Shown: piece by piece, positions 1-64,000 of the stretch | Position numbering within the stretch: the first letter of the stretch is position 1 | How the letters are laid out: each line of letters opens with the position of its first letter | DNA from: Pirellulales bacterium | Lineage (GTDB): Bacteria > Planctomycetota > Planctomycetia > Pirellulales > JAEUIK01 | NCBI GenBank assembly: GCA_019694435.1 | Contig: JAIBBZ010000015.1 | Location: 1-64,000 of the forward strand | Direction of reading: 5' to 3' | DNA length: 64,000 nt | Made by a program: the position numbers and the translations under genes | Notes under the pieces: generated by a model | The model's input: only the letters and a program-made list of their open reading frames with translations | Told to the model about the DNA's origin: nothing | The model's database searches: none

Positions 1-1385
1 GCAGCCGGGTCGTAGTCCCCGAGTGCGTCGGCCAGTCCGTTGAGCGCCCAGATCGCATGAATTTTGGCCGGCGCCTCGGCCGAGCCGGCCAGCAAACGCT
101 CGAGCGGCGCGACGGCCGGGCGACCCAACCCGACGAGCCGTTGCTGGGCCCGGACGCGCTCGCTATGCGCGGGATGCGCCAGCGCGGCCAACTGCTCTGC
201 GAGCGGCGCCGCGTCGGTCTTTCGCGGTGGCTCGGCCGGCACGTCGCCACGCTCATAGGTGACGCGGTAGATGCGCCCTTTGACTGCCGGATTGAGCCAC
301 CCGCCGTAGTTCCAGTCGGCCACGTACATGGCCCGGCCGTCGGGGCTGAAGCACAAGTCCTGCGGACGGAACTCCTCGCCCTGCCCGTCGTTGACCATGA
401 AGTCGTCGATCTGGGCCGTGAACGTCGCGCCGCTGCGCTCGAAACGGAATCGCTGGATCTTGCCCTTGCCCCATTCGCAGAAGAAGGCGTTGTCGCGATA
501 CTCGGCCGGCCAGGTCACGTCGCGGTAGCACGCCGCGCCGCAAGGCGAGCCGCCTCCGTGCTCGCTGATGTGCGGCAGATGGCGCTCGGGGTGCGGGTGA
601 TAGTCATACGGATAGCCGTAGTAGCCAGTCTCGACGTGATGCGTAAGCCGCGTCCACCAACCGAGGCCGTCGTCGGTATTGTCGTAGGTGAAGATGTTGT
701 CGAGCGAATCGAAAGCTACGTCCAAATGGTTGCGGGTTCCAGAACTGAACACCTCGAGTTGCGTACCGTCGGGCCGCATGCGCACCACACCGCCCCCTTC
801 GAGGGTGACCTGGCTGCCGTCGGCCCCCGTGGCCCGGGCGATCCCCTTATCGCCGACCGACACGTACACGAGGCCGTCCATCCCGAGCCGAATGCCGCTG
901 ACGATGTGATCGTTAAAGCCGAACACGCCGGCCGGAGGTCCGAAACCGTCGGCCAGATCGCGGCGCTCTTCGGCCACGCCGTCGCCATCGCGATCGCGGA
1001 ACACCGAGTAGTGCGGCGCGTGCAGCACGTACAGCGCCCCCTCGTGCCAGAGCAGCCCGAACACGGCCGACAGCCCCTCGCAAAACACCGTCTTGCGCGG
1101 CGGCCCGCCGGTGGGGTCGAAGCGGATCATCAAGACCCGGTCGAACTCCTGCGTCGAAGGTCCGCGCATGTCCATCGGGTCCTCGCCGATGAACAGATTG
1201 CCCGCCTCGTCGCAGGTCACGACGCTCGGGTGTTCGACCTCGGGCGCGCTGTACATCAGCTCTGCGCGAAAGCCGTCGGGCACCTTTTGAGCTGGCGCCG
1301 AACGCGGGTCGAGCCCCGCGGTTCCGAGCAGGCAGACCAAGGCTAAGGCCGCGATGCGATGGGCGGCCGGATCGAGTCGAGACAC
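1..1385 (-). CDS. PVC-type secreted dehydrogenase, 3'-truncated by window edge
   Basis: The visible 461 residues begin with a signal peptide (about residues 1-33, ending near SAPAQ) followed by a six-bladed beta-propeller of the sorbosone/glucose dehydrogenase type, with typical stretches such as FRDRDGDGVAEE, GVFGFNDHIVSG and DNIFTYDNTDDG. At the window edge the frame reads AIWALNGLADAL, the start of a HEAT/armadillo-like repeat region, so the rest of the protein (in this family usually more HEAT repeats and often a haem c domain) lies outside. The start is GTG at 1385, preceded by GGAGTC. Family members are abundant in planctomycetes and are thought to oxidise sugars or polyols in the periplasm; the substrate cannot be read from the sequence. 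Confidence 0.85.
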   Translation of the reverse strand, partial: MSRLDPAAHRIAALALVCLLGTAGLDPRSAPAQKVPDGFRAELMYSAPEVEHPSVVTCDEAGNLFIGEDPMDMRGPSTQEFDRVLMIRFDPTGGPPRKTVFCEGLSAVFGLLWHEGALYVLHAPHYSVFRDRDGDGVAEERRDLADGFGPPAGVFGFNDHIVSGIRLGMDGLVYVSVGDKGIARATGADGSQVTLEGGGVVRMRPDGTQLEVFSSGTRNHLDVAFDSLDNIFTYDNTDDGLGWWTRLTHHVETGYYGYPYDYHPHPERHLPHISEHGGGSPCGAACYRDVTWPAEYRDNAFFCEWGKGKIQRFRFERSGATFTAQIDDFMVNDGQGEEFRPQDLCFSPDGRAMYVADWNYGGWLNPAVKGRIYRVTYERGDVPAEPPRKTDAAPLAEQLAALAHPAHSERVRAQQRLVGLGRPAVAPLERLLAGSAEAPAKIHAIWALNGLADALGDYDPA

Positions 1386-1632
1386 GCGAATGACTCCGTA
1401 AGGCGGGGAAATTGGGGGCGGCGTTGCAGCGTGGTCCGGCGGGTGGCTGGCGTGCTGCACTATGCTAATCCACGCAAAGACTTGCGGCAAAACTGCGGCC
1501 GCTGGCTGCGCGGCCGCGAGCGGGATGATTGAACTTCCGGCCGGACACTGGTTTTGACATACTTCGGCCCCCGGCGAGGGTCCGGTCCGAGGCCGGCCGG
1601 GCAACGCCCCCACTCAGAGCGGCACGGATGCC

Positions 1633-2439
1633 ATGCTCGATCTGTCGATCGTACTACCGTTTGCCAACGACGCCGCGCGGCTTGCGCGGCGCGTGCCCGA
1701 GCTGGTTGGAGCGATGTACCGGCACGGCAACAGTTTCGAGATCGTCGCGGTCGACGCCGGCTCGACCCCCGCGGAGTACGATGCGACGCGCGTCATCCTG
1801 CGCGATGTACCGCAGGCCCGGCTGCTGCGACTTGCCCCATGCGGCGGCCTCGACGCGGCATTGACGATGGCGCTCTCGGCATTGGCCGGCGAAGCAGTCG
1901 TCGTCATGCCGGCCGATCTCCGATACGTGGCCGACGACATCACATTGCTCACCGAGCGTCTGGCGCGTTGCGACCTGGTGTTTGCGCGGCGGCGCCAATC
2001 GCGCGCGAAGCGCTATGTGCGCGGGGTGTGGCAAGCGCCGCGACGCTGGCTGTGCGGCACGCTGGCACACGACCCGACGAGCGGCTTTTGGGCCGCTCGG
2101 CGCGAGGCGGTCTCGGGCCTGCAACTGTTTCTCGGCCAGTCCCGCTACGTGGCGGAGATCGTCGCCAGCCGCGGCTTTCGCGTCGGCGAGGTCTACGTCG
2201 AATACCGCGCGGACGAGCCGGCCTCGCGCATCGCGCGACCGCTGCCTGGGCCGCTGTGCCTGCTGGCAACGGCCTGGCAGATGCGCCATGTAGTCGATGC
2301 GACGGGCAGCGACGTCGAGTTGCTCGACGCCCCGCAAGTTTCCGCCTGGCGGGTCAACAAGAGCCCGTCGGCGCTGCGCCGACTCGACGGGCACCATGCG
2401 CCCGCGGCCGGTGCGCTCCATCCCCACTCTCATCTGTAA
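1633..2439 (+). CDS. GT2-like glycosyltransferase, divergent
   Basis: A 268-residue soluble protein whose N-terminus (LDLSIVLPFANDAARLARRV) and following EIVAVDAGST resemble the GT-A fold of family 2 glycosyltransferases. The usual acidic DXD region is weakened to MPADLRYVADD, so nucleotide-sugar binding is uncertain. The C-terminal part (GFRVGEVYVEYRADEPASR) resembles the tail of dolichol-phosphate-mannose-synthase-like proteins, but no membrane segments follow. The TAA stop overlaps the AAGGA ribosome binding site of lpxB, so the two are probably co-transcribed. A role in envelope glycan synthesis is inferred from context only. Confidence 0.7.
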   Translation: MLDLSIVLPFANDAARLARRVPELVGAMYRHGNSFEIVAVDAGSTPAEYDATRVILRDVPQARLLRLAPCGGLDAALTMALSALAGEAVVVMPADLRYVADDITLLTERLARCDLVFARRRQSRAKRYVRGVWQAPRRWLCGTLAHDPTSGFWAARREAVSGLQLFLGQSRYVAEIVASRGFRVGEVYVEYRADEPASRIARPLPGPLCLLATAWQMRHVVDATGSDVELLDAPQVSAWRVNKSPSALRRLDGHHAPAAGALHPHSHL

Positions 2440-2447
2440 GGACGGTC

Positions 2448-3701
2448 ATGGCCAGCTCGTCCCCGCTCGTCTACTTCTCGGTGGGCGAACCCAGCGGCGA
2501 TGTACACGCCGCCAACCTGATCAAGGCCCTGCGCCGCGAGTGCCCTGGTCTGCGAGCGGTCGGCTACGGCGGACCGAAAATGCAGGCCGCCGGCTGCGAG
2601 CTGCACGAGGACCTGACGAAACTGGCCGTGATGTGGTTTCTGCGCGTGTTTTGGAACATCCGCACCTTTCTCCAACTCCTGGCCCGGGCCGAGCAGTTCT
2701 TCGCCACCGAGCGGCCCGACGCAGTCGTGCTCGTCGACTACCCGGGCTTCAATTGGCTGATTGCCAAGCGTGCCAAGCGGCTCGGCATTCCGGTGTTCTA
2801 CTATTCGCCCCCACAGGTCTGGGCCTGGGCCCGCTGGCGGGTCAAGAAGATGCGCGAGCGCGTCGATCTCGCCCTCAGCGGGCTGCCCTTCGAGGTGCGA
2901 TGGTTGTCCGAGCGTGGCTGTCGGGTGACGTACGTGGGCCATCCGTTTTTCGACGAGGTGCGCCAGTACCCGTTCGACGAGGCCTTTTGCGCCCAGCAGC
3001 GTGCCGGACAGGGGCCACTGGTGGTGCTCCTCCCCGGCTCGCGAAACCAGGAGCTGAAACACAATCTGCGCTGGTTGCTCTCGGCTGCCGAGCGGATTCA
3101 CGCGGCGCGACCCGACGTGCGGTTTGCCGCGGCTTGTTTCCGGGACTCGCAGGCCGAATCGGTCCGCCAGCAAGCCGACGCACGCGGGCTGCCACTCGAG
3201 GTCTTCCACGGTCGCACGCCCGAGCTGATCGCCGCGGCCCACTCGTGCATCGCCGTGTCGGGCTCGGTATCGCTCGAGCTGCTCCATCACGCCCGGCCGA
3301 CGGTCGTCGTATATTGGATCGATGCCCTGGCATACTTCGTCCAAACGTTCTTTCGCAAGGCGAAGTACATCACGCTGGTCAATCTGCTGGCCGACGAAGA
3401 CCCGTTAGCCGGCCGGCCGCGCGACGCCGCACCACCCGACGCGTTGTTATTCCCCGAGTACCTCACATGGCAGGACCGTTCGGCCGATCTGGCCCGACAC
3501 GTGCTTGGCTGGCTCAACGATCCGGCGGCCCATGCGCGGCGCGTCGGCGAGCTGGAGGCGCTGCGCGATCGTTTTGGCCAGTCCGGTGCCGCGGTCAAAG
3601 CGGCCCGGCTCATCCTCGCGTCGGTTGCGGCCCCGGGTCCGCGCGAAACGCTTCGCGGCCCGCACCTCCGCACGGCCGGTGGCGTCGTACGCTCACCGTG
3701 A
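2448..3701 (+). CDS. lpxB: lipid-A-disaccharide synthase LpxB
   Basis: This 417-residue protein is a GT19 enzyme that joins UDP-2,3-diacylglucosamine to lipid X, giving the lipid A disaccharide at the inner membrane. Diagnostic stretches are FSVGEPSGDVHAANLI near the N-terminus, YSPPQVWAWARWR, VGHPFFDE, LLPGSRNQELK and SGSVSLELL near the C-terminus. The ATG at 2448 is used because AAGGA lies just upstream, overlapping the preceding stop; an in-frame opening further upstream lacks homology. Together with waaA at 41644 it shows that the organism makes LPS. The next gene follows closely. Confidence 0.95.
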   Translation: MASSSPLVYFSVGEPSGDVHAANLIKALRRECPGLRAVGYGGPKMQAAGCELHEDLTKLAVMWFLRVFWNIRTFLQLLARAEQFFATERPDAVVLVDYPGFNWLIAKRAKRLGIPVFYYSPPQVWAWARWRVKKMRERVDLALSGLPFEVRWLSERGCRVTYVGHPFFDEVRQYPFDEAFCAQQRAGQGPLVVLLPGSRNQELKHNLRWLLSAAERIHAARPDVRFAAACFRDSQAESVRQQADARGLPLEVFHGRTPELIAAAHSCIAVSGSVSLELLHHARPTVVVYWIDALAYFVQTFFRKAKYITLVNLLADEDPLAGRPRDAAPPDALLFPEYLTWQDRSADLARHVLGWLNDPAAHARRVGELEALRDRFGQSGAAVKAARLILASVAAPGPRETLRGPHLRTAGGVVRSP

Positions 3702-3732
3702 AATGCCGCGCCGTTCCGGGGGCGCCAAGCCG

Positions 3733-5130
3733 ATGAACCGCCCCGAGACTTGGGCAACGCTGGCCCTGTTGGCATTGGCGGCCCTTGGCTTCGCCTGTGA
3801 TCTGGGCTTCGACCCGATCAACCCCGACGCGGGCCTCTATCTGCCGCTCGCCCGAGAAATGGCCCAGGGCAAGGCGCTCTATCGAGAACTGCCCTGCGAT
3901 TACCCGCCGCTTGGCCCCTCGGTCTTGGCACTGCTCGGCCAGACGACTCGATCAAGCCCAGTGCACGTCATGGGCCTGTTCATCGCCTTGCAAGGCGTGA
4001 ACGCGGTGTTGCTCGGCTGGTTGTTGCAGCGGCTGGGACATGCTCGACCGTTGGCCCTGGTTGGCGCCGCGCTGTGGCTTGCCTGGACTTGGGCCTGCGA
4101 GGGCTCGGCCATCGTGCTCGAGCCATTGGTGAATCTCGGCCTGCTCGCCGCGGCCGTCGCGACGACGTTCGCCGGCGTGTCTGCGGCCGTCGTTGCGGGG
4201 CTGTTCGCCGGCGCGGCCCTGGCAACCAAGCAGTATGCGCTCTTGGCGCTGCCCGGACTCGTCGGGCTGGTGATGGCCCGAGTGCATCCGCGAAACGCAG
4301 CGTCGAGCGCGACCGCCCCCGCATGGGCGCGATTGGCGTGCTTCTCACTCGGAGCGGCCACGCCGTTCCTTTTGTTCTGTCTCGATCTGCAGCAGACGCC
4401 CAGCAGCCTGGCCTGGCACCTGGCTACCTTCGGTGGGCGCGATTACGGAGTCATCGGACCGCGCACGCTGTTGCAGGCCCTGACGAACGGCGGGCCGGCG
4501 CTGCCGTTGAGCGTTGTGGCCGCTTTGGCCTTATGCACCGCGGTGCTGCGGCCCACGGCGCGCAGCGTGGCGGTCGTGCTGCTGTTGATCGGCATGACCT
4601 TGCCTTTGACCGTGCGCGATTATCCCCATTACGTCCAGTTGGCCGCCCCCTGGGGCGTGGTGGCGCTGGTCGAAGCCGCGGCGCTCGGTAGCCAATCGTT
4701 CGCCGGCAGCACCGCGTCCGCCGGACGCCTGCTGATCGCCGGCGCGCTGGTTTGGCTGCCGGTGTGGCTCGCCGCGCTCGGAGCGATCGTGCCCGAATTG
4801 CGCGAGCGCCCCCGCGATCAACAACGCCTGGTCGCCGAGTTCGTCCGCCAGAAGTTGAGCGCCGGCGAACCGTGCGTCATCGTCGGGGCGCCGTGGTTGT
4901 ATGCCCTGGCCGAACTCCGGGCCGCGGGCGACGACTATCGCTTCGTAAGCTCGCTCACCGGCGGCTCGGCGGCCGAACAGGTCCGTCGCGACGGTCTATT
5001 GGCTCGTGCCGCGGCGGTCGTCTCGACCGCGCCGATCGAGGGCGAATGGCCCTGGGCTCCGGCCCAGCCGCGATTCAGCTCGGACAACTCAAAGCTCTAC
5101 CAGGTCTATATTTATCATCGAGCGCCTTGA
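3733..5130 (+). CDS. GT39/PMT-like integral membrane glycosyltransferase
   Basis: A 465-residue polytopic protein with roughly ten hydrophobic segments. The first extracytoplasmic loop carries DPINPDAGLYLPLAREM followed by LYRELPCDYPPLGP, the pattern of GT39 (ArnT/PMT-like) enzymes that use polyprenyl-phosphate sugars: an acidic pair, then Y and a G-x-LY-x-PPL motif. A soluble C-terminal part follows the last membrane helix. ATG 3733 is chosen; an alternative ATG at 3703, one base after the lpxB stop, would add ten polar residues. It overlaps the next gene by four bases if that gene uses TTG 5127. Substrate and acceptor are unknown. Confidence 0.8.
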   Translation: MNRPETWATLALLALAALGFACDLGFDPINPDAGLYLPLAREMAQGKALYRELPCDYPPLGPSVLALLGQTTRSSPVHVMGLFIALQGVNAVLLGWLLQRLGHARPLALVGAALWLAWTWACEGSAIVLEPLVNLGLLAAAVATTFAGVSAAVVAGLFAGAALATKQYALLALPGLVGLVMARVHPRNAASSATAPAWARLACFSLGAATPFLLFCLDLQQTPSSLAWHLATFGGRDYGVIGPRTLLQALTNGGPALPLSVVAALALCTAVLRPTARSVAVVLLLIGMTLPLTVRDYPHYVQLAAPWGVVALVEAAALGSQSFAGSTASAGRLLIAGALVWLPVWLAALGAIVPELRERPRDQQRLVAEFVRQKLSAGEPCVIVGAPWLYALAELRAAGDDYRFVSSLTGGSAAEQVRRDGLLARAAAVVSTAPIEGEWPWAPAQPRFSSDNSKLYQVYIYHRAP

Positions 5131-5915
5131 CGCACCGTCCGCATCCCGCGGCGGGTATCAACCACCGGCTCGACCAGGAATCCAACGCCTTGCTGCTGCA
5201 AGAACCTCCCCCGACGCCGTACGACCTGAAGTTCTCGTTGTTCGGCATTCCCGTGCGGATCAGCCCTTACTTCTGGCTGGCGGGCATCGTGCTGGGCGCG
5301 TCGGCACGCAAATTCGAGTTCGTCGTGTTGTGGGTTGTCGCGGCGCTGCTTGCGATCCTGGTTCACGAACTAGGACATGCGTTTGCCGCGCGGCGCTTCG
5401 GCAATCGACCGTCGATCGTGTTACACGCTGCCGGCGGGCTGGCGATCTACAGCCCACGGCGCGAGACCTTGGGCACACGGCTGGCGATTCTTGCCGCGGG
5501 ACCGGGCGCCGGGTTTCTGTTGGCCGCGGTGATCATCGTGTTGCTCAAAGTGTCCAGGCGGGGAATTTTTTTTGAGTTCCCCGGCGACCTGATCGAACTC
5601 GACGGCGGGCAACCGCTCAACTTCCGGCTCAACGTGCTGACGGCCGACGTCCTCTACATCTGCATCTACTGGGGACTGGTGAACCTGCTGCCGATCTATC
5701 CCTTGGACGGTGGGCAGATCGCGCGGCTGCTGAGCGTGCGCCACGATCCGATTCTGGGGGAGTCGCGGGCATCGATGTTGTCGCTGTGGACGGCCGGTGG
5801 CGCGGCGTTGTTCTGTGCCTTCAAGTTTCCAGACAGCCTGTTTTTGCCGCTGTTTTTTGGCTTTCTCGCCTACGAGAACTACCGGGCGTTGCAGTCCGGA
5901 TCGCGCTGGCGCTAG
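5127..5915 (+). CDS. M50 family site-2-type zinc metalloprotease
   Basis: Membrane-embedded protease with a zinc-binding HELGHAFAARRFG motif (HExxH) in its second hydrophobic segment and the downstream NLLPIYPLDGGQ motif, whose Asp is the third zinc ligand. There are about six membrane segments and no PDZ or CBS domain, so it belongs to the compact SpoIVFB/Rv-type group rather than RseP. The start is uncertain: TTG 5127 overlaps the stop of the preceding gene, and another TTG at 5190 begins nearer the conserved region; no ATG is available. It probably cleaves a membrane-bound regulator, but no partner is visible nearby. Confidence 0.85.
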   Translation: MTHRPHPAAGINHRLDQESNALLLQEPPPTPYDLKFSLFGIPVRISPYFWLAGIVLGASARKFEFVVLWVVAALLAILVHELGHAFAARRFGNRPSIVLHAAGGLAIYSPRRETLGTRLAILAAGPGAGFLLAAVIIVLLKVSRRGIFFEFPGDLIELDGGQPLNFRLNVLTADVLYICIYWGLVNLLPIYPLDGGQIARLLSVRHDPILGESRASMLSLWTAGGAALFCAFKFPDSLFLPLFFGFLAYENYRALQSGSRWR

Positions 5916-6001
5916 TCGCGCGCGGCGCCGTGGCCCGCGCGCTGCGGCGCAGTTGGCGGCGCGTGTCCGCATCGAGCGCGCGACGGCTCAACGATGGTTC
6001 A

Positions 6002-6064
6002 GCGCGCGATGCTCGCGCGCGTTACGCGTGACACCGTGAAGATGCGCCGCGCGATGCGCGGCGC
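6002..6064. repeat. two adjacent GC-rich perfect hairpins
   Basis: First hairpin: GCGCGCGA (6002-6009), loop TGC, TCGCGCGC (6013-6020). Second hairpin: GCGCCGCGC (6044-6052), loop GAT, GCGCGGCGC (6056-6064). Both are perfect and both have a 3-base loop. Neither is followed by a T-run, so they are not classical intrinsic terminators; they may slow polymerase or protect the 3' end of the M50 message. Confidence 0.6.
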
Positions 6065-6132
6065 GCTGCTTCGTAGCGCGCGGTCTCGATCGTTCACACG
6101 AAAAAAATTTCTGCGAAAGTCAAGAACTCATC

Positions 6133-6160
6133 TTGCAGAATTTTTGGAGATTCGTACAAA
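6133..6160 (+). promoter_or_regulatory. candidate sigma-70 promoter for micro-protein gene
   Basis: TTGCAG (6133-6138), a 16-base spacer and TACAAA (6155-6160). It is the best match to a -35/-10 pair in the AT-richer half of the intergenic region and would give a leader of about 210 bases before the gene at 6378. Confidence 0.35.
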
Positions 6161-6377
6161 TAGCTGGCATGAGTTCCGCTCAGGGACAAGACGGTGTGGC
6201 TGCTCAACCCAGCGAGAGTCGTCTCACCGTTTACGAAGGATTGTTGTTTTTCTTGTCAGTGGTGTGCGTGAGCGTGAGGATCGTTTGAGGCATCGCGCCG
6301 AACAGACGTACTGATCGACGTCGAGCAACAAGCGGCACGAGGCACGCCCACCGGGAACTTTTTTTGGAGGACGTAGC

Positions 6378-6458
6378 GTGGCCAAGAAGAAAGCCAAGAA
6401 GGCTGCCAAGGGTGCGAAGAAGGCTACCAAGAAGGCTGCGAAGAAGAAGAAGAAGTAG
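6378..6458 (+). CDS. 26-residue Lys/Ala micro-protein, histone-tail-like
   Basis: GTG-initiated frame of 26 codons coding for 15 Lys and 8 Ala plus single Val, Gly and Thr, arranged as AKK/AAK units (start VAKKKAKKAAKG, end AAKKKKK). GGAGG at 6366-6370 sits 7 bases before the GTG, an ideal ribosome binding site, and a strong intrinsic terminator follows 150 bases downstream. The composition matches the lysine-rich tails of bacterial histone H1-like proteins (Hc1, AlgP-type), so binding to DNA or RNA is a reasonable inference. It stands alone, between a protease gene and convergent mrp. It is too short for most gene finders. Confidence 0.7.
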   Translation: MAKKKAKKAAKGAKKATKKAAKKKKK

Positions 6459-6824
6459 CCTCTGGTAGTGTGTGATTTGCCGGCTGACCGGTCGCAAGAT
6501 TTGTCAGTCGTGTAATCCTCGCCACCTGATGTGGCCCTGCCCGCGAATCGCTTTCGGCCGGACCGCAACGGCTTTGATTCGCAGGCTCCACCGATCACAA
6601 CGAGAAAGGGCCGCCTGGCAACTCTGCCAGGCGGCCCTGTGCTTTTTGCTGATCGCTGCTTCCAGCCAGCCGCGGCTAATCACGCTGTTCGATGCGAAGC
6701 GACTGGTGCCCCCTGCGCTTAACGAGCCCCCCAGCGGCGCCGGGCAGCCGGCCGACGCCTCCGCAGAACTTCGGGGGCCCGGATCTTGGGCTGGCCGGGA
6801 GCGGCCCGCCCGCTGCAGCGGCCG
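6459..6824. other. 366-bp convergent intergenic region
   Basis: Lies between the micro-protein gene (+) and the 3' end of mrp (-). Apart from the terminator at 6608-6647 nothing recognisable was found. Confidence 0.6.
6608..6647 (+). terminator. intrinsic terminator, possibly bidirectional
   Basis: Perfect 13-bp stem GGGCCGCCTGGCA / TGCCAGGCGGCCC with a 4-base loop (6608-6637), then TGTGCTTTTT. On the other strand the stem is followed by TTTCTCGTT, so it could also end mrp transcripts, with weaker effect. Confidence 0.85.
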
Positions 6825-7907
6825 TCAGAGCACCGTCAGGCTCGGCAGTACCGGCGCCGCGCGGTGCCGGTCGGCGAGGCCGCGCACAAGATTGCGGCAG
6901 ATCGCTTCCAGGTACGGCGCCACTTGCGGATCGTCGAACGTGGCCGCGACGCGCCCCGCATCGCCTTCGGCGCGGATGTGCATGTTGATCGGCACTTCGC
7001 CCAGAAAGGGCACCTCGAGTTCGGCCGCCTTACGCTGCGCGCCGCCCGAGCCAAAGATCTCGTACCGCTGGTTGCAGCCAGGACAGAGAAAGTAGCTCAT
7101 GTTCTCGACCATGCCCAACAGCGGAATGTTTACCTTGCGAAACATGGCGATCGCCTTCACAGCGTCGGCCAGCGCCACGTCTTGCGGAGTGCAAACGACG
7201 ACGGCGCCGGTGAGCGGCAACAACTGCGAGAGTGTCAGCGCGATGTCGCCCGTCCCCGGCGGCATGTCGATGATCAGGTAATCGAGCTCGCCCCAGTCGG
7301 TGTCCTTGAGAAAGTTGGTGATCGCGCCGTGCAGCATGGGTCCGCGCCAGACGACCGCATCGCCCGGCGCGACGAGAAACCCCATGCTCATGACCTTCAA
7401 ACCCCCGGCTTCGATCGGCGCGAGCTTCTTCTCGGGCGTGACACTCGGCCGCTGTTGCACGCCGATCAGATGGGGCACGCTCGGCCCGTAGACGTCGGCA
7501 TCCATCAACCCCACGACACAGCCTGCCCGCCGCAATCCAAACGCCAGGCTCGTGGCGATGGTGCTTTTGCCGACGCCTCCCTTGCCGGACCCGACCGCGA
7601 TCACGCTTTTGGCGCACAAGCCGATCTGCCCGATCGGGAGCACGGGCCGCCGCAGGACGTCCAATTGAATGTCGACGGCTGCCAGGCCAGGAAATTTGCT
7701 CCGCAAGGCGGCCGCCAATTCGTCGCGCGTTTGCTGCCAGAGCGGTGCGACGTGGGTCGACAGTTCCAGGACCAGCGCGAGGTGGTCGCCCTGCAGGCGC
7801 ACGTCGCGGACCTGGCCGTTTTCGACCACACCGCGGCCCGACTCCGGGTCGCGAAACCGGGCCAGCTCGGCCTCGATGTCGGCGAGTTGAGGAAGATCTG
7901 CGGCCAT
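6825..7907 (-). CDS. mrp: Mrp/ApbC-type Fe-S cluster carrier ATPase
   Basis: A 360-residue P-loop ATPase. The N-terminal ~90 residues form a MIP18/DUF59 domain; a deviant Walker A motif GSGKGGVGKST follows at about residues 106-116, and LCPGCNQRYEIFG near residue 280 supplies the CxxC pair that binds a bridging 4Fe-4S cluster in the dimer. Family members receive and hand over Fe-S clusters in the cytosol. AAGGAAC lies 8 bases before the ATG. The neighbouring complex I operon encodes many Fe-S subunits, making it a plausible client, but a direct link is inferred. Confidence 0.93.
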   Translation of the reverse strand: MAADLPQLADIEAELARFRDPESGRGVVENGQVRDVRLQGDHLALVLELSTHVAPLWQQTRDELAAALRSKFPGLAAVDIQLDVLRRPVLPIGQIGLCAKSVIAVGSGKGGVGKSTIATSLAFGLRRAGCVVGLMDADVYGPSVPHLIGVQQRPSVTPEKKLAPIEAGGLKVMSMGFLVAPGDAVVWRGPMLHGAITNFLKDTDWGELDYLIIDMPPGTGDIALTLSQLLPLTGAVVVCTPQDVALADAVKAIAMFRKVNIPLLGMVENMSYFLCPGCNQRYEIFGSGGAQRKAAELEVPFLGEVPINMHIRAEGDAGRVAATFDDPQVAPYLEAICRNLVRGLADRHRAAPVLPSLTVL

Positions 7908-7977
7908 CCGTCACGTTCCTTTCCAGGGCAAAGTTCGACAATCCGCCCGGCGCCGGCCCCACCGGGGCTCAGACGCG

Positions 7978-8520
7978 TCAGGCCTCGTCGAGCGGTTCGA
8001 AATCGGGAGTCGGCTCGAAATCAATCGCCGCATCCGTCTCTGGCGGCTGCGGCGATTGGCGGCGAGTGCGGCTTCGACTCACCGGCTCGTTCGTCGCCGG
8101 CGACCAGGGCAACCGCTGCCAGATCGCCTCGCGCACACCCCAGCGGCGCCGCGGCTGCAAGGCAAAGTGCCGCGCGGCCAGCGATTCGATGCCCGACAAC
8201 TCGTGCAACTGCGACCAGGCGGCGCTGACCCCCAACTCCAAGGCGGTCTGCCATTCCGAGGTCCCCAGCGCAATCCACGCCGCGCGGGGAAAGCGCCGGC
8301 GCAGCCGCTCGAGCCGGGCCACGCTCCCGGCGGCTGCGAAGCACGACACTTCGACCCCGACGATGCAATCCGGCCAATCGGCCAGCCGCGCACCGGCCTC
8401 GTCGAGGCTGCGGCACTCGACCACGCGATCGATCTGACCGACCGTGGCCTGACGAATCGCCGGCGCCCAGCACGCGCGGCGTTCTACGACCAACATTCGC
8501 CTCGCCAATGCTGCCGACAT
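7978..8520 (-). CDS. receiver-like protein of unknown function
   Basis: A 180-residue soluble protein I cannot assign to a named family. The first ~120 residues alternate hydrophobic strands and helices in the order of a CheY-like receiver: RMLVVERRA, then DCIVGVEVSCF, RFPRAAWIALG, and LGVSAAWSQLHEL. The position where the phosphorylated Asp is expected reads GVEVS and holds no Asp. The C-terminal ~60 residues are polar and Pro/Glu-rich. ATG 8520 is used; a TTG at 8529 would add three residues. It follows the degenerate regulator gene on the same strand, 108 bases downstream, which hints at a joint role. Confidence 0.7.
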   Translation of the reverse strand: MSAALARRMLVVERRACWAPAIRQATVGQIDRVVECRSLDEAGARLADWPDCIVGVEVSCFAAAGSVARLERLRRRFPRAAWIALGTSEWQTALELGVSAAWSQLHELSGIESLAARHFALQPRRRWGVREAIWQRLPWSPATNEPVSRSRTRRQSPQPPETDAAIDFEPTPDFEPLDEA

Positions 8521-8628
8521 CGTTCTCAACCGAAATCCTGAGACCTGCTGCGTATCCTAGGGGGGTGCGCCCGGCCGCGGCAAGCCGTGCCACGTCGCCG
8601 CGGGACGATCCGGCCGGCCAACGCAGTT

Positions 8629-10071
8629 TCACTCGCCTGGCCCGCTTTCGTCGGACGGCGACTCGAGACCCAATTGCACCAGCCGCCGGTAAAGGCGCGG
8701 TCGCGTCATGCCCAACAGGCGTGCTGCCTTGGCCTTGTTGCCCTTGGCCCGCGCCATTGCTCGCCGCAAAAGCTCGGTTTCGACCTCGACCAGAAATGCA
8801 TCCAAGGCCAACGGCTGCTCCTGGCGCATCGACTTGGGTTGCGCGGCGCCCGTTCGCAGTTGCTCCGGCAGATCGCCGGGTTGAACCCAGGTGCCCGCCG
8901 CCTGGTCATGAGCGTGGGCCATCGCGGCGTCGAGTTCGCGCCATTGGCCCGGCCAGTCGTACGCGATCAGGCGCTCCATCGCGGCCGGCACGAGACCGGC
9001 CAACTGCTTGCCGCCCGGCTCGTTGCGCGCTTCGAGCGCCTGCTGGGCCAAGAGCGGGATGTCCTCGCGCCGCCGCGACAGCGGTACCACGACGATCGAA
9101 AGCGTCGCCAGGGTCATCGCCAGGGCGGCGCGGAATTGTCCCGAGTCGGCCAGTTCCTCCAAGGCCTTGGCCGACGTGACCACCGGACACAGGCCGAGCC
9201 GCTCGTCGTCGAGAACATGCTCGAGCTCAGCCTGAATTTCGGCCGGCAGGTGCTCAACATCGGCCAGCAGCAAAGTGCCGCGCAGCGATCGCCCGCGGCG
9301 GCCGGCGGTGATCAATTGCGCAAGCGCCGCGCGGATTTGCTCGGCCGGCATGCGCGCGCAGTCGATCGTGAGCCGTTGCGCGTCGACTGTGGGAAACCGT
9401 GCGGCGTGCAGCGCCGCGGCCAACTGCGTCCGCCCGCTGCCCTCGGGCCCGACGAAGGCGACCGGCGCCTCGCAACGTGCGGCAGCGGCAAGCTGGGCTC
9501 GCAGCCGCGCAGCCCAGCGCGACGGCCCCAACTCGATCGCCGCCTGGGAGACTGCGCGCGCGGTTCGCAACTGCAGCAGTTGATCGTGCAAAACTGCGGC
9601 CAGGGGGATCAAGGTCGCCGACTCGTCGGCGGCGGCCGTGGGCAGCGCCGTAAGCCAGCCGAACACGACGATCTCGCCCGCCGCTTGCGACTCCCAGCGC
9701 CCGGCGCTCCATGCCGAACGCCCCAGCGCCAAGAACGTGGCGCGGCATGCCGCGACCTCGCCCCCCGGCCTTGCGAGCGGCAGCCTGCGAACCACGACCC
9801 CTTGCTCCGGCACGTCGGGCGGCGGGCAAAGCAGGACCCCGATGGCCTCCGGCGACCTGGGAGAATTGGCCTGCTCGACCACGCTTGCGCTACCGCTGGC
9901 ATCGTAACGGCAGGCGATGCCGACGAGCGCGTCGGGGGCTAGTCCGAACAAATCGGCACAGGCCCGGTTGCACCAGGCAATCCGTCCCCGATCATCGACG
10001 GCAAAGCACGGCTCAGGCAGCTCGTCGAATAGTCGCCGGAGCTGCATCGGTTTGATCGGCGAGCGGGTCAT
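8629..10071 (-). CDS. PAS-AAA-Fis regulator, degenerate NtrC type
   Basis: 480 residues in the NtrC-like order. A PAS domain spans about residues 10-110 (PEPCFAVDDRGRIAWCNRAC). An AAA+ module spans about 180-395 and a Fis-type helix-turn-helix lies near 438-468 (KAKAARLLGMTRPRLYRRL). The ATPase looks damaged. Walker A reads GPEGSGRT (208-215) with Arg in place of the catalytic Lys, Walker B reads LLLADVEHL, and the GAFTGA loop that contacts sigma-54 is missing. It therefore probably binds DNA but cannot remodel sigma-54 polymerase. ATG 10071 is taken as the start; an in-frame extension to 10272 starts within Arg-rich, non-homologous sequence. Targets are unknown. Confidence 0.85.
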   Translation of the reverse strand: MTRSPIKPMQLRRLFDELPEPCFAVDDRGRIAWCNRACADLFGLAPDALVGIACRYDASGSASVVEQANSPRSPEAIGVLLCPPPDVPEQGVVVRRLPLARPGGEVAACRATFLALGRSAWSAGRWESQAAGEIVVFGWLTALPTAAADESATLIPLAAVLHDQLLQLRTARAVSQAAIELGPSRWAARLRAQLAAAARCEAPVAFVGPEGSGRTQLAAALHAARFPTVDAQRLTIDCARMPAEQIRAALAQLITAGRRGRSLRGTLLLADVEHLPAEIQAELEHVLDDERLGLCPVVTSAKALEELADSGQFRAALAMTLATLSIVVVPLSRRREDIPLLAQQALEARNEPGGKQLAGLVPAAMERLIAYDWPGQWRELDAAMAHAHDQAAGTWVQPGDLPEQLRTGAAQPKSMRQEQPLALDAFLVEVETELLRRAMARAKGNKAKAARLLGMTRPRLYRRLVQLGLESPSDESGPGE

Positions 10072-10603
10072 CCGCCACCTGCGCGGCCGCCAATCCGGCG
10101 AAGTTGGATCGCGCGGATTTTTTGAAAGCAGTTTATTCTCGGCCTGACACTCTGTTGTCACAGGCCGCCGGTAGTTTAGCGGCCTGGACGGGGCAGGAAA
10201 GCGGCGGAAAACCGCCGGTTGGGAAAACCGCAGCCCCCTCCGGCGATCTTTTCGTCGGAGGGCAAGGGGCAAGCCGCGGTTTTGCCCATTCCATTAAGGG
10301 CGGCGGCCGTGTTTCTGACCTGACGCTGCTGCGGTCTTTCGGGGCTGCGGTATGCCGTTGGGACCAGTTCGCCCAACCGGCCGCCGCCTCTTATTCTTTC
10401 CTGCCAGGCTGTAGTCTTTTCCTGCCAGCCAGTCGTCTTTTCCTGCAAGGCTGTCGTCGCCACATCCGCAGGATGTGTCACAGCAGCTGGGCTCGACACA
10501 TCAGCCAGGGCTCGTCGCAGCCGCAGGGCTCCGGCACAAAGCGAAGGGGCCGTGGCCGATTCGGCCCAGCGCCGCGCCAAAGGGCCTGTGCAGGTACAAC
10601 CGG
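10072..10603. other. 532-bp intergenic region downstream of nuoN
   Basis: Between the nuoN stop and the regulator start, both on the minus strand. It holds a three-copy 21-bp tandem repeat (10392-10454) and two direct copies of GGAAAACCGC (about 10205-10240). An imperfect hairpin, CCTCCGGCGA paired with TCGTCGGAGG, lies near 10238-10262. No T-run follows it, so no clear intrinsic terminator for the nuo operon was found. Confidence 0.6.
10392..10454. repeat. three tandem 21-bp imperfect repeats
   Basis: Three consecutive 21-base units at 10392-10412, 10413-10433 and 10434-10454, each containing TCTTT(T)CCTGC followed by (C/A)AGG/CC-type sequence. The spacing is exactly 21 bases with a few substitutions. 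They sit in non-coding DNA about 150 bases past the nuoN stop. Confidence 0.85.
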
Positions 10604-12304
10604 CTATTCGGCCTGGGCGATCTCGGCGTCCGCCGTGCGGGGCATTCCGTGGATGCCGACCGCAGAGACGGCCTTCGAGCGAGCCGAAGCATCGGCCTCC
10701 ACAGTCTTGCTCGGCGGTTCAGTCTTGCTCGGCGGTTCAGTCTTGCGAGCCGGTTCACGCTCGCGAGCGGGATCGGCCGCCGCGCTGGCGGGTTCAGCCG
10801 CTCGTGCACGTAGCGAACCGCTGGCCCGCAAGGCGCCATCCCAGATCCGTCCGCCGAAAATCATCGTCAGAACGACGAGTACGCCCGCGGCCAGGGCGCA
10901 AAACGCAGCACCCTGCCCGCCTTCGGCCGCCGGTTCTTTCGCGGGTGCACTGAAATAGATCGCGTCCACGATGCGCAGGTAGTACACCGCGCCGATGGCC
11001 GCGTTGAGCACGCCGATGATGGCCAGACCTACGAACCAGTTGCGCAGGCCGGCGCTGGCGCCTGAATCAATCGTCAAGGCGGAGCCGAAGACGGCCCACT
11101 TGCCGAGAAAGCCAGCCAGGGGTGGCACGCCCGCCAGACTGAACATGAACACCGCAAGGGCCGCGGCGATGGCCGGTCGATGTCGATGGAGGCCGTTCAG
11201 CTCGTCGACGGTATCGATGTCCCGTGTCTCGCCTCCCAGGTAAGCCAAGGCCGCGAAGGTGCCGACTGTGGCGATGACGTACACGGCCATGTAAATCAGC
11301 ATCGCGGCCACGCCGTCGAAGGCCGGCGAGGTGGTCGCCCCGCGCTGGGCCGCAAAGGCGACCGCCAGGCCAATCATGATGTAGCCCGAGTGCGCGATCG
11401 ACGAATAGGCCAGCAGCCGGCGGATATTCGTCTGCCAGAGTGCCAGGATGTTGCCCAGGGTCATGGTCAACGCGGCCAGGATCAGCGTCACGCGCCAGCC
11501 GAACGGCTCGAGCCCCGGCAAGGCGATCAGCAGCACCCGCACCAGGACCACGAAGCCGCCGATCTTGGGGAGCACCGAGAGCAACCCCGCATTGGCATTC
11601 GTGGTGCCTTGGTAGACGTCGGGGGCATAGAAGTGAAACGGCGCCGCGGCGACCTTGAAGCCCAGGCCCGCGAACACCAGCACCATGCCGAGGCTCAGCA
11701 ACGGCCGCCACGACTCGATCGCTACCTCGCCATTGGCCAGCGCCGTACGCAACTCGTGCAGATCGGTCGAGCCGCCGACGCCGTAGAGGAAGCTGAAGCC
11801 GTAGAGCATCACGGCCGAGGCCAGAATGTTGAGGAAGAAATACTTCAGGGCCGATTCCTGCGAGCTGATATCGCGCCGGCCGAGGTACAGCAGCAAGTAG
11901 GTCGGCATCGAAATCAGTTCGAGCCCCAGGAACAACAGGGCCAATTCGTTAGCCGAGCCGATCAACATCAGACCGACGGTGGCCAGCACGATCGAACCGA
12001 CGTATTCGCTCCCCTGCAGGCGATGCGCCTCGCGCGACGTGGCCAGCAGGAACAGGCCGCCGGCCCCCAGCGCCAGCCAACGAATGAACTGGCCAAAGGC
12101 GTCGCCAGCGATCGGGCCGTGCAGGTCGCTGCCCGAGACTTGAGTCATGATCCCCGCGGCCAGGACCATACCCAGGATGCCCAGTGCCGTGGCCCCCGTG
12201 CGCAGGTGTGCAAAGGCCCCCGCCACGTAGATCACGGTCGCCACGCCGAGCAGCAGGATTTCCGGCGCCAGATAGGCGATCGTGTCGTTCGTCAAATAAT
12301 CCAT
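10604..12304 (-). CDS. nuoN: NADH-quinone oxidoreductase subunit N
   Basis: Antiporter-like proton-channel subunit of complex I, the last gene of the nuo operon. The first ~475 residues form the usual 14-helix core, with conserved segments such as FLGLELISMPTYLLLYL and QTNIRRLLAYSSIAHSGYIMIGLA (Lys is absent in the latter, Arg-Arg present). About 85 hydrophilic residues follow the last helix, including KTEPPSKTEPPSKT encoded by 18-bp tandem repeats. E. coli NuoN is about 485 residues, so the tail is extra. It starts 92 bases after nuoM. Confidence 0.95.
   Translation of the reverse strand: MDYLTNDTIAYLAPEILLLGVATVIYVAGAFAHLRTGATALGILGMVLAAGIMTQVSGSDLHGPIAGDAFGQFIRWLALGAGGLFLLATSREAHRLQGSEYVGSIVLATVGLMLIGSANELALLFLGLELISMPTYLLLYLGRRDISSQESALKYFFLNILASAVMLYGFSFLYGVGGSTDLHELRTALANGEVAIESWRPLLSLGMVLVFAGLGFKVAAAPFHFYAPDVYQGTTNANAGLLSVLPKIGGFVVLVRVLLIALPGLEPFGWRVTLILAALTMTLGNILALWQTNIRRLLAYSSIAHSGYIMIGLAVAFAAQRGATTSPAFDGVAAMLIYMAVYVIATVGTFAALAYLGGETRDIDTVDELNGLHRHRPAIAAALAVFMFSLAGVPPLAGFLGKWAVFGSALTIDSGASAGLRNWFVGLAIIGVLNAAIGAVYYLRIVDAIYFSAPAKEPAAEGGQGAAFCALAAGVLVVLTMIFGGRIWDGALRASGSLRARAAEPASAAADPAREREPARKTEPPSKTEPPSKTVEADASARSKAVSAVGIHGMPRTADAEIAQAE
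10702..10755. repeat. 18-bp tandem repeats inside nuoN
   Basis: Two identical 18-base units (10702-10719 and 10720-10737) and a third diverged copy (10738-10755). On the minus strand they encode the hexapeptide KTEPPS in the hydrophilic C-terminal tail of NuoN, so copy-number changes would stay in frame. Confidence 0.9.
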
Positions 12305-12396
12305 CGTGATCGAGGCCTCGTTCGGGGCAGCGGTAGCAGTCGCTGCTTCAGTCGGATTTCAGGCTGGTGGTTAATGCGCCGGGCAGATGACTCGGG

Positions 12397-14019
12397 TTAT
12401 CGATCGGCAGCGACGGACAGTGGCAGCTCGCGCTGTTCGGCGACCGTCGCGGTGGCCGGTTGACCCAACTGTTCCATCACGCGCGGCCCCAGTTGCGCGG
12501 CCAAAGGATCGACCGCCGGCGTCATCTTGTCGATGAAGAACTGCGGCTGGACACCGATCCAGACAATGAACACTGTCAGCGGCAACAGCGCGGCCACTTC
12601 GCGCACGGTCAGATCGTGCACGGGGCGGTCCCCCTCGTGCAGCGACTTTTCCACGAGCGGGCCAAAGAACACGCGTTGCACAAGCCACAGCATGTACCAG
12701 GCCCCCAGCACGACGCCCGTCACGCTCAGCACCGCGATGGCCAGAAACTGAGTCTGGTAAGCACCCGGCGCTTCGGCCCAGGCCCGCTGGAACATGCCGG
12801 TCAACAGCAAGAACTCGCCGGCGAACCCATTGAGCCCCGGCAGGCCGATGCTCGACATCGTCATCAGCACCATGAAAAACGCCATGACGGGCATGCGGCT
12901 GGCCAGCCCGCCCAGCTTGGCGATCTCGCGGGTGTGATAGCGCTCGTAGAGCATGCCGACCAGGGCGAACAAGGCCCCGGTCGACAGGCCGTGATTGATC
13001 ATCTGGAGCATGCCGCCCTGCAGACCCAGCTTGTTGAGCGAAAACAGGCCGATCATGCAGAAACCCAAGTGGCTGACGCTGGAATAGGCGATCAGCCGCT
13101 TCATGTCGCTTTGGGCCAGGGCCACCAGCGCCCCGTAAATGATCCCCGCCACCGACAACCACAGGACGTACGGCATGCACGCGGCCGTGGCGTCGGGCAG
13201 CATCGGCAGGCTGAACCGGACGAAGCCATAGGTGCCGATTTTCAGCAGCACGCCGGCCAGCAGCACGCTGCCGGCGGTCGGCGCCTGCACATGGGCCAGC
13301 GGCAGCCACGTGTGAAACGGAAACAGCGGCACCTTGACGGCGAACCCGGCAAACAACGCCAGGAAGATCAGCACCTGCAGCCGCAAGGGTTCGATCGGAT
13401 GTTCGGTTACGGCCTGCTGCAGCGCGGAGATCGAAAAGGTCATTGTGCCGGTGTGGCTTTGAACCCACAGCACAATGGTCAGCAATCCCAAGAATGTCAG
13501 CACGCTGCCGGCCAGGGTGTAGACGAAGAACTTGATCGCCGCGTAGCGGCGGTCTTCGCTGCCCCAGACGCCGATCAGGAAGAACAGCGGGATCAGCGTG
13601 AACTCGAAAAACACATAGAACAGGATGATGTCGCGGGCCGCGAACACGCCGAGCATGCCCGTGGCCAAAAGCAACAACAGCACGTAATAGCTCGTGGCCC
13701 GTTCGCGGATTGCGTTCCAGCCGACCAGCACCGATGTCAGCATCAGCAGGGCCGACAGCCCATACATCCACACGCTGAGGCCGTCGAGGCCCAGGCTGAG
13801 CCGGACGTCGAGCGCGCCGTCGCCCGCCGACAGCCACGTCACGTCGGCCGAATCGGCCGCGTTCGGATAGCGAACCACGACGACCGTGGCCGCAGCCAGC
13901 GTCGCCAACACCGCCAACAAGGCAACCATCCGTGCCACCTCTCGGCCCCCGGCCGACAAGGCACAAATCACCGCGGCGCCGATCAGTGGCAGCACCAGGC
14001 TCAGTAACAACAGGTTCAT
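12397..14019 (-). CDS. nuoM: NADH-quinone oxidoreductase subunit M
   Basis: A 540-residue antiporter-like membrane subunit. It shows the MnhD/NuoM signature: ILFYVFFEFTLIPLFFLIG with the channel Glu, KVPLFPFHTWLPLAHVQAPT with the channel Lys, and LIAYSSVSHLGFCMIGL. The last ~30 residues are polar. Size is close to the family norm. It lies between nuoL and nuoN, in the standard order. Confidence 0.96.
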   Translation of the reverse strand: MNLLLLSLVLPLIGAAVICALSAGGREVARMVALLAVLATLAAATVVVVRYPNAADSADVTWLSAGDGALDVRLSLGLDGLSVWMYGLSALLMLTSVLVGWNAIRERATSYYVLLLLLATGMLGVFAARDIILFYVFFEFTLIPLFFLIGVWGSEDRRYAAIKFFVYTLAGSVLTFLGLLTIVLWVQSHTGTMTFSISALQQAVTEHPIEPLRLQVLIFLALFAGFAVKVPLFPFHTWLPLAHVQAPTAGSVLLAGVLLKIGTYGFVRFSLPMLPDATAACMPYVLWLSVAGIIYGALVALAQSDMKRLIAYSSVSHLGFCMIGLFSLNKLGLQGGMLQMINHGLSTGALFALVGMLYERYHTREIAKLGGLASRMPVMAFFMVLMTMSSIGLPGLNGFAGEFLLLTGMFQRAWAEAPGAYQTQFLAIAVLSVTGVVLGAWYMLWLVQRVFFGPLVEKSLHEGDRPVHDLTVREVAALLPLTVFIVWIGVQPQFFIDKMTPAVDPLAAQLGPRVMEQLGQPATATVAEQRELPLSVAADR

Positions 14020-14089
14020 CCGTTCACAGCCTTCAATTCGCGTTGCCGTTCATTCGCGTTATCGGTCATGCCTTGCCGCCCACGCGCGA

Positions 14090-16234
14090 TCAGGGCCCCG
14101 GCCAGAGCAGCAGCGTGCCGGCCAGGACCAGCAGTCCCAGGACCATCGCCAAAGCGTAAAACTGCACCATGCCAGTCTGCAGCGAGCGGAACACCCAGCC
14201 GAACCCACGCGGCACTTGGGCCACGAGATTCACCAGGCCGTCGATCAACACGCGGTCGAGGAAATAGCTCAGGCCGGCCAGGACCCGCAGTGGCCAAACC
14301 ACGAGCAGGTCATAGATCTCGTCGAAGAAGAATTTGCCGTAGGACAGGAGATAGAGCGGCTGCAGCACACGGCCGAGCGTCTTGACGTGCGAGCGATCGC
14401 CCAGGTAGAGGAACATCGCCAGCCCGATCCCGGCCAGGGCCACGAGCGTGCTCGTCGCCGCGACTTCCTTGTTCAGCCCCGCCGGCTGCGGCGTGTCGGC
14501 CATCGGGGCGAAGGCCAGCGAAGGCGCGGCCGCGAGCATATGGGCAAAGCCGTGGGTCCACTCGAAATAGGCCCCCACCACGACCGAGCACACGGCCAGG
14601 ATGACCAGCGGCATGGTCATCGCCGGCGGCGACTCGTGGGCATGGTGACCGGCCTCTTCGGGAATGCGCTCTTCGCCGTAGAACGTCATCAAGAATGCAC
14701 GGAACGTATAGAAAGCGGTCAAGGTGGCGGTGAACACGGCGGCCCAATACAGGTACTGGAACAGCCCGCCGTCGTGAGCCCGCACGTGCACGGCGTCGAG
14801 GATCATGTCCTTGCTCCAGAAGCCGGCAAAGGGCAGCACGCCGGCCAGTGCCAGGCACCCGATCAAGAACGTCCAATGGGTGTAGGGCATCACCTGCCGC
14901 AAACCGCCGAAGCGCCGCATGTCGATCACGTTGCCCATCGCGTGCATCACGCTGCCGGCGCCGAGGAACAACAGCGCCTTGAAGAAGGCGTGGGTGAACA
15001 GGTGGAACATGCCGCCGACGATGCCCAACAGCGAACCGGTGCCGAGCCCCAGAAACATGAAGCCCAACTGGCTGACGGTCGAATAGGCCAGGACCCGCTT
15101 CAGGTCGTTCTGCGTCAGGGCAATCAACCCGGCCAGCAGCGCCGTAAACCCGCCCACCACGGCCACGACCTGCTGAGCGTCGGGCGCGGCCATAAAGAGC
15201 GGCGTACACCGGGTGACCATGTACACGCCGGCCGTGACCATCGTCGCCGCGTGGATCAGCGCACTGACGGGCGTCGGGCCTTCCATCGCGTCGGGCAACC
15301 AGGTATGCAGCGGAAACTGGGCACTCTTGCCGCAAGCGCCCAGCAACAACAACAGGCAAATCGCCATTCCCACGCTGCCGCCCACATAACCGGCCGAGCC
15401 CAGGGCCAGCCGGCTCTGGCCGAGCACACCCGATACGACCGTATCGGCAGCGCCCTCGGCGCCGGGCACGACCGTGTCGTGGAAATTGAGCGTGCCATAG
15501 GTGGTCCAGATCAAGAACACGCCCAGGGCAAAACCGAAGTCGCCCACGCGGTTGACCAGGAACGCCTTCTTGCCGGCCGCAGCGGCCTCGGGCTTCTGGA
15601 ACCAGAAGCCGATCAGCAAATAGCTGCACACGCCCACCGCTTCCCAGAACACGTAGAGCAGCGCGAAATTGCTCACCGAGACGAGCATCGTCATCGAGAA
15701 CACGAACAGCGACACGTAGGCGAAAAATCGCCAGTAGCCCGGGTCGTGGTGCATGTAGCCGACCGAATAGAGCACCACCAACGACGACACGAACGTGACC
15801 ATCGACAGCATGATGCACGTCAACGGGTCGGCCCGGAGCGTGATGTCGATCGTGAAATCGCGCGGGCCCGTGGCGGCGGTGTTTTCGCCGCCGAGCCGTT
15901 CAGCATCGGCGATGTTGGCCCAAGTCCAAAGCGTATAGGTGTGTTCGTAGCCGATGGTGGCCGTCTTCGCGGCGGCGTGGTTCGCTGCGCCGTTTTCTGC
16001 CGCGTGACCCTCGGCTGCCGCGGCGTGTTCGGCGCCGTGGTGTTCGGCGGGCCCGACCTGGGCGGCAACCTGGAACAGCAGCGCCAGGCTGAGCACGAAG
16101 GCACAAGGCATGGCGATCAGGGCAGGCAGGTGCGATTGTTCGCGCAGCAAGTTCTTGCCTAGGGCGCCGGTCAGCAGCGCGGCGGCCAGCGGCAAGGCCG
16201 GGATCAGCACCAGCAAGAGATCGAGATTAGACAT
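14090..16234 (-). CDS. nuoL: NADH-quinone oxidoreductase subunit L
   Basis: A 714-residue proton-pumping subunit, the largest antiporter-like protein of complex I. Conserved segments include VFWEAVGVCSYLLIGFWF, SAQFPLHTWLPDAMEGPTPV and RVLAYSTVSQLGFMFLGLG, followed by the long lateral helix region and the HL helix. A His/Ala-rich periplasmic stretch (HHGAEHAAAAEGHAAENGA) near residue 75 is unusual. ATG 16234 overlaps the end of nuoK by 8 bases, which fits translational coupling; an in-frame start 15 bases upstream is less likely. Confidence 0.96.
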   Translation of the reverse strand: MSNLDLLLVLIPALPLAAALLTGALGKNLLREQSHLPALIAMPCAFVLSLALLFQVAAQVGPAEHHGAEHAAAAEGHAAENGAANHAAAKTATIGYEHTYTLWTWANIADAERLGGENTAATGPRDFTIDITLRADPLTCIMLSMVTFVSSLVVLYSVGYMHHDPGYWRFFAYVSLFVFSMTMLVSVSNFALLYVFWEAVGVCSYLLIGFWFQKPEAAAAGKKAFLVNRVGDFGFALGVFLIWTTYGTLNFHDTVVPGAEGAADTVVSGVLGQSRLALGSAGYVGGSVGMAICLLLLLGACGKSAQFPLHTWLPDAMEGPTPVSALIHAATMVTAGVYMVTRCTPLFMAAPDAQQVVAVVGGFTALLAGLIALTQNDLKRVLAYSTVSQLGFMFLGLGTGSLLGIVGGMFHLFTHAFFKALLFLGAGSVMHAMGNVIDMRRFGGLRQVMPYTHWTFLIGCLALAGVLPFAGFWSKDMILDAVHVRAHDGGLFQYLYWAAVFTATLTAFYTFRAFLMTFYGEERIPEEAGHHAHESPPAMTMPLVILAVCSVVVGAYFEWTHGFAHMLAAAPSLAFAPMADTPQPAGLNKEVAATSTLVALAGIGLAMFLYLGDRSHVKTLGRVLQPLYLLSYGKFFFDEIYDLLVVWPLRVLAGLSYFLDRVLIDGLVNLVAQVPRGFGWVFRSLQTGMVQFYALAMVLGLLVLAGTLLLWPGP

Positions 16235-16673
16235 GATGGCGGAACGCAATCTCTTCTTCGGGTTGAGCCGGTTCTATGCCGGCCGGAGTGAGCCGCGGCC
16301 AGCGGGCGCTGGGCGGCGGCAATTCGGGCAGCTCGTCGTCGAAGAACGCTGGCAGGTTGTCCTCGCGGGTCTTTTGCCAGAAAGCGATATCGAGCTTGCC
16401 GCTGGCGTTGTAGAGCATCACGACCAGGGCCAGCGCGATGCCGGCTTCGCAGGCCGCGACGGTGAGGATGAAGATCGTCAGCAGTTGCCCGCCCCAGTCG
16501 TTGTGATAGCGCCCCCAGGCCACGAGGCTCAGCGAGACGCCCTGCAGCATCATCTCTGCGCACAGGAACATCACGATCATGTTGCGCCGGCACAAAAAGC
16601 CCACCAGGCCGAGTCCAAACAGCACGGCACCGATGAACAGCAGGTTTTGCAGGATGGCGAGTTCGTTGGCCAT
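16227..16673 (-). CDS. nuoK: NADH-quinone oxidoreductase subunit K
   Basis: Three-helix membrane subunit with the two conserved channel Glu residues, visible in FLCAEMMLQGVSLSLVAW and TVAACEAGIALALVVMLY. It has 148 residues where about 100 is usual. The extra ~45 residues are a hydrophilic tail (from QKTREDNLPAFF onward) rich in Pro and Glu and of unknown function. It begins 6 bases after nuoJ and overlaps nuoL. Confidence 0.95.
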   Translation of the reverse strand: MANELAILQNLLFIGAVLFGLGLVGFLCRRNMIVMFLCAEMMLQGVSLSLVAWGRYHNDWGGQLLTIFILTVAACEAGIALALVVMLYNASGKLDIAFWQKTREDNLPAFFDDELPELPPPSARWPRLTPAGIEPAQPEEEIAFRHHV

Positions 16674-16679
16674 GGCGCG

Positions 16680-17582
16680 CTAGGCCCTCCCGTTGGTCGG
16701 CGCGGGCCGCCGATTGCGAATTTGCAGTTCGGTCGTCAGGGTCTCGACACCGCGACCGTGCGCCACGATTGCCACGGCCGCCACCAGTGCGACCATCAGC
16801 AACGTACCGGCGACCTCGACGGCCACGAGGTGGCGGCTGAACAACTGCCCGCCGAGGTGCGCCATGTGCTGCTCGGCCAACACACCGCGGCGCAACTGGA
16901 CCAATCGCGGATCGACGGCCGGCAGGGCCGGGGGCGGCGGATCGGTGGCTTTTTCCAGCTTCGGACTCGGATCGTCGCTGGTGAGCGACGGCGCGGCTGC
17001 AGTGGCGGGCGGAGCCGGCGGCAATTCGGCCGCGGCCGCGTCGGCCGTGCGCTGGGCCTCGGCCAGCACGCCCGGCGAACTCAGCACGCTGGCCGTCGTC
17101 AACGTCAGCACACCGACCATCGCCGCGCCGCTGATCGCCGCCAGGTGGCCCTCCCAGCTCACGCGGTCGTAGTACGCGTGGCCTTCCGGCTGAGCGAGCA
17201 TGAGCACGAAGAGGAACGTGACCAGGATGGCCCCGGCATACACGACGACCGTCGCCACACCCAGGAACTGGGCGCCTTGAATCATGAGCAGGCCCGAGGC
17301 CGCCAACAGCGACAGGGCGAACCAGATCGCACAGTAGACAGGGTTGCGACTGGTGACCGTGCCGACGGCCGCACCGAGCGTCATTGCGCCCAGCACGAAG
17401 AACACGCTCTGGCTCACCCAGCCGCTGACCGACGGCACGCGCGAGGCATACAGCCCCAGGGCGATCGCCACCAGCACTGCGCCGAGCGAAAAGCCGATTG
17501 CGCGGCCGCGCGGGAGCATCAACCACAGCCCCAGGGCCGCGAGAATCGTCGTGACAACGTAAAACATCTGGTCGGAAGTCAT
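16680..17582 (-). CDS. nuoJ: NADH-quinone oxidoreductase subunit J, long form
   Basis: Membrane subunit next to the quinone site. The conserved part covers the first ~150 residues (GVATVVVYAGAILVTFLFVLML contains the characteristic pi-bulge helix). About 60 residues of low-complexity linker follow (AAAELPPAPPATAAAPSL and beyond). The last conserved helix comes near residue 265 (VEVAGTLLMVALVAAVAIV). Total length is 300, against about 180 in E. coli. The ATG overlaps the nuoI stop in an ATGA arrangement. Confidence 0.94.
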   Translation of the reverse strand: MTSDQMFYVVTTILAALGLWLMLPRGRAIGFSLGAVLVAIALGLYASRVPSVSGWVSQSVFFVLGAMTLGAAVGTVTSRNPVYCAIWFALSLLAASGLLMIQGAQFLGVATVVVYAGAILVTFLFVLMLAQPEGHAYYDRVSWEGHLAAISGAAMVGVLTLTTASVLSSPGVLAEAQRTADAAAAELPPAPPATAAAPSLTSDDPSPKLEKATDPPPPALPAVDPRLVQLRRGVLAEQHMAHLGGQLFSRHLVAVEVAGTLLMVALVAAVAIVAHGRGVETLTTELQIRNRRPAPTNGRA

Positions 17583-18121
17583 GCGGGCTGCACCGGGTCG
17601 ACGCCCGAGACCGAACGCATCGGCTCAGCGTCTTTGGTCATGTCGTAAACGCTCAACAGTTTTTCCTTGTCGAACACCATTTCTTCGCGGCTGCGGCCGG
17701 TCAGGTCGAACAAGCTTGTCAGCTCGATGGCATCGACCGGGCAGGCCTCTTCGCACATGCCACAGAAGATGCACCGCAGTTCGTCGATCGTGAAGCTCTC
17801 GGGGTATTTTTCCCGATCCGGCCAGGGGCTTTCCGCGGCGATGATGTCGATGCAATGCGCGGGGCACGCCGTGGCACACAGGAAGCAGGCCACGCACTTG
17901 ACGCGACCCTGGTCGTCCTTGTTCAGCCGGTGCACGCCGCGATAGATCAGCGGATTGCCGAACTGCGGGCGCTGCTCGGGAAAGCTTTGTGTGACCTTCT
18001 TCGAGAACAGGTGCCGGGTGGTCACGGCCAGGCCCTGCACGACCAGCGGCAGATACATCCTGCCCGCCAGCCCGAGCGGCGGCTCATCCACCCATTGAAT
18101 TCGCGGATCGTCAGGTTTCAT
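17579..18121 (-). CDS. nuoI: NADH-quinone oxidoreductase subunit I
   Basis: Peripheral arm subunit (180 residues) that carries clusters N6a and N6b. Two ferredoxin motifs are present: CVACFLCATACPAHCIDI and CIFCGMCEEACPVDAIEL. The N-terminal amphipathic region (RMYLPLVVQGLAVTTRHLF) docks on the membrane arm. It is coupled to nuoJ by a 4-base overlap. Confidence 0.97.
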   Translation of the reverse strand: MKPDDPRIQWVDEPPLGLAGRMYLPLVVQGLAVTTRHLFSKKVTQSFPEQRPQFGNPLIYRGVHRLNKDDQGRVKCVACFLCATACPAHCIDIIAAESPWPDREKYPESFTIDELRCIFCGMCEEACPVDAIELTSLFDLTGRSREEMVFDKEKLLSVYDMTKDAEPMRSVSGVDPVQPA

Positions 18122-18202
18122 CGGGCGATTTCCTCGGTTCTCTCCGCTAGCGCCAGCCCACTGGCAAATTCAGTCCACCGGCCAACTTGTGGTACGGCCC
18201 AG

Positions 18203-19450
18203 TCAATTCAACGAGCCGGCGCGCGGGCGCTTCACCGGTTGGGGCAGTCCGATGCGCGGCCGATTGTCGCTGGCCAGCGGTGCGGCCAGCGCCGCCGCGA
18301 CGCACGACACGATCAGCGCGCCCCAACTGACGGCCAATTGAATCAGTCCGGCGTTCTCGTCGCCGTAGTGCTGCGACAAGGTCGAACCGTATTCGACCAG
18401 CGCCGCCGTGACGAACAGGTTCACCAGGCCCAGGGGCAGCATCACCTTCCAGGCCAGCGTCATCAATTGATCGAACCGGAACCGCGGCCAGCTCCAGCGC
18501 ACGATCATGAAGAACACGATCACGGCAAGCACCTTGACCGTCAGCACGACGATCCGCAGGATCGCTTCGATCCAGTCGTTCGTTACCCAATCGCTGCCGG
18601 TCAACGGGTCGAAATGCCAACCGCCGAGATACAGCACGACGATCAGGAACGAGGCCGTGACCATGTGCAGGAACTCGGCGATCAAGTACATCAGCAACCG
18701 GATGCCCGAATACTCGGTGTGATAGCCGCCGATCAATTCCTGCTCGCATTCGGGCAAGTCGAACGGCAAGCGGGCGCTTTCGGCGAAGGCCGCCACGAGG
18801 AACACCAGGAACCCCAGCGGCTGCGAGAACACGAACCACATCCGCGCATCGATCTGCTCGCGCATGATCTCTTCGAGCCGCAACGAACCCGTGACCAGCA
18901 CGACGCCGAGGATGCCCAGGCCCAGGGGCAGTTCGTAGGCGATCAATTGGGCGCTCGAGCGCAGGGCCCCGATAAAACTGTACTTGTTGTTGCTCGCCCA
19001 GCCGCCGAGGATCACGCCGTAGACCGCCAGGCTGCTGACGGCGAAGACGAAGACCAGGCCCACGTCGACGTTCGGAGCAATGACGAGCGAAACGGGCTTC
19101 TCGATGCCCAGCGACGGCGTGGCCGGGATGTAGCTGCCCCAGGGGATCACGGCGAAGATGCCCAGCGCCGCGGCGAGAATCGTCACCGGGGCCAGGTAAT
19201 AGACGACCGTATCGACGTGCTTGGGCGTGTACTCCTGCTTCATGATCATCTTGATGCCGTCGGCCAGCGGCTGACCGAGGCCGAACAGCTTGATGTTCGT
19301 CAACGGCACGCCGACGCGATTTGGCCCTTGGCGGTCCTGCACCCAGGCGCAGATCCAGCGCTCGAGCAGCACCAGGTAGGCGGCTGCCGTCATCATCGCG
19401 AACAGGAACACCGCGATCTTGATCAGGGTTTCTACGGCCAGGGCCGTCAT
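18203..19450 (-). CDS. nuoH: NADH-quinone oxidoreductase subunit H
   Basis: A 415-residue membrane subunit that forms the quinone chamber. Conserved stretches are ERWICAWVQDRQGPNRVG, PFDLPECEQELIGGYHTEYSG and the acidic loop residues that line the E-channel. About 8 helices, followed by a short basic tail (PVKRPRAGS). It is followed by 81 non-coding bases before... nuoI, the next gene in transcription order. Confidence 0.96.
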   Translation of the reverse strand: MTALAVETLIKIAVFLFAMMTAAAYLVLLERWICAWVQDRQGPNRVGVPLTNIKLFGLGQPLADGIKMIMKQEYTPKHVDTVVYYLAPVTILAAALGIFAVIPWGSYIPATPSLGIEKPVSLVIAPNVDVGLVFVFAVSSLAVYGVILGGWASNNKYSFIGALRSSAQLIAYELPLGLGILGVVLVTGSLRLEEIMREQIDARMWFVFSQPLGFLVFLVAAFAESARLPFDLPECEQELIGGYHTEYSGIRLLMYLIAEFLHMVTASFLIVVLYLGGWHFDPLTGSDWVTNDWIEAILRIVVLTVKVLAVIVFFMIVRWSWPRFRFDQLMTLAWKVMLPLGLVNLFVTAALVEYGSTLSQHYGDENAGLIQLAVSWGALIVSCVAAALAAPLASDNRPRIGLPQPVKRPRAGSLN

Positions 19451-19494
19451 CGTTCGTTACCTTTGCACCGCGTGGAGGGAAGTCTCGATTGGCT

Positions 19495-21108
19495 TCAAAC
19501 GCCGGCCGGCTCGCGCGCGGCGAGGGCCACGCCTTGCGGGGGTACGCCGTCGGCCGCGGCGGCGAAATAGGCCACCTCGCCGGCGATCTCGCTGAGCACG
19601 GCGCGGGAGTTGTACATCCCGGTTCGGCCGAGCAACTGGGCGTAGATGCTCCCCTCGATCCGCGCCCCCACCGGCGGCCGCACGGCCCACCGGAAGCTCT
19701 GCAGGTGGTTCGTGGCATTCACATACGACCCGTCGCGCTCGGCGAAGGCCACACCCGGCAGCCGGTACGTCGCCCGCTGCCAAAGCGGCGAGGCGAACAT
19801 GTCTTGCACGATCACCAGCGGCGTCTTGGCGACGCGGTTGGCCGTGGCCTCGTCGATCCAGTCGCGCTTGTAGCCGCCGGTGACCCAAACCGCGCCAAAT
19901 TCGCCCGACTCCAAGCGCGGCAACAGGTCGGCAAACGCCAGCACGCGGCCGGTGAAGTGGCGGATGATCTCCTCGACACCCCGGCGGTTGGGGCACTTCT
20001 CGGCGCGGATCGTGAACCCGCCGCGGAATTTCTCGTCGCTGCCCGCGACCGGCACCGGGCCCAGGGCCAATTCGGCCTGCGGGTCGAGCTTGCGCACGAG
20101 CAAGGCCAGGAGATACGCCTCTTCGACGGTGAGGTTCGGCGAAAGCACCGCGGCGATGCGGCCCGCCTTGCCGAGCTTCTGCTTGAGCTCGCCGGGCACG
20201 CTCGCCCAGTCGGCGGTGACGTATTGCTCTTTGTCGCGGCGCTGCGGCTCGACCAGGCGATGTTCGTCGTGCACGTGGTGATAGCCGTACCGACCCTCGT
20301 CGCAAATCCACCACTGGTTGACGGCCTGGTTCTCGCGCGGCCGCAGCCGATAGACGTGGTCCTGGTTCTCGTCGACCCAGATCGAACAGCCCGACGAGCA
20401 GCCAGCGCACACGTGCGCGTGGTTTTTCATAAACCAGACGCGCTGCTGGTAGAGAAAATCCTTGTCGCCCAGGGCCCCCACCGGGCACAGGTCGACTACG
20501 TTGCCCGAGAGCTTGTTCTCGAGCGGGAAGCCGGGCACGACGTCGATTTCTTCGTGCGAGCCGCGCTCGATGACCATCAGCTCGGCAGTGCCCGTCACCT
20601 CGCGGGTGAACCGTACGCAACGGCTGCACATCACGCAGCGGTCGGCGAACAGCGTGACGGTGGGCCCCATGTCGCGGCGCTTGCTGGTAAACGGCCGCAG
20701 GTCGGCGCGGCGTTCCTGCTGGCCGTGGGCGAAGTGATAGTCTTGCAGCAGACACTCGCCCGCCTTGTCGCAGATCGGGCAGTCGATCGGGTGATCGAGC
20801 AACAGGGCCTCTTCGACGAAGGCCCGGGCCTGCTTGACCTTGTCGCTGTTGGTGACGAACACCGTGCCATCCTTGGCCGGCGTCTGGCAGGCAGGCACGA
20901 CCTTGGGCATCATCGTGATCTGGCCGGTCTCCGGATTGCGCGTGCCGGTCTCGACCAGGCACATCCGGCAGCTCGCCACGACCGTCAGGCCCGGGTGCCA
21001 GCAATAGTGCGGCACGTCGGCGCCGGCGCGGCGCGCGACCTGGATGCCGTTGAGCCGCTCGTGGTCGGCTACTTCAATCTCTTGTCCGTCGACGATGACG
21101 ATGCCCAT
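19495..21108 (-). CDS. nuoG: NADH-quinone oxidoreductase subunit G, short form
   Basis: Electron-transfer subunit of 537 residues. Clusters visible: the 2Fe-2S N1b site (CWHPGLTVVASCRMC with a later Cys in VPACQTP); the His-Cys3 4Fe-4S site (CPICDKAGECLLQDYHFAHG); a ferredoxin-type site (CVMCSRCVRF with DLCPVGAL); and a further four-Cys site (CAGCSSGCSIW ... WWICDEGRYGY). The following region keeps only part of the molybdopterin-oxidoreductase fold, so the protein is far shorter than the ~900-residue E. coli NuoG and has no cofactor-binding tail. It starts 12 bases after nuoF. Confidence 0.93.
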   Translation of the reverse strand: MGIVIVDGQEIEVADHERLNGIQVARRAGADVPHYCWHPGLTVVASCRMCLVETGTRNPETGQITMMPKVVPACQTPAKDGTVFVTNSDKVKQARAFVEEALLLDHPIDCPICDKAGECLLQDYHFAHGQQERRADLRPFTSKRRDMGPTVTLFADRCVMCSRCVRFTREVTGTAELMVIERGSHEEIDVVPGFPLENKLSGNVVDLCPVGALGDKDFLYQQRVWFMKNHAHVCAGCSSGCSIWVDENQDHVYRLRPRENQAVNQWWICDEGRYGYHHVHDEHRLVEPQRRDKEQYVTADWASVPGELKQKLGKAGRIAAVLSPNLTVEEAYLLALLVRKLDPQAELALGPVPVAGSDEKFRGGFTIRAEKCPNRRGVEEIIRHFTGRVLAFADLLPRLESGEFGAVWVTGGYKRDWIDEATANRVAKTPLVIVQDMFASPLWQRATYRLPGVAFAERDGSYVNATNHLQSFRWAVRPPVGARIEGSIYAQLLGRTGMYNSRAVLSEIAGEVAYFAAAADGVPPQGVALAAREPAGV

Positions 21109-21120
21109 AGGTGGTTCCGC

Positions 21121-22479
21121 TTAATGCGCCCCGGCGATCTGGTGCAGCGCCGGCACCGGGTTGGTTTCCATGTAGCCGCGCGGGTTGGTCCGCTTGATGT
21201 AGTCCTCGAACTCGCCGCGCCATTTGCGGATCGCGTTCTTGATCGGCCAGGCGGCACCGTCCGAGAGCCCGCAAATCGTCGTGCCGGGAATAATGCCGAT
21301 CGTGTCGCCGATTTCCAGCAGCAGATCGAGATCGCGCAGCCGGCCCTTGCCGGCCCTGATGCGCTCGAGCATCGAGAGCGCCCAGTGCGTGCCTTCGCGG
21401 CAGGGCGTGCACTGGCCGCAGCTTTCGTGGGCGAAGAACCGGCAGCTGTTGTGCAGGAAGTCGACCATGCTCACCGTTTCGTCGAGCACGACGACGGCCG
21501 CGGTGCCCAACCCCAGGCAGCCGGCCTTGCCGGGCCCGTTGAAATCCAGCGGCAGATCGAACTCCGATTCAGCCAACAGGCCCATGCTGATGCCGCCGGG
21601 GATCGCGGCCTTGGCCTTGCGCCCCTTCCAGACGCCGCCGCCGAATTCGTCGATCAACTGGCGCGTCGTGATGCCCAAGGGCGCCTCGTAGCAGCCCGGC
21701 TTGTTCACGTGGCCGCTCAGGCAGTACAGCTTGGGACCATAGCTGCCCGGGTCGCGCGGGTTGTTCGGGTCGGACGGCACGCCGATCGACTTGAACCAAT
21801 CGGCTCCGCGCCGGGCGATGTGCGTGACGCAGGCCATCGTCTCGATGTTGTTCACCACGGTCGGCTTGCGGAACACGCCTTCGATCGCCGGGAACGGCGG
21901 CTTGATCCGCGGCCAGGCCCGCTTGCCCTCGAGGCTCTCGATCAGGCCCGTCTCTTCGCCGCAGATATATGCCGCGGCGCCACGGTGCACGTAGATGTCG
22001 AGCGAAAAGTTGGTGCCGAGGATATTGCGGCCCAAGTAGCCCGCCTGGTAGCACTCGGCGATCGCGCCCTCGAGCCGTTCGTAGCACAAGGGGTACTCGA
22101 CGCGGAGGTAGATATAGGCCGTCGTCGCCCGCGTGGCGTAGCAACTGATGATCGTGCCTTCGATCACCTGATGGGGGTCGTCCTCCATCAGGATGCGATT
22201 GTTGAAGGTCCCCGGCTCGCTCTCGTCGGCATTGACGCACATGTAGATCGGGCCGGGATGGTCCTTGGGCAGGAACGTCCACTTGAGCCCGCAGGGGAAG
22301 CCCGCGCCGCCTCGACCGCGCAGATTGCTCGCCTTGACCAGCTCGATCACGTCGACGGGCTGCTTCTCGCGAAGCACCCCTTTGAGGGCCTCGTAGCCAC
22401 CGGCCGCTTCGTAGACCGACAGCTTGTGGCTGTCTTGCTTGCCTACGTTGGCCAACAGCACCGGCTCGAACTTAGTCAC
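21121..22479 (-). CDS. nuoF: NADH-quinone oxidoreductase subunit F
   Basis: A 452-residue NADH-binding subunit with FMN and cluster N3. The glycine-rich NADH loop GRGGAGFPCGLKW is near residue 55, the FMN region contains VNADESEPGTF, and cluster N3 is bound by ESCGQCTPCREGT plus a later Cys (TTICGLSDG). The start is GTG at 22479, with GGAG about 12 bases upstream. Confidence 0.97.
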   Translation of the reverse strand: MTKFEPVLLANVGKQDSHKLSVYEAAGGYEALKGVLREKQPVDVIELVKASNLRGRGGAGFPCGLKWTFLPKDHPGPIYMCVNADESEPGTFNNRILMEDDPHQVIEGTIISCYATRATTAYIYLRVEYPLCYERLEGAIAECYQAGYLGRNILGTNFSLDIYVHRGAAAYICGEETGLIESLEGKRAWPRIKPPFPAIEGVFRKPTVVNNIETMACVTHIARRGADWFKSIGVPSDPNNPRDPGSYGPKLYCLSGHVNKPGCYEAPLGITTRQLIDEFGGGVWKGRKAKAAIPGGISMGLLAESEFDLPLDFNGPGKAGCLGLGTAAVVVLDETVSMVDFLHNSCRFFAHESCGQCTPCREGTHWALSMLERIRAGKGRLRDLDLLLEIGDTIGIIPGTTICGLSDGAAWPIKNAIRKWRGEFEDYIKRTNPRGYMETNPVPALHQIAGAH

Positions 22480-22563
22480 GAGTGTTCGTTGCTCCGTCGT
22501 TGGGAAGTCACCAGCCTGGCTGGCGCGTCGCCGGGGGTTTCGGGGTGCGGTTTTCTCGGCCGG

Positions 22564-23067
22564 TTACTGCGGCAGCCGATTGACAAACGATTCCATCTGC
22601 TCGGGAGTCAGGTTCTTATGCAGCTCGGCCTGGCCGCCGTGGTGTGTGGCCAGCATGCAAGGGGCATACTCACAAGCCCCCAGGCATTCGGCAAACTCGA
22701 CCGTCAGCCGGCCGTCGGGCGTTGTTTCGCCGGGCTTCACGCCGGCCCTCTGACACAGCCGCTCGAGCACTTCCTCGCCACCGCGCAAGGCACAACTAAT
22801 CGAACGGCACACCCAGGCCCGGGTCTTGCCGTGCGGCTGGTCCTGCTTGAAGTAGCCGTAGAACGAGAGCGTGTCCTGCACCTGGGCCGGCGCCAGCTCG
22901 AGCAGCTCGGCGATCTCGATGACCGCCTCCAGCGGCACGTAGCGGAGCGCCTCGTTGACGATGTGCAACGCCGGCAGCGTCACGGCCTGCTTGTTCGGAT
23001 AGCGCGGAATAAACGCCTGAATCGCGGCGATCATTTCCGGTGTCAAGACGCGTGTGGTGGTCGACAT
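22564..23067 (-). CDS. nuoE: NADH-quinone oxidoreductase subunit E
   Basis: A 167-residue thioredoxin-like subunit that carries 2Fe-2S cluster N1a. The four Cys ligands are in VCRSISCALRGG and ECLGACEYAPCML. The helical N-terminus (IPRYPNKQAVTLPALHIVNE) is typical. Size matches the family. It pairs with NuoF at the tip of the peripheral arm. Confidence 0.96.
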   Translation of the reverse strand: MSTTTRVLTPEMIAAIQAFIPRYPNKQAVTLPALHIVNEALRYVPLEAVIEIAELLELAPAQVQDTLSFYGYFKQDQPHGKTRAWVCRSISCALRGGEEVLERLCQRAGVKPGETTPDGRLTVEFAECLGACEYAPCMLATHHGGQAELHKNLTPEQMESFVNRLPQ

Positions 23068-23124
23068 AGATGGCGGTGCGGGTCAGCGGGATCGAGTCTG
23101 CGGGATATCGACGGGCGCGGCGGA

Positions 23125-24411
23125 TCAGCGATCCAATTCGGCGGCAATGATGTTGATACTGCCCAATACGGCCACGATGTCGCTGAGCGTGTGCCCCTCG
23201 ATCATGTAAGGGAACAACGACATGTGGATGAACGAAGGCGGCCGGCAGCGGGCCCGATAGGCAACGTCGGTCCCGTCGCCGGCGATATAAAAGCCCAACT
23301 CGCCATTGGGGCTTTCGATCGCCGAGTAGACTTCTTCATGCGGCGTGTCGAAACCGCGATTGCTCATCGCCAGCTCGAAGTGCGAGATCGTACCCTCGAT
23401 GCTGGAATAGACCATCTTCTTCGAGGGCATCGTGGTCCGCTCGCCCATCGAGACGTTGACCGGGCCCGACGGTAGGTTCTCGATCGCCTGGGTGACGATC
23501 TTCAGGCTCTCGCGGATTTCGGCCTGCCGCACCAGGTACCGCGCCAGGCAGTCGCCGGTGGTCATGCAGCAGGTCTTGAAATCAAAATCCTGATAGGCGA
23601 GGTACGGCTCGTCCTTTCGCAAATCGCGCGTCACGCCGCTGGCCCGGGCGATCGGCCCCGTGGCGCTGCGGCGGATGGCCTCTTCCTTGGGCAGCACGCC
23701 CACTTCCTTCAGGCGGTCGCGGAAGATGCGGTTGCGATTGACCAGCCGGTCCATGTCGCTGAGCGTCTTGGGCAACGTGCGGCAAAACGTGCGGATCTTC
23801 TCGACCACGACCGGCGTGATGTCGTACATCAAGCCGCCGACGCGGGTGTAGCTGTTCGTAAACCGCGCGCCGCAGAGCGACTCGAAAATGTCGTAGATGA
23901 CTTCGCGCTGGTAGAAGGCGTACAAGAAGAACGTGAACGCCCCGGTATCGAGCCCGATGGCCCCGTTGCACAGCAGGTGATCGCTGATGCGCGCCAGCTC
24001 GGCAATGATCGTGCGGACGTACTTGCAGCGCGGCGTCAGCTCGATGCCCAGGAGCTTTTCGACGGCACAGTGCCAGGCCACGTTGTTGGCCATCGGCGAC
24101 ATATAGTTCATCCGGTCCGTGACCGTGACGTACTGGTTGTAGTCGAGATGCTCGCCGATCTTCTCGAAGCCCGAGTGCAGATAGCCGATGTCGGGCATGG
24201 CCGCGACGACGCGCTCGCCGTCGAGCTTCAGCACCAGCCGCAGCGTCGTATGCGTCGCCGGATGCTGCGGGCCGAAATTCAGCGTCCAGATGTAGTCGAG
24301 CTGCTCGTCGTGCGCGAGGTTGCCGCCAAACCCCGGATGCGACAGCCCGGACGGCGTGGCCGCTTCGGGCAAACGGTCTTCGGGCGACGTGGTGGACGGG
24401 ATCGTGGCCAT
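23125..24411 (-). CDS. nuoD: NADH-quinone oxidoreductase subunit D
   Basis: A 428-residue quinone-site subunit (49-kDa homologue). It contains LNFGPQHPATHTTLRLVLKL near the N-terminus with the quinone-binding His, then PDIGYLHSGFEKIGEH, RMNYMSPMANN and the C-terminal DIVAVLGSINIIAAELDR. About 30 extra N-terminal residues are Ser/Pro-rich. NuoC is a separate gene ending one base upstream, unlike the NuoCD fusion of E. coli. Confidence 0.97.
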   Translation of the reverse strand: MATIPSTTSPEDRLPEAATPSGLSHPGFGGNLAHDEQLDYIWTLNFGPQHPATHTTLRLVLKLDGERVVAAMPDIGYLHSGFEKIGEHLDYNQYVTVTDRMNYMSPMANNVAWHCAVEKLLGIELTPRCKYVRTIIAELARISDHLLCNGAIGLDTGAFTFFLYAFYQREVIYDIFESLCGARFTNSYTRVGGLMYDITPVVVEKIRTFCRTLPKTLSDMDRLVNRNRIFRDRLKEVGVLPKEEAIRRSATGPIARASGVTRDLRKDEPYLAYQDFDFKTCCMTTGDCLARYLVRQAEIRESLKIVTQAIENLPSGPVNVSMGERTTMPSKKMVYSSIEGTISHFELAMSNRGFDTPHEEVYSAIESPNGELGFYIAGDGTDVAYRARCRPPSFIHMSLFPYMIEGHTLSDIVAVLGSINIIAAELDR

Positions 24412-24412
24412 A

Positions 24413-24910
24413 TCAGCTACTCGCGCGCGTGATCACGGGGAAGTTGTGACGCTCGCCGCGCCCCTGCAGCGGGTAATCCTTGCGCAACGGAAATGCCTCG
24501 AACTCTTGGGGCATCAAGATCCGCCGCAGGTCGGGATGCCCGCGAAAGACGATGCCAAACATGTCGTAGACTTCGCGCTCGACATAGTTCGCGCCTTCCC
24601 ACAGCGGGACCACCGAATCGACTTCGGGGTCGGGCTCGTTGACGAACACGCGAACCGTGATCCGCTCGTTCGATTCGCTGTTGGCCAGGAGGTAGACCAG
24701 GCCAAAGCGGTCCGTGGCATCGCGATAATTCAGATAGTCGACGCAGGTCACGTCGATCAGCAGGTCGAATCGACGCTCGTCGCGCAGCCACTCCATCGCG
24801 GCATACGCCTGCTCGCGCGGGACCACCACGCGCGATTGGCCGCGAAACTCGCTCGCCGAGATGCTGGGAAACTCTTGTTGCAGGGCGTCGAGCGTGGCTT
24901 GCGTTGCCAT
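24413..24910 (-). CDS. nuoC: NADH-quinone oxidoreductase subunit C
   Basis: A 165-residue 30-kDa subunit of the peripheral arm. It ends with the signature block EREVYDMFGIVFRGHPDLRR, LMPQEFEAFPLRKDYPLQGRGER. It bridges NuoB, NuoD and NuoI and binds no cofactor. The stop lies one base before the nuoD ATG. Confidence 0.97.
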   Translation of the reverse strand: MATQATLDALQQEFPSISASEFRGQSRVVVPREQAYAAMEWLRDERRFDLLIDVTCVDYLNYRDATDRFGLVYLLANSESNERITVRVFVNEPDPEVDSVVPLWEGANYVEREVYDMFGIVFRGHPDLRRILMPQEFEAFPLRKDYPLQGRGERHNFPVITRASS

Positions 24911-24989
24911 GGCCTCTTGCTCGTTCAGGAATCCGGGTTTGCTCTTACGGTGCCGGCGGCACCTGGGGTGGGTTCAGGCCAAGCGGGAC

Positions 24990-25550
24990 CTAACGCGACG
25001 GGCTGCCAGAGGGCAACACCAGCGAAGGCGTTTCGATCAGGGCTCGCTTCGGCTGCTGGCGCTCGCGAAGCTCGAACTCTTTGCCGTTGATCGTGCCTTC
25101 CCGTTGGATCTTGTCTTGCAGGTCGATCACGGCCTGAATCAGCTGCTCGGGACGTGGCGGACAACCGGGCACATACATGTCGACCGGAATGAAGCGATCG
25201 ATCCCCTGCACGACGCAGTAGGTATCGAACACGCCCCCGGTCGATGCGCACGCGCCCATCGAGATGCACCATTTCGGCTCGTTCATCTGCAACCAGGTCC
25301 GCTGCAGGACGGGCAGCATCTTCATCACTACGCGTCCCGCGACGATCATCAAGTCGCATTGCCGCGGGCTGAAGCGAAACACCTCGGCGCCGAAGCGAGC
25401 GATGTCGTGCTTGCTCGCGCCGGTGGCCATCAACTCGATACCGCAACAGGCCGTCGCAAAGGGCATCGGCCAAAGGCTGTTCTTGCGACACCAATTGGCC
25501 AAGGAATCGAGCTTGGTCACCACCACGTTTTCGGGCAGATCTACCGCCAT
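24990..25550 (-). CDS. nuoB: NADH-quinone oxidoreductase subunit B
   Basis: A 186-residue subunit that carries the terminal 4Fe-4S cluster N2. It shows the adjacent Cys pair [10 protein letters not shown], the third ligand in [10 protein letters not shown] and the fourth in VPGCPPRPE. The N-terminal [12 protein letters not shown] is typical. About 30 C-terminal residues beyond the core are basic and variable. It overlaps nuoA by 10 bases. Confidence 0.97.
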
Positions 25551-25972
25551 CGAAACACGCCTTTCCGCCAGGCATAGACGTAGCCGAGGGCCAGCAGGAC
25601 GAGGAACACCATCACCTCGCCAAACACCAGCCCGCGCGTGCTCACCAGTCCTGAACTGACCGCGGCGTCGACGCCTTCGGGGTTGCGCGAGGCCACGGCC
25701 CAGGGGTAGAGGAACAACAACTCGACGTCGAACACCAGAAAGGCAATCGCGACGAGATGAAAGCGAATGTCGAAACGGCGCCGGGTGTCGTGGATCGGAT
25801 CCATGCCGCTTTCGTACGGCATTTCCTTCACGCGACTGGTCCGCTGTGGACCGAACACGTGGGCAATGCCCAACAGCGCTGCGGCCAGACCAACCGTCGC
25901 CAAGACGAACAGCACGACCGGCAACCAGGTCGCTTCAGGAAACCAACTGGCATCCACCGCTGCGGTGTCCAT
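25541..25972 (-). CDS. nuoA: NADH-quinone oxidoreductase subunit A
   Basis: A 143-residue three-helix subunit and the first gene of the operon. The family signature is [23 protein letters not shown] followed by [19 protein letters not shown] 25972 is chosen; an in-frame TTG at 26008 would add 12 residues without a better ribosome binding site. The long gap upstream should contain the operon promoter. Confidence 0.95.
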
Positions 25973-26047
25973 AACCACAAATCCGCCAAGACCTTGAAAC
26001 GGCGGCAACGGACTTTGTGAATTTCGTCACAAGCCCAGAGCAAAAGT

Positions 26048-26071
26048 AAACCTGACCTTCGTGTCAGGTTT
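26048..26071. promoter_or_regulatory. palindrome upstream of nuoA, candidate operator
   Basis: AAACCTGAC (26048-26056), 6-base loop, GTCAGGTTT (26063-26071): perfect 9-bp arms. It lies about 76 bases upstream of the nuoA ATG, where a regulator of the nuo operon could bind. On the minus strand the second arm runs into TTTACTTTTGC, so a weak terminator is the alternative reading. Confidence 0.45.
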
Positions 26072-26411
26072 AAGACGGGCATCGTATCGCTCGCCCTGCA
26101 AAGGGTCAAGCAGCCCCGTTGCAGACCGATGCCGCGCCCCTGCACACCTCAAGATTGCCGCGTCGAGCGCAAGCGCAACGCGAACAAACCGAGGTAGCAG
26201 CCCACTGGCATTCGGCCGAATCTGGCCGGCTGCGCCGCTCGTCGGTGGAAATCGCGTGCACCGCCCCGGCGGAGGCTGCCCCGGCGCTCGTGCCGCGTCC
26301 GGCATTGGCGGGTTGCCGCCAAGCAACGCCAAGACCCAAGCCACCAACAAGGCGAGCCGGTCGTGAAATACCTGCTGAAGAAACCTGCGAAAAAAAATGC
26401 AGGTCGGGCGC

Positions 26412-26454
26412 AAAAAAAAAGCCCTTCGCAGGCGGGGCAGGAACCTACGAAGGG
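26412..26454 (-). terminator. strong intrinsic terminator with no assigned gene
   Basis: Read on the minus strand: CCCTTCGTAGG, an 11-base loop, CCTGCGAAGGG (one G-T pair), then C and nine T (complement of 26412-26420). It would end a minus-strand transcript coming from roughly 26455-26760, where no known gene or RNA family was recognised. Confidence 0.8.
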
Positions 26455-26829
26455 TGGAGCGTCGAAGCAAGCTTCAACGCTCACACGGCTATTCTGCGCG
26501 AGAAATCCGCTCACTCAACCCCCTCGAATGACGTTTCTGCTCAGGTTTCGGCCCTTCGGACGACGGCCCTTGCGAGATGTAGCGGCAGGCGAAACTGTTC
26601 GGGCGGCGTGCACCGACCCAGCAGCTGACGGCAGACCGCGGCGAGGCGTACCCCGCTCGCCGCCTTCCGCTTCGATGACTGCGGCGTGAACCGATGGCGA
26701 TAGACGCGGCACTCCCTACAATGACGGGCTTCCGGCGATCGCGCGGGCTTCGGATTTCAGCAGCGTAGACGCTTCAGGCCGCCCGCGAGCAGGGCCGTGC
26801 CGGTTCTCGATGATGGAGCGCCGACTCGC

Positions 26830-28050
26830 ATGGCACTCGACCTGATCCAGACCTTGAGCGACCTGGTCGCTCTGCCGAGCGTAAACCCCATGGGGCGCGA
26901 TGTCAGCGGCCCCGAATATTTCGAGTACCGGGTCAGCGCCTATCTCGAAGCGCTCTTCACGCGGCTCGGCTGGAAGTGGGTGCGGCAAGAGATCGAACCA
27001 CTCCGTGCGAATGTCATCGCCTGGCTGCCGGGCCGTCCGGGGCCGGAGGAGGGCGGCCCGATCGTGCTGCTCGAAGCCCATCAAGATACGGTCCCCGTCG
27101 ATGGGATGACCATTCCGCCATGGACACCGACCGTGAGCCATGGGCGGATCTGGGGCCGCGGGTCGTGCGACATCAAAGGCGGAATGACAGCCATGCTCGG
27201 CGCCATTGCCAGCCTAAAGGACAACCCGCCTCCGCGTTACCCGTCGATCGTGATGGCCTGCACCATCAACGAGGAACACGGTTACAGCGGCGCCGACCAA
27301 TTGCCGCAACTCTGGTCCACCGCAGCTGGACCTCACGACGGCCCGCTGGGCGCCGGATTCGTTCCACGCCGGCCGGACGTCGCGATTGTCGCTGAGCCGA
27401 CGCTGCTCAATGTCGTCGTGGCGCATAAGGGCGCCGTGCGCTGGCGGCTGCACGCCTTGGGACGTGCGGCGCACAGTTCGCAGCCACATCTCGGCGAGAA
27501 CGCCATCTATCGGATGGCCCGCATCGTCCAAACTCTCGAACGTTACCAGCGCGAGTTCGTACCGACATTGCCGACTCACCCGCGCTGCGGGGCGCCGAGC
27601 CTGAGCGTAGGCACGATTCGCGGCGGACTAAGCGTCAATACGGTTCCGGATCGGTGCACGATCGAAATTGACCGCCGGCTGATTCCGGGCGAAACGCCCG
27701 ACGCAGCGTATCGCCAGGTCATCGACTTTCTTGCCGCCGACGCGGCGATCGACTTTCCGTTGGAGCATGAACGGCCGTATCTCGTCGGACTGCCGCTCGA
27801 CGATACGCACAACGTAGGGCTCGCCAGCCGCCTCGCCGAAACGGCTCAACGACTTCAGCATCGCTCGGCAGCGGTGGGAGTGCCGTTTGGTACGGACGCC
27901 GCGAAGATTGCCGCGGCCGGTGTGCCAACGGTGGTCTTTGGCCCTGGCTCGATCGATCAGGCGCACACAGCCGATGAGTGGCTGGCGATCGAGCAGCTCG
28001 AGGCCGCGGCCGCGGTCTTGGCCGAATTCCTGCGGCACTACTGCGACTGA
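26830..28050 (+). CDS. M20 family zinc peptidase/deacylase
   Basis: A 406-residue ArgE/DapE-type amidohydrolase. Metal and catalytic residues are visible: LLEAHQDTVPVDGM (first His and catalytic Asp), GRGSCDIKGGMTAML (bridging Asp), CTINEEHGYSGA (catalytic Glu pair), AEPTLLNVV and the final QAHTADEWLA (last His). The dimerisation domain lies around residues 190-290 (GRAAHSSQPHLGENAI). It could be acetylornithine deacetylase or succinyl-diaminopimelate desuccinylase; the sequence does not decide. ATG 26830 fits the family start; GTG 26797 would add 11 residues. Confidence 0.9.
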   Translation: MALDLIQTLSDLVALPSVNPMGRDVSGPEYFEYRVSAYLEALFTRLGWKWVRQEIEPLRANVIAWLPGRPGPEEGGPIVLLEAHQDTVPVDGMTIPPWTPTVSHGRIWGRGSCDIKGGMTAMLGAIASLKDNPPPRYPSIVMACTINEEHGYSGADQLPQLWSTAAGPHDGPLGAGFVPRRPDVAIVAEPTLLNVVVAHKGAVRWRLHALGRAAHSSQPHLGENAIYRMARIVQTLERYQREFVPTLPTHPRCGAPSLSVGTIRGGLSVNTVPDRCTIEIDRRLIPGETPDAAYRQVIDFLAADAAIDFPLEHERPYLVGLPLDDTHNVGLASRLAETAQRLQHRSAAVGVPFGTDAAKIAAAGVPTVVFGPGSIDQAHTADEWLAIEQLEAAAAVLAEFLRHYCD

Positions 28051-28142
28051 AGCTCGCACGTCGCGTTCCAAGTGGCCGCATCGTCAGGCGGGCAAGTCCG
28101 CGCGAGCGCATCGCTCAAAGCGATCGTCGTCAGCCGCGCAAT

Positions 28143-28177
28143 AAAAAAACCCGAGTGGCCCCTGCGGACCACTCGGG
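28143..28177 (-). terminator. intrinsic terminator of the PEP-CTERM gene
   Basis: Minus-strand reading: CCCGAGTGG, 10-base loop, CCACTCGGG (28150-28177), followed by seven T (28143-28149). It lies about 150 bases past the stop of the gene at 28325. Confidence 0.88.
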
Positions 28178-28324
28178 ATTGTGTTGGCACCACATTTTTG
28201 ATCGTCCGCCAGGCGGATCGACCATTCCGTATCCAACCGCAGCCGTCCCCCAACATGATGTCTGCGGCGTTTTCTCGGCTGGCCGGCCACGTCTTGGCGA
28301 CGTGGCCGGCAGCCGGCGAATCAC

Positions 28325-29794
28325 TTACTTGCGGCGACGGCGGGCGACGACGGCCAAGGCCACCGCACCCAGACCCATCAGGACCACCGAACTCGGCTCG
28401 GGCACTGCGATGGTGAGGTACTCGGTGTCAACACCGCCGTCACCATCGAAGACCTGGTAGCCAATCGTCACGGTGTACGGCGGGCCAGCCGGACCAGGAC
28501 CGAAGGTCGCGGTCGAGGTCGCCGAGCCGCCAGCACCCACGACGTCGGTGAAGTCGTCGAACAGGCCGTCACCGTCGAGGTCCCACGCGAACGTCAGGAC
28601 GTCGAGCACACCCACGTCGGTCGAAGTCGCCTGGAAGTTGGCGAAGTTACCGTAGGGCACGGTGCCCGGACCGCTGATTCCACCCGCCACCGGGGCGACG
28701 TTGTTCACCGTCACCACGCGGCCGATGTTCGACGGACCGACGTCGTCAGTCGCCGAGCCGTTGATGTTGACCGAGCCCTCATCCAGCAGACCAGGGTTGG
28801 TCAGCCCGACGAGCGAACTGGTGCGGGTCGAGCCGGGAGTCGAACCACCGACGCCCGCGGCCTGACCATCGATCACGAACGTGATCGCGTCAGCACCCGG
28901 ATCGGTCGCCGTCATCTGGGCCGAGACCGCGTCACCTTCGTTGATGGTGATGTTGCCGTTGGTGCCGTTCAGCGACAGCGTCAGGGCGCTGGGCAGAACG
29001 TTGTTCACCGTCACGGTGCGGTTCAGCGTTGTGCTGGTGTCGTCGTCGAAGACCGTGAAGGTCGTGCCGAAGACGCCGTTGTTGTTGTAGGTGTTGTTCA
29101 CGACACCCGAGGTGCGGGTGCCCGAGAGAGCGCCGTCAACGCCAGCGCCGGCACCGTTGATCACGAACGTCTGGGCATCAGCACCCGGATCGGTCGATTG
29201 CATCTGCGACGCAACGCTCGAACCTTCATTGATGGTGACGTTGCCGTTGATGCCGTTCTGGTTGGCCAGCACGATCGTCGGGGCGACGTTCGTCACCGTG
29301 ACGTTGATCGAGCCCGAGAGGCCCTGGCTGTCGGTCGGGTTCGAGCTACCCAGACCCCACGAGCTGTTCTCGACGATGTTGCGCGAGAAGCCCTGGTTGT
29401 ACGAAACAGTGTGCACACCGTCTTGGTTGTAGGTGAACGAGCCACCGGTCAAGGCCTGATTACCCTGCACCGTACCAGCGCTGAGGTTTTGAGTCTGGAA
29501 ACCCGACGCGCCGTTGCTGGTGAAGGTGACCGTATTGCCACCGATACGGCTGGTCGTGGTACCGGCGAAGCCCGACTCGGTATCCAAGTTGCGGGTGATC
29601 GTCAACGAATACCCGCTGCTGCTGCCTTCGGGGATCGTTGCGGTGCCGGCGAAACCGGACTGCGAGAGACTCAGGCCTTCGACATCGGCGAGGGCCGGAG
29701 AAGCGGTAAAGAACCCAGCGGCCGCTACCGCTGCGAACGCCGCTGTGCGCAGCGTCCCTTTCAAGACGTTTGAACCGATCTGAGTCAATCTCAT
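28325..29794 (-). CDS. PEP-CTERM surface protein with repeats and a PKD-like domain
   Basis: A 489-residue exported protein with a signal peptide of about 37 residues (ends SPALADV). Two related ~100-residue repeats each contain GNVTINEG/GNITINEG, then STDPGAD/ATDPGAD and TFVI, followed by a PKD-like domain (FAWDLDGDGLFDD). The C-terminus is a sorting signal: VPEPSS near residue 464, a hydrophobic helix and RRRRK. Such proteins are processed by an exosortase, which must be encoded elsewhere. Asn/Thr/Ser content is high, unlike neighbouring genes. AGGAG lies 8 bases before the ATG, and the gene has its own terminator. Confidence 0.92.
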   Translation of the reverse strand: MRLTQIGSNVLKGTLRTAAFAAVAAAGFFTASPALADVEGLSLSQSGFAGTATIPEGSSSGYSLTITRNLDTESGFAGTTTSRIGGNTVTFTSNGASGFQTQNLSAGTVQGNQALTGGSFTYNQDGVHTVSYNQGFSRNIVENSSWGLGSSNPTDSQGLSGSINVTVTNVAPTIVLANQNGINGNVTINEGSSVASQMQSTDPGADAQTFVINGAGAGVDGALSGTRTSGVVNNTYNNNGVFGTTFTVFDDDTSTTLNRTVTVNNVLPSALTLSLNGTNGNITINEGDAVSAQMTATDPGADAITFVIDGQAAGVGGSTPGSTRTSSLVGLTNPGLLDEGSVNINGSATDDVGPSNIGRVVTVNNVAPVAGGISGPGTVPYGNFANFQATSTDVGVLDVLTFAWDLDGDGLFDDFTDVVGAGGSATSTATFGPGPAGPPYTVTIGYQVFDGDGGVDTEYLTIAVPEPSSVVLMGLGAVALAVVARRRRK

Positions 29795-29866
29795 TAGCGT
29801 GCTCCTGACTTACGAATCAGTGGTGCCAAAACTGATACGGAAACGTCGAAAATTGCCAAACCCACG

Positions 29867-29880
29867 GAGCGCATGCGCTC
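29867..29880. promoter_or_regulatory. perfect 14-bp palindrome upstream of PEP-CTERM gene
   Basis: GAGCGCATGCGCTC, self-complementary, about 73 bases before the ATG at 29794. It may be an operator, but a palindrome of this length is not rare in GC-rich DNA. Confidence 0.3.
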
Positions 29881-30099
29881 TGGGGGCTTACAAGGGGCCA
29901 TAATAACAGCGGCATAAGCGGCTGCAACAGAAAAATCCAGACAATCTGCGAAATTTTTTGGTCGGCAGCGCGGTCCACACAAGCAGCCGACACCGAACAG
30001 CTTACGCAGCCTCGAAGATGCAACGCCTGGAATCTGGCGGCTGTAGCGGCTGCAATTGCGATCTGACAGGTAGGCGTTTGCTGCCTAACCGGTTGCCGT

Positions 30100-30128
30100 A
30101 AAACCAAAAGCCCCCACGACTTGGGGGC
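30100..30128 (-). terminator. probable intrinsic terminator of the Tyr-rich protein gene
   Basis: Minus-strand reading: GCCCCC, 7-base loop, GGGGGC, then TTTTGGTTTT. The stem is only 6 bp but all G-C. It lies about 280 bases past the gene at 30408. Confidence 0.5.
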
Positions 30129-30407
30129 GCGGCAAAAAAGAAGGCGCGTCGCGCGCGGGGGGGCACTCTTGCGGCGCTGGCCGTCCTGGCAAGAACCCAG
30201 GCCTCTCCCGATGGGGGGCCCGCTGGTCTGCCGTCGAGTGCTACTTCCGCGCGGACGCGCTAGGAACTAATCTCGGCAAAAAGTTTTTTCAGCCCCAGGG
30301 CATCGCGCGATCGCCCGCAAGCCTTTCGGAAGCCGGCAAGTTCGTACCGCCGTCGGGCACCTGCGACTGATTCCGCGGATTCTCCGCCCCGGCCGTGGCA
30401 AATCACC

Positions 30408-30728
30408 CTAGAAAGTGTCGAGGATGAAGTGGTGCCCCCGGTGATACTTGCGCTCCTCGGGGTACTCGTTGTGCCACTGCTTGTTGTAGACCGGGATCCG
30501 CATTTCCGGCGGATAGCGGTAATACAGGTCTTCCGAGCTGCGGTAGTAGTCGGCCGACCAGAAGTTCTGCGGATAATAGACGTACGGGTAGTGGTAAAAC
30601 CGCTGCCAATCCTGGGTGTTGTAGCTGCCTGACCACTGCCGGCCGTAGGCTTGTTGGGCCGACGCCTGGGTAGTGAACAGCCCGCAGAACAACAACACCG
30701 CCAGCGCAAACAGTAGCCGTCGAAGCAT
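30408..30728 (-). CDS. small Tyr-rich secreted protein
   Basis: A 106-residue protein with a clear signal peptide (MLRRLLFALAVLLFCGLFTT, cleavage near ASAQQ). About 80 mature residues follow with some 15 Tyr and many Pro, His and Trp, for example FYHYPYVYYPQNFWSADYY. No Cys is left in the mature part. GGAGAGG sits just upstream of ATG 30728. Similar short Tyr-rich exported proteins are known in planctomycetes, sometimes labelled calmodulin-binding; I see no basis here for that function. Confidence 0.85.
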   Translation of the reverse strand: MLRRLLFALAVLLFCGLFTTQASAQQAYGRQWSGSYNTQDWQRFYHYPYVYYPQNFWSADYYRSSEDLYYRYPPEMRIPVYNKQWHNEYPEERKYHRGHHFILDTF

Positions 30729-31062
30729 GGAGCCTCTCCTCTCGGACGCTGCCGAGACGCTCGGGCGGCCGCGGACGATAGGCCTGGAAACAGGCGCACT
30801 TTGCCGCGGAAATCGCCATTCTGGGTCGAGATGAGATCGGCCGCGGCACCCATTGCCGGCAACTCGCCGCACGGGACTCGTCCCTCTCGAGCTCCCGTGC
30901 CGAGGCTGCCCAGGGGCCGCCGCCAGAACTGACCATCGGCCGCACTTCAAAGCGGCGTTGAGAGAATATCCGGCAAAACCGCTTCGGTCGGCACAACCGG
31001 GCGCCGACTGCCCGCAAACTTTGCCCGGAATGCCACGTTCGAGCCCTCGCCGGTCAAGGCGG
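30729..31062. other. 334-bp intergenic region
   Basis: Upstream of the Tyr-rich protein gene. It holds a short hairpin, CCGAG-ACG-CTCGG at 30752-30764, but no recognisable gene or promoter. Confidence 0.5.
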
Positions 31063-31851
31063 CTAGTCCTTGCCGGGCATTTTGCCCGCCGCCAGCTCGC
31101 GATCCCACTCGTCCATCAGCGGCCAGTGGGTAGCGCAGGTGCCAAAATCGGCCATCGCCAGATAGCTGCGAACCCGGGCGATGGTGCGGTCCAACAGGGC
31201 GTTGTCCTTGCGAAAGATAGGCCCGTGGCTGGGCAGCAGCCACTTCACGTCGCTGGCACGAATGCGCTCCAAGGAGCGGACGAAAGCTTCGATATCGCTG
31301 CCATGATGGGCATCGATCGCCCCGACGCAGCCATCGCGATAGATGTTGTCGCCGCTGAACAGCAGATCGCCCAGGCGGAATGCCAGCTGGCTGTCGGTAT
31401 GCCCCGGCGTGTGCCAGACCTCGAGTTCGAGCCCGCCGACGCGAATCCGATCACCCTCGCCGATCAGCACATCGAGCTTGACCGGGGGCATCGCCAGATC
31501 GATGTCCTGCGACGGGATCTTGGCAAAGGTGCTGACCGTATCCCCCGTGGCCAAGGGTTCCACGGCCTTGGCATGGCCCGTGGCGGTTGTCTTGAGCAGG
31601 GCTTTGATCTTGGCCAGGCCCTGCACATGGTCGACGTCGGCATGCGTCGCGATCACCGTCTGGCACTGATTCAGCGGAAAATCCATCTGCCGAATCAGTT
31701 CGACGATCTCATCGACCGTGTCCTCGTAACCGACGTCGATCAAGATCCATTGTTGAGAGTCGTAGACGAGATAGACGTTGCACCCCAGGCGCGTGCCGGC
31801 CTGATAGTTCATCTCGATGACGTGCGGGAAGACCGGCTTCCGTTCGACCAT
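31063..31851 (-). CDS. metallo-beta-lactamase-fold hydrolase
   Basis: A 262-residue soluble protein of the glyoxalase II-like group. The first metal motif reads [10 protein letters not shown], with Asp where the family's second His normally stands (HxHxDH becomes HxDxDH). Later ligands look intact: [20 protein letters not shown] and LLPSHGPI. The ATG at 31851 is preferred to GTG codons further upstream. Substrate unknown; a thioester hydrolase or sulfur-dioxygenase-like role is possible. Confidence 0.85.
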
Positions 31852-32014
31852 GCGACAACCCGCCCAGGGAGAGGTTTCAGGCACCACCGCGGCACCCGGC
31901 GGCCGCCTGGTTCACGAGTTTTCCGCAAGCCGCAGGGGGATTTTAGAAAGGCCTCGCCCGAGCGACAACCGGCCGTCCCTGGGGCACCTCGACCGGCGCG
32001 CCAAGACTGCCCGA

Positions 32015-32869
32015 TCAACCCACAATCGCCTGCAGCCCCTCGCGAAAAGTGGGAAAACGCCAGGCGGGCTGCAACTCGGCCAGCAAACGTCGGTTGTCGA
32101 GCCGCTTGTTGGTCGCCGCGCGACCGCGGCTCGAGGTACCCGGCTCGGGATGGGCGAATTTCGGCGGTTCGGCGCCCAACCGACGGGCCAGCTCGCCGTA
32201 AAACTCTCGCCGGGTCGTAGGCTGTCCGTCGCCGACCACATACAACCGGGGCGGAGTGCTGCGTGTGGCGGCCAACACGACGATCTCAGCCGCGTCGTCG
32301 ACATGTACCAGGTTCAGATAGCTGTCCGCATCGGCGACGATCGTCTCTCCGCGAAGCACCGCGTCGAGCCGGGGAATGCGCCCGGGCCCGTAGATGCCTG
32401 CCATTCGCAGCACAACGGCGCGCTGGCCCAACGGGTGCTCGGCAAGCGACTGCTCGGCGGCCAGGCAGATCCGTCCGTTCTCGCCCGCGGGTTCGCAGGG
32501 CGATCGTTCGTCGACCCAGCTGCCATCGTCCTGTCCGTACACGCTCGTCGACGAGACGTAGATCAGCCGTTCGACTGTCGGGGGCAAGGCGTCGAGAGCG
32601 TGGCGCAGGCCGCCGACGTAGACCTGCTCCATCGAGGGGCCAGCACCACGGTCGTAGCCCACGGCATGCAGCACTGTCTTTACGGCCGGCAGGCTGCCGA
32701 GGCTGCTGGGCTCGGTCACATCGCCGATCACCGGCTGCCAGCCGCGGGCAGCCAACTCCTCGGCTCGCTGCTGCGAGCGCGTCAGGGCGTACACCGTCTG
32801 GCCGGTCGATCTCCAGCGCTCGGCGACGCGCTGGCCCAGGTATCCGCAGCCGATAATCAGCATGGCCAT
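32015..32869 (-). CDS. SDR-family NAD(P)-dependent epimerase/dehydratase
   Basis: A 284-residue extended SDR protein. The N-terminal Rossmann motif is LIIGCGYLGQRVA (GxGxxG), YVSSTSVYGQ supplies the Ser/Tyr region, though the usual YxxxK is not obvious, and LNLVHVDDAAEIV is typical of the C-terminal substrate lobe. It resembles the YeeZ-like group. It is first of a compact set with ruvX and manC on the same strand, ending 24 bases after ruvX starts the chain upstream. Substrate unknown, possibly a nucleotide sugar. Confidence 0.85.
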   Translation of the reverse strand: MAMLIIGCGYLGQRVAERWRSTGQTVYALTRSQQRAEELAARGWQPVIGDVTEPSSLGSLPAVKTVLHAVGYDRGAGPSMEQVYVGGLRHALDALPPTVERLIYVSSTSVYGQDDGSWVDERSPCEPAGENGRICLAAEQSLAEHPLGQRAVVLRMAGIYGPGRIPRLDAVLRGETIVADADSYLNLVHVDDAAEIVVLAATRSTPPRLYVVGDGQPTTRREFYGELARRLGAEPPKFAHPEPGTSSRGRAATNKRLDNRRLLAELQPAWRFPTFREGLQAIVG

Positions 32870-32892
32870 GTTGACGAGGCTCGGCGCGGGGT

Positions 32893-33417
32893 TCAGCGGT
32901 TACGGCGCGGGGGATCGTCGAGCGAACCCGGATCGCGCAAGGCGGCGTCGGGCGATTCGAGAAATGCGGCCAACATGATTTGGGCAGCCAGCATATCGAG
33001 CCGGGCCTTGCGACGCTTCTTGGTCAATTCGGCGGCCTGCAAGGCGGCTTCGGCCTCGGCGCTGGTGAACCGTTCGTCGAAATAACACACCTCGACGCCG
33101 GTGGCCTGATGCAGCCAGGCCCCGAACTGGCGTGCCTCGTGCGATTTCTGGCTTTCCCGGCCGTCGAGATGCACCGGCAGGCCGACCACGAATAGCCGCA
33201 CGCGCTCTTCGGCCACGAGTCGCTGGAAGCGGCGGGCGTCGAGCTGGGGCGTCCGCCGCTGATAATTCTCGTACGGCGAGGCAATCCGCCGCTGCGAATC
33301 GGACAAAGCAATGCCGATCCGCACGGTTCCATAGTCGATGCCCGCCACGCGGCCGGGCGGTGAATTCGGCGGAGCGGCGTCGGGCACGAGGAGCCGGGTT
33401 GCCTGGGGCAGATGCAA
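32893..33417 (-). CDS. ruvX: RuvX/YqgF Holliday junction resolvase-like protein
   Basis: A 174-residue RNase H-fold protein. Conserved blocks are GIDYGTVRIGIALSD (first catalytic Asp), LFVVGLPVHLDGRES and VCYFDERFTSAEAE (second acidic pair), then KARLDMLAAQIMLAAFLES with the last Asp. Family members process the 5' end of pre-16S rRNA and were proposed as junction resolvases. The start is TTG 33417; the core begins about 24 residues in. A Pro/Arg tail ends the protein. Confidence 0.92.
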   Translation of the reverse strand: MHLPQATRLLVPDAAPPNSPPGRVAGIDYGTVRIGIALSDSQRRIASPYENYQRRTPQLDARRFQRLVAEERVRLFVVGLPVHLDGRESQKSHEARQFGAWLHQATGVEVCYFDERFTSAEAEAALQAAELTKKRRKARLDMLAAQIMLAAFLESPDAALRDPGSLDDPPRRNR

Positions 33418-33432
33418 GGCGGAAACGGAGAA

Positions 33433-34509
33433 TTACAGGTGCTGGCCCCAACCGCGATGCTGGATCAGCTTGACCAGCTCGCGCAGCGATTCTTCGCGGC
33501 TGCGATGGGCCACGAGGGTCGCGTCGGGGGTTTGCACAATAATACAGTCGTCGATCCCCAACGTTGCAACCAGGTGATCGGGCGTGCCGCGGATGATGCA
33601 CCCGTGGGTGTCGAGCCCTACGTGCCGAGCCGAGACCGTGTTCCCTTCGGCGTCGGCGCCGCGCAATCGGGCCAGCGCCTGCCAACTGCCGACGTCGTCC
33701 CATTCGTAGGGGGCTTCGACCACGGCCACGTCGCGGGCGTGCTCCATCACGGCATAGTCGATCGACACCCCGCGGATCGCGGCAAACTCGGCGGCGAACA
33801 CCTCGGCAAAGTCGTCGCGCCCGAACGCCGAGGCAATCGTCTCCAGGTGAGCCGCCATCTGGGGTTGATGTTCGGCCAGGGCCGCCAGGATCGTGGCAGC
33901 ACGCCAGACGAAGATGCCCGAGTTCCAGTAGAACCGCCCGGTGGCGACGTATTCGGCCGCGACCTCGGCCCGGGGTTTTTCGCGGAAGCGGGCTACGCGA
34001 TAGCTCGGAATACCGCTTGCGGCCAAGGGCTCGGCACGCTCGATGTAACCAAACGACTCGGCCGGGTACGTGGGACGGATGCCGAACGTGACAATCCGGC
34101 CGGGCGACTCTTCGACCAGCGCGACCGCATGACGCATGGCTGCTTGGAATTTTTCGGTCGGGCCGATGACATGATCTGCGGGCAGCACGGCCATCACCGC
34201 ATCGGGATCGTCGCGGCTGACCAGGTGGGCCGCCAGGCCGATGCAGGGGGCTGTGTCGCGCTTGCACGGTTCGCCGACCACGGCCCCGGCAGGCAATTGC
34301 GGTAACTGCGCGGCCACCGCATCGACGAGCACATCGGCCGTAATGATCGACACGCGCTCGCGCGGCACCAGGCCCGCCAGGCGATCGAAGGTGGCCTGGA
34401 TCATCGTCCGCCCGCCGAGCAGATCGAGCAGTTGCTTCGGGAGCGCGGCACGGCTCTCGGGCCAGAATCGAGTGCCGGCGCCACCGGCCATGATCACGGC
34501 ATGTAGCAT
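33433..34509 (-). CDS. manC: mannose-1-phosphate guanylyltransferase
   Basis: A 358-residue nucleotidyltransferase that makes GDP-mannose from Man-1-P and GTP. Signature: VIMAGGAGTRFWPESR near the N-terminus, then VGEPCKRDTAPCIGLAA, LPADHVIGP, FREKP and WNSGIFVWRA. It lacks the C-terminal isomerase domain of bifunctional enzymes. ATG 34509 is chosen; upstream in-frame codons add 20 residues with no homology. It probably supplies GDP-mannose for surface glycans. Confidence 0.95.
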   Translation of the reverse strand: MLHAVIMAGGAGTRFWPESRAALPKQLLDLLGGRTMIQATFDRLAGLVPRERVSIITADVLVDAVAAQLPQLPAGAVVGEPCKRDTAPCIGLAAHLVSRDDPDAVMAVLPADHVIGPTEKFQAAMRHAVALVEESPGRIVTFGIRPTYPAESFGYIERAEPLAASGIPSYRVARFREKPRAEVAAEYVATGRFYWNSGIFVWRAATILAALAEHQPQMAAHLETIASAFGRDDFAEVFAAEFAAIRGVSIDYAVMEHARDVAVVEAPYEWDDVGSWQALARLRGADAEGNTVSARHVGLDTHGCIIRGTPDHLVATLGIDDCIIVQTPDATLVAHRSREESLRELVKLIQHRGWGQHL

Positions 34510-34588
34510 CGCCACGGATTCCCCCAAGGTCCTCGGCCACCAGAGCGCCGGAAGCGAGCCCGACCGCACATAATTCGCGGTCGCCGTT

Positions 34589-35986
34589 CTAGCAGAAATA
34601 TCGCGGCGCCGTCACCCGCAGTCCCGGCGGCAACACCGACCGCAATTGGTCGGCATCGAGGGCCAATCGCGGGCTGATCTCGACGGCCACCCCGGGATCG
34701 ACCATCGCACCGGCGGCCCGGAGCCAGGCCGTGTGCAGCGAGATCATCTGGGCACGGACCGTGGCCGGCGTGTCGCGGCGCTCGTCGGGACCATTTTTGA
34801 GCGGGGCAAATCGCGTCTGCGGATCGACCTCGACGGCCAGCGTGCGCCGCGCCGCCGGCAGCAAGTCGAAGATGAAGCGCTCGTACTTGATCGCGTTCGG
34901 CGCCGCCGGCTCGACTGTGCGCCCCCGCGGATCGACGAACGGCACGCGTTTGAGTGCCCGGTGAAAAGGCAAGGTGCTCGGATCGGCCGCGGCGCGGGCC
35001 AGGAACGCGACGTCGATCGCGTGCACGGCGATATTGCCGGCCCAGAGCTCCAGGTTGCCATCGGGGCGGCGGCGGGCGGCGACCTCGTCGGGCAGATCGC
35101 TGTACTCGATGATCCGCACCTGCCCATCGATCTGCACCAGGTTGCCGACGCGCTCCAGGGGATCGGTTTTGCGCACCACTTGGGTCGACATCTCGGATTC
35201 GGAGAGCAGGTGATTGCCCAGAAACTCCGGATCGCAAACCGCGACGAGCGGATTGTCGACCTGCATGTAGAACAGTTGGGTGATCCCGCGCCGCTGCAGG
35301 TCGGCCAGCGCACCGCTGGCGGCCAGCGCCGCGACCAGGCCCCCGTGGCCGTCCGGGCTGAGGGCCAGTTCGTCCGGCGCCGCGAGCAGCACCTGACCTG
35401 TCGCCGCATCGACGGCCGGCATGGTTCCCTGGCAAACCACCTGCACGTCCGCGTCGGCAAGGCCGAAATTGTCGTGGGCCGCAAGGAAGGCCAGCGTGTC
35501 CGCATGCGTCGCCGGGCTGGTCATCAGGTACAGCGGGACCACGGCGCCATAGCGACTCGTGACGGCCCCGACCCCCTCGAGCAAGATCTGAAACAGCGAA
35601 GCCTGCGAGACGGGGCCTATCGGGTACATGCCCTTGGGCTGATCGAAACCGAGTCGGGTCCCCTGCCCTCCGGCCACGAGCACCACGCCGACTTTGCCAG
35701 CCGCGAGCAATTCACGGCCACGCTGCCGCGCCAGTTCCGAGGGAAACGGCATGGGCCCTTCGAGCCGGATCGCAGGCGGCCCCACGGCACGCTGGGCCGC
35801 TTCGGCCCAGGTCTCGCCGCCGGGCAGATCGTGCCGCAGCTCGGCTAATTGTGCGAAATCGATCGCCGCGATCTGTGCCGCCAGCCGTTCCTGCCGATCG
35901 GGCTCGAGCTGCGCCCAGAAGGCCAGCAGATGTTCCTGCCCAAAGCGGCGCAGCAGGGTTCGGAGCTCGAGAGGATCACGCGCCAT
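34589..35986 (-). CDS. UDP-N-acetylglucosamine pyrophosphorylase-like uridylyltransferase
   Basis: A 465-residue protein of the UDPGP/AGX family, better known from eukaryotes than the bacterial GlmU type. Motifs: VLVAGGQGTRLGFDQPKGMYPIG (UTP loop), PLYLMTSPATHADT, CQGTMPAVD, LSPDGHGGLVAAL, YMQVDNPLVAVCDPEFLG and NIAVHAIDV. It lacks the acetyltransferase domain of GlmU. It may make UDP-GlcNAc or UDP-GalNAc. ATG 35986 is preferred over TTG 36010. It neighbours manC, so this is a nucleotide-sugar pair. Confidence 0.92.
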   Translation of the reverse strand: MARDPLELRTLLRRFGQEHLLAFWAQLEPDRQERLAAQIAAIDFAQLAELRHDLPGGETWAEAAQRAVGPPAIRLEGPMPFPSELARQRGRELLAAGKVGVVLVAGGQGTRLGFDQPKGMYPIGPVSQASLFQILLEGVGAVTSRYGAVVPLYLMTSPATHADTLAFLAAHDNFGLADADVQVVCQGTMPAVDAATGQVLLAAPDELALSPDGHGGLVAALAASGALADLQRRGITQLFYMQVDNPLVAVCDPEFLGNHLLSESEMSTQVVRKTDPLERVGNLVQIDGQVRIIEYSDLPDEVAARRRPDGNLELWAGNIAVHAIDVAFLARAAADPSTLPFHRALKRVPFVDPRGRTVEPAAPNAIKYERFIFDLLPAARRTLAVEVDPQTRFAPLKNGPDERRDTPATVRAQMISLHTAWLRAAGAMVDPGVAVEISPRLALDADQLRSVLPPGLRVTAPRYFC

Positions 35987-36081
35987 GCGAAGCAGGAAAC
36001 CTTGTTTCAACCACGGAAGCCAGCAACACGAAGCAGAATAGCTGGAATCAACAAATATAGGTCAGACGGACGGCGGAACGC

Positions 36082-36513
36082 CTATGCGGCGACGGGCGGC
36101 GCCGCCAGTCGCCGCGCCCAGCGGGCCCCCAGAATCAGGCACAGGGGCAACAGCACCGTGTTGACCGCGCGGAACCAGAAGGGGTACGGCACCATCGCCA
36201 TATTGGCCAACGCCGCGGCAAACAGTAGCAGGCCGATCGCGATGCCGTGCGCCGGGTGTCGTGCCGCACCCAGGCGCGTGGCAATCCACGAGCTGCCACC
36301 CACGGCCAACGCCCAACCGACGACCGCCACGACCAGAGCGCTGGTGGGCAGTCGCGCGGCATAGGCACGGCAAGCCTCGGCGTCGTTCGGGTCAAAGCCA
36401 GCAGGAAGCGGATGCAAGATCGTGCCGATGTACTCAACCGCGATGACCAGCCCGAAGGCAACGGCCAAGGCGAGCACGATGGCGACAACGCTGCGAATCA
36501 CGGAAAGCAACAT
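36082..36513 (-). CDS. four-helix membrane protein of unknown function
   Basis: A 143-residue protein with about four membrane helices (LLSVIRSVVAIVLALAVAFG, SALVVAVVGWALAVGGSSWI, AIGLLLFAAALANMAMV, AVNTVLLPLCLILGA). The loop LHPLPAGFDPNDAEACRAYA is polar. No family recognised. It starts 9 bases after the small membrane protein at 36523, so the pair is likely co-translated downstream of the PhnP-like gene. Confidence 0.75.
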   Translation of the reverse strand: MLLSVIRSVVAIVLALAVAFGLVIAVEYIGTILHPLPAGFDPNDAEACRAYAARLPTSALVVAVVGWALAVGGSSWIATRLGAARHPAHGIAIGLLLFAAALANMAMVPYPFWFRAVNTVLLPLCLILGARWARRLAAPPVAA

Positions 36514-36522
36514 GGCAAGCGC

Positions 36523-36669
36523 TCAGCGAGCAGCGGGCGAAGGAGCCTCGGAAGTGCCTTGAATATCCGCACCACGGCGCGCCAAGGGAAGACTCAAGAG
36601 AACCAGCGCCACGAGCACGAGCACGAACAACGCGCCGCGATGATCTTCTTTCGGCGGCGCTGGATGCAT
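36523..36669 (-). CDS. 48-residue single-helix membrane protein
   Basis: ATG 36669 is preceded by GGGAGG with 7 bases spacing, a very good ribosome binding site. The protein starts MHPAPPKEDHRG, then has one membrane helix (ALFVLVLVALVLLSLPLA), then basic LARRG and a polar tail ending in EAPSPAAR. Codon third positions are GC-biased as in neighbours. It sits between the PhnP-like gene (22 bases upstream) and the four-helix protein (9 bases downstream), forming a three-gene unit. Function unknown; it may be a small partner of the four-helix protein. Confidence 0.8.
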   Translation of the reverse strand: MHPAPPKEDHRGALFVLVLVALVLLSLPLARRGADIQGTSEAPSPAAR

Positions 36670-36691
36670 GGCTCGGCCTCCCGCGCGGCGC

Positions 36692-37504
36692 TTAGGTGCC
36701 GCTCAAGGGGACGCGCATCCCGTCGTAGGCCAGTTCCATTCCCGGCAGCAACTCGGCCGAAGTGGCCGCGTGCTCCAGCTCGTGCGACATGTGGGTGAAG
36801 ATGGTCCGCCGCGCGCCGATCCGCTCGGCCGCGGCAACGGCTTCTTCGAGCGTGAAATGGGTCGGGTGCGGGCGTTTGCGCAGGGCATCGAGGATCAGCA
36901 CGTCGAGCCCCTGGAGCTTGTCCCAGCTTTCCGCGGGGATTTCATTGGTGTCGGTGCAATAGGCCACGTCGCCGAAGCGGAAACCCAACACCTCGCCTCG
37001 GCCATGGCGCAGCCGGATCGGCACGACCCGCTGGCCCAGAACGTCGAACGGCGCCAGGTCGATGCGCACGAAGGCCAACTGCGGAATGCCGCCGTGGTGA
37101 AACGAATCGGCCTCGTGTTCGAACGCATAGTCGAACGATTTGCGGATCCGCGCCTCGACCCAGTCCTCGCAATAGAGCGGCATGCGGTGCCCCAGGTAAT
37201 AGGGGAACAGCCGCAGATCGTCCAAGCCGAACAGGTGATCGGCATGCGAGTGCGTAAACAGCGTGGCGTGGATCAGGCCAATCTTTTCGCGGACCAGCTG
37301 CATTCGCAGCTCGGGTGGGGTGTCGATCAGCAGATTGCCCTCGGGCAGGCCGAGTACGAGCCCGCAGCGCGTGCGCGTGTTGCGAGGGTCGGTGCTCGTG
37401 CAGGTCGGGCAGCCGCAACCGATCACGGGCACCCCCATCGAGGTGCCGGTGCCCAGGAACAGGAGCTGTCCGCGAATGTCGATGGAGATCGGCTGATGGG
37501 CCAA
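36692..37504 (-). CDS. PhnP-like metallo-beta-lactamase-fold phosphodiesterase
   Basis: A 270-residue metal hydrolase. N-terminal FLGTGTSMGVPVIGCGCPTC with CTSTDPRNTRTR is the PhnP/TrnZ-like start; the Cys residues match the structural zinc site of PhnP. The full metal motif THSHADHLFGLDDLR is present, followed by CTDTNEIPAESW and FTHMSHELEH. No phn operon surrounds it, so a generic cyclic-phosphate diesterase role is more likely than C-P lyase. The start is TTG 37504; no better one exists before the conserved region. Confidence 0.88.
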   Translation of the reverse strand: MAHQPISIDIRGQLLFLGTGTSMGVPVIGCGCPTCTSTDPRNTRTRCGLVLGLPEGNLLIDTPPELRMQLVREKIGLIHATLFTHSHADHLFGLDDLRLFPYYLGHRMPLYCEDWVEARIRKSFDYAFEHEADSFHHGGIPQLAFVRIDLAPFDVLGQRVVPIRLRHGRGEVLGFRFGDVAYCTDTNEIPAESWDKLQGLDVLILDALRKRPHPTHFTLEEAVAAAERIGARRTIFTHMSHELEHAATSAELLPGMELAYDGMRVPLSGT

Positions 37505-37880
37505 GCGTGATTACCGCGATAGCTGAGGGGGAGGCGTCGGAACTTGGGGGCAAACGACCCTGCGATGGTGATTCTCACTACCGGCGTCGAGCTGGCAAGC
37601 CGGAGGTGTCCGACGGCCGCGCGAACCGTTCCCGCGGTTGGACAAGGAGCCGTCCGTTTCGGCGCAACCTTACGAGAGCGAGTGCTTTAGGGCAATTCTG
37701 GCCCGGCGACGAGGCGAACAAACCTTATTGACCCCCCGTAATAAAGCGAATACAGTACGCGCCGGAATCTACGCGCCGCCGGAACGTTTTGACTCGTAGG
37801 CAGTTACGGCATCTTGCCGGCTGGCATTTTTCAGTCACTTGCGCACCGGCGCCGCTTGCGCACACAGGGTTGTGTCGGCT
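37505..37880. other. 376-bp divergent region before secA
   Basis: Separates the PhnP-like gene (-) from secA (+). Contains the secA promoter at 37728-37756. No other gene seen. Confidence 0.6.
37728..37756 (+). promoter_or_regulatory. sigma-70-type promoter for secA
   Basis: TTGACC (37728-37733), 17-base spacer, TACAGT (37751-37756). Five of six bases match the -35 consensus and four of six the -10. The leader to the secA ATG would be about 118 bases. Confidence 0.6.
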
Positions 37881-41579
<3,699 letters not shown>

Positions 41580-41643
41580 CGCACGCGCGGCGAATCGCTC
41601 GCGACCTGTCAGACACAGGCAGCCCCGGGAAAGGACTCCCCGC

Positions 41644-42957
41644 GTGCCCTACCTGCTCAACCTGGTCTACTTGTTGCTGCTGGTGGCGGCGGCGCCGCTC
41701 CTCGCATGGCGTGCCGTGCGGCTGGGCAAGTATCGCCAGGGATTGTCCGCGCGCTGCTGGGGCGCAGCGCCCCGCGTCGCAGGCGCGGCACCACGCGTCT
41801 GGTGGCATGCCGTCAGTGTCGGCGAGGTGAATCAGTTGGCGCCCGTGCTGGCCGAGTACCGCCGGCAATTTCCCGACTGGCAGCACGCGATCAGCACGAC
41901 GACGGCCACCGGGTACGAGCTGGCCCGCAAGAAATACGCCGACTTGCCGGTGTTTTACAGCCCCTTGGATTTCACCTGGGCAACGCGTCGGGCAATGGCT
42001 CAGGTGCGGCCCGATCTGCTGGTGCTGACCGAGCTGGAGCTATGGCCCAACCTGATCGACGCCGCACGGCGCCACGGCGCACGGGTCGCCATCATCAACG
42101 GTCGCTTGAGCGAGCGGAGTTTTCGCGGCTATCGGCGCGTCCGACCGCTCGTGGCCCGGGTGTTGCGGCACATCGACCTGATCGCCGCCCAGAACGAAGA
42201 GTATGCCGAGCGGTTCCTGCAATTGGGCGCGCCGGCCGTGCGTCTGTATCGCACCGGGTCGATCAAGTTCGACGGCGCGCGAACCGATCGGGCCAATCCG
42301 CAAACGCAGGCCCTGGCCGAGCTAGCCGGAATCACTCCGGACGATCGCGTGTTCCTGGCCGGCAGCACCCAGGCGCCCGAGGAAGAGATTGCCCTGCGGG
42401 TCTTTGCCGAATTGACGGCAATTTACCCGCGACTGCGCATGGTTCTCGTCCCCCGGCACCCGGAGCGGTTCGACGAGGTGGCCCGGCTGCTCGACGCCAA
42501 CGGCCTGACCTGGCAGCGGCGGACGCGGTTGATGCCCGGCAGCTCGCCGGGCGCAGCGGCGCGGATTCTCCTGGTCGACGCCATCGGCGAACTGGCGGCC
42601 TGGTGGGGTACGGCTCACATCGCCTTTGTCGGCGGGAGCCTGGGGCAACGGGGCGGCCAGAACATGATCGAGCCGGCCGGTTACGGCGCGGCCGTCTGCT
42701 TCGGGCCCAACACCCGCAACTTTCGCGACATCGTGGCCCAACTCCTGGCCGCCGACGCGGCCCGGGTGGTGCAAGACGAGCGCCAGCTTGCCGCTTTCGT
42801 CCGCCGCGCGCTCGACGACCCGTCTTGGGCCACGGCCCTGGGCCAGCGCGCCCAGCGCTTTGTCGTCGCCCAGGCGGGTGCGACGCGCAGTACGGTCGAC
42901 CTCTTGGGCCAGCTGTTCCCCGCCGGGGCCGCCGCGAAACCTCGTCGCGCGGCGTAG
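41644..42957 (+). CDS. waaA: 3-deoxy-D-manno-octulosonic acid transferase (Kdo transferase)
   Basis: A 437-residue GT30 enzyme that adds Kdo to lipid A at the inner membrane. One N-terminal membrane helix (LLNLVYLLLLVAAAPLLAW), then HAVSVGEVNQLAPVL, LTELELWPNLI with the catalytic Glu, LAGSTQAPEEEI, LVPRHPERF and the sugar-nucleotide site GGQNMIEPAGYGAAVCFGPN. The start is GTG 41644, with AAGGA about 9 bases upstream. With lpxB it confirms a Kdo-lipid A core. Confidence 0.95.
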   Translation: MPYLLNLVYLLLLVAAAPLLAWRAVRLGKYRQGLSARCWGAAPRVAGAAPRVWWHAVSVGEVNQLAPVLAEYRRQFPDWQHAISTTTATGYELARKKYADLPVFYSPLDFTWATRRAMAQVRPDLLVLTELELWPNLIDAARRHGARVAIINGRLSERSFRGYRRVRPLVARVLRHIDLIAAQNEEYAERFLQLGAPAVRLYRTGSIKFDGARTDRANPQTQALAELAGITPDDRVFLAGSTQAPEEEIALRVFAELTAIYPRLRMVLVPRHPERFDEVARLLDANGLTWQRRTRLMPGSSPGAAARILLVDAIGELAAWWGTAHIAFVGGSLGQRGGQNMIEPAGYGAAVCFGPNTRNFRDIVAQLLAADAARVVQDERQLAAFVRRALDDPSWATALGQRAQRFVVAQAGATRSTVDLLGQLFPAGAAAKPRRAA

Positions 42958-42987
42958 AAAGCCGCCTCCGGCGACAGCACGCGCTCC

Positions 42988-43017
42988 TTGCCCGTTCGAC
43001 CCGGGCATTTCTATAAT
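42988..43017 (+). promoter_or_regulatory. sigma-70 promoter for metK
   Basis: TTGCCC (42988-42993), 18-base spacer and a perfect TATAAT (43012-43017). Leader to GTG 43114 is about 90 bases. No SAM riboswitch core was recognised in it. Confidence 0.65.
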
Positions 43018-43113
43018 CCCGGTTCGGTTCGGGGCACCAGGGGTCGGTCGTCAACGCGGTCGCCGACGTACTCCTCGAGTTTTGTACCCGCGCGCCGCCA
43101 GGAGGCAATCGCC

Positions 43114-44301
<1,188 letters not shown>

Positions 44302-44371
44302 CCTGCCGCGAAGTCCACGCAGCGCAGCGATTTTCCCCGGGCGCGTGACGCTTGCAGGCAAGGAGCCACGG

Positions 44372-45166
44372 ATGGCCAGTCGAGCAGGCACGCGATCGCG
44401 GCAGCCGGCCGTGGCGCCCTGGAATCTCGGGGCCGTGCTGTTGACGGCACTGCTCGGGTGGCTGGCCGCGTGGATCATGGTCCGCGCGGCGCTGGGGCAT
44501 TTCGAGCGGCCGATCGGATCGGTTCCGCTCCTGCTCGTGGCTTGCGTCGCCTGCGGCGCAATCTTGATCGCCGACGAGCTGGTGCGCCGGACTCCAAGAT
44601 GCTCCCGGGGCGTCGGCGCGGCCCTGTTGGCTTCCGTGTCATTGCTGGCCGTCGTCGTGACCACCACGCTGGGGACCGCCGGTGGCTCGGTTCGCGCGAT
44701 CTCGCTGGCGGCCCTGCTGCCCGTCGCCGTGACGCTGCTCGCCGTCGGCCGCGCGGAACTAGCCACGATTGTGCGGCGGCGCGGCCGGAACGCTGCACTG
44801 CCCGGGCTCGTGTTCGACGCGCCCCCCTACGCGGAGTCTCCTGGCCGCATGCTTCAAGAGCTGGCGCGTTCGATCGACGCGACCGGTTGCGAGCAAATCG
44901 CGGGCACACTGCGCGCCTGGCCCGAGCCGGGCCAACGAACTGTGCAGTTCCACCTGGCCTTTTGCCCGCCGCTGGCCCACAACCCCGAGATTGAGGTCGA
45001 ACAAACCGCAGGGCCCGATGCGCGCTGGAAAGTGGGCGCGGCCTGGCCCTTTGCGGCGCGCATCGACGGCAAACTGGCGGCCACCGCTTCTGGCAATGAA
45101 CCCATCGAGCTGGAGTTTATCGCCCGCGCGCCGGCGAGCATCGATGATGCGGGGGCGATGGCCTGA
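44372..45166 (+). CDS. membrane protein of unknown function
   Basis: A 264-residue protein. Four hydrophobic segments fill the first ~125 residues (AVLLTALLGWLAAWIMV, VPLLLVACVACGAILIA, AALLASVSLLAVVVTTT, ISLAALLPVAVTLLAVG). They are followed by a ~135-residue soluble domain without a recognised family (LQELARSIDATGCEQIAGTL, HLAFCPPLAHNPEIEVEQ). AGGAG lies about 8 bases before ATG 44372. It follows metK by 70 bases and may be read from the same transcript. Confidence 0.75.
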   Translation: MASRAGTRSRQPAVAPWNLGAVLLTALLGWLAAWIMVRAALGHFERPIGSVPLLLVACVACGAILIADELVRRTPRCSRGVGAALLASVSLLAVVVTTTLGTAGGSVRAISLAALLPVAVTLLAVGRAELATIVRRRGRNAALPGLVFDAPPYAESPGRMLQELARSIDATGCEQIAGTLRAWPEPGQRTVQFHLAFCPPLAHNPEIEVEQTAGPDARWKVGAAWPFAARIDGKLAATASGNEPIELEFIARAPASIDDAGAMA

Positions 45167-45188
45167 CGGCTCGCACACCCCATACGGC

Positions 45189-45230
45189 CGTTAGCGTGCT
45201 GACGCACCTCGTTAGCGTGCTGACACACCC
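45189..45230. repeat. 21-bp tandem duplication spanning the prc stop codon
   Basis: Two adjacent 21-base units (45189-45209, 45210-45230), 19 of 21 identical, each containing CGTTAGCGTGCTGAC. The second unit encodes the last residues VSAR and the TAA of the protease gene; the first repeats the same codons and a second TAA beyond the stop. Confidence 0.9.
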
Positions 45231-47362
45231 TTGTCGACGATCCGCCCGTCGAAACGCAGGCGGACGTAGTCGCAAGTGATCGCCATGGCCTCGTCGAGAT
45301 AGTAGTCGCGTTTGATCGTGGTGCTATCGGGGTTCTCAGCCGCTTCGAGTTGGTCCTCTTCGGCCTCTTCGGCGTTGAACTCCTTGCGCTCGGCGAGAAA
45401 CTTCTCCTCGTTGAGCGTCACGGCCTTGCGCTCCTTCTGGGCCAGGTAGCGCTCGATCTTGTGCTCCTCGCGCTGAAACTCCTTCGACTGTTGCGTGCGC
45501 TGGCCCGAGAGGCCCTTGAGCTGCTTGACGAGGTCGGGATCGGCCATGTGCAATTGTTCGAAGGCGGCCTTGTCGACCTTGTCGAACGGCAACGCATAGG
45601 GCAGGTCCGACTCGCCGACCGGCAGATGGCTGCTGAGTGCCGGCAGTTCGACGTCGGACACGACGCCACGGTTTTGAGTGCTGTCGCCGCTGGGGCGATA
45701 GAACTGCTGCATGGTGATCTTCAGCGCGCCGAGCGCCGATTGCTGGCCGCGGAACAACTCCCACGAGATGTCCTTCAGGCTTTGGACCGAGCCCTTGCCG
45801 TGCGTCGATGAATCGCCGACGACGAGTCCCCGACCATAGTCCTGGATCGCGCCGGCGAAAATCTCGCTGGCACTGGCCGAGAACTTGCTGATCAGCACGA
45901 CGAGCGGCCCGTCCCAGGCCGTACCGCGGTCGCGGTCCTGGTACGACTCGACCTCGCCGAAGGCGTTTTTCACCTGCACGACCGGTCCGCGGTCGATGAA
46001 CATGCCGGTCAGCTTGATCGCTTCTTCCAGGGCGCCACCGCCGTTTTTGCGCAGATCGAGGATCAAGGCTTCGACGCCCTGGGCGCGGAAACCTTCGAGA
46101 ATCCGGCCAACGTCACGGCTCGTGCTGCGGAAATCGGGTTTACCGAGCCGCGCGCCGTTCATGTCCATGTAGAAGCTCGGAAGGTCGATCACGCCAACCT
46201 TGTAGGGTCGGCCGTCGGGCCGTCGCCCGGCTTCGAAAACGCTGCCTTGAGCGGCGCTGTCGTTCAACTCGACCTTGGCCCGGGTGATCGGAATCACCAG
46301 CGGCTGCTCTTCGCCGGCGCGGACCACCTTGAGCCGCACCACGGTTCCTTCCTTGCCGCGGATCAGGTCGACCACGTCGGACAGCTTCATATCGATCACA
46401 TCGACGATCTCACCGTCGGGGCCCTGCCCGACGCCGACGACGTGGTCCTTCTTCTTCAGGTGACCGTCGCGAGCCGCAGGCCCGTCGGGAATCAACTTGC
46501 TGACGATCGTGTCGCCGTCTTCCGATTGCAGCGCGGCCCCAATGCCGGCCAACTGCAGGCGCATCTGAATCTCGAAGTTCTCCAGCGTGTCGGGCGACAT
46601 GTACGACGTATGTGGATCGTACGAAGTCGTCAACGCGGTCAGGTACATCTCCAACAGTTCGCTGGAGTCGATCTGGTGCATCCGCCGGGCCAGGCTCTTG
46701 TAGCGCCGCGTCAACTTTTCGACGGGCGACACGCCGCCCGACTTGCCCGCCTCGGCCAACGGCACCAAAGGCTGGCCGTTACGGCCGGCCTTTTGCTCCT
46801 TTTCCTTCTCCAGCACGTCCCGGGCCTTGAGCACCAGCAGATCGTACTTGACCCGCTTGCGCCAGCGTTCGCGCGCCTCGGCCTGATCCTTCACGTAACT
46901 GAGCTGTTCGGGATCGGTGACGATTTCTTCATCCACCGTGAAATCGTGAGGCTCGTTGAGCAGCTCCAGGGCCGTCTTCACACGCTCGTCGATCCGCGCG
47001 AGGAACGTATTGAACACCAGGTAGGCAAAATTGACGTCGCCCTTGATGATCAGATCGTCGAGCTGCGTCTTGCTCTGGTTAAACGTGTCGATGTCCGACT
47101 GGTAGAAGTACAGCTTCTGCGGGTCGAGCGCCTCGAGAAACGTCTTCAAAAACCGCTCGCTCATTTCGTCGTCCAACCGCCGCTGCGAGACGTGATCGCG
47201 TCCCAGCATGTTGGTCACCGAGATCGTGATTCGCCGGTCGGTCGAACTGGGAACCGTAAGATCGGCCCAAGCCAACGGGGCCAGCGTCCCCGCAAAGACT
47301 GCCAGACCAAGAACCGCGGAGACGACCGTCAAGAACCCGTGAGAGCGAGGAGAGCGGTGCAT
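45212..47362 (-). CDS. prc: tail-specific periplasmic protease (Prc/CtpA, S41A)
   Basis: A 716-residue exported serine protease. Signal peptide of about 34 residues (ends APLAWADL); N-terminal helical DUF3340-like region; PDZ around 250-330 (IGAALQSEDGDTIVSKLIPDGPA); then the S41 catalytic core with SKFSASASEIFAGAIQDYGR (Ser nucleophile) and STHGKGSVQ (Lys base). A charged C-terminal domain (LAQKERKAVTLNEEKFLAER) completes the long Prc layout. It degrades proteins with nonpolar C-termini. ATG 47362 is used; GTG 47368 would add two residues. Confidence 0.94.
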   Translation of the reverse strand: MHRSPRSHGFLTVVSAVLGLAVFAGTLAPLAWADLTVPSSTDRRITISVTNMLGRDHVSQRRLDDEMSERFLKTFLEALDPQKLYFYQSDIDTFNQSKTQLDDLIIKGDVNFAYLVFNTFLARIDERVKTALELLNEPHDFTVDEEIVTDPEQLSYVKDQAEARERWRKRVKYDLLVLKARDVLEKEKEQKAGRNGQPLVPLAEAGKSGGVSPVEKLTRRYKSLARRMHQIDSSELLEMYLTALTTSYDPHTSYMSPDTLENFEIQMRLQLAGIGAALQSEDGDTIVSKLIPDGPAARDGHLKKKDHVVGVGQGPDGEIVDVIDMKLSDVVDLIRGKEGTVVRLKVVRAGEEQPLVIPITRAKVELNDSAAQGSVFEAGRRPDGRPYKVGVIDLPSFYMDMNGARLGKPDFRSTSRDVGRILEGFRAQGVEALILDLRKNGGGALEEAIKLTGMFIDRGPVVQVKNAFGEVESYQDRDRGTAWDGPLVVLISKFSASASEIFAGAIQDYGRGLVVGDSSTHGKGSVQSLKDISWELFRGQQSALGALKITMQQFYRPSGDSTQNRGVVSDVELPALSSHLPVGESDLPYALPFDKVDKAAFEQLHMADPDLVKQLKGLSGQRTQQSKEFQREEHKIERYLAQKERKAVTLNEEKFLAERKEFNAEEAEEDQLEAAENPDSTTIKRDYYLDEAMAITCDYVRLRFDGRIVDKGVSAR

Positions 47363-47394
47363 TGACACCCCCGAGAGGTGGGTACGAAAGGATG

Positions 47395-47407
47395 AGCACT
47401 AAGTGCT
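47395..47407. promoter_or_regulatory. short palindrome upstream of prc
   Basis: AGCAC-TAA-GTGCT, perfect 5-bp arms, 33 bases before the prc ATG and within its likely leader. Possible operator; weak evidence. Confidence 0.25.
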
Positions 47408-47604
47408 TACATTTCAAAGACTTAACCGCATGCTATACAGTTTCGCGCAGCGTGGCAAGATCAAGCCGGCGTTGTAGCGATGCTGCTACTGCCGCCGCAT
47501 GCGAGCAGGTCGACGTTACCACTTACGCAAGCCCTGCCGTGGAAGTTCTGATTCGACAAGCGTTTACTCGGCCTCGGCCCAATGGCAACCCAGCGGCGAT
47601 TTGG

Positions 47605-48420
47605 TTACACCCGCGGCGACTCGGCCGACGACAAATTCTCTGCAACCGGCAAATCTTCGCGACATGCATCGGCAATTTCCAGTGCCGCCATTGCCAAAAG
47701 TTGGTCGGGCCCCAGATGGGTGGCTAGCCGCCAGTGTATCGCGGGGAACTGCTGGCTTGCCTGGGCAACCTGCGCGGCGAGCCGCGACAGCAGTTGTCCC
47801 TGAAACAGCAAATGCGGCTGGACGATCACTTGGGGAAAACCCAGTCGGGCCACGCTCTCCAGCGCCGTATCCACTCTTGGTTCGGCCATGGCCGTAAAGG
47901 CCAACGCGTACCGGGCCGTCGGAGTGCGCTCGTGGCGAAGCCGGGCAAATTGAGCCATCTCGGCGTTGGCCTCTGGATCGTGGCTGCCCCGGCCCACGAA
48001 CAACACCAGCGTTTCGGCCACACCGCGGGGTGCGTCGCACATGGCCTGCTCGAACCGCACGGCCGACAGCTCCAGCAGCCGCGGGTGGCAGCCCAAGTGC
48101 TGCCGCTGCACGATCTCCAGGCCCGGGTGCTCTGCCGCGGCGAGCTTCAGGGCCTCGGGTATGTCACGTTTTGCATGTCCGGCCGCGAACAGCACCAGCG
48201 GCAGGGCCAGCAGGCGTTTGGCGCCGCGCTCGACGGCCCGATCGACGGCCGCTGCAATCGACGGTTCGGCGAATTCCAGAAAGCCGGGCTCGACGATCCA
48301 GCCCGGGCGGGCGACGGAGATTTGCTCGACCAGCGCTGCAAACTCGGCCACGCCGGCCGCTTCGCGGGTGCCGTGGCCGATGACCAGCAAGGCAGCGGGC
48401 TGAGAGTTGCTCGGTTTCAC
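47605..48420 (-). CDS. CbiX/SirB-type sirohydrochlorin chelatase-like protein
   Basis: A 271-residue two-domain protein. Each half has the chelatase start: ALLVIGHGTREAAG at residue 11 and TLVLFVGRGSHDPEAN near 137. PLVLFAAGHAKRDIPEAL gives a metal-ligand His in the first half and QPHLLFQGQL the corresponding one in the second. Such enzymes insert Co or Fe into sirohydrochlorin for cobalamin or sirohaem. GTG 48420 is the start. No other tetrapyrrole gene is nearby, so the metal is undecided. Confidence 0.9.
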   Translation of the reverse strand: MKPSNSQPAALLVIGHGTREAAGVAEFAALVEQISVARPGWIVEPGFLEFAEPSIAAAVDRAVERGAKRLLALPLVLFAAGHAKRDIPEALKLAAAEHPGLEIVQRQHLGCHPRLLELSAVRFEQAMCDAPRGVAETLVLFVGRGSHDPEANAEMAQFARLRHERTPTARYALAFTAMAEPRVDTALESVARLGFPQVIVQPHLLFQGQLLSRLAAQVAQASQQFPAIHWRLATHLGPDQLLAMAALEIADACREDLPVAENLSSAESPRV

Positions 48421-48480
48421 GAGGACATCGTAGTCGGACGGTCACGCACGGCAAACTGCTCGCGCCAGCGCAGACGTGGA

Positions 48481-49503
48481 CTACATTTCCGGGTCGATCA
48501 CCTTGCCCACGTTGATCGTGAGCGGTTTGAGCAACCGTTCGTCGCTCACCGTATCGGAGATTGCCTGGACCGATCCATCGCCAAAGGCCGAGATGAACAG
48601 GCCTGGATGGAGCCCTTCGATCCTGGCCCGGGGCTTGGCACAATCGATGACCAGGTCTTCCGGCTTGGTCCAGGGAATGTTCGTTCTCGTTTCGATCAGC
48701 AGGATCGATTTGCTGTTGCCATCGGTGAAATCCCTCACGCCGCGACCCTCGCGGCCGAACAAGACGAACGCCTCGCCCACAGTCGAAACCACGGTCGTAT
48801 TCGTGCTCGCGGGCTGCTGGTCGGTCGATGCTTGACACTCGGCGGGAATCAGATCGAGCAATTGCAGGTTGTGTGGGCTGTCCCAGGGCTCATCAAGCTT
48901 GAACCGCTGATAGAGGTCCTTTTGGTCCAGGTTCAGCAAGATGTGGACGCGCCAGTTCAACAGTGGCTTGCCGTCGGCGTCGTAGTTGGCCTGAACGGGA
49001 AAATGCTTGTGCTCATCGTGCCAGAGATGCCAGGCGATCGCGATTTGCTTGAAGCGGCTCATCGACTTCGCGCGTCTCTCGGCCAACGGGGGCACATGCC
49101 TGGCGAGCAGCGATTGGGCCCGAGGCGGTGTTTTCGACTTGCCGGCGACCGGCGCTTCGCGGCCCGCGGCCGCGACTTCGGGATCGCGACCACCCATGCT
49201 CCGATCGTCGGCGGGCTTCGCATTGGTGTTTGTCGCCGGGCTGAAATGCCGCGAAGTCTTGGCCGTGGCCACGCCCCGATCGGTCCGCATCCCCAAGAAG
49301 GCGCAGACCAAGAGCGCGAGCGCGCCAATCGTCATCCGACGTACCCACCGCGAATGGCTCAATCGATCGGTCGGCAAATAGACCGACGCGGATAACGCCG
49401 CGACGCGATCTTCCAGGGGAGTGGGCGCGGCCAAAAACCCGCGCACCGGCCAGGCCGCAGGTGTCGCCTCGCGACGCAGCGCCAGGCCGGCCGAGGCCCG
49501 CAA
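48481..49503 (-). CDS. DUF1559 family protein with internal membrane helix
   Basis: A 340-residue planctomycete-type protein. One membrane helix lies at about residues 57-72 ([17 protein letters not shown]). A DUF1559 domain follows, with [42 protein letters not shown] and [11 protein letters not shown], and ends [13 protein letters not shown]. Unlike most relatives it has no type IV pilin-like start. The TTG 49503 start is uncertain. ATG 49335 would begin at the helix, but the upstream 56 codons have the same GC-rich third positions as the rest. Function unknown. Confidence 0.75.
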
Positions 49504-49586
49504 ATAGACGTCTGCGCCGCCGACCGGCCGGGGTATATTGCAGGGACGGCGGTCTGCGCCGTCTCTTACCGCGTGAGGGTTGTCCG

Positions 49587-51434
49587 TTGTCCGTGCCGTC
49601 TGCCGAATACGTCTATCTCACCATGAAGGTCGGCAGCCGCGCCGGGATGAGCTTCTTGCTCGATCCCCGAGGTCAGACGACGATCGGCCGCGGCGACGAT
49701 TGCACGATCACCGTGGCCGACCCGCTGAGTTCCCGGGTCCACGCCATCGTTTCCCGGCACGACGGACGCTGGTGGGTCAAAGACCAGGACAGCCGCAACG
49801 GGACTTTCGTCAACGACGCCAAGATCGACGAAGCCGCGCTGGCCGACGGCAACTATCTGCGCGTCGGGGCGACTGAATTCTCGTTCCATCACTGCACCGA
49901 CCCGCCGACGGTCGCCTTCTCGAACAGCGAATTGCTGCAAGAGGTCGTCCGCGACACGGTCATGGACGCGGGCGGCACGGCCGCGCATGCCCTGGCGGCG
50001 ATCGGCGATACAGGTCAGGCCCATGACCTGCTGCTGCTCTATCAGCTCAGCATCAAGCTGCTGGGCTGTTCCGACCCGATGGAGGTTGTGCGGTTCAGCC
50101 TGGAGCTGCTGCGCGACCACACGCGGGCCTCGGTCGTCGGGTTCCTGTGGATCGATGAACAAGGCGAACTACGTCCCAAGCTCACGATCCCCGCCGCGGG
50201 CCAGGAGCAGATCCCGCTCAGCCAGGCGCTGACCCGGCTGGTCTCGCAGGAAGGCCATGCCGTGTGGATCGCGAACCAGCAGTCCCGGGAACGCTCGGCC
50301 CAATTGCAACACTATGCCGACGCGTTGTGCGTGCCCCTGTTGAGCCAAGGCGAGGTCCTGGGCGCGGTGCATGCCTATCTGGAACGAGGGCGATTTCGAC
50401 AATCGCAATTCGACTTTGCCATTTCGCTCGCCAATATCACGGCCGTGGCCCTGGTGCGGGCCCGCCACACCGAGAACCTGCAAACGAGCCTGAGCCGGTT
50501 GCAGGAAAAATCGGCCTCGTCGGACGAAATCGTCGGTTCGAGCGCTCCTATGCGCGAGCTCAAGGCCCGAATCCAGCGAGTCGCCGCGACGAGCGGTTGC
50601 GTGCTGATCCGCGGCGAAAGCGGCGTCGGTAAAGAGCTCGTGGCCCGGGCCGTACACCTCGCGAGTCCCCGGGCCGACCGTCCGATGCTCTCGGTCAATT
50701 GTGCGGCGATTCCGCACGACTTGATGGAAAGCCAATTGTTCGGTCACAGGGCAGGCGCCTTCACGGGCGCCGATCGCGACCATGCCGGATACTTCCAGCA
50801 GGCCGACCTGGGCACGTTGTTCCTCGACGAGATCGGCGAATTGACCCTGCCAGGGCAGGCGAAGCTGCTGCGCATTCTCGAAGGGCATCCATTCCTGCCC
50901 GTCGGAGCGACGCAAGAGATCAAGGTCGACGTCCGCGTCATTGCCGCGACCAATCAGGACCTGCAAACCTACGTGCGAGACAAGCAGTTCCGCGCCGATC
51001 TGTTCTATCGTTTGAGCGTGTTCGAGTTGAATGTCCCTCCACTGCGGCAACGCGGCGAAGATATCGCCGCGCTGATCGATCACTTCCTCGATCACTTCCG
51101 GCGCCAACACGGCCGGCCCGAATTGAAGCTTTCGGACGACGCCCGGCAGCGGCTGCTGTCCTACCACTGGCCGGGCAACGTGCGGCAACTGCGCAACGTG
51201 ATGGACAGCGCCGTCGTGTTGGCCGTGGGCCATGAAATCGAGGTCTCCGACCTGGGCCTGCGCGACGCCGGCGGCGGCGAGCTCGAGACGCTCCGCTTCG
51301 ATTACTGGGAACGGCGGTTGATCGACGAGGCCCTGCGCCGCACTTCGGGCAACGTGCCCGAGTCCGCCAAGCTGTTGGGGATCGGTCGGGCCACGCTGTA
51401 CCGCAAGCTCGACGAATACGGCATCCAGCGATAA
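49587..51434 (+). CDS. FHA-GAF-AAA-Fis sigma-54 activator
   Basis: A 615-residue transcription activator. An FHA domain (about 30-85; [29 protein letters not shown]) is followed by a GAF domain (about 150-300). The AAA+ module has Walker A GESGVGKE near 342, an intact [17 protein letters not shown] near 389 and Walker [12 protein letters not shown] Fis helix-turn-helix ends the protein ([21 protein letters not shown]). The FHA domain suggests control by Ser/Thr phosphorylation and the GAF by a ligand. TTG 49587 has GAGGG 7 bases upstream; GTG 49593 and ATG 49623 are alternatives. xseA follows after 35 bases, so the two may be one unit. Confidence 0.93.
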
Positions 51435-51469
51435 CTGGCACACAGGCTCACGCCCCCCCTTGGTTTGCC

Positions 51470-52771
51470 ATGGCCCAGCGCGAGCTGTTTCCCGACGAAC
51501 CCGAGCTGCCGGCGGCGCCGGCGGCCGAAGCCCAGCAGCCATCCATCTGGAGCGTGGCCGAGCTGACGCTGCGGTTGAAGGACCTGCTTGAGACGGCGTT
51601 TCCGGCCGTGTGGGTCGCGGGCGAAATCTCCAACCTTTCGCGGCCCCAGTCGGGCCATTGCTACCTGACGCTCAAGGATGACGAAGCACAAATCCGCGCC
51701 GTGATCTGGCGCGGCACTGCCAACCGCGTGCGGTTCGACCTGCACGACGGTCTGGAAGTGGTGTGCTTCGGGCATCTCGACGTCTATGCCCCGCGCGGCA
51801 CGTATCAACTGGTGATCGAGCAGATCGAGCCGCAAGGCATCGGGGCGCTGGAGCTGGCGCTGCGGCAGTTGCGAGCCCGGCTGGCGGCCGAGGGGCTGTT
51901 CGACCCGGCGCATAAGCGCTCCCTACCCCGGTTTCCGCGGACCATCGGCGTCGTCACCAGCCCCAGCGGTGCGGCCGTGCGCGATTTTCTCGAGGTGCTC
52001 AAGCGTCGTTGGCGCGGCGCGGACGTGCTGATTTTTCCGGTCCGCGTGCAGGGCGACGGCGCGGGGCTCGAAGTGGCCCGGGCCATTCAATTGGCCAACT
52101 GTCTGCCGCAGCCGCCGGAGGTGCTCGTCGTCACGCGCGGCGGAGGGAGCCTCGAGGATCTTTGGGCGTTTAACGAAGAACACGTCGTCAGGGCGATCCA
52201 TGCGTCGCGGATTCCCGTCGTGTCGGCGATCGGCCACGAAATCGACGTGACGCTGGCCGACCTCGTGGCCGACGTGCGAGCCTTGACCCCGAGCGAAGCG
52301 GCCGAGCGTGTCGTGCCTTCGGCCGCCGAGCTGCGCGAAGTCTTGGCCCAACGCAGCCGGCGCCTCGTCGCGGCACTGCGTAGCCGAGCGGTTTCGGCGC
52401 GGGCCCGGCTCGACGCGCTGGCGGCGCACCGCACGCTGCGCCGGCCTTTGGACCGCGTGCATGATCTGGCGCGGCGCGTCGACGAGCTGGCTGCGCGCGC
52501 GGCGCGGGCCGCCACGCATCGCACGCGCGACACCCGCCGCCGCATCGAAACCGTCGCCGCGCGGCTCGAATCGCTCAGCCCGGTGGCCGTCCTGGGGCGC
52601 GGGTACAGCGTGACCCTGCTGGAGAACTCTTCAGGCGAGCGCACGGTGGTGCGCTCCGCGGCGGAGCTTCAGACCGGCGACACGCTCGTGACCCGGTTTG
52701 CCCGTGGCCAGGCCACGAGTCGCGTCGAGTCGATCGAGCCGGGGGTCGAACCCTCGTCGGGCGAAGCGTAA
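51470..52771 (+). CDS. xseA: exodeoxyribonuclease VII large subunit
   Basis: A 433-residue nuclease subunit. N-terminal OB-fold (WVAGEISNLSRPQSGHCYLTLKD), then the catalytic region with PRFPRTIGVVTSPSGAAVRD, VVTRGGGSLEDLWAFNEE and SAIGHEIDVTLADLVADVRALTPSEAAE. The coiled-coil C-terminal half is Arg-rich. With XseB it degrades single-stranded DNA to oligonucleotides. It opens a compact five-gene run ending in nadK. Confidence 0.96.
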   Translation: MAQRELFPDEPELPAAPAAEAQQPSIWSVAELTLRLKDLLETAFPAVWVAGEISNLSRPQSGHCYLTLKDDEAQIRAVIWRGTANRVRFDLHDGLEVVCFGHLDVYAPRGTYQLVIEQIEPQGIGALELALRQLRARLAAEGLFDPAHKRSLPRFPRTIGVVTSPSGAAVRDFLEVLKRRWRGADVLIFPVRVQGDGAGLEVARAIQLANCLPQPPEVLVVTRGGGSLEDLWAFNEEHVVRAIHASRIPVVSAIGHEIDVTLADLVADVRALTPSEAAERVVPSAAELREVLAQRSRRLVAALRSRAVSARARLDALAAHRTLRRPLDRVHDLARRVDELAARAARAATHRTRDTRRRIETVAARLESLSPVAVLGRGYSVTLLENSSGERTVVRSAAELQTGDTLVTRFARGQATSRVESIEPGVEPSSGEA

Positions 52772-52813
52772 ACTCGTGTTGGCGTGAGTCGATGAGCCGT
52801 GAAGGAAGCTTGC

Positions 52814-53221
52814 TTGAGCGACGAAACCCCCGCTGCCCCCGACGATCAACCCGAGACGAACTTCGAGGAGGCGCTGGCCAACCTGGAGCGCATCGTCCAT
52901 GACCTCGAGGACGGCCAAATCGGGCTGTCGACGGCCCTGGCGCGTTACGAACAGGGCGTGGCCCTCCTACGGCAATGCTACGGCCTGCTGGAACGGGCCG
53001 AGCGGCGCATCGAGTTGCTGACCGGGTTCGATCCGGCCACGGGGCCGGAAACGGCGCCATTTGACGACGAGGCCTCGGCCGACCTTGAGGCCAAAGGGTC
53101 CCGCCGCAGCCGGCGCCGGTCCGCACCAAAGCCCGCAGACGAGCCCAAGTCGTCTGGCGGAAGGGTGTTGCGATCATCGAGCGACAGCCCGGAAGTGGAC
53201 GACGCCGAGGGGTTGTTTTAG
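52814..53221 (+). CDS. xseB: exodeoxyribonuclease VII small subunit
   Basis: A 135-residue protein. The conserved core, NFEEALANLERIVHDLEDGQ with LSTALARYEQGVALLRQCY, occupies about residues 15-70. A variable tail of ~60 residues (RRSRRRSAPKPADEPK) makes it longer than the usual ~80. AAGGA lies 7 bases before TTG 52814; a GTG at 52799 is the alternative. It binds XseA in several copies. Confidence 0.93.
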   Translation: MSDETPAAPDDQPETNFEEALANLERIVHDLEDGQIGLSTALARYEQGVALLRQCYGLLERAERRIELLTGFDPATGPETAPFDDEASADLEAKGSRRSRRRSAPKPADEPKSSGGRVLRSSSDSPEVDDAEGLF

Positions 53222-53282
53222 AATCTCCCCCGGCGCGTGCGCCCATGTGGGGGAACCATAAGACCTTAGGCGGCTCGATTCG
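53222..53282. other. hairpin between xseB and ispA
   Basis: TCCCCC ... GGGGGA flanks a nested GGCGC-GT-GCGCC hairpin within 53224-53257. No T-run follows, so it is more likely a message-stabilising or processing element than a terminator. Confidence 0.35.
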
Positions 53283-54206
53283 ATGGTGGGTACCACGCAG
53301 GCCCTGGGCGAATATGCCGTGGCTGCCCGGGCGCGGATCGAATCCGCGCTCGTCCGCTACCTACAAGGCGATGCGGTCGCGGCCATCTCGCAGGCCGGCG
53401 TCGAAACCTGGCCGCCGCGACTGGCAGAAGCCATGCAATACGCCGCCTTAGGAGGCGGCAAACGGCTGCGAGCCCTGTTGGCGCTGCTGGCGGCCGAGGC
53501 CTGTGGTGGGAGCGAAGCCGCGGCGATGCCCGTGGCCTGCGCGGTTGAAATGATTCATGCGTATTCGCTGGTCCACGACGATCTGCCGGCCATGGACGAC
53601 GACGACTTGCGGCGCGGTCGGCCGACTAACCACCGCGTGTTCGGCGAGGCTATGGCGATCCTGGCGGGCGACGCCTTGTTGACCCGGGCCTTCGAGATCG
53701 TGGCCGGCGAGGTGAGGCCGGCCGAAGTTGCCGCACGCTGCTGCGCCGAGCTGGGCGGCGCCGCCGGCGCCAGCGGCATGGTCGGGGGCCAGGCCGACGA
53801 TATCGACGGCGCGTTTCAAGCCGGCAGTCTCGAACAGTTGGAGCGGATTCACGCCCGAAAAACGGGGGCCATGCTGGCAGTTTCCTTGAAATTGGGGGGG
53901 CTCGTGGCCGGTGCCAGCAGCGAACAACTCGCGGCACTGGCCGCGTATGGTCGGGCGGTGGGGATCGCGTTTCAGATTGCCGACGATCTGCTCGACGTCG
54001 CCGGCGACGAGGCGAAGATCGGCAAGCGCGTGCGCAAAGACGCCGAGCAGGGTAAGCTGACCTATCCGGGGTTGCTGGGGATCGAGGAGAGCCGCCGCCG
54101 CGCCCAGGCGCTGGTGGCTGATGCCGCGCGGGCCCTTGAGCCCTTGGGCGCGGCCGGATCGCTGCTCGAGGAGTTGGCCCGGTACGTCGTCGAAAGGGAC
54201 CGATAG
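53283..54206 (+). CDS. ispA: short-chain polyprenyl diphosphate synthase
   Basis: A 307-residue trans-prenyltransferase that condenses IPP with allylic diphosphates. The first Asp-rich motif, SLVHDDLPAMDDDDLRRG, is of the farnesyl type (two extra residues before the third Asp), and the second is QIADDLLDVAGD. GGGKRLRALL is the IPP-binding stretch. The product may be FPP or GGPP. The stop is immediately followed by the dxs ATG. Confidence 0.93.
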   Translation: MVGTTQALGEYAVAARARIESALVRYLQGDAVAAISQAGVETWPPRLAEAMQYAALGGGKRLRALLALLAAEACGGSEAAAMPVACAVEMIHAYSLVHDDLPAMDDDDLRRGRPTNHRVFGEAMAILAGDALLTRAFEIVAGEVRPAEVAARCCAELGGAAGASGMVGGQADDIDGAFQAGSLEQLERIHARKTGAMLAVSLKLGGLVAGASSEQLAALAAYGRAVGIAFQIADDLLDVAGDEAKIGKRVRKDAEQGKLTYPGLLGIEESRRRAQALVADAARALEPLGAAGSLLEELARYVVERDR

Positions 54207-56126
54207 ATGAAGTCGCTGTTGTCGCAGATCGACTCGCCGCAGGATCTCCAGGCACTCTCACTGGTCGAGCTGGAAAAGCTGGCGCAGGAAATGCGCGAGG
54301 CCCTGTGCAATCTCGTTTCGACGCGCACGGCGCACTTCGCTTCCAATCTCGGCGTGATCGAGCTGTGCCTGGCGCTGCACACCACGTTCGACTTTCGTCG
54401 CGACCGCCTGATCTGGGACACCGGGCACCAGATATATCCGCATAAGATGATCACCGGGCGGTTTCACGAGTTCGGCACGATGCGCTGCAAGGGCGGGCTG
54501 ATGGGCTATCCCAACCCGCACGAAAGCGACTACGACCTGTTCATGACCGGCCATGCCGGCTGCAGCGTATCGACCGTGCTGGGGCTCAAGTCGGGCGACG
54601 ACCTGATTCCCGGTGAGGGCGACCGCCATGCCGTGGCCGTGATCGGCGATGGCGCCTTGCCGTCGGGCATCGTGTTCGAGGCCCTCAACAACGCCGGCTT
54701 CCTCAAAAAGCGGATGCTGGTGGTGCTCAACGACAACAAGATGTCGATCTGTCCGCGCGTCGGGGCGCTGGCCCAATACCTCGACCGCACGCGAATGGAC
54801 CCGCGCTACACGGGCCTGAAGACCGAGGTGCAGAAGTTCTTGCACCGCATGCCGATGCTGGGCGACGAGGTCGAGAAGTGGCTCCTGCACGTCAAGGACT
54901 CGATCAAGGCCGGCCTGACCGGCGGCATGCTGTTCGAAGAGTTGGGCATTCGCTACATCGGGCCGGTCGACGGCCACAACCTCGCGCAGTTGCGCAAGTA
55001 TCTGCAGATGGTCAAAGACGTCGAGGGCCCCGTGCTGCTGCACGTGGTCACCGAAAAAGGCCACGGCTTTCAGCCGGCCGCCGAGGACCCGGTGTTCTTC
55101 CACACGCCGGCGCCCTTCGAACACGAAGACGGCTGCGTGATCGCGATCAAGAAAAGCTCGTCGCGGGCTTATACCGACGTGGCCTCGGAGGCGATCTTTG
55201 CCCAGATGGAGCGCAACCCGCGGGTGACCGTGATGACGGCGGCCATGTGCCAGGGCAACAAGCTCGAGCCGGTGCGCGACGCCTTTCCCGATCGCTTTTT
55301 CGACACCGGCATCTGCGAGTCACACGCCGTGGCGTTTGCCGCGGGCCAGGCCAAGGCTGGCCTGCGACCGATCGTCGACATCTACAGCACCTTCCTGCAA
55401 CGCAGCTACGACCAGATCTTCCAGGAAGTCGCATTGCAAAATCTGCCGGTCACCTTGATGCTCGACCGCGCAGGGCTGACCGGTCCGGACGGGCCGACGC
55501 ATCATGGCTGCTTCGACCTGGGGTATCTGCGTGTGTTCCCGAACCTGGTCGTGATGGCCCCCGGGGACGAGGCCGATCTGCCGGCGATGCTCGATTTTGC
55601 CCTGGCGTCGCCGAGCCCCTGCGCGATCCGCTATCCAAAGGCCGGGGTCGAGACCGTGGCCCGCGAGGTGGCGCCGATCGAGCTGGGCCGTTCCGAGGTG
55701 ATTCGCACCGGAAACGACGGCACGGTGATCGTGGCCGGAACGCTCTTGGGAACGTGCCTCAAGGCGATCGAAAGTCTGCGCAAGGAAGGCCTGGAGCTGG
55801 GGCTGATCAATGCCCGCTTCGTCAAACCGCTCGACACGGCCGAGATCTTACGGGCCATCGAGCGATCGCCGTTTGTGGTGACGGTGGAAGAATCGTCGCT
55901 GCCCGGCGGCTTTGGCTCGGCTGTGCTCGAGGCGGCGGCCGACGCCGGGCTGGACGCCAGCCGCGTGCGTCGCCTGGGAATTCCCGATCGGTTCATCGAG
56001 CACGGCGAGCGGAACGAACTGCTGGCCGACCTCGGCCTCGACGCGGCCGGGCTGGCGCGCACCTTGCGCGAATTGGCGGTCACCTACAGCGGCTGTTCCG
56101 CGGCAACCCAAAGGCGTGTGAGCTGA
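54207..56126 (+). CDS. dxs: 1-deoxy-D-xylulose-5-phosphate synthase
   Basis: A 639-residue thiamin-diphosphate enzyme, first step of the MEP isoprenoid pathway. IWDTGHQIYPHKMITGR and VIGDGALPSGIVFEALNNAG hold the TPP/Mg site, RAGLTGPDGPTHHG the substrate loop, and VTVEESSLPGGFGSAV the transketolase C domain. It differs from the classical enzymes in RTAHFASNLG (usually GGH) and TGHAGCSVSTVLG (usually GHSSTS), so it is a divergent clade. AAGGGA lies within ispA just upstream of the ATG, which fits coupled translation. Confidence 0.93.
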   Translation: MKSLLSQIDSPQDLQALSLVELEKLAQEMREALCNLVSTRTAHFASNLGVIELCLALHTTFDFRRDRLIWDTGHQIYPHKMITGRFHEFGTMRCKGGLMGYPNPHESDYDLFMTGHAGCSVSTVLGLKSGDDLIPGEGDRHAVAVIGDGALPSGIVFEALNNAGFLKKRMLVVLNDNKMSICPRVGALAQYLDRTRMDPRYTGLKTEVQKFLHRMPMLGDEVEKWLLHVKDSIKAGLTGGMLFEELGIRYIGPVDGHNLAQLRKYLQMVKDVEGPVLLHVVTEKGHGFQPAAEDPVFFHTPAPFEHEDGCVIAIKKSSSRAYTDVASEAIFAQMERNPRVTVMTAAMCQGNKLEPVRDAFPDRFFDTGICESHAVAFAAGQAKAGLRPIVDIYSTFLQRSYDQIFQEVALQNLPVTLMLDRAGLTGPDGPTHHGCFDLGYLRVFPNLVVMAPGDEADLPAMLDFALASPSPCAIRYPKAGVETVAREVAPIELGRSEVIRTGNDGTVIVAGTLLGTCLKAIESLRKEGLELGLINARFVKPLDTAEILRAIERSPFVVTVEESSLPGGFGSAVLEAAADAGLDASRVRRLGIPDRFIEHGERNELLADLGLDAAGLARTLRELAVTYSGCSAATQRRVS

Positions 56127-56216
56127 CGCGACGCGTGCGCTGGTGCGGCCAGGGCGCAGTTGTGCTTGGGGGCAGGCTGCTTGTAGGCAGGCGGGTTGCC
56201 GCCTAGGATCAGCCCC

Positions 56217-57101
56217 ATGGCCACCAGTTCTTCTGCGGTGCGCAAGTTCACCGCACCCGGTCCCCCGCGAACCATCGTGCTCGGCTCGGGCGAGCGTCCG
56301 CTCGTGGCTGCCGCGGCCAGCGAGCTGCGATCGCAGATCGAGAGCCATTGCCAGATCGTGGCCTGGGACCTCACCTTCGCGATCGATCCGGCCGATTACG
56401 ACGCCGAGTTGGTGATCGTGTTGGGCGGCGACGGTTCGATTCTCCGCGCCGTGCGCAAGCTGGGCGAACACCAGCGGCCGATCCTGGGAATCAACCTGGG
56501 CCGCCTGGGCTTCCTGGCCGACCTGCGGCCTGCCGAGCTGCCGGTCGTGCTGCCAGCATTGACAGCAGGTCAAACACGGATCGTCGATCACCTGATGTTC
56601 CACTGCGAACACCGCCGCGGCGAACGTGTGCTGGCACATTCCTTGGGCTTGAACGAAGTCGTGGTGCACGCCGGTCCGCCGTTCGCGATGCTCGAAGTCG
56701 ATTTCTACGTTGACGCCGAATTAGTCACTACCTACAGTTGCGACGGCCTGATTGTCAGCACGCCGGTTGGCTCGACGGCGCATAGCCTCTCGGCCGGCGG
56801 CCCGATCCTGCGGAAAGATTTGCAGGCGTTCGTCGTCTCGCCCATCAGCCCGCACACGCTGACCAATCGGCCCGTGGTCGACGCGGCCGAGCGATGTTTC
56901 GAGCTGGTCGTGAACCAGCCGAACCCTGGTACGGACGTGGTCGTCGACGGACAGGTGCTGGGCAACTTGCAGGCCGGCGATCGCGTGTCGATCTGGCGTG
57001 CCTCGACGACCTTTCAGTTGATCGAAGTGCCCGGCCACAGTTACTACAAGACGCTCCGCGAAAAACTCGGTTGGAGTGGACAGCTTCATCCGGGCAGTTA
57101 G
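56217..57101 (+). CDS. nadK: NAD kinase
   Basis: A 294-residue ATP-NAD kinase that supplies NADP. Key motifs: LGGDGSILRAVRKL (GGDG), INLGRLGFLADL, SCDGLIVSTPVGSTAHSLSAGGPIL, and a C-terminal beta-sandwich ending near KTLREKLGW. AGGA lies 8 bases before ATG 56217. It follows dxs by 90 bases in the same direction and may share the transcript. Confidence 0.95.
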   Translation: MATSSSAVRKFTAPGPPRTIVLGSGERPLVAAAASELRSQIESHCQIVAWDLTFAIDPADYDAELVIVLGGDGSILRAVRKLGEHQRPILGINLGRLGFLADLRPAELPVVLPALTAGQTRIVDHLMFHCEHRRGERVLAHSLGLNEVVVHAGPPFAMLEVDFYVDAELVTTYSCDGLIVSTPVGSTAHSLSAGGPILRKDLQAFVVSPISPHTLTNRPVVDAAERCFELVVNQPNPGTDVVVDGQVLGNLQAGDRVSIWRASTTFQLIEVPGHSYYKTLREKLGWSGQLHPGS

Positions 57102-57175
57102 CCGGGTTGCCCGTGGCCCGGCCGGCGCGACAGGCAGTCGCGCTGCACGCGGTTACTCGAAAGGATGCGAGTTCG

Positions 57176-58216
57176 ATGCGCACGTTCTGGGCTGTGTTCG
57201 CCGGCGTAGCGATATCCCTGGCGCCTTGCACTGCGCGTGCAGAGGCCAACGATGCAGCGCCTGTCGCCGACGCCTCGGCGCCAACGTATACGCTGCGTTA
57301 CAAGTTCCAACCGGGCCAGGTGCTGCGCTGGCAGGTCGAGCATCGCGCCGAGATCCGGACCACGGTCGGCGGGACCACCCAAACCGCCGAAACAATCAGC
57401 GGTTCGATCAAGGCCTGGCGCGTGATCTCGGTCGAAGAAAACGGTAACGCCACGTTCGAGCACCTGGTCGAAAGCGTCGAAATGCGGCAGAAACTCGCTG
57501 GCCGCCAAGACGTGTACTACAACAGCCAGACCGACAAGCAGCCGCCGTCCGGTTTCGAGCAGGTGGCCGCCAACGTCGGCGTCACGCTCACCATCTTCAC
57601 GGTCGACAACCGCGGCGCTATCCTGCGCCGCGAAGACAAACGCTCGCAGCCCAACAATCAGACCGGCCAGATCACGATCCCGCTGCCCGACGAGGCGGTT
57701 GCCGTGGGTCACACCTGGTCGCGACCCTACGACATCGAGGTCACGCTCAAGACGGGCGAATTGAAGTCGATCAAGACCCGGCAGCGGTTCACCCTGGCCG
57801 AGGTCACCGGCGACGTCGCCCGAATCGAGATCGCCACCGAGATCCTGACGCCGATTCACGACCCGGCCATCGAGGCGCAATTGATCCAGCGCGAATCGGC
57901 CGGCACGGTGCAGTTCGACATCGCGGCGGGCCGCATCGTCGGCCAGCAGATCGACCTCGACAAGAGCGTCGTCGGCTATGCCGGCGAAGGCAGCTCGCTG
58001 CGCTACATCACCCGGTTCAGCGAGGAATTGCTCGACGCCGAGCAAGCGGCGCCCGGCACGGAAAACCGCGCCGCCGGCGGGCCGCGCAAGCCGGCCGCGC
58101 GCCGGCCGATTGGTCCGGGCCTGCCCCCCGGGCTGGTCGTGGGCGGCACGAGCGACTCGAAGGGCGCGATCGGCGACCGCACGGCGAGCCGGAAGCTCAA
58201 CAACACGCGGCGCTAA
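57176..58216 (+). CDS. secreted protein of unknown function (DUF6263-like)
   Basis: A 346-residue exported protein with a signal peptide of about 23 residues (AISLAPCTARAEA). A mostly beta domain follows: YTLRYKFQPGQVLRWQVEHR, RVISVEENGNATFEHLVE, IPLPDEAVAVGHTWSRPYDI, TRQRFTLAEVTGDVARIEIA. These features resemble DUF6263, a family without known function. The tail is low-complexity and Pro/Gly/Arg-rich. AAGGA precedes ATG 57176 by about 11 bases. It converges with the dipeptidase gene, leaving only 3 bases between stops. Confidence 0.8.
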   Translation: MRTFWAVFAGVAISLAPCTARAEANDAAPVADASAPTYTLRYKFQPGQVLRWQVEHRAEIRTTVGGTTQTAETISGSIKAWRVISVEENGNATFEHLVESVEMRQKLAGRQDVYYNSQTDKQPPSGFEQVAANVGVTLTIFTVDNRGAILRREDKRSQPNNQTGQITIPLPDEAVAVGHTWSRPYDIEVTLKTGELKSIKTRQRFTLAEVTGDVARIEIATEILTPIHDPAIEAQLIQRESAGTVQFDIAAGRIVGQQIDLDKSVVGYAGEGSSLRYITRFSEELLDAEQAAPGTENRAAGGPRKPAARRPIGPGLPPGLVVGGTSDSKGAIGDRTASRKLNNTRR

Positions 58217-58219
58217 TCG

Positions 58220-59311
58220 TCAATTCCAGCTCTCGCGCAGGAAACGAATCCAGTTGCCGTGCATGATCGCGGCGACATCGGCGCTCGTATAGCCCCGCGC
58301 GGCCAGTAGCCCTGGCACCGTCTGCAGGTCGGCAATCGTGTCGAGATCGATCGGCGCTTGCTCGCGGCCGAAACCGCCATCCAGATCGGTACCGATGGCC
58401 GCGTGCCGCGCATTGCCGGCCAACTGGCACACATGGTCGATGTGATCGACCATGTGCCGCAAAGAGACGCCGGTTTCCTGGGGCGTCGTGCGGCCGCGCT
58501 GCCAGTCGGGCACCAACATCCACGCATCCAGCGCCGCGCCGATCACCGCGCCGCGCTCGATCAGCAGCCGCAATTGCTCGTCGGTGAACTGGCGCTCGTG
58601 AGGGACCAAAGCGCGGCAATTCGAATGGCTGGCCCAGACGCGGCCCGAGTAGCACGCCAGGGCCTCGGCGAAGCTGTCGTCGCACAAATGGGTCGCGTCG
58701 AGAATCATGCCCAGGCGTTCGATCTCGGCCAACAACTCGCGGCCGCGCGGCCCCAAACCACCGGTGGCGTGCGTCCCCTGTGCGTAGGTGCCGGGCCCGT
58801 AGTGCGCCGGCCCGATGGCCCGCAGACCGGCGGCAAAAGCGCGCTCCAAGTGTGCCGGCGTGAGGATCGAGTCGGCCCCTTCAAGGCTGAGTACATAGCC
58901 GATCGGTAGCCGCTCGCGCAGCTCGGGCGCAACGCCCGGCGCCGCGGCCTCGAACCAGCGGGCAACCTGTCGATCGAGCGACGCGCGGTCGACGATGGCC
59001 GCCATCTGTCCGGCCTCTTCCATGGCGCGGTACCAGGCCAACTGCCCCTGGGTCGTGGCCCAGGCAATCTCGGGGCTGTTGCAACCGGGCAAGCCGTTGG
59101 TCGGCTTCACATAACGGGCAATCAGCGTGGCGACGCACAGACCCACGCCACCGCGGCGCATGTCGGGCAGCGCCACGGTGCCCCGGCCACGGTCGGGTTT
59201 GTCGGACTGCCCCTGCTCGCGGCGGCGGATCTCCGCGACCGTCGCCGTCAGGTCGCGGTTCCACTGCAAGGCGTTCATCGACAGGTCAAGATGGGCGTCG
59301 AAGATGAGCAT
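58220..59311 (-). CDS. M19 family dipeptidase
   Basis: A 363-residue renal-type dipeptidase with a binuclear zinc centre. Ligands are in IFDAHLDLSMN (HxD), VLSLEGADSI (bridging Glu), LDATHLCDDSF and WASHSNCRAL (two His); AIGTDLDGGFG is typical of the family. No signal peptide is present, so it is cytosolic. ATG 59311 is chosen; the frame continues upstream through the next gene but without homology. It starts 29 bases after the secreted-protein gene. Confidence 0.92.
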   Translation of the reverse strand: MLIFDAHLDLSMNALQWNRDLTATVAEIRRREQGQSDKPDRGRGTVALPDMRRGGVGLCVATLIARYVKPTNGLPGCNSPEIAWATTQGQLAWYRAMEEAGQMAAIVDRASLDRQVARWFEAAAPGVAPELRERLPIGYVLSLEGADSILTPAHLERAFAAGLRAIGPAHYGPGTYAQGTHATGGLGPRGRELLAEIERLGMILDATHLCDDSFAEALACYSGRVWASHSNCRALVPHERQFTDEQLRLLIERGAVIGAALDAWMLVPDWQRGRTTPQETGVSLRHMVDHIDHVCQLAGNARHAAIGTDLDGGFGREQAPIDLDTIADLQTVPGLLAARGYTSADVAAIMHGNWIRFLRESWN

Positions 59312-59340
59312 CGGTGATCCGTGAGAGAAATGGCGAGCGC

Positions 59341-60411
59341 TTATTCGCTCTGGCCGGAAAGGTGCTGGCGGACCAGATCGGAGACGCGCTTCCGTTCCGC
59401 AAAGTCGGCCTCCGGCTCCAAGGCCGGCACCGCGATGCCGCGCCGCGCAAGACGTCCCGTGGCCCACGAGCGCACGCGTCGGTCCGACGACATCAGCACC
59501 CGGGCCAGCCACTCGTCGGGCGGGGACTCTTGCAAGTCGCGCAAGTCCTCGGGTGCCAGCGGCTGCGGCGCCGCGGGCAACTCGATCGTGTGGCTCTTGA
59601 GCACGTAGGCGATCTGCGCGCGCTGCTCGGGCGATAGATCTTCGGCGGGCAGCGATCGCAGGTACCGCGCCACGTCGGGACCGGCCGCGATGAGCGCGTC
59701 GAGCGCCGCACGCCGCTCGGCGTATTCGTCGGCATCGAGTGCAGCCACCCACTGCGGCCACGCATCGGGCACCGCCGGGCCGGTCAACTCGATCGGCTCG
59801 CCCATCACCGCTTCGATCACCGTCGGGCTGTAGCGCGTCTCGGGGACGAACTGCAAGCCCGGCAGCGAGCATTCTTGCGCGGCTTGTTCCAGGTCGCGAT
59901 AGACCTGCGGATATTCGAGCATCATTTCGACCAGCGACTTGGCGCGGGCAATCGTTTGTTCGGTGGCGCCGTCGCCCGACTCGCCCTTCGAGAGATAGAA
60001 CATGCCGATGCCGCGCCGGAGGACGAAATGTTCCTGGACGACCCGGCCGTCGCGGGCACGCCGCACCTCGAAACGCAGCCGGTAACGATCGGCCACTCGC
60101 GTGGGTTCGAGTTCGACGGCAAAGCCGGTCTGCAAGGGACCCCGCGGACCGGCGACTTCGTCCCAGGATTCGACGCGGAATTGCCGCACGAGCCGTAGCG
60201 GCCCCTCGCCGGGCTCGACGAGGATCTGCGCCGAGGCCGAACGGTCGCGGACCGGCAGCTCGACGATGTTGTGATGGCCTGCCAGCAGATTTGACCAGAA
60301 GCGCAGTTGGTTGCTCTCTTCGCGGAGCAAGATCAGCATCTCGGCCGGCGCCGGCGATACGCAAGCGCCACAGCCGGCGATGGCCAGGATCAAGAGTGCC
60401 AGATTGCGCAA
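59341..60411 (-). CDS. exported protein of unknown function
   Basis: A 356-residue protein with a signal sequence (NLALLILAIAGCGACVSPAPA); a Cys near residue 17 could make it a lipoprotein. The middle part is beta-rich (LRFEVRRARDGRVVQEHFVL), the C-terminal ~110 residues are helical with HEAT-like spacing (AERRAALDALIAAGPDVARYL, DEWLARVLMSSDRRVRSWAT). The start is TTG 60411, with GGAG 8 bases upstream. No family recognised; it sits between the dipeptidase and methyltransferase genes on one strand. Confidence 0.75.
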   Translation of the reverse strand: MRNLALLILAIAGCGACVSPAPAEMLILLREESNQLRFWSNLLAGHHNIVELPVRDRSASAQILVEPGEGPLRLVRQFRVESWDEVAGPRGPLQTGFAVELEPTRVADRYRLRFEVRRARDGRVVQEHFVLRRGIGMFYLSKGESGDGATEQTIARAKSLVEMMLEYPQVYRDLEQAAQECSLPGLQFVPETRYSPTVIEAVMGEPIELTGPAVPDAWPQWVAALDADEYAERRAALDALIAAGPDVARYLRSLPAEDLSPEQRAQIAYVLKSHTIELPAAPQPLAPEDLRDLQESPPDEWLARVLMSSDRRVRSWATGRLARRGIAVPALEPEADFAERKRVSDLVRQHLSGQSE

Positions 60412-60442
60412 GCCAGAGTCTCCGCCGTCGCCACGGACCGCT

Positions 60443-61666
60443 CTAGTCTAACCGCAAACACCGAGCCGCGGCTGCCGGGGACGGCTCCGCCGGGACGATC
60501 CGCTGCGCGACGACGGCGACCTGCCGCCCCGCCTGCCGAGCGAGCAGCAGCGTCGCCGCGGAATCCCCTTCGAGGCGCAATTGCCGCCGCAGCAACTCGG
60601 GCTCGACTTCGACGCCCCGTTTCTTGATCTCCAGAACCCCGATCCCATGCTCACGCACGTACGATTTCAGCCGCCGGGTCTCCAGCGGCAGCACGTCGAC
60701 GACGCGAAACGTGGACAAGGCCGGGTCCAGCACCGCCCGATTGCCCGTCAGGTAGGCCGCGCTCGCGTCGATTGCCTCGAGCGCGTGCTCGGCCGCCAGG
60801 GTTCCGAGCAGGTGCGCAGCCAACACGGCCGGATCGGGGTCGAAGACAAACTCGCCGAGACCAGCTGCGGTAGCAACCGGTTGATCCGGATCGCCGACGA
60901 GCGTGCGCGCGGTGGCGCCCAACACCGTGGCGGCGCGCCGGCCCGCGTGCTGCGCCAAGTCGCCAAACCAGGCGACGAGCTGCCGGCATTCGCCGCCGCG
61001 CGAGATCCACTCGCATTCGGCCTCGCGGGCCCAAGGCTCGGGGGGTGTCGCCCCGGGCGCGAGCTTGACAGCCGCATGCGGCACCTGGGCCCGCCAGGCA
61101 TCGATCTGGCCAGCGCTGGGGCTGTGCAGTTCGGCGCGGAGTGAGCGTCGGCCACCGGTGCGGCGGTCAGGATCGACATGCCAGGCCCCGGCCTCGGCCA
61201 AATCGCCGGCGGCTGCGTCGCGGCAGGCAACGCGAGCCTGGGGACAGCTCGCCAGGTTCGCCCCGGCGAGCAGGGCCACGACCTGGTCCGAATCGATCCC
61301 CAGGACGGCTCCCTGATGGGCCAGCGCGGTCAGATCGCCTCCAATTCCACAGGCGAGGTCGACCACCGACGTGCGGCCCGCGAAACGAGAGGCCTTGTGC
61401 GCGGCCACCCCTTGGTCGGTCGACTGTTCCAGGCCGCGACGTGTGAAGAACATGTCGGCGGCGCGGGCAAACTTGTCCCGGGCCCGCCGCCGCAACTCGC
61501 AAGTCTCGAGGATCAGATGGGCCCGCGAGGCCGACAATTCGCGGCGCAGCCCGGCCGCCTGGCGCAGCAGGTCGCCCGGGACGCTGGCGCTGGTCCGATC
61601 GAGCCATGGCTGGGCCGCGCCGCTGACGAGCCAGCGGTAATCATCGATCGTGGCCATTTCGGTCAT
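60443..61666 (-). CDS. class I SAM methyltransferase with THUMP-like C-terminal domain
   Basis: A 407-residue protein. The SAM-binding motif is VVDLACGIGGDLTALA, with GIDSD as the acidic loop. It continues with HVDPDRRTGGRR, a DPPY-like substitute. The C-terminal ~90 residues (GVLEIKKRGVEVEPELLRRQL) match the THUMP-like domain of the family. Members are thought to act on RNA, but the substrate is not established. The gene starts divergently from the + gene at 61791 and its start region is shared with that leader. Confidence 0.87.
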   Translation of the reverse strand: MTEMATIDDYRWLVSGAAQPWLDRTSASVPGDLLRQAAGLRRELSASRAHLILETCELRRRARDKFARAADMFFTRRGLEQSTDQGVAAHKASRFAGRTSVVDLACGIGGDLTALAHQGAVLGIDSDQVVALLAGANLASCPQARVACRDAAAGDLAEAGAWHVDPDRRTGGRRSLRAELHSPSAGQIDAWRAQVPHAAVKLAPGATPPEPWAREAECEWISRGGECRQLVAWFGDLAQHAGRRAATVLGATARTLVGDPDQPVATAAGLGEFVFDPDPAVLAAHLLGTLAAEHALEAIDASAAYLTGNRAVLDPALSTFRVVDVLPLETRRLKSYVREHGIGVLEIKKRGVEVEPELLRRQLRLEGDSAATLLLARQAGRQVAVVAQRIVPAEPSPAAAARCLRLD

Positions 61667-61790
61667 CGGTTACGCCAACAGCTCGAAGCGGCAACACGCT
61701 ACCCGCGCAACGCGGGGCGCGAAAATGAGTATCATCACCTCTGCGGCCCGCTCAAGCCGTTCTTCCGCCCGTCGGGACGCTGCCGAGGTC

Positions 61791-62339
61791 ATGTCTACGG
61801 CCAACTGCGATCTGCTCGGACTGTACCTGCACCTGGCGCGGGCCGCCGAGCAACGCCGCCGGCTGCTGGTGCGCGACAAGGTGCTGGTGCTGGCGGCCGC
61901 CACGGCCCAAGAGCTGGACTTGGACAGCGTGGCCGAATATTGCCGGCAAAAGGCCCTGGCCCACAATCCGGGGCATCTCGTCGGGCGTTTTGCCAACCTG
62001 GTCGACGCCTTGCAAGACGATCAGTTCCTAGCCTACCTGGCCCATCAGCGGCGGTCCTTCCCGCGCGAACGCGTGGAACACATGCTGCAAACGCTCGGGA
62101 TTTCCTGGCATCGCGAGCGCGAGGCTTATTACACCGACGAAGAGTATGCGGCCGCGCTGCTGGGCATCTCACCGGCCGAACTGGCCCTGGGCTACTTCGC
62201 TCCCGCGCAATCGGCGCAAACGTCGTCTTCGGTCCCAAGCGGGGAGCCCACACGCGACGGCTATGGCCTGACGTTGGTGGCGGTTGCCGCCCTGATCGGG
62301 GTCGCCTACGAAATCGGTCGGCGATTCGGTTGGTGGTAG
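61791..62339 (+). CDS. helical protein with C-terminal membrane helix, unknown function
   Basis: A 182-residue protein. The first ~140 residues are helical (LLGLYLHLARAAEQRRRLLV, VAEYCRQKALAHNPGHLV, FLAYLAHQRRSFPRERVEHML). A single membrane helix at the C-terminus (GLTLVAVAALIGVAYEIG) ends in RRFGWW, giving a tail-anchored topology. ATG 61791 is preferred; ATG 61725 would add 22 Ser/Arg-rich residues. No family recognised. Confidence 0.75.
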   Translation: MSTANCDLLGLYLHLARAAEQRRRLLVRDKVLVLAAATAQELDLDSVAEYCRQKALAHNPGHLVGRFANLVDALQDDQFLAYLAHQRRSFPRERVEHMLQTLGISWHREREAYYTDEEYAAALLGISPAELALGYFAPAQSAQTSSSVPSGEPTRDGYGLTLVAVAALIGVAYEIGRRFGWW

Positions 62340-62489
62340 GCCGTCGCGCGATTCACGCGGAAGTGTCGGCTGGGCAAGTTGCGAAGAGAACCTCGCGTCG
62401 TGCGACATTCTTACGGCAACTCCGGCCGATACTCATTCGATGAGGCCTGCAGTTGCCGGCCGGCTCCGTCGCTCGGAACAGGAGATACC

Positions 62490-63128
62490 GTGCTCAGCCG
62501 TCGCCTGCTCTTGCCCGTGGTCGCTGCCACTGCGGTGGCGGGGCCTTACCTGTATTACGAATCGGGCGATCTACTGAAGCCGCTCGAGGGGCTCGTCAGC
62601 GCATCGAGCGCGGGCGACAACGTGCTGAGTGCAGCACAGCAGTATCTGGCCGCGAGCCAGTCGCCGAGTGCCGACGGGCAACTGCCACGGCCCGAGCTTG
62701 TCCCGCTTGAAGAAGCCCTGCAGTTCGGCATCACGCCGCAATGGGTCATGCGGCGCTGGGCCAGGGTCTCGACCCAGTTGGCCGACCTCGATCTGCAAGG
62801 CTATCGCGTGACGCTCGTCAGCGGCACGCAGCCGAGCGACGTGGCCGGATCGCTGACTTACTACTTCGACCGCGGCCATCAGCTACAGCGCATCGAGCTG
62901 CACGGCACAACAGGCGAACCGGGGCGCATCGCGGCGCTAGTGTCGCATGTTTATGGCTTGAAACGCACGGTCGGAGAACGACCCGGCGAGGTGCTGTTCC
63001 GCGAAAGTTGGGCCGGGCAGACGGGCAGCGAGCTGAGCGTCGTGCCGGCCGAGATCGTGCGCACCGAGATGCCGCACGCGCGGTTCGTCGTCGACCTGAA
63101 GCTTACCCGCCCGCGCGGTTGGCAATAG
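62490..63128 (+). CDS. membrane-anchored protein of unknown function
   Basis: A 212-residue protein. It starts with an uncleaved-looking hydrophobic helix (RRLLLPVVAATAVAGPYLYYESG) and continues with a ~170-residue soluble domain (PQWVMRRWARVSTQLADLDLQGYRVTLVSGT, LTYYFDRGHQLQRIELHGTTG). AGGAG lies 5 bases before GTG 62490. No family recognised; the layout suggests a conserved planctomycete envelope protein. Confidence 0.75.
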   Translation: MLSRRLLLPVVAATAVAGPYLYYESGDLLKPLEGLVSASSAGDNVLSAAQQYLAASQSPSADGQLPRPELVPLEEALQFGITPQWVMRRWARVSTQLADLDLQGYRVTLVSGTQPSDVAGSLTYYFDRGHQLQRIELHGTTGEPGRIAALVSHVYGLKRTVGERPGEVLFRESWAGQTGSELSVVPAEIVRTEMPHARFVVDLKLTRPRGWQ

Positions 63129-63160
63129 ACCCGGCGCCCGGCGACCGCGCGGGGCGAGGC

Positions 63161-64000
63161 CTATTCGCCCACCGGCGGCTCGTACTCGAAATCTTTCCAC
63201 TTCATCGGGCGGCGGAACGGCTCGATCCGCAGGACGACTTCGCCGTCCTGAAAGATCCGCACCGTACCGCTCGATTCGCTGACGGCCACGGCCACGGCCT
63301 TGGTGGCCCGGGTAATGGCCGCGGCAGCCCAATGCCGGGCTCCCAGCCCCTTGGAGAGCGTGATGTTCGTGGCCGGCGCATCGAGGTAGCGTGAAGCCGC
63401 CTCGACAGTGCCGTCGGGGGCCACGACGATGGCCCCGTCCATCTGGGCAATCTCCTTGATCCCTTCGCGCACGCGGGCGCTTTTCAGATTGCGATCCTTG
63501 CGGCTGTAACCCTTGACCGGATCGAAACCGGCCGCGCGGCTGCGCGACAGCACCTTGCGCGTGTCGCCGACGACGAATAACGTGCCGACCGGCTTGCCTT
63601 CGCGCCCTTCATGGCCGATTTCCAGCGCCAGATTGACCACCGTTTGCAGCGTCTCGAGCGGCACGCTCGTTTCGAGACGGCGCAAATCGCGGACGGTCAA
63701 ACGGCCCAAGCGGTCGTCGAGCGCGATCACGCTCATCGAATCGATCGCGCCGGGCTCGAAGCCGCCGTAGAGCGCCAGCACCTTCGCCCCCGGGGCGAGC
63801 AGGTCGTCGGCCACGCACTCCAGCAGGGCCTGGCTCAGCTTGTCGTATACCGGGGCGTCGGGCATGTCGATCAGCACGCGCGCCAGCGGGGCTTCTTCGT
63901 GCCCTTCCAAGTGATCGGGCGACGTCGCGGCGACTACCAGCTTGACCCCGGCCAGGTGGCGTTCGCTCAATTTCCGCAAGCGCGGCCAATCGACCCGACC
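63161..64000 (-). CDS. diadenylate cyclase-like protein (DisA_N), 5'-truncated by window edge
   Basis: 279 residues visible; the frame stays open to base 64000 (VDWPRLRKLSERHLAG), so the start lies outside. The C-terminal half carries a DAC/DisA_N domain: QMDGAIVVAPDGTV holds DGA, and LGARHWAAAAITRATKAVAVAVSE is the RHR region, here with Trp in the third position. The N-terminal half is a separate domain of about 150 residues (LARVLIDMPDAPVYDKLSQAL). Family members make c-di-AMP from ATP; activity here is not certain given the RHW change. It converges with the gene at 62490. Confidence 0.85.
   Translation of the reverse strand, partial: GRVDWPRLRKLSERHLAGVKLVVAATSPDHLEGHEEAPLARVLIDMPDAPVYDKLSQALLECVADDLLAPGAKVLALYGGFEPGAIDSMSVIALDDRLGRLTVRDLRRLETSVPLETLQTVVNLALEIGHEGREGKPVGTLFVVGDTRKVLSRSRAAGFDPVKGYSRKDRNLKSARVREGIKEIAQMDGAIVVAPDGTVEAASRYLDAPATNITLSKGLGARHWAAAAITRATKAVAVAVSESSGTVRIFQDGEVVLRIEPFRRPMKWKDFEYEPPVGE

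Follow-up and report, generated by a model that had tools for sequence, protein, structure and literature searches.

A free-standing Lys/Ala micro-protein gene with a conserved leader in Pirellulales, a candidate H1-tail-like polycation

The locus raises the question of whether a frame of only 26 residues, made up mostly of lysine and alanine, is a gene in its own right and, if it is, what its product would do. The frame was analyzed within the whole stretch of 64 kb of Pirellulales DNA, called the window here, and was then compared with related genomes. Its GTG start occupies positions 6378-6380 and its TAG stop 6456-6458, giving the product VAKKKAKKAAKGAKKATKKAAKKKKK with 15 Lys and 8 Ala in 26 residues, as a sequence-only reading of this DNA had described it. 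The GGAGG that the same reading had placed 7 bases upstream of the GTG was found at 6366-6370. The nearest in-frame stop before the GTG is TGA (6312-6314), and no ATG, GTG, or TTG occurs in frame from there to position 6378. By scanning all six frames of the 64 kb, we found no other stretch of 22 residues in which Lys makes up 50% or more, and among the six GGAGG-preceded frames of 15-60 residues in the window, only that at 6378-6458 was Lys-rich. An open frame of 124 residues lies antisense to the gene (6224-6598, minus strand) and has probably arisen as a side effect of the Lys codons. The features of the locus are as follows.

5187..5915 (start approximate), plus strand: M50 peptidase gene, the upstream neighbor.
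6133..6162, plus strand: conserved upstream element TTGCAGAATTTTTGGAGATTCGTACAAATA (TTGCAC-N16-GTACAAMTA), a putative promoter and/or operator.
6163..6377, plus strand: leader of about 215 bases, from leader alignment and distances, with the transcription start inferred from the upstream element.
6260..6353, plus strand: leader hairpin, with outer arms 6260-6270 TGGTGTGCGTG and 6343-6353 CACGCCCACCG, from folds and arm-swap permutation.
6359..6370, plus strand: U-tract and ribosome site TTTTTTTGGAGG, whose GGAGG is conserved in relatives.
6378..6458, plus strand: Lys/Ala frame, GTG-started, coding for the 26-residue protein.
6607..6647, plus strand: intrinsic terminator, a 14-bp stem (6607-6638) followed by GTGCTTTTT, possibly bidirectional with mrp.
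6825..7907, minus strand: Mrp-type ATPase gene (mrp), the downstream neighbor.

Conservation in relatives was the check proposed for the frame. A strict pattern of ribosome site plus frame (GGAGG-N4-10-GTG GCN AAR AAR AAR) was present in 81 of 146 Pirellulales genomes, covering 56 of 88 genera, and the reversed pattern used as control matched none. As this pattern recurs in 81 of the 146 genomes with no match for its reversed control, the 26-mer is not a chance product. In the 65 of 146 genomes lacking the strict pattern, the gene has either diverged, moved, or proved dispensable. A DNA search of 57 genomes matched 45 of them at E ≤ 0.001; the best matches spanned the ribosome site and the frame, and some of the weaker ones were other Lys/Ala-rich stretches. 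In a scan of named genomes, loci of Neorhodopirellula pilleata and Rubripirellula sp. were among the matches listed that carry the frame. Two strict-pattern matches each were observed in G005, G009, G024, G040, G048, G057, and G118, so that some lineages probably have a second copy. When the pattern was given an ATG, TTG, or CTG start, mostly unrelated genes (GroES-like and others) were recovered, along with one true member, L184 (ATG). The start codon across the family loci is nearly always GTG, L184 being the single ATG member seen.

A second family of the class, f21, which is probably Planctomycetaceae by inference, carried the Lys/Ala gene in many genomes. Families f105 and f106 of the class showed almost none; these are probably the orders with well-known condensed nucleoids. 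Beyond the class, strict-pattern matches were scattered or unrelated. The matches listed from scans of the phylum and of named genomes included many unrelated genes starting with VAKKK, and only short Lys-rich frames were retained from them. The relatives thus preserved the frame, its composition, and its ribosome site, often with M50 or mrp alongside, and the lack of conservation that would have spoken against the frame was not observed. Judged from these comparisons, the Lys/Ala micro-protein gene is real and old.

The neighborhood was searched with the window's own M50 and Mrp proteins as queries. M50 preceded the Lys/Ala gene on the same strand at 38 of the 75 family loci with enough flank, mrp lay downstream and convergent at 33 of 74, and one or both adjoined the gene at 42 of 66 loci; these counts are lower bounds because the flanks are short. 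Many loci had neither neighbor, and the gene has therefore also moved or been duplicated. The flank of mrp was also inspected in 24 genomes, the majority of which had no match to the strict pattern, and seven further members came from it. They measure 32 to about 116 residues and all start with GTG, though this codon was not required in that search. Attenuation controlling a downstream gene was also considered and rejected, since no same-strand gene precedes the convergent mrp.

The 65 members found by pattern were 17-110 residues long, the shortest being truncated at contig ends, and the family as a whole ranges from about 20 to about 116 residues. Their composition was 57% Lys and 25% Ala, then Thr, Val, Arg, Pro, Gly, and Ser, with almost nothing else. 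Acidic and aromatic residues were absent, and, large hydrophobic residues being likewise missing, the composition over the 65 members was that of an H1-tail-like polycation. On these lengths, the window's 26-mer is a short version of a gene whose product extends to about 116 residues in relatives. Length that drifts while composition stays constant would suit a function dependent on charge and not on a fold. Codon differences among related pairs comprised 190 synonymous and 112 nonsynonymous changes, and of 413 base changes, 84, 70, and 259 fell on codon positions 1, 2, and 3; the pairs overlap and this is not a formal test, although its direction is clear. The bias to third positions indicates that the frame is under selection at the protein level.

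That the protein has expression signals of its own had also been claimed, and the ribosome site, the leader, and the terminator support it. The terminator stem had been read as a perfect one of 13 bp; it is present and perfect, but it measures 14 bp (6607-6638), with the loop ACTC followed by GTGCTTTTTG and a folding z of −8.2. Terminator-like structures were observed 3′ of 42 of 78 family members and in none of the shuffled or upstream controls.

At the other end of the unit, about half of the family members had the TTGCAC-N16-GTACAAMTA element 183-340 bases 5′ of the start. In a search of 30 genomes it matched 13 times, at most once per genome, and 12 of the 13 matches sit 185-307 bases before a Lys/Ala frame; they include members that were not used in its derivation (L261, L269). 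The window's genome, G000, had one match genome-wide. The conserved element is nearly exclusive to the Lys/Ala gene. At 6133-6162 and at the equivalent sites in L258-L270, TTGCAC and GTACAA form an imperfect inverted repeat about two helical turns apart. A sigma-70 consensus scan did not call the element at 6133..6162, which matches sigma-70 poorly. Given this poor match and the imperfect inverted repeat, the promoter-like element could function as a promoter, as an operator, or in both roles.

Inside the leaders, which measure about 200 bases, the hairpin in Pirellulales usually ended about 20-30 bases before the GTG in the folds. Natural pairs of hairpin arms folded at −20.7 kcal/mol, compared with −16.7 kcal/mol for arms swapped between genomes (permutation p < 1e-4), and control windows differed by about 1 kcal/mol or less; the effect is moderate, as an arm's own partner ranked very best in only 8 of 54 cases. 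A simpler helix score also supported natural over swapped pairing. The f21 leaders showed a 10-bp hairpin around CAAGGTTG together with a conserved GCCCGGT motif, and RNAalifold on ten sequences gave 13 pairs, 10 of them with two-sided compensatory changes. In L248-L257, the hairpin around CAAGGTTG and the motif GCCCGGT...AGCGGCAAG lay roughly 30-130 bases before each GTG. This shared f21 leader is a candidate for an undescribed leader RNA. A search for GCCCGGT-N-AGCGGC in 41 f21 genomes matched 8, four of them directly before a Lys/Ala frame; the motif accompanies the Lys/Ala gene, but the pattern is not exclusive to it. The Rfam 15 covariance models gave no match at gathering level in the window and only weak, unrelated matches in relatives. 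From these alignments and folds, the Lys/Ala gene includes its leader as a conserved part that appears to be structured.

Pfam and NCBIfam profile searches returned nothing for the 26-mer and no model above cut-off for the family, so that, going by these profiles, the Lys/Ala family belongs to no curated family. Neither Hc2 (PF07382) nor NF038053 matched the 26-mer, and longer members reached at most 17.8 bits, compared with a gathering value of 40 for the former and a cut-off of 80 for the latter; the sub-threshold Hc2/NF038053 matches (13-18 bits) came from two longer members and were of the composition type. The frame had no match to the HU/IHF fold (PF00216). It also has neither the N-terminal domain nor the KPAA repeat of AlgP. 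The globular winged-helix domain of eukaryotic H1 was absent as well, the whole product being a low-complexity tail with no Pfam match. Elsewhere in the window's genome, three HU-family proteins are encoded, none with a Lys/Ala tail. Two of them (L246 and L247, on G000 contigs C29 and C8) are divergent, with short N-terminal extensions, and L245 is a more ordinary HU.

What the product does can be weighed on this basis. Our leading reading, which we hold with about even confidence, is that it would be a free, disordered, H1-tail-like polycation, most likely coating or condensing chromosomal DNA alongside the untailed HU. A dedicated single-gene unit would make the free polycation, which should be well translated, would lose its initiator Met (the second residue is Ala), and would remain disordered. 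Like the C-terminal tails of H1 and AlgP, it would then bind nucleic acid through its charge, with chromosomal DNA the most likely partner, and would neutralize and condense the nucleoid together with the separately encoded, tail-less HU proteins. The leader hairpin beside the ribosome site would probably set or regulate synthesis, perhaps, speculatively, with feedback on the leader by the polycation itself. Planctomycetia are described as having highly condensed DNA, with DNA-binding proteins most likely involved (PMC10632474), and a histone homologue had not been found in Gemmata (PMC3440768). Several points, however, count against this reading. RNA, ribosomes, and polyphosphate are bound by a polycation just as easily as DNA is, a chain of 21-30 residues could be too short for bridging DNA segments, 65 of the 146 genomes lack the strict pattern, and families f105 and f106, probably the orders with well-known condensed nucleoids, did not show the gene.

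Action on RNA or the ribosome is unlikely in our estimation, though it and polyphosphate binding are the main rivals. The peptide would then be a small basic factor, binding to rRNA or mRNA or condensing RNA, with autoregulation through its structured leader. The conserved hairpin just before the ribosome site resembles those of autoregulated RNA-binding proteins, the f21 leaders contain compensatory pairs, and the size and charge are like those of small ribosome-associated basic proteins. However, no ribosomal-protein profile in Pfam or NCBIfam matched, the large variation in length is unlike a ribosomal protein, and the window showed no linkage to ribosomal genes. Binding to polyphosphate granules or to some other polyanion, by which the peptide would buffer charge or position granules, we consider rather improbable. 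AlgP, whose tail is similarly rich in Lys and Ala, is associated with polyphosphate granules and required to space them (PMC9239181), whereas the micro-protein lacks the N-terminal domain of AlgP and has no recurring phosphate-metabolism gene as a neighbor.

There is little probability that the functional product is the RNA, as a structured small RNA or cis element, with the frame a by-product or a ribosome-pausing device. The conserved leader hairpin, the gene-specific upstream element, and the terminator would suit such an RNA, and runs of Lys codons could slow ribosomes; yet the third-position bias and a frame maintained over up to 116 residues with a common composition argue for a protein, there is no same-strand downstream gene to control, and Rfam gave no match. 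A functionless chance repeat of AAG, which the low complexity of the sequence might suggest, is hardly credible, as it is contradicted by the zero counts of the reversed controls and by the recurrence of ribosome site, start codon, upstream element, and neighbors in dozens of genera.

Returning to the free DNA-coating polycation, a wider proposal can be built on it. In Pirellulales, and in some members of a second planctomycete family, the stand-alone histone-tail micro-protein would be a main DNA-condensing factor separate from HU, with its synthesis controlled by an undescribed structured leader, possibly bound by the polycation. In this full form the proposal is a doubtful one. The cited reports on the condensation of planctomycete DNA found HU proteins and no histones, and a conserved gene for a free H1-like tail is a named, testable candidate for a part in it, short enough for gene finders to miss. 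The leader and the upstream element offer a handle on its regulation. An earlier description of an order-wide free tail of 21-30 residues with a structured leader was not found in a search of mainly open literature, which is weak evidence.

H1-like Lys/Ala proteins are already known in bacteria, and the C-terminal tail of eukaryotic linker histone H1 is likewise Lys/Ala-rich, disordered, and bound to DNA by charge. The micro-protein is alike in tail type, with no homology claimed, and differs from H1 in having no globular domain, a very short chain, little proline, and a higher share of lysine. With Hc2 (PF07382) and the Burkholderia-type H1-like protein (NF038053) it shares composition and repeat style, but its gene unit and neighbors are different. 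HU proteins with lysine-rich tails occur, for example, in mycobacteria and Deinococcus; the tail is of similar sequence type, whereas here it is a separate gene. AlgP consists of an N-terminal helical domain followed by KPAA repeats, and lysine-rich KPAA peptides from its tail bind DNA in vitro (PMC9239181). AlgP and PhaF of Pseudomonas have the Lys/Ala-rich tail in common with the micro-protein; in both, the tail follows an N-terminal domain and carries KPAA repeats, whereas here the mostly proline-free tail is the whole protein, and the family shows that such a tail can exist independently.
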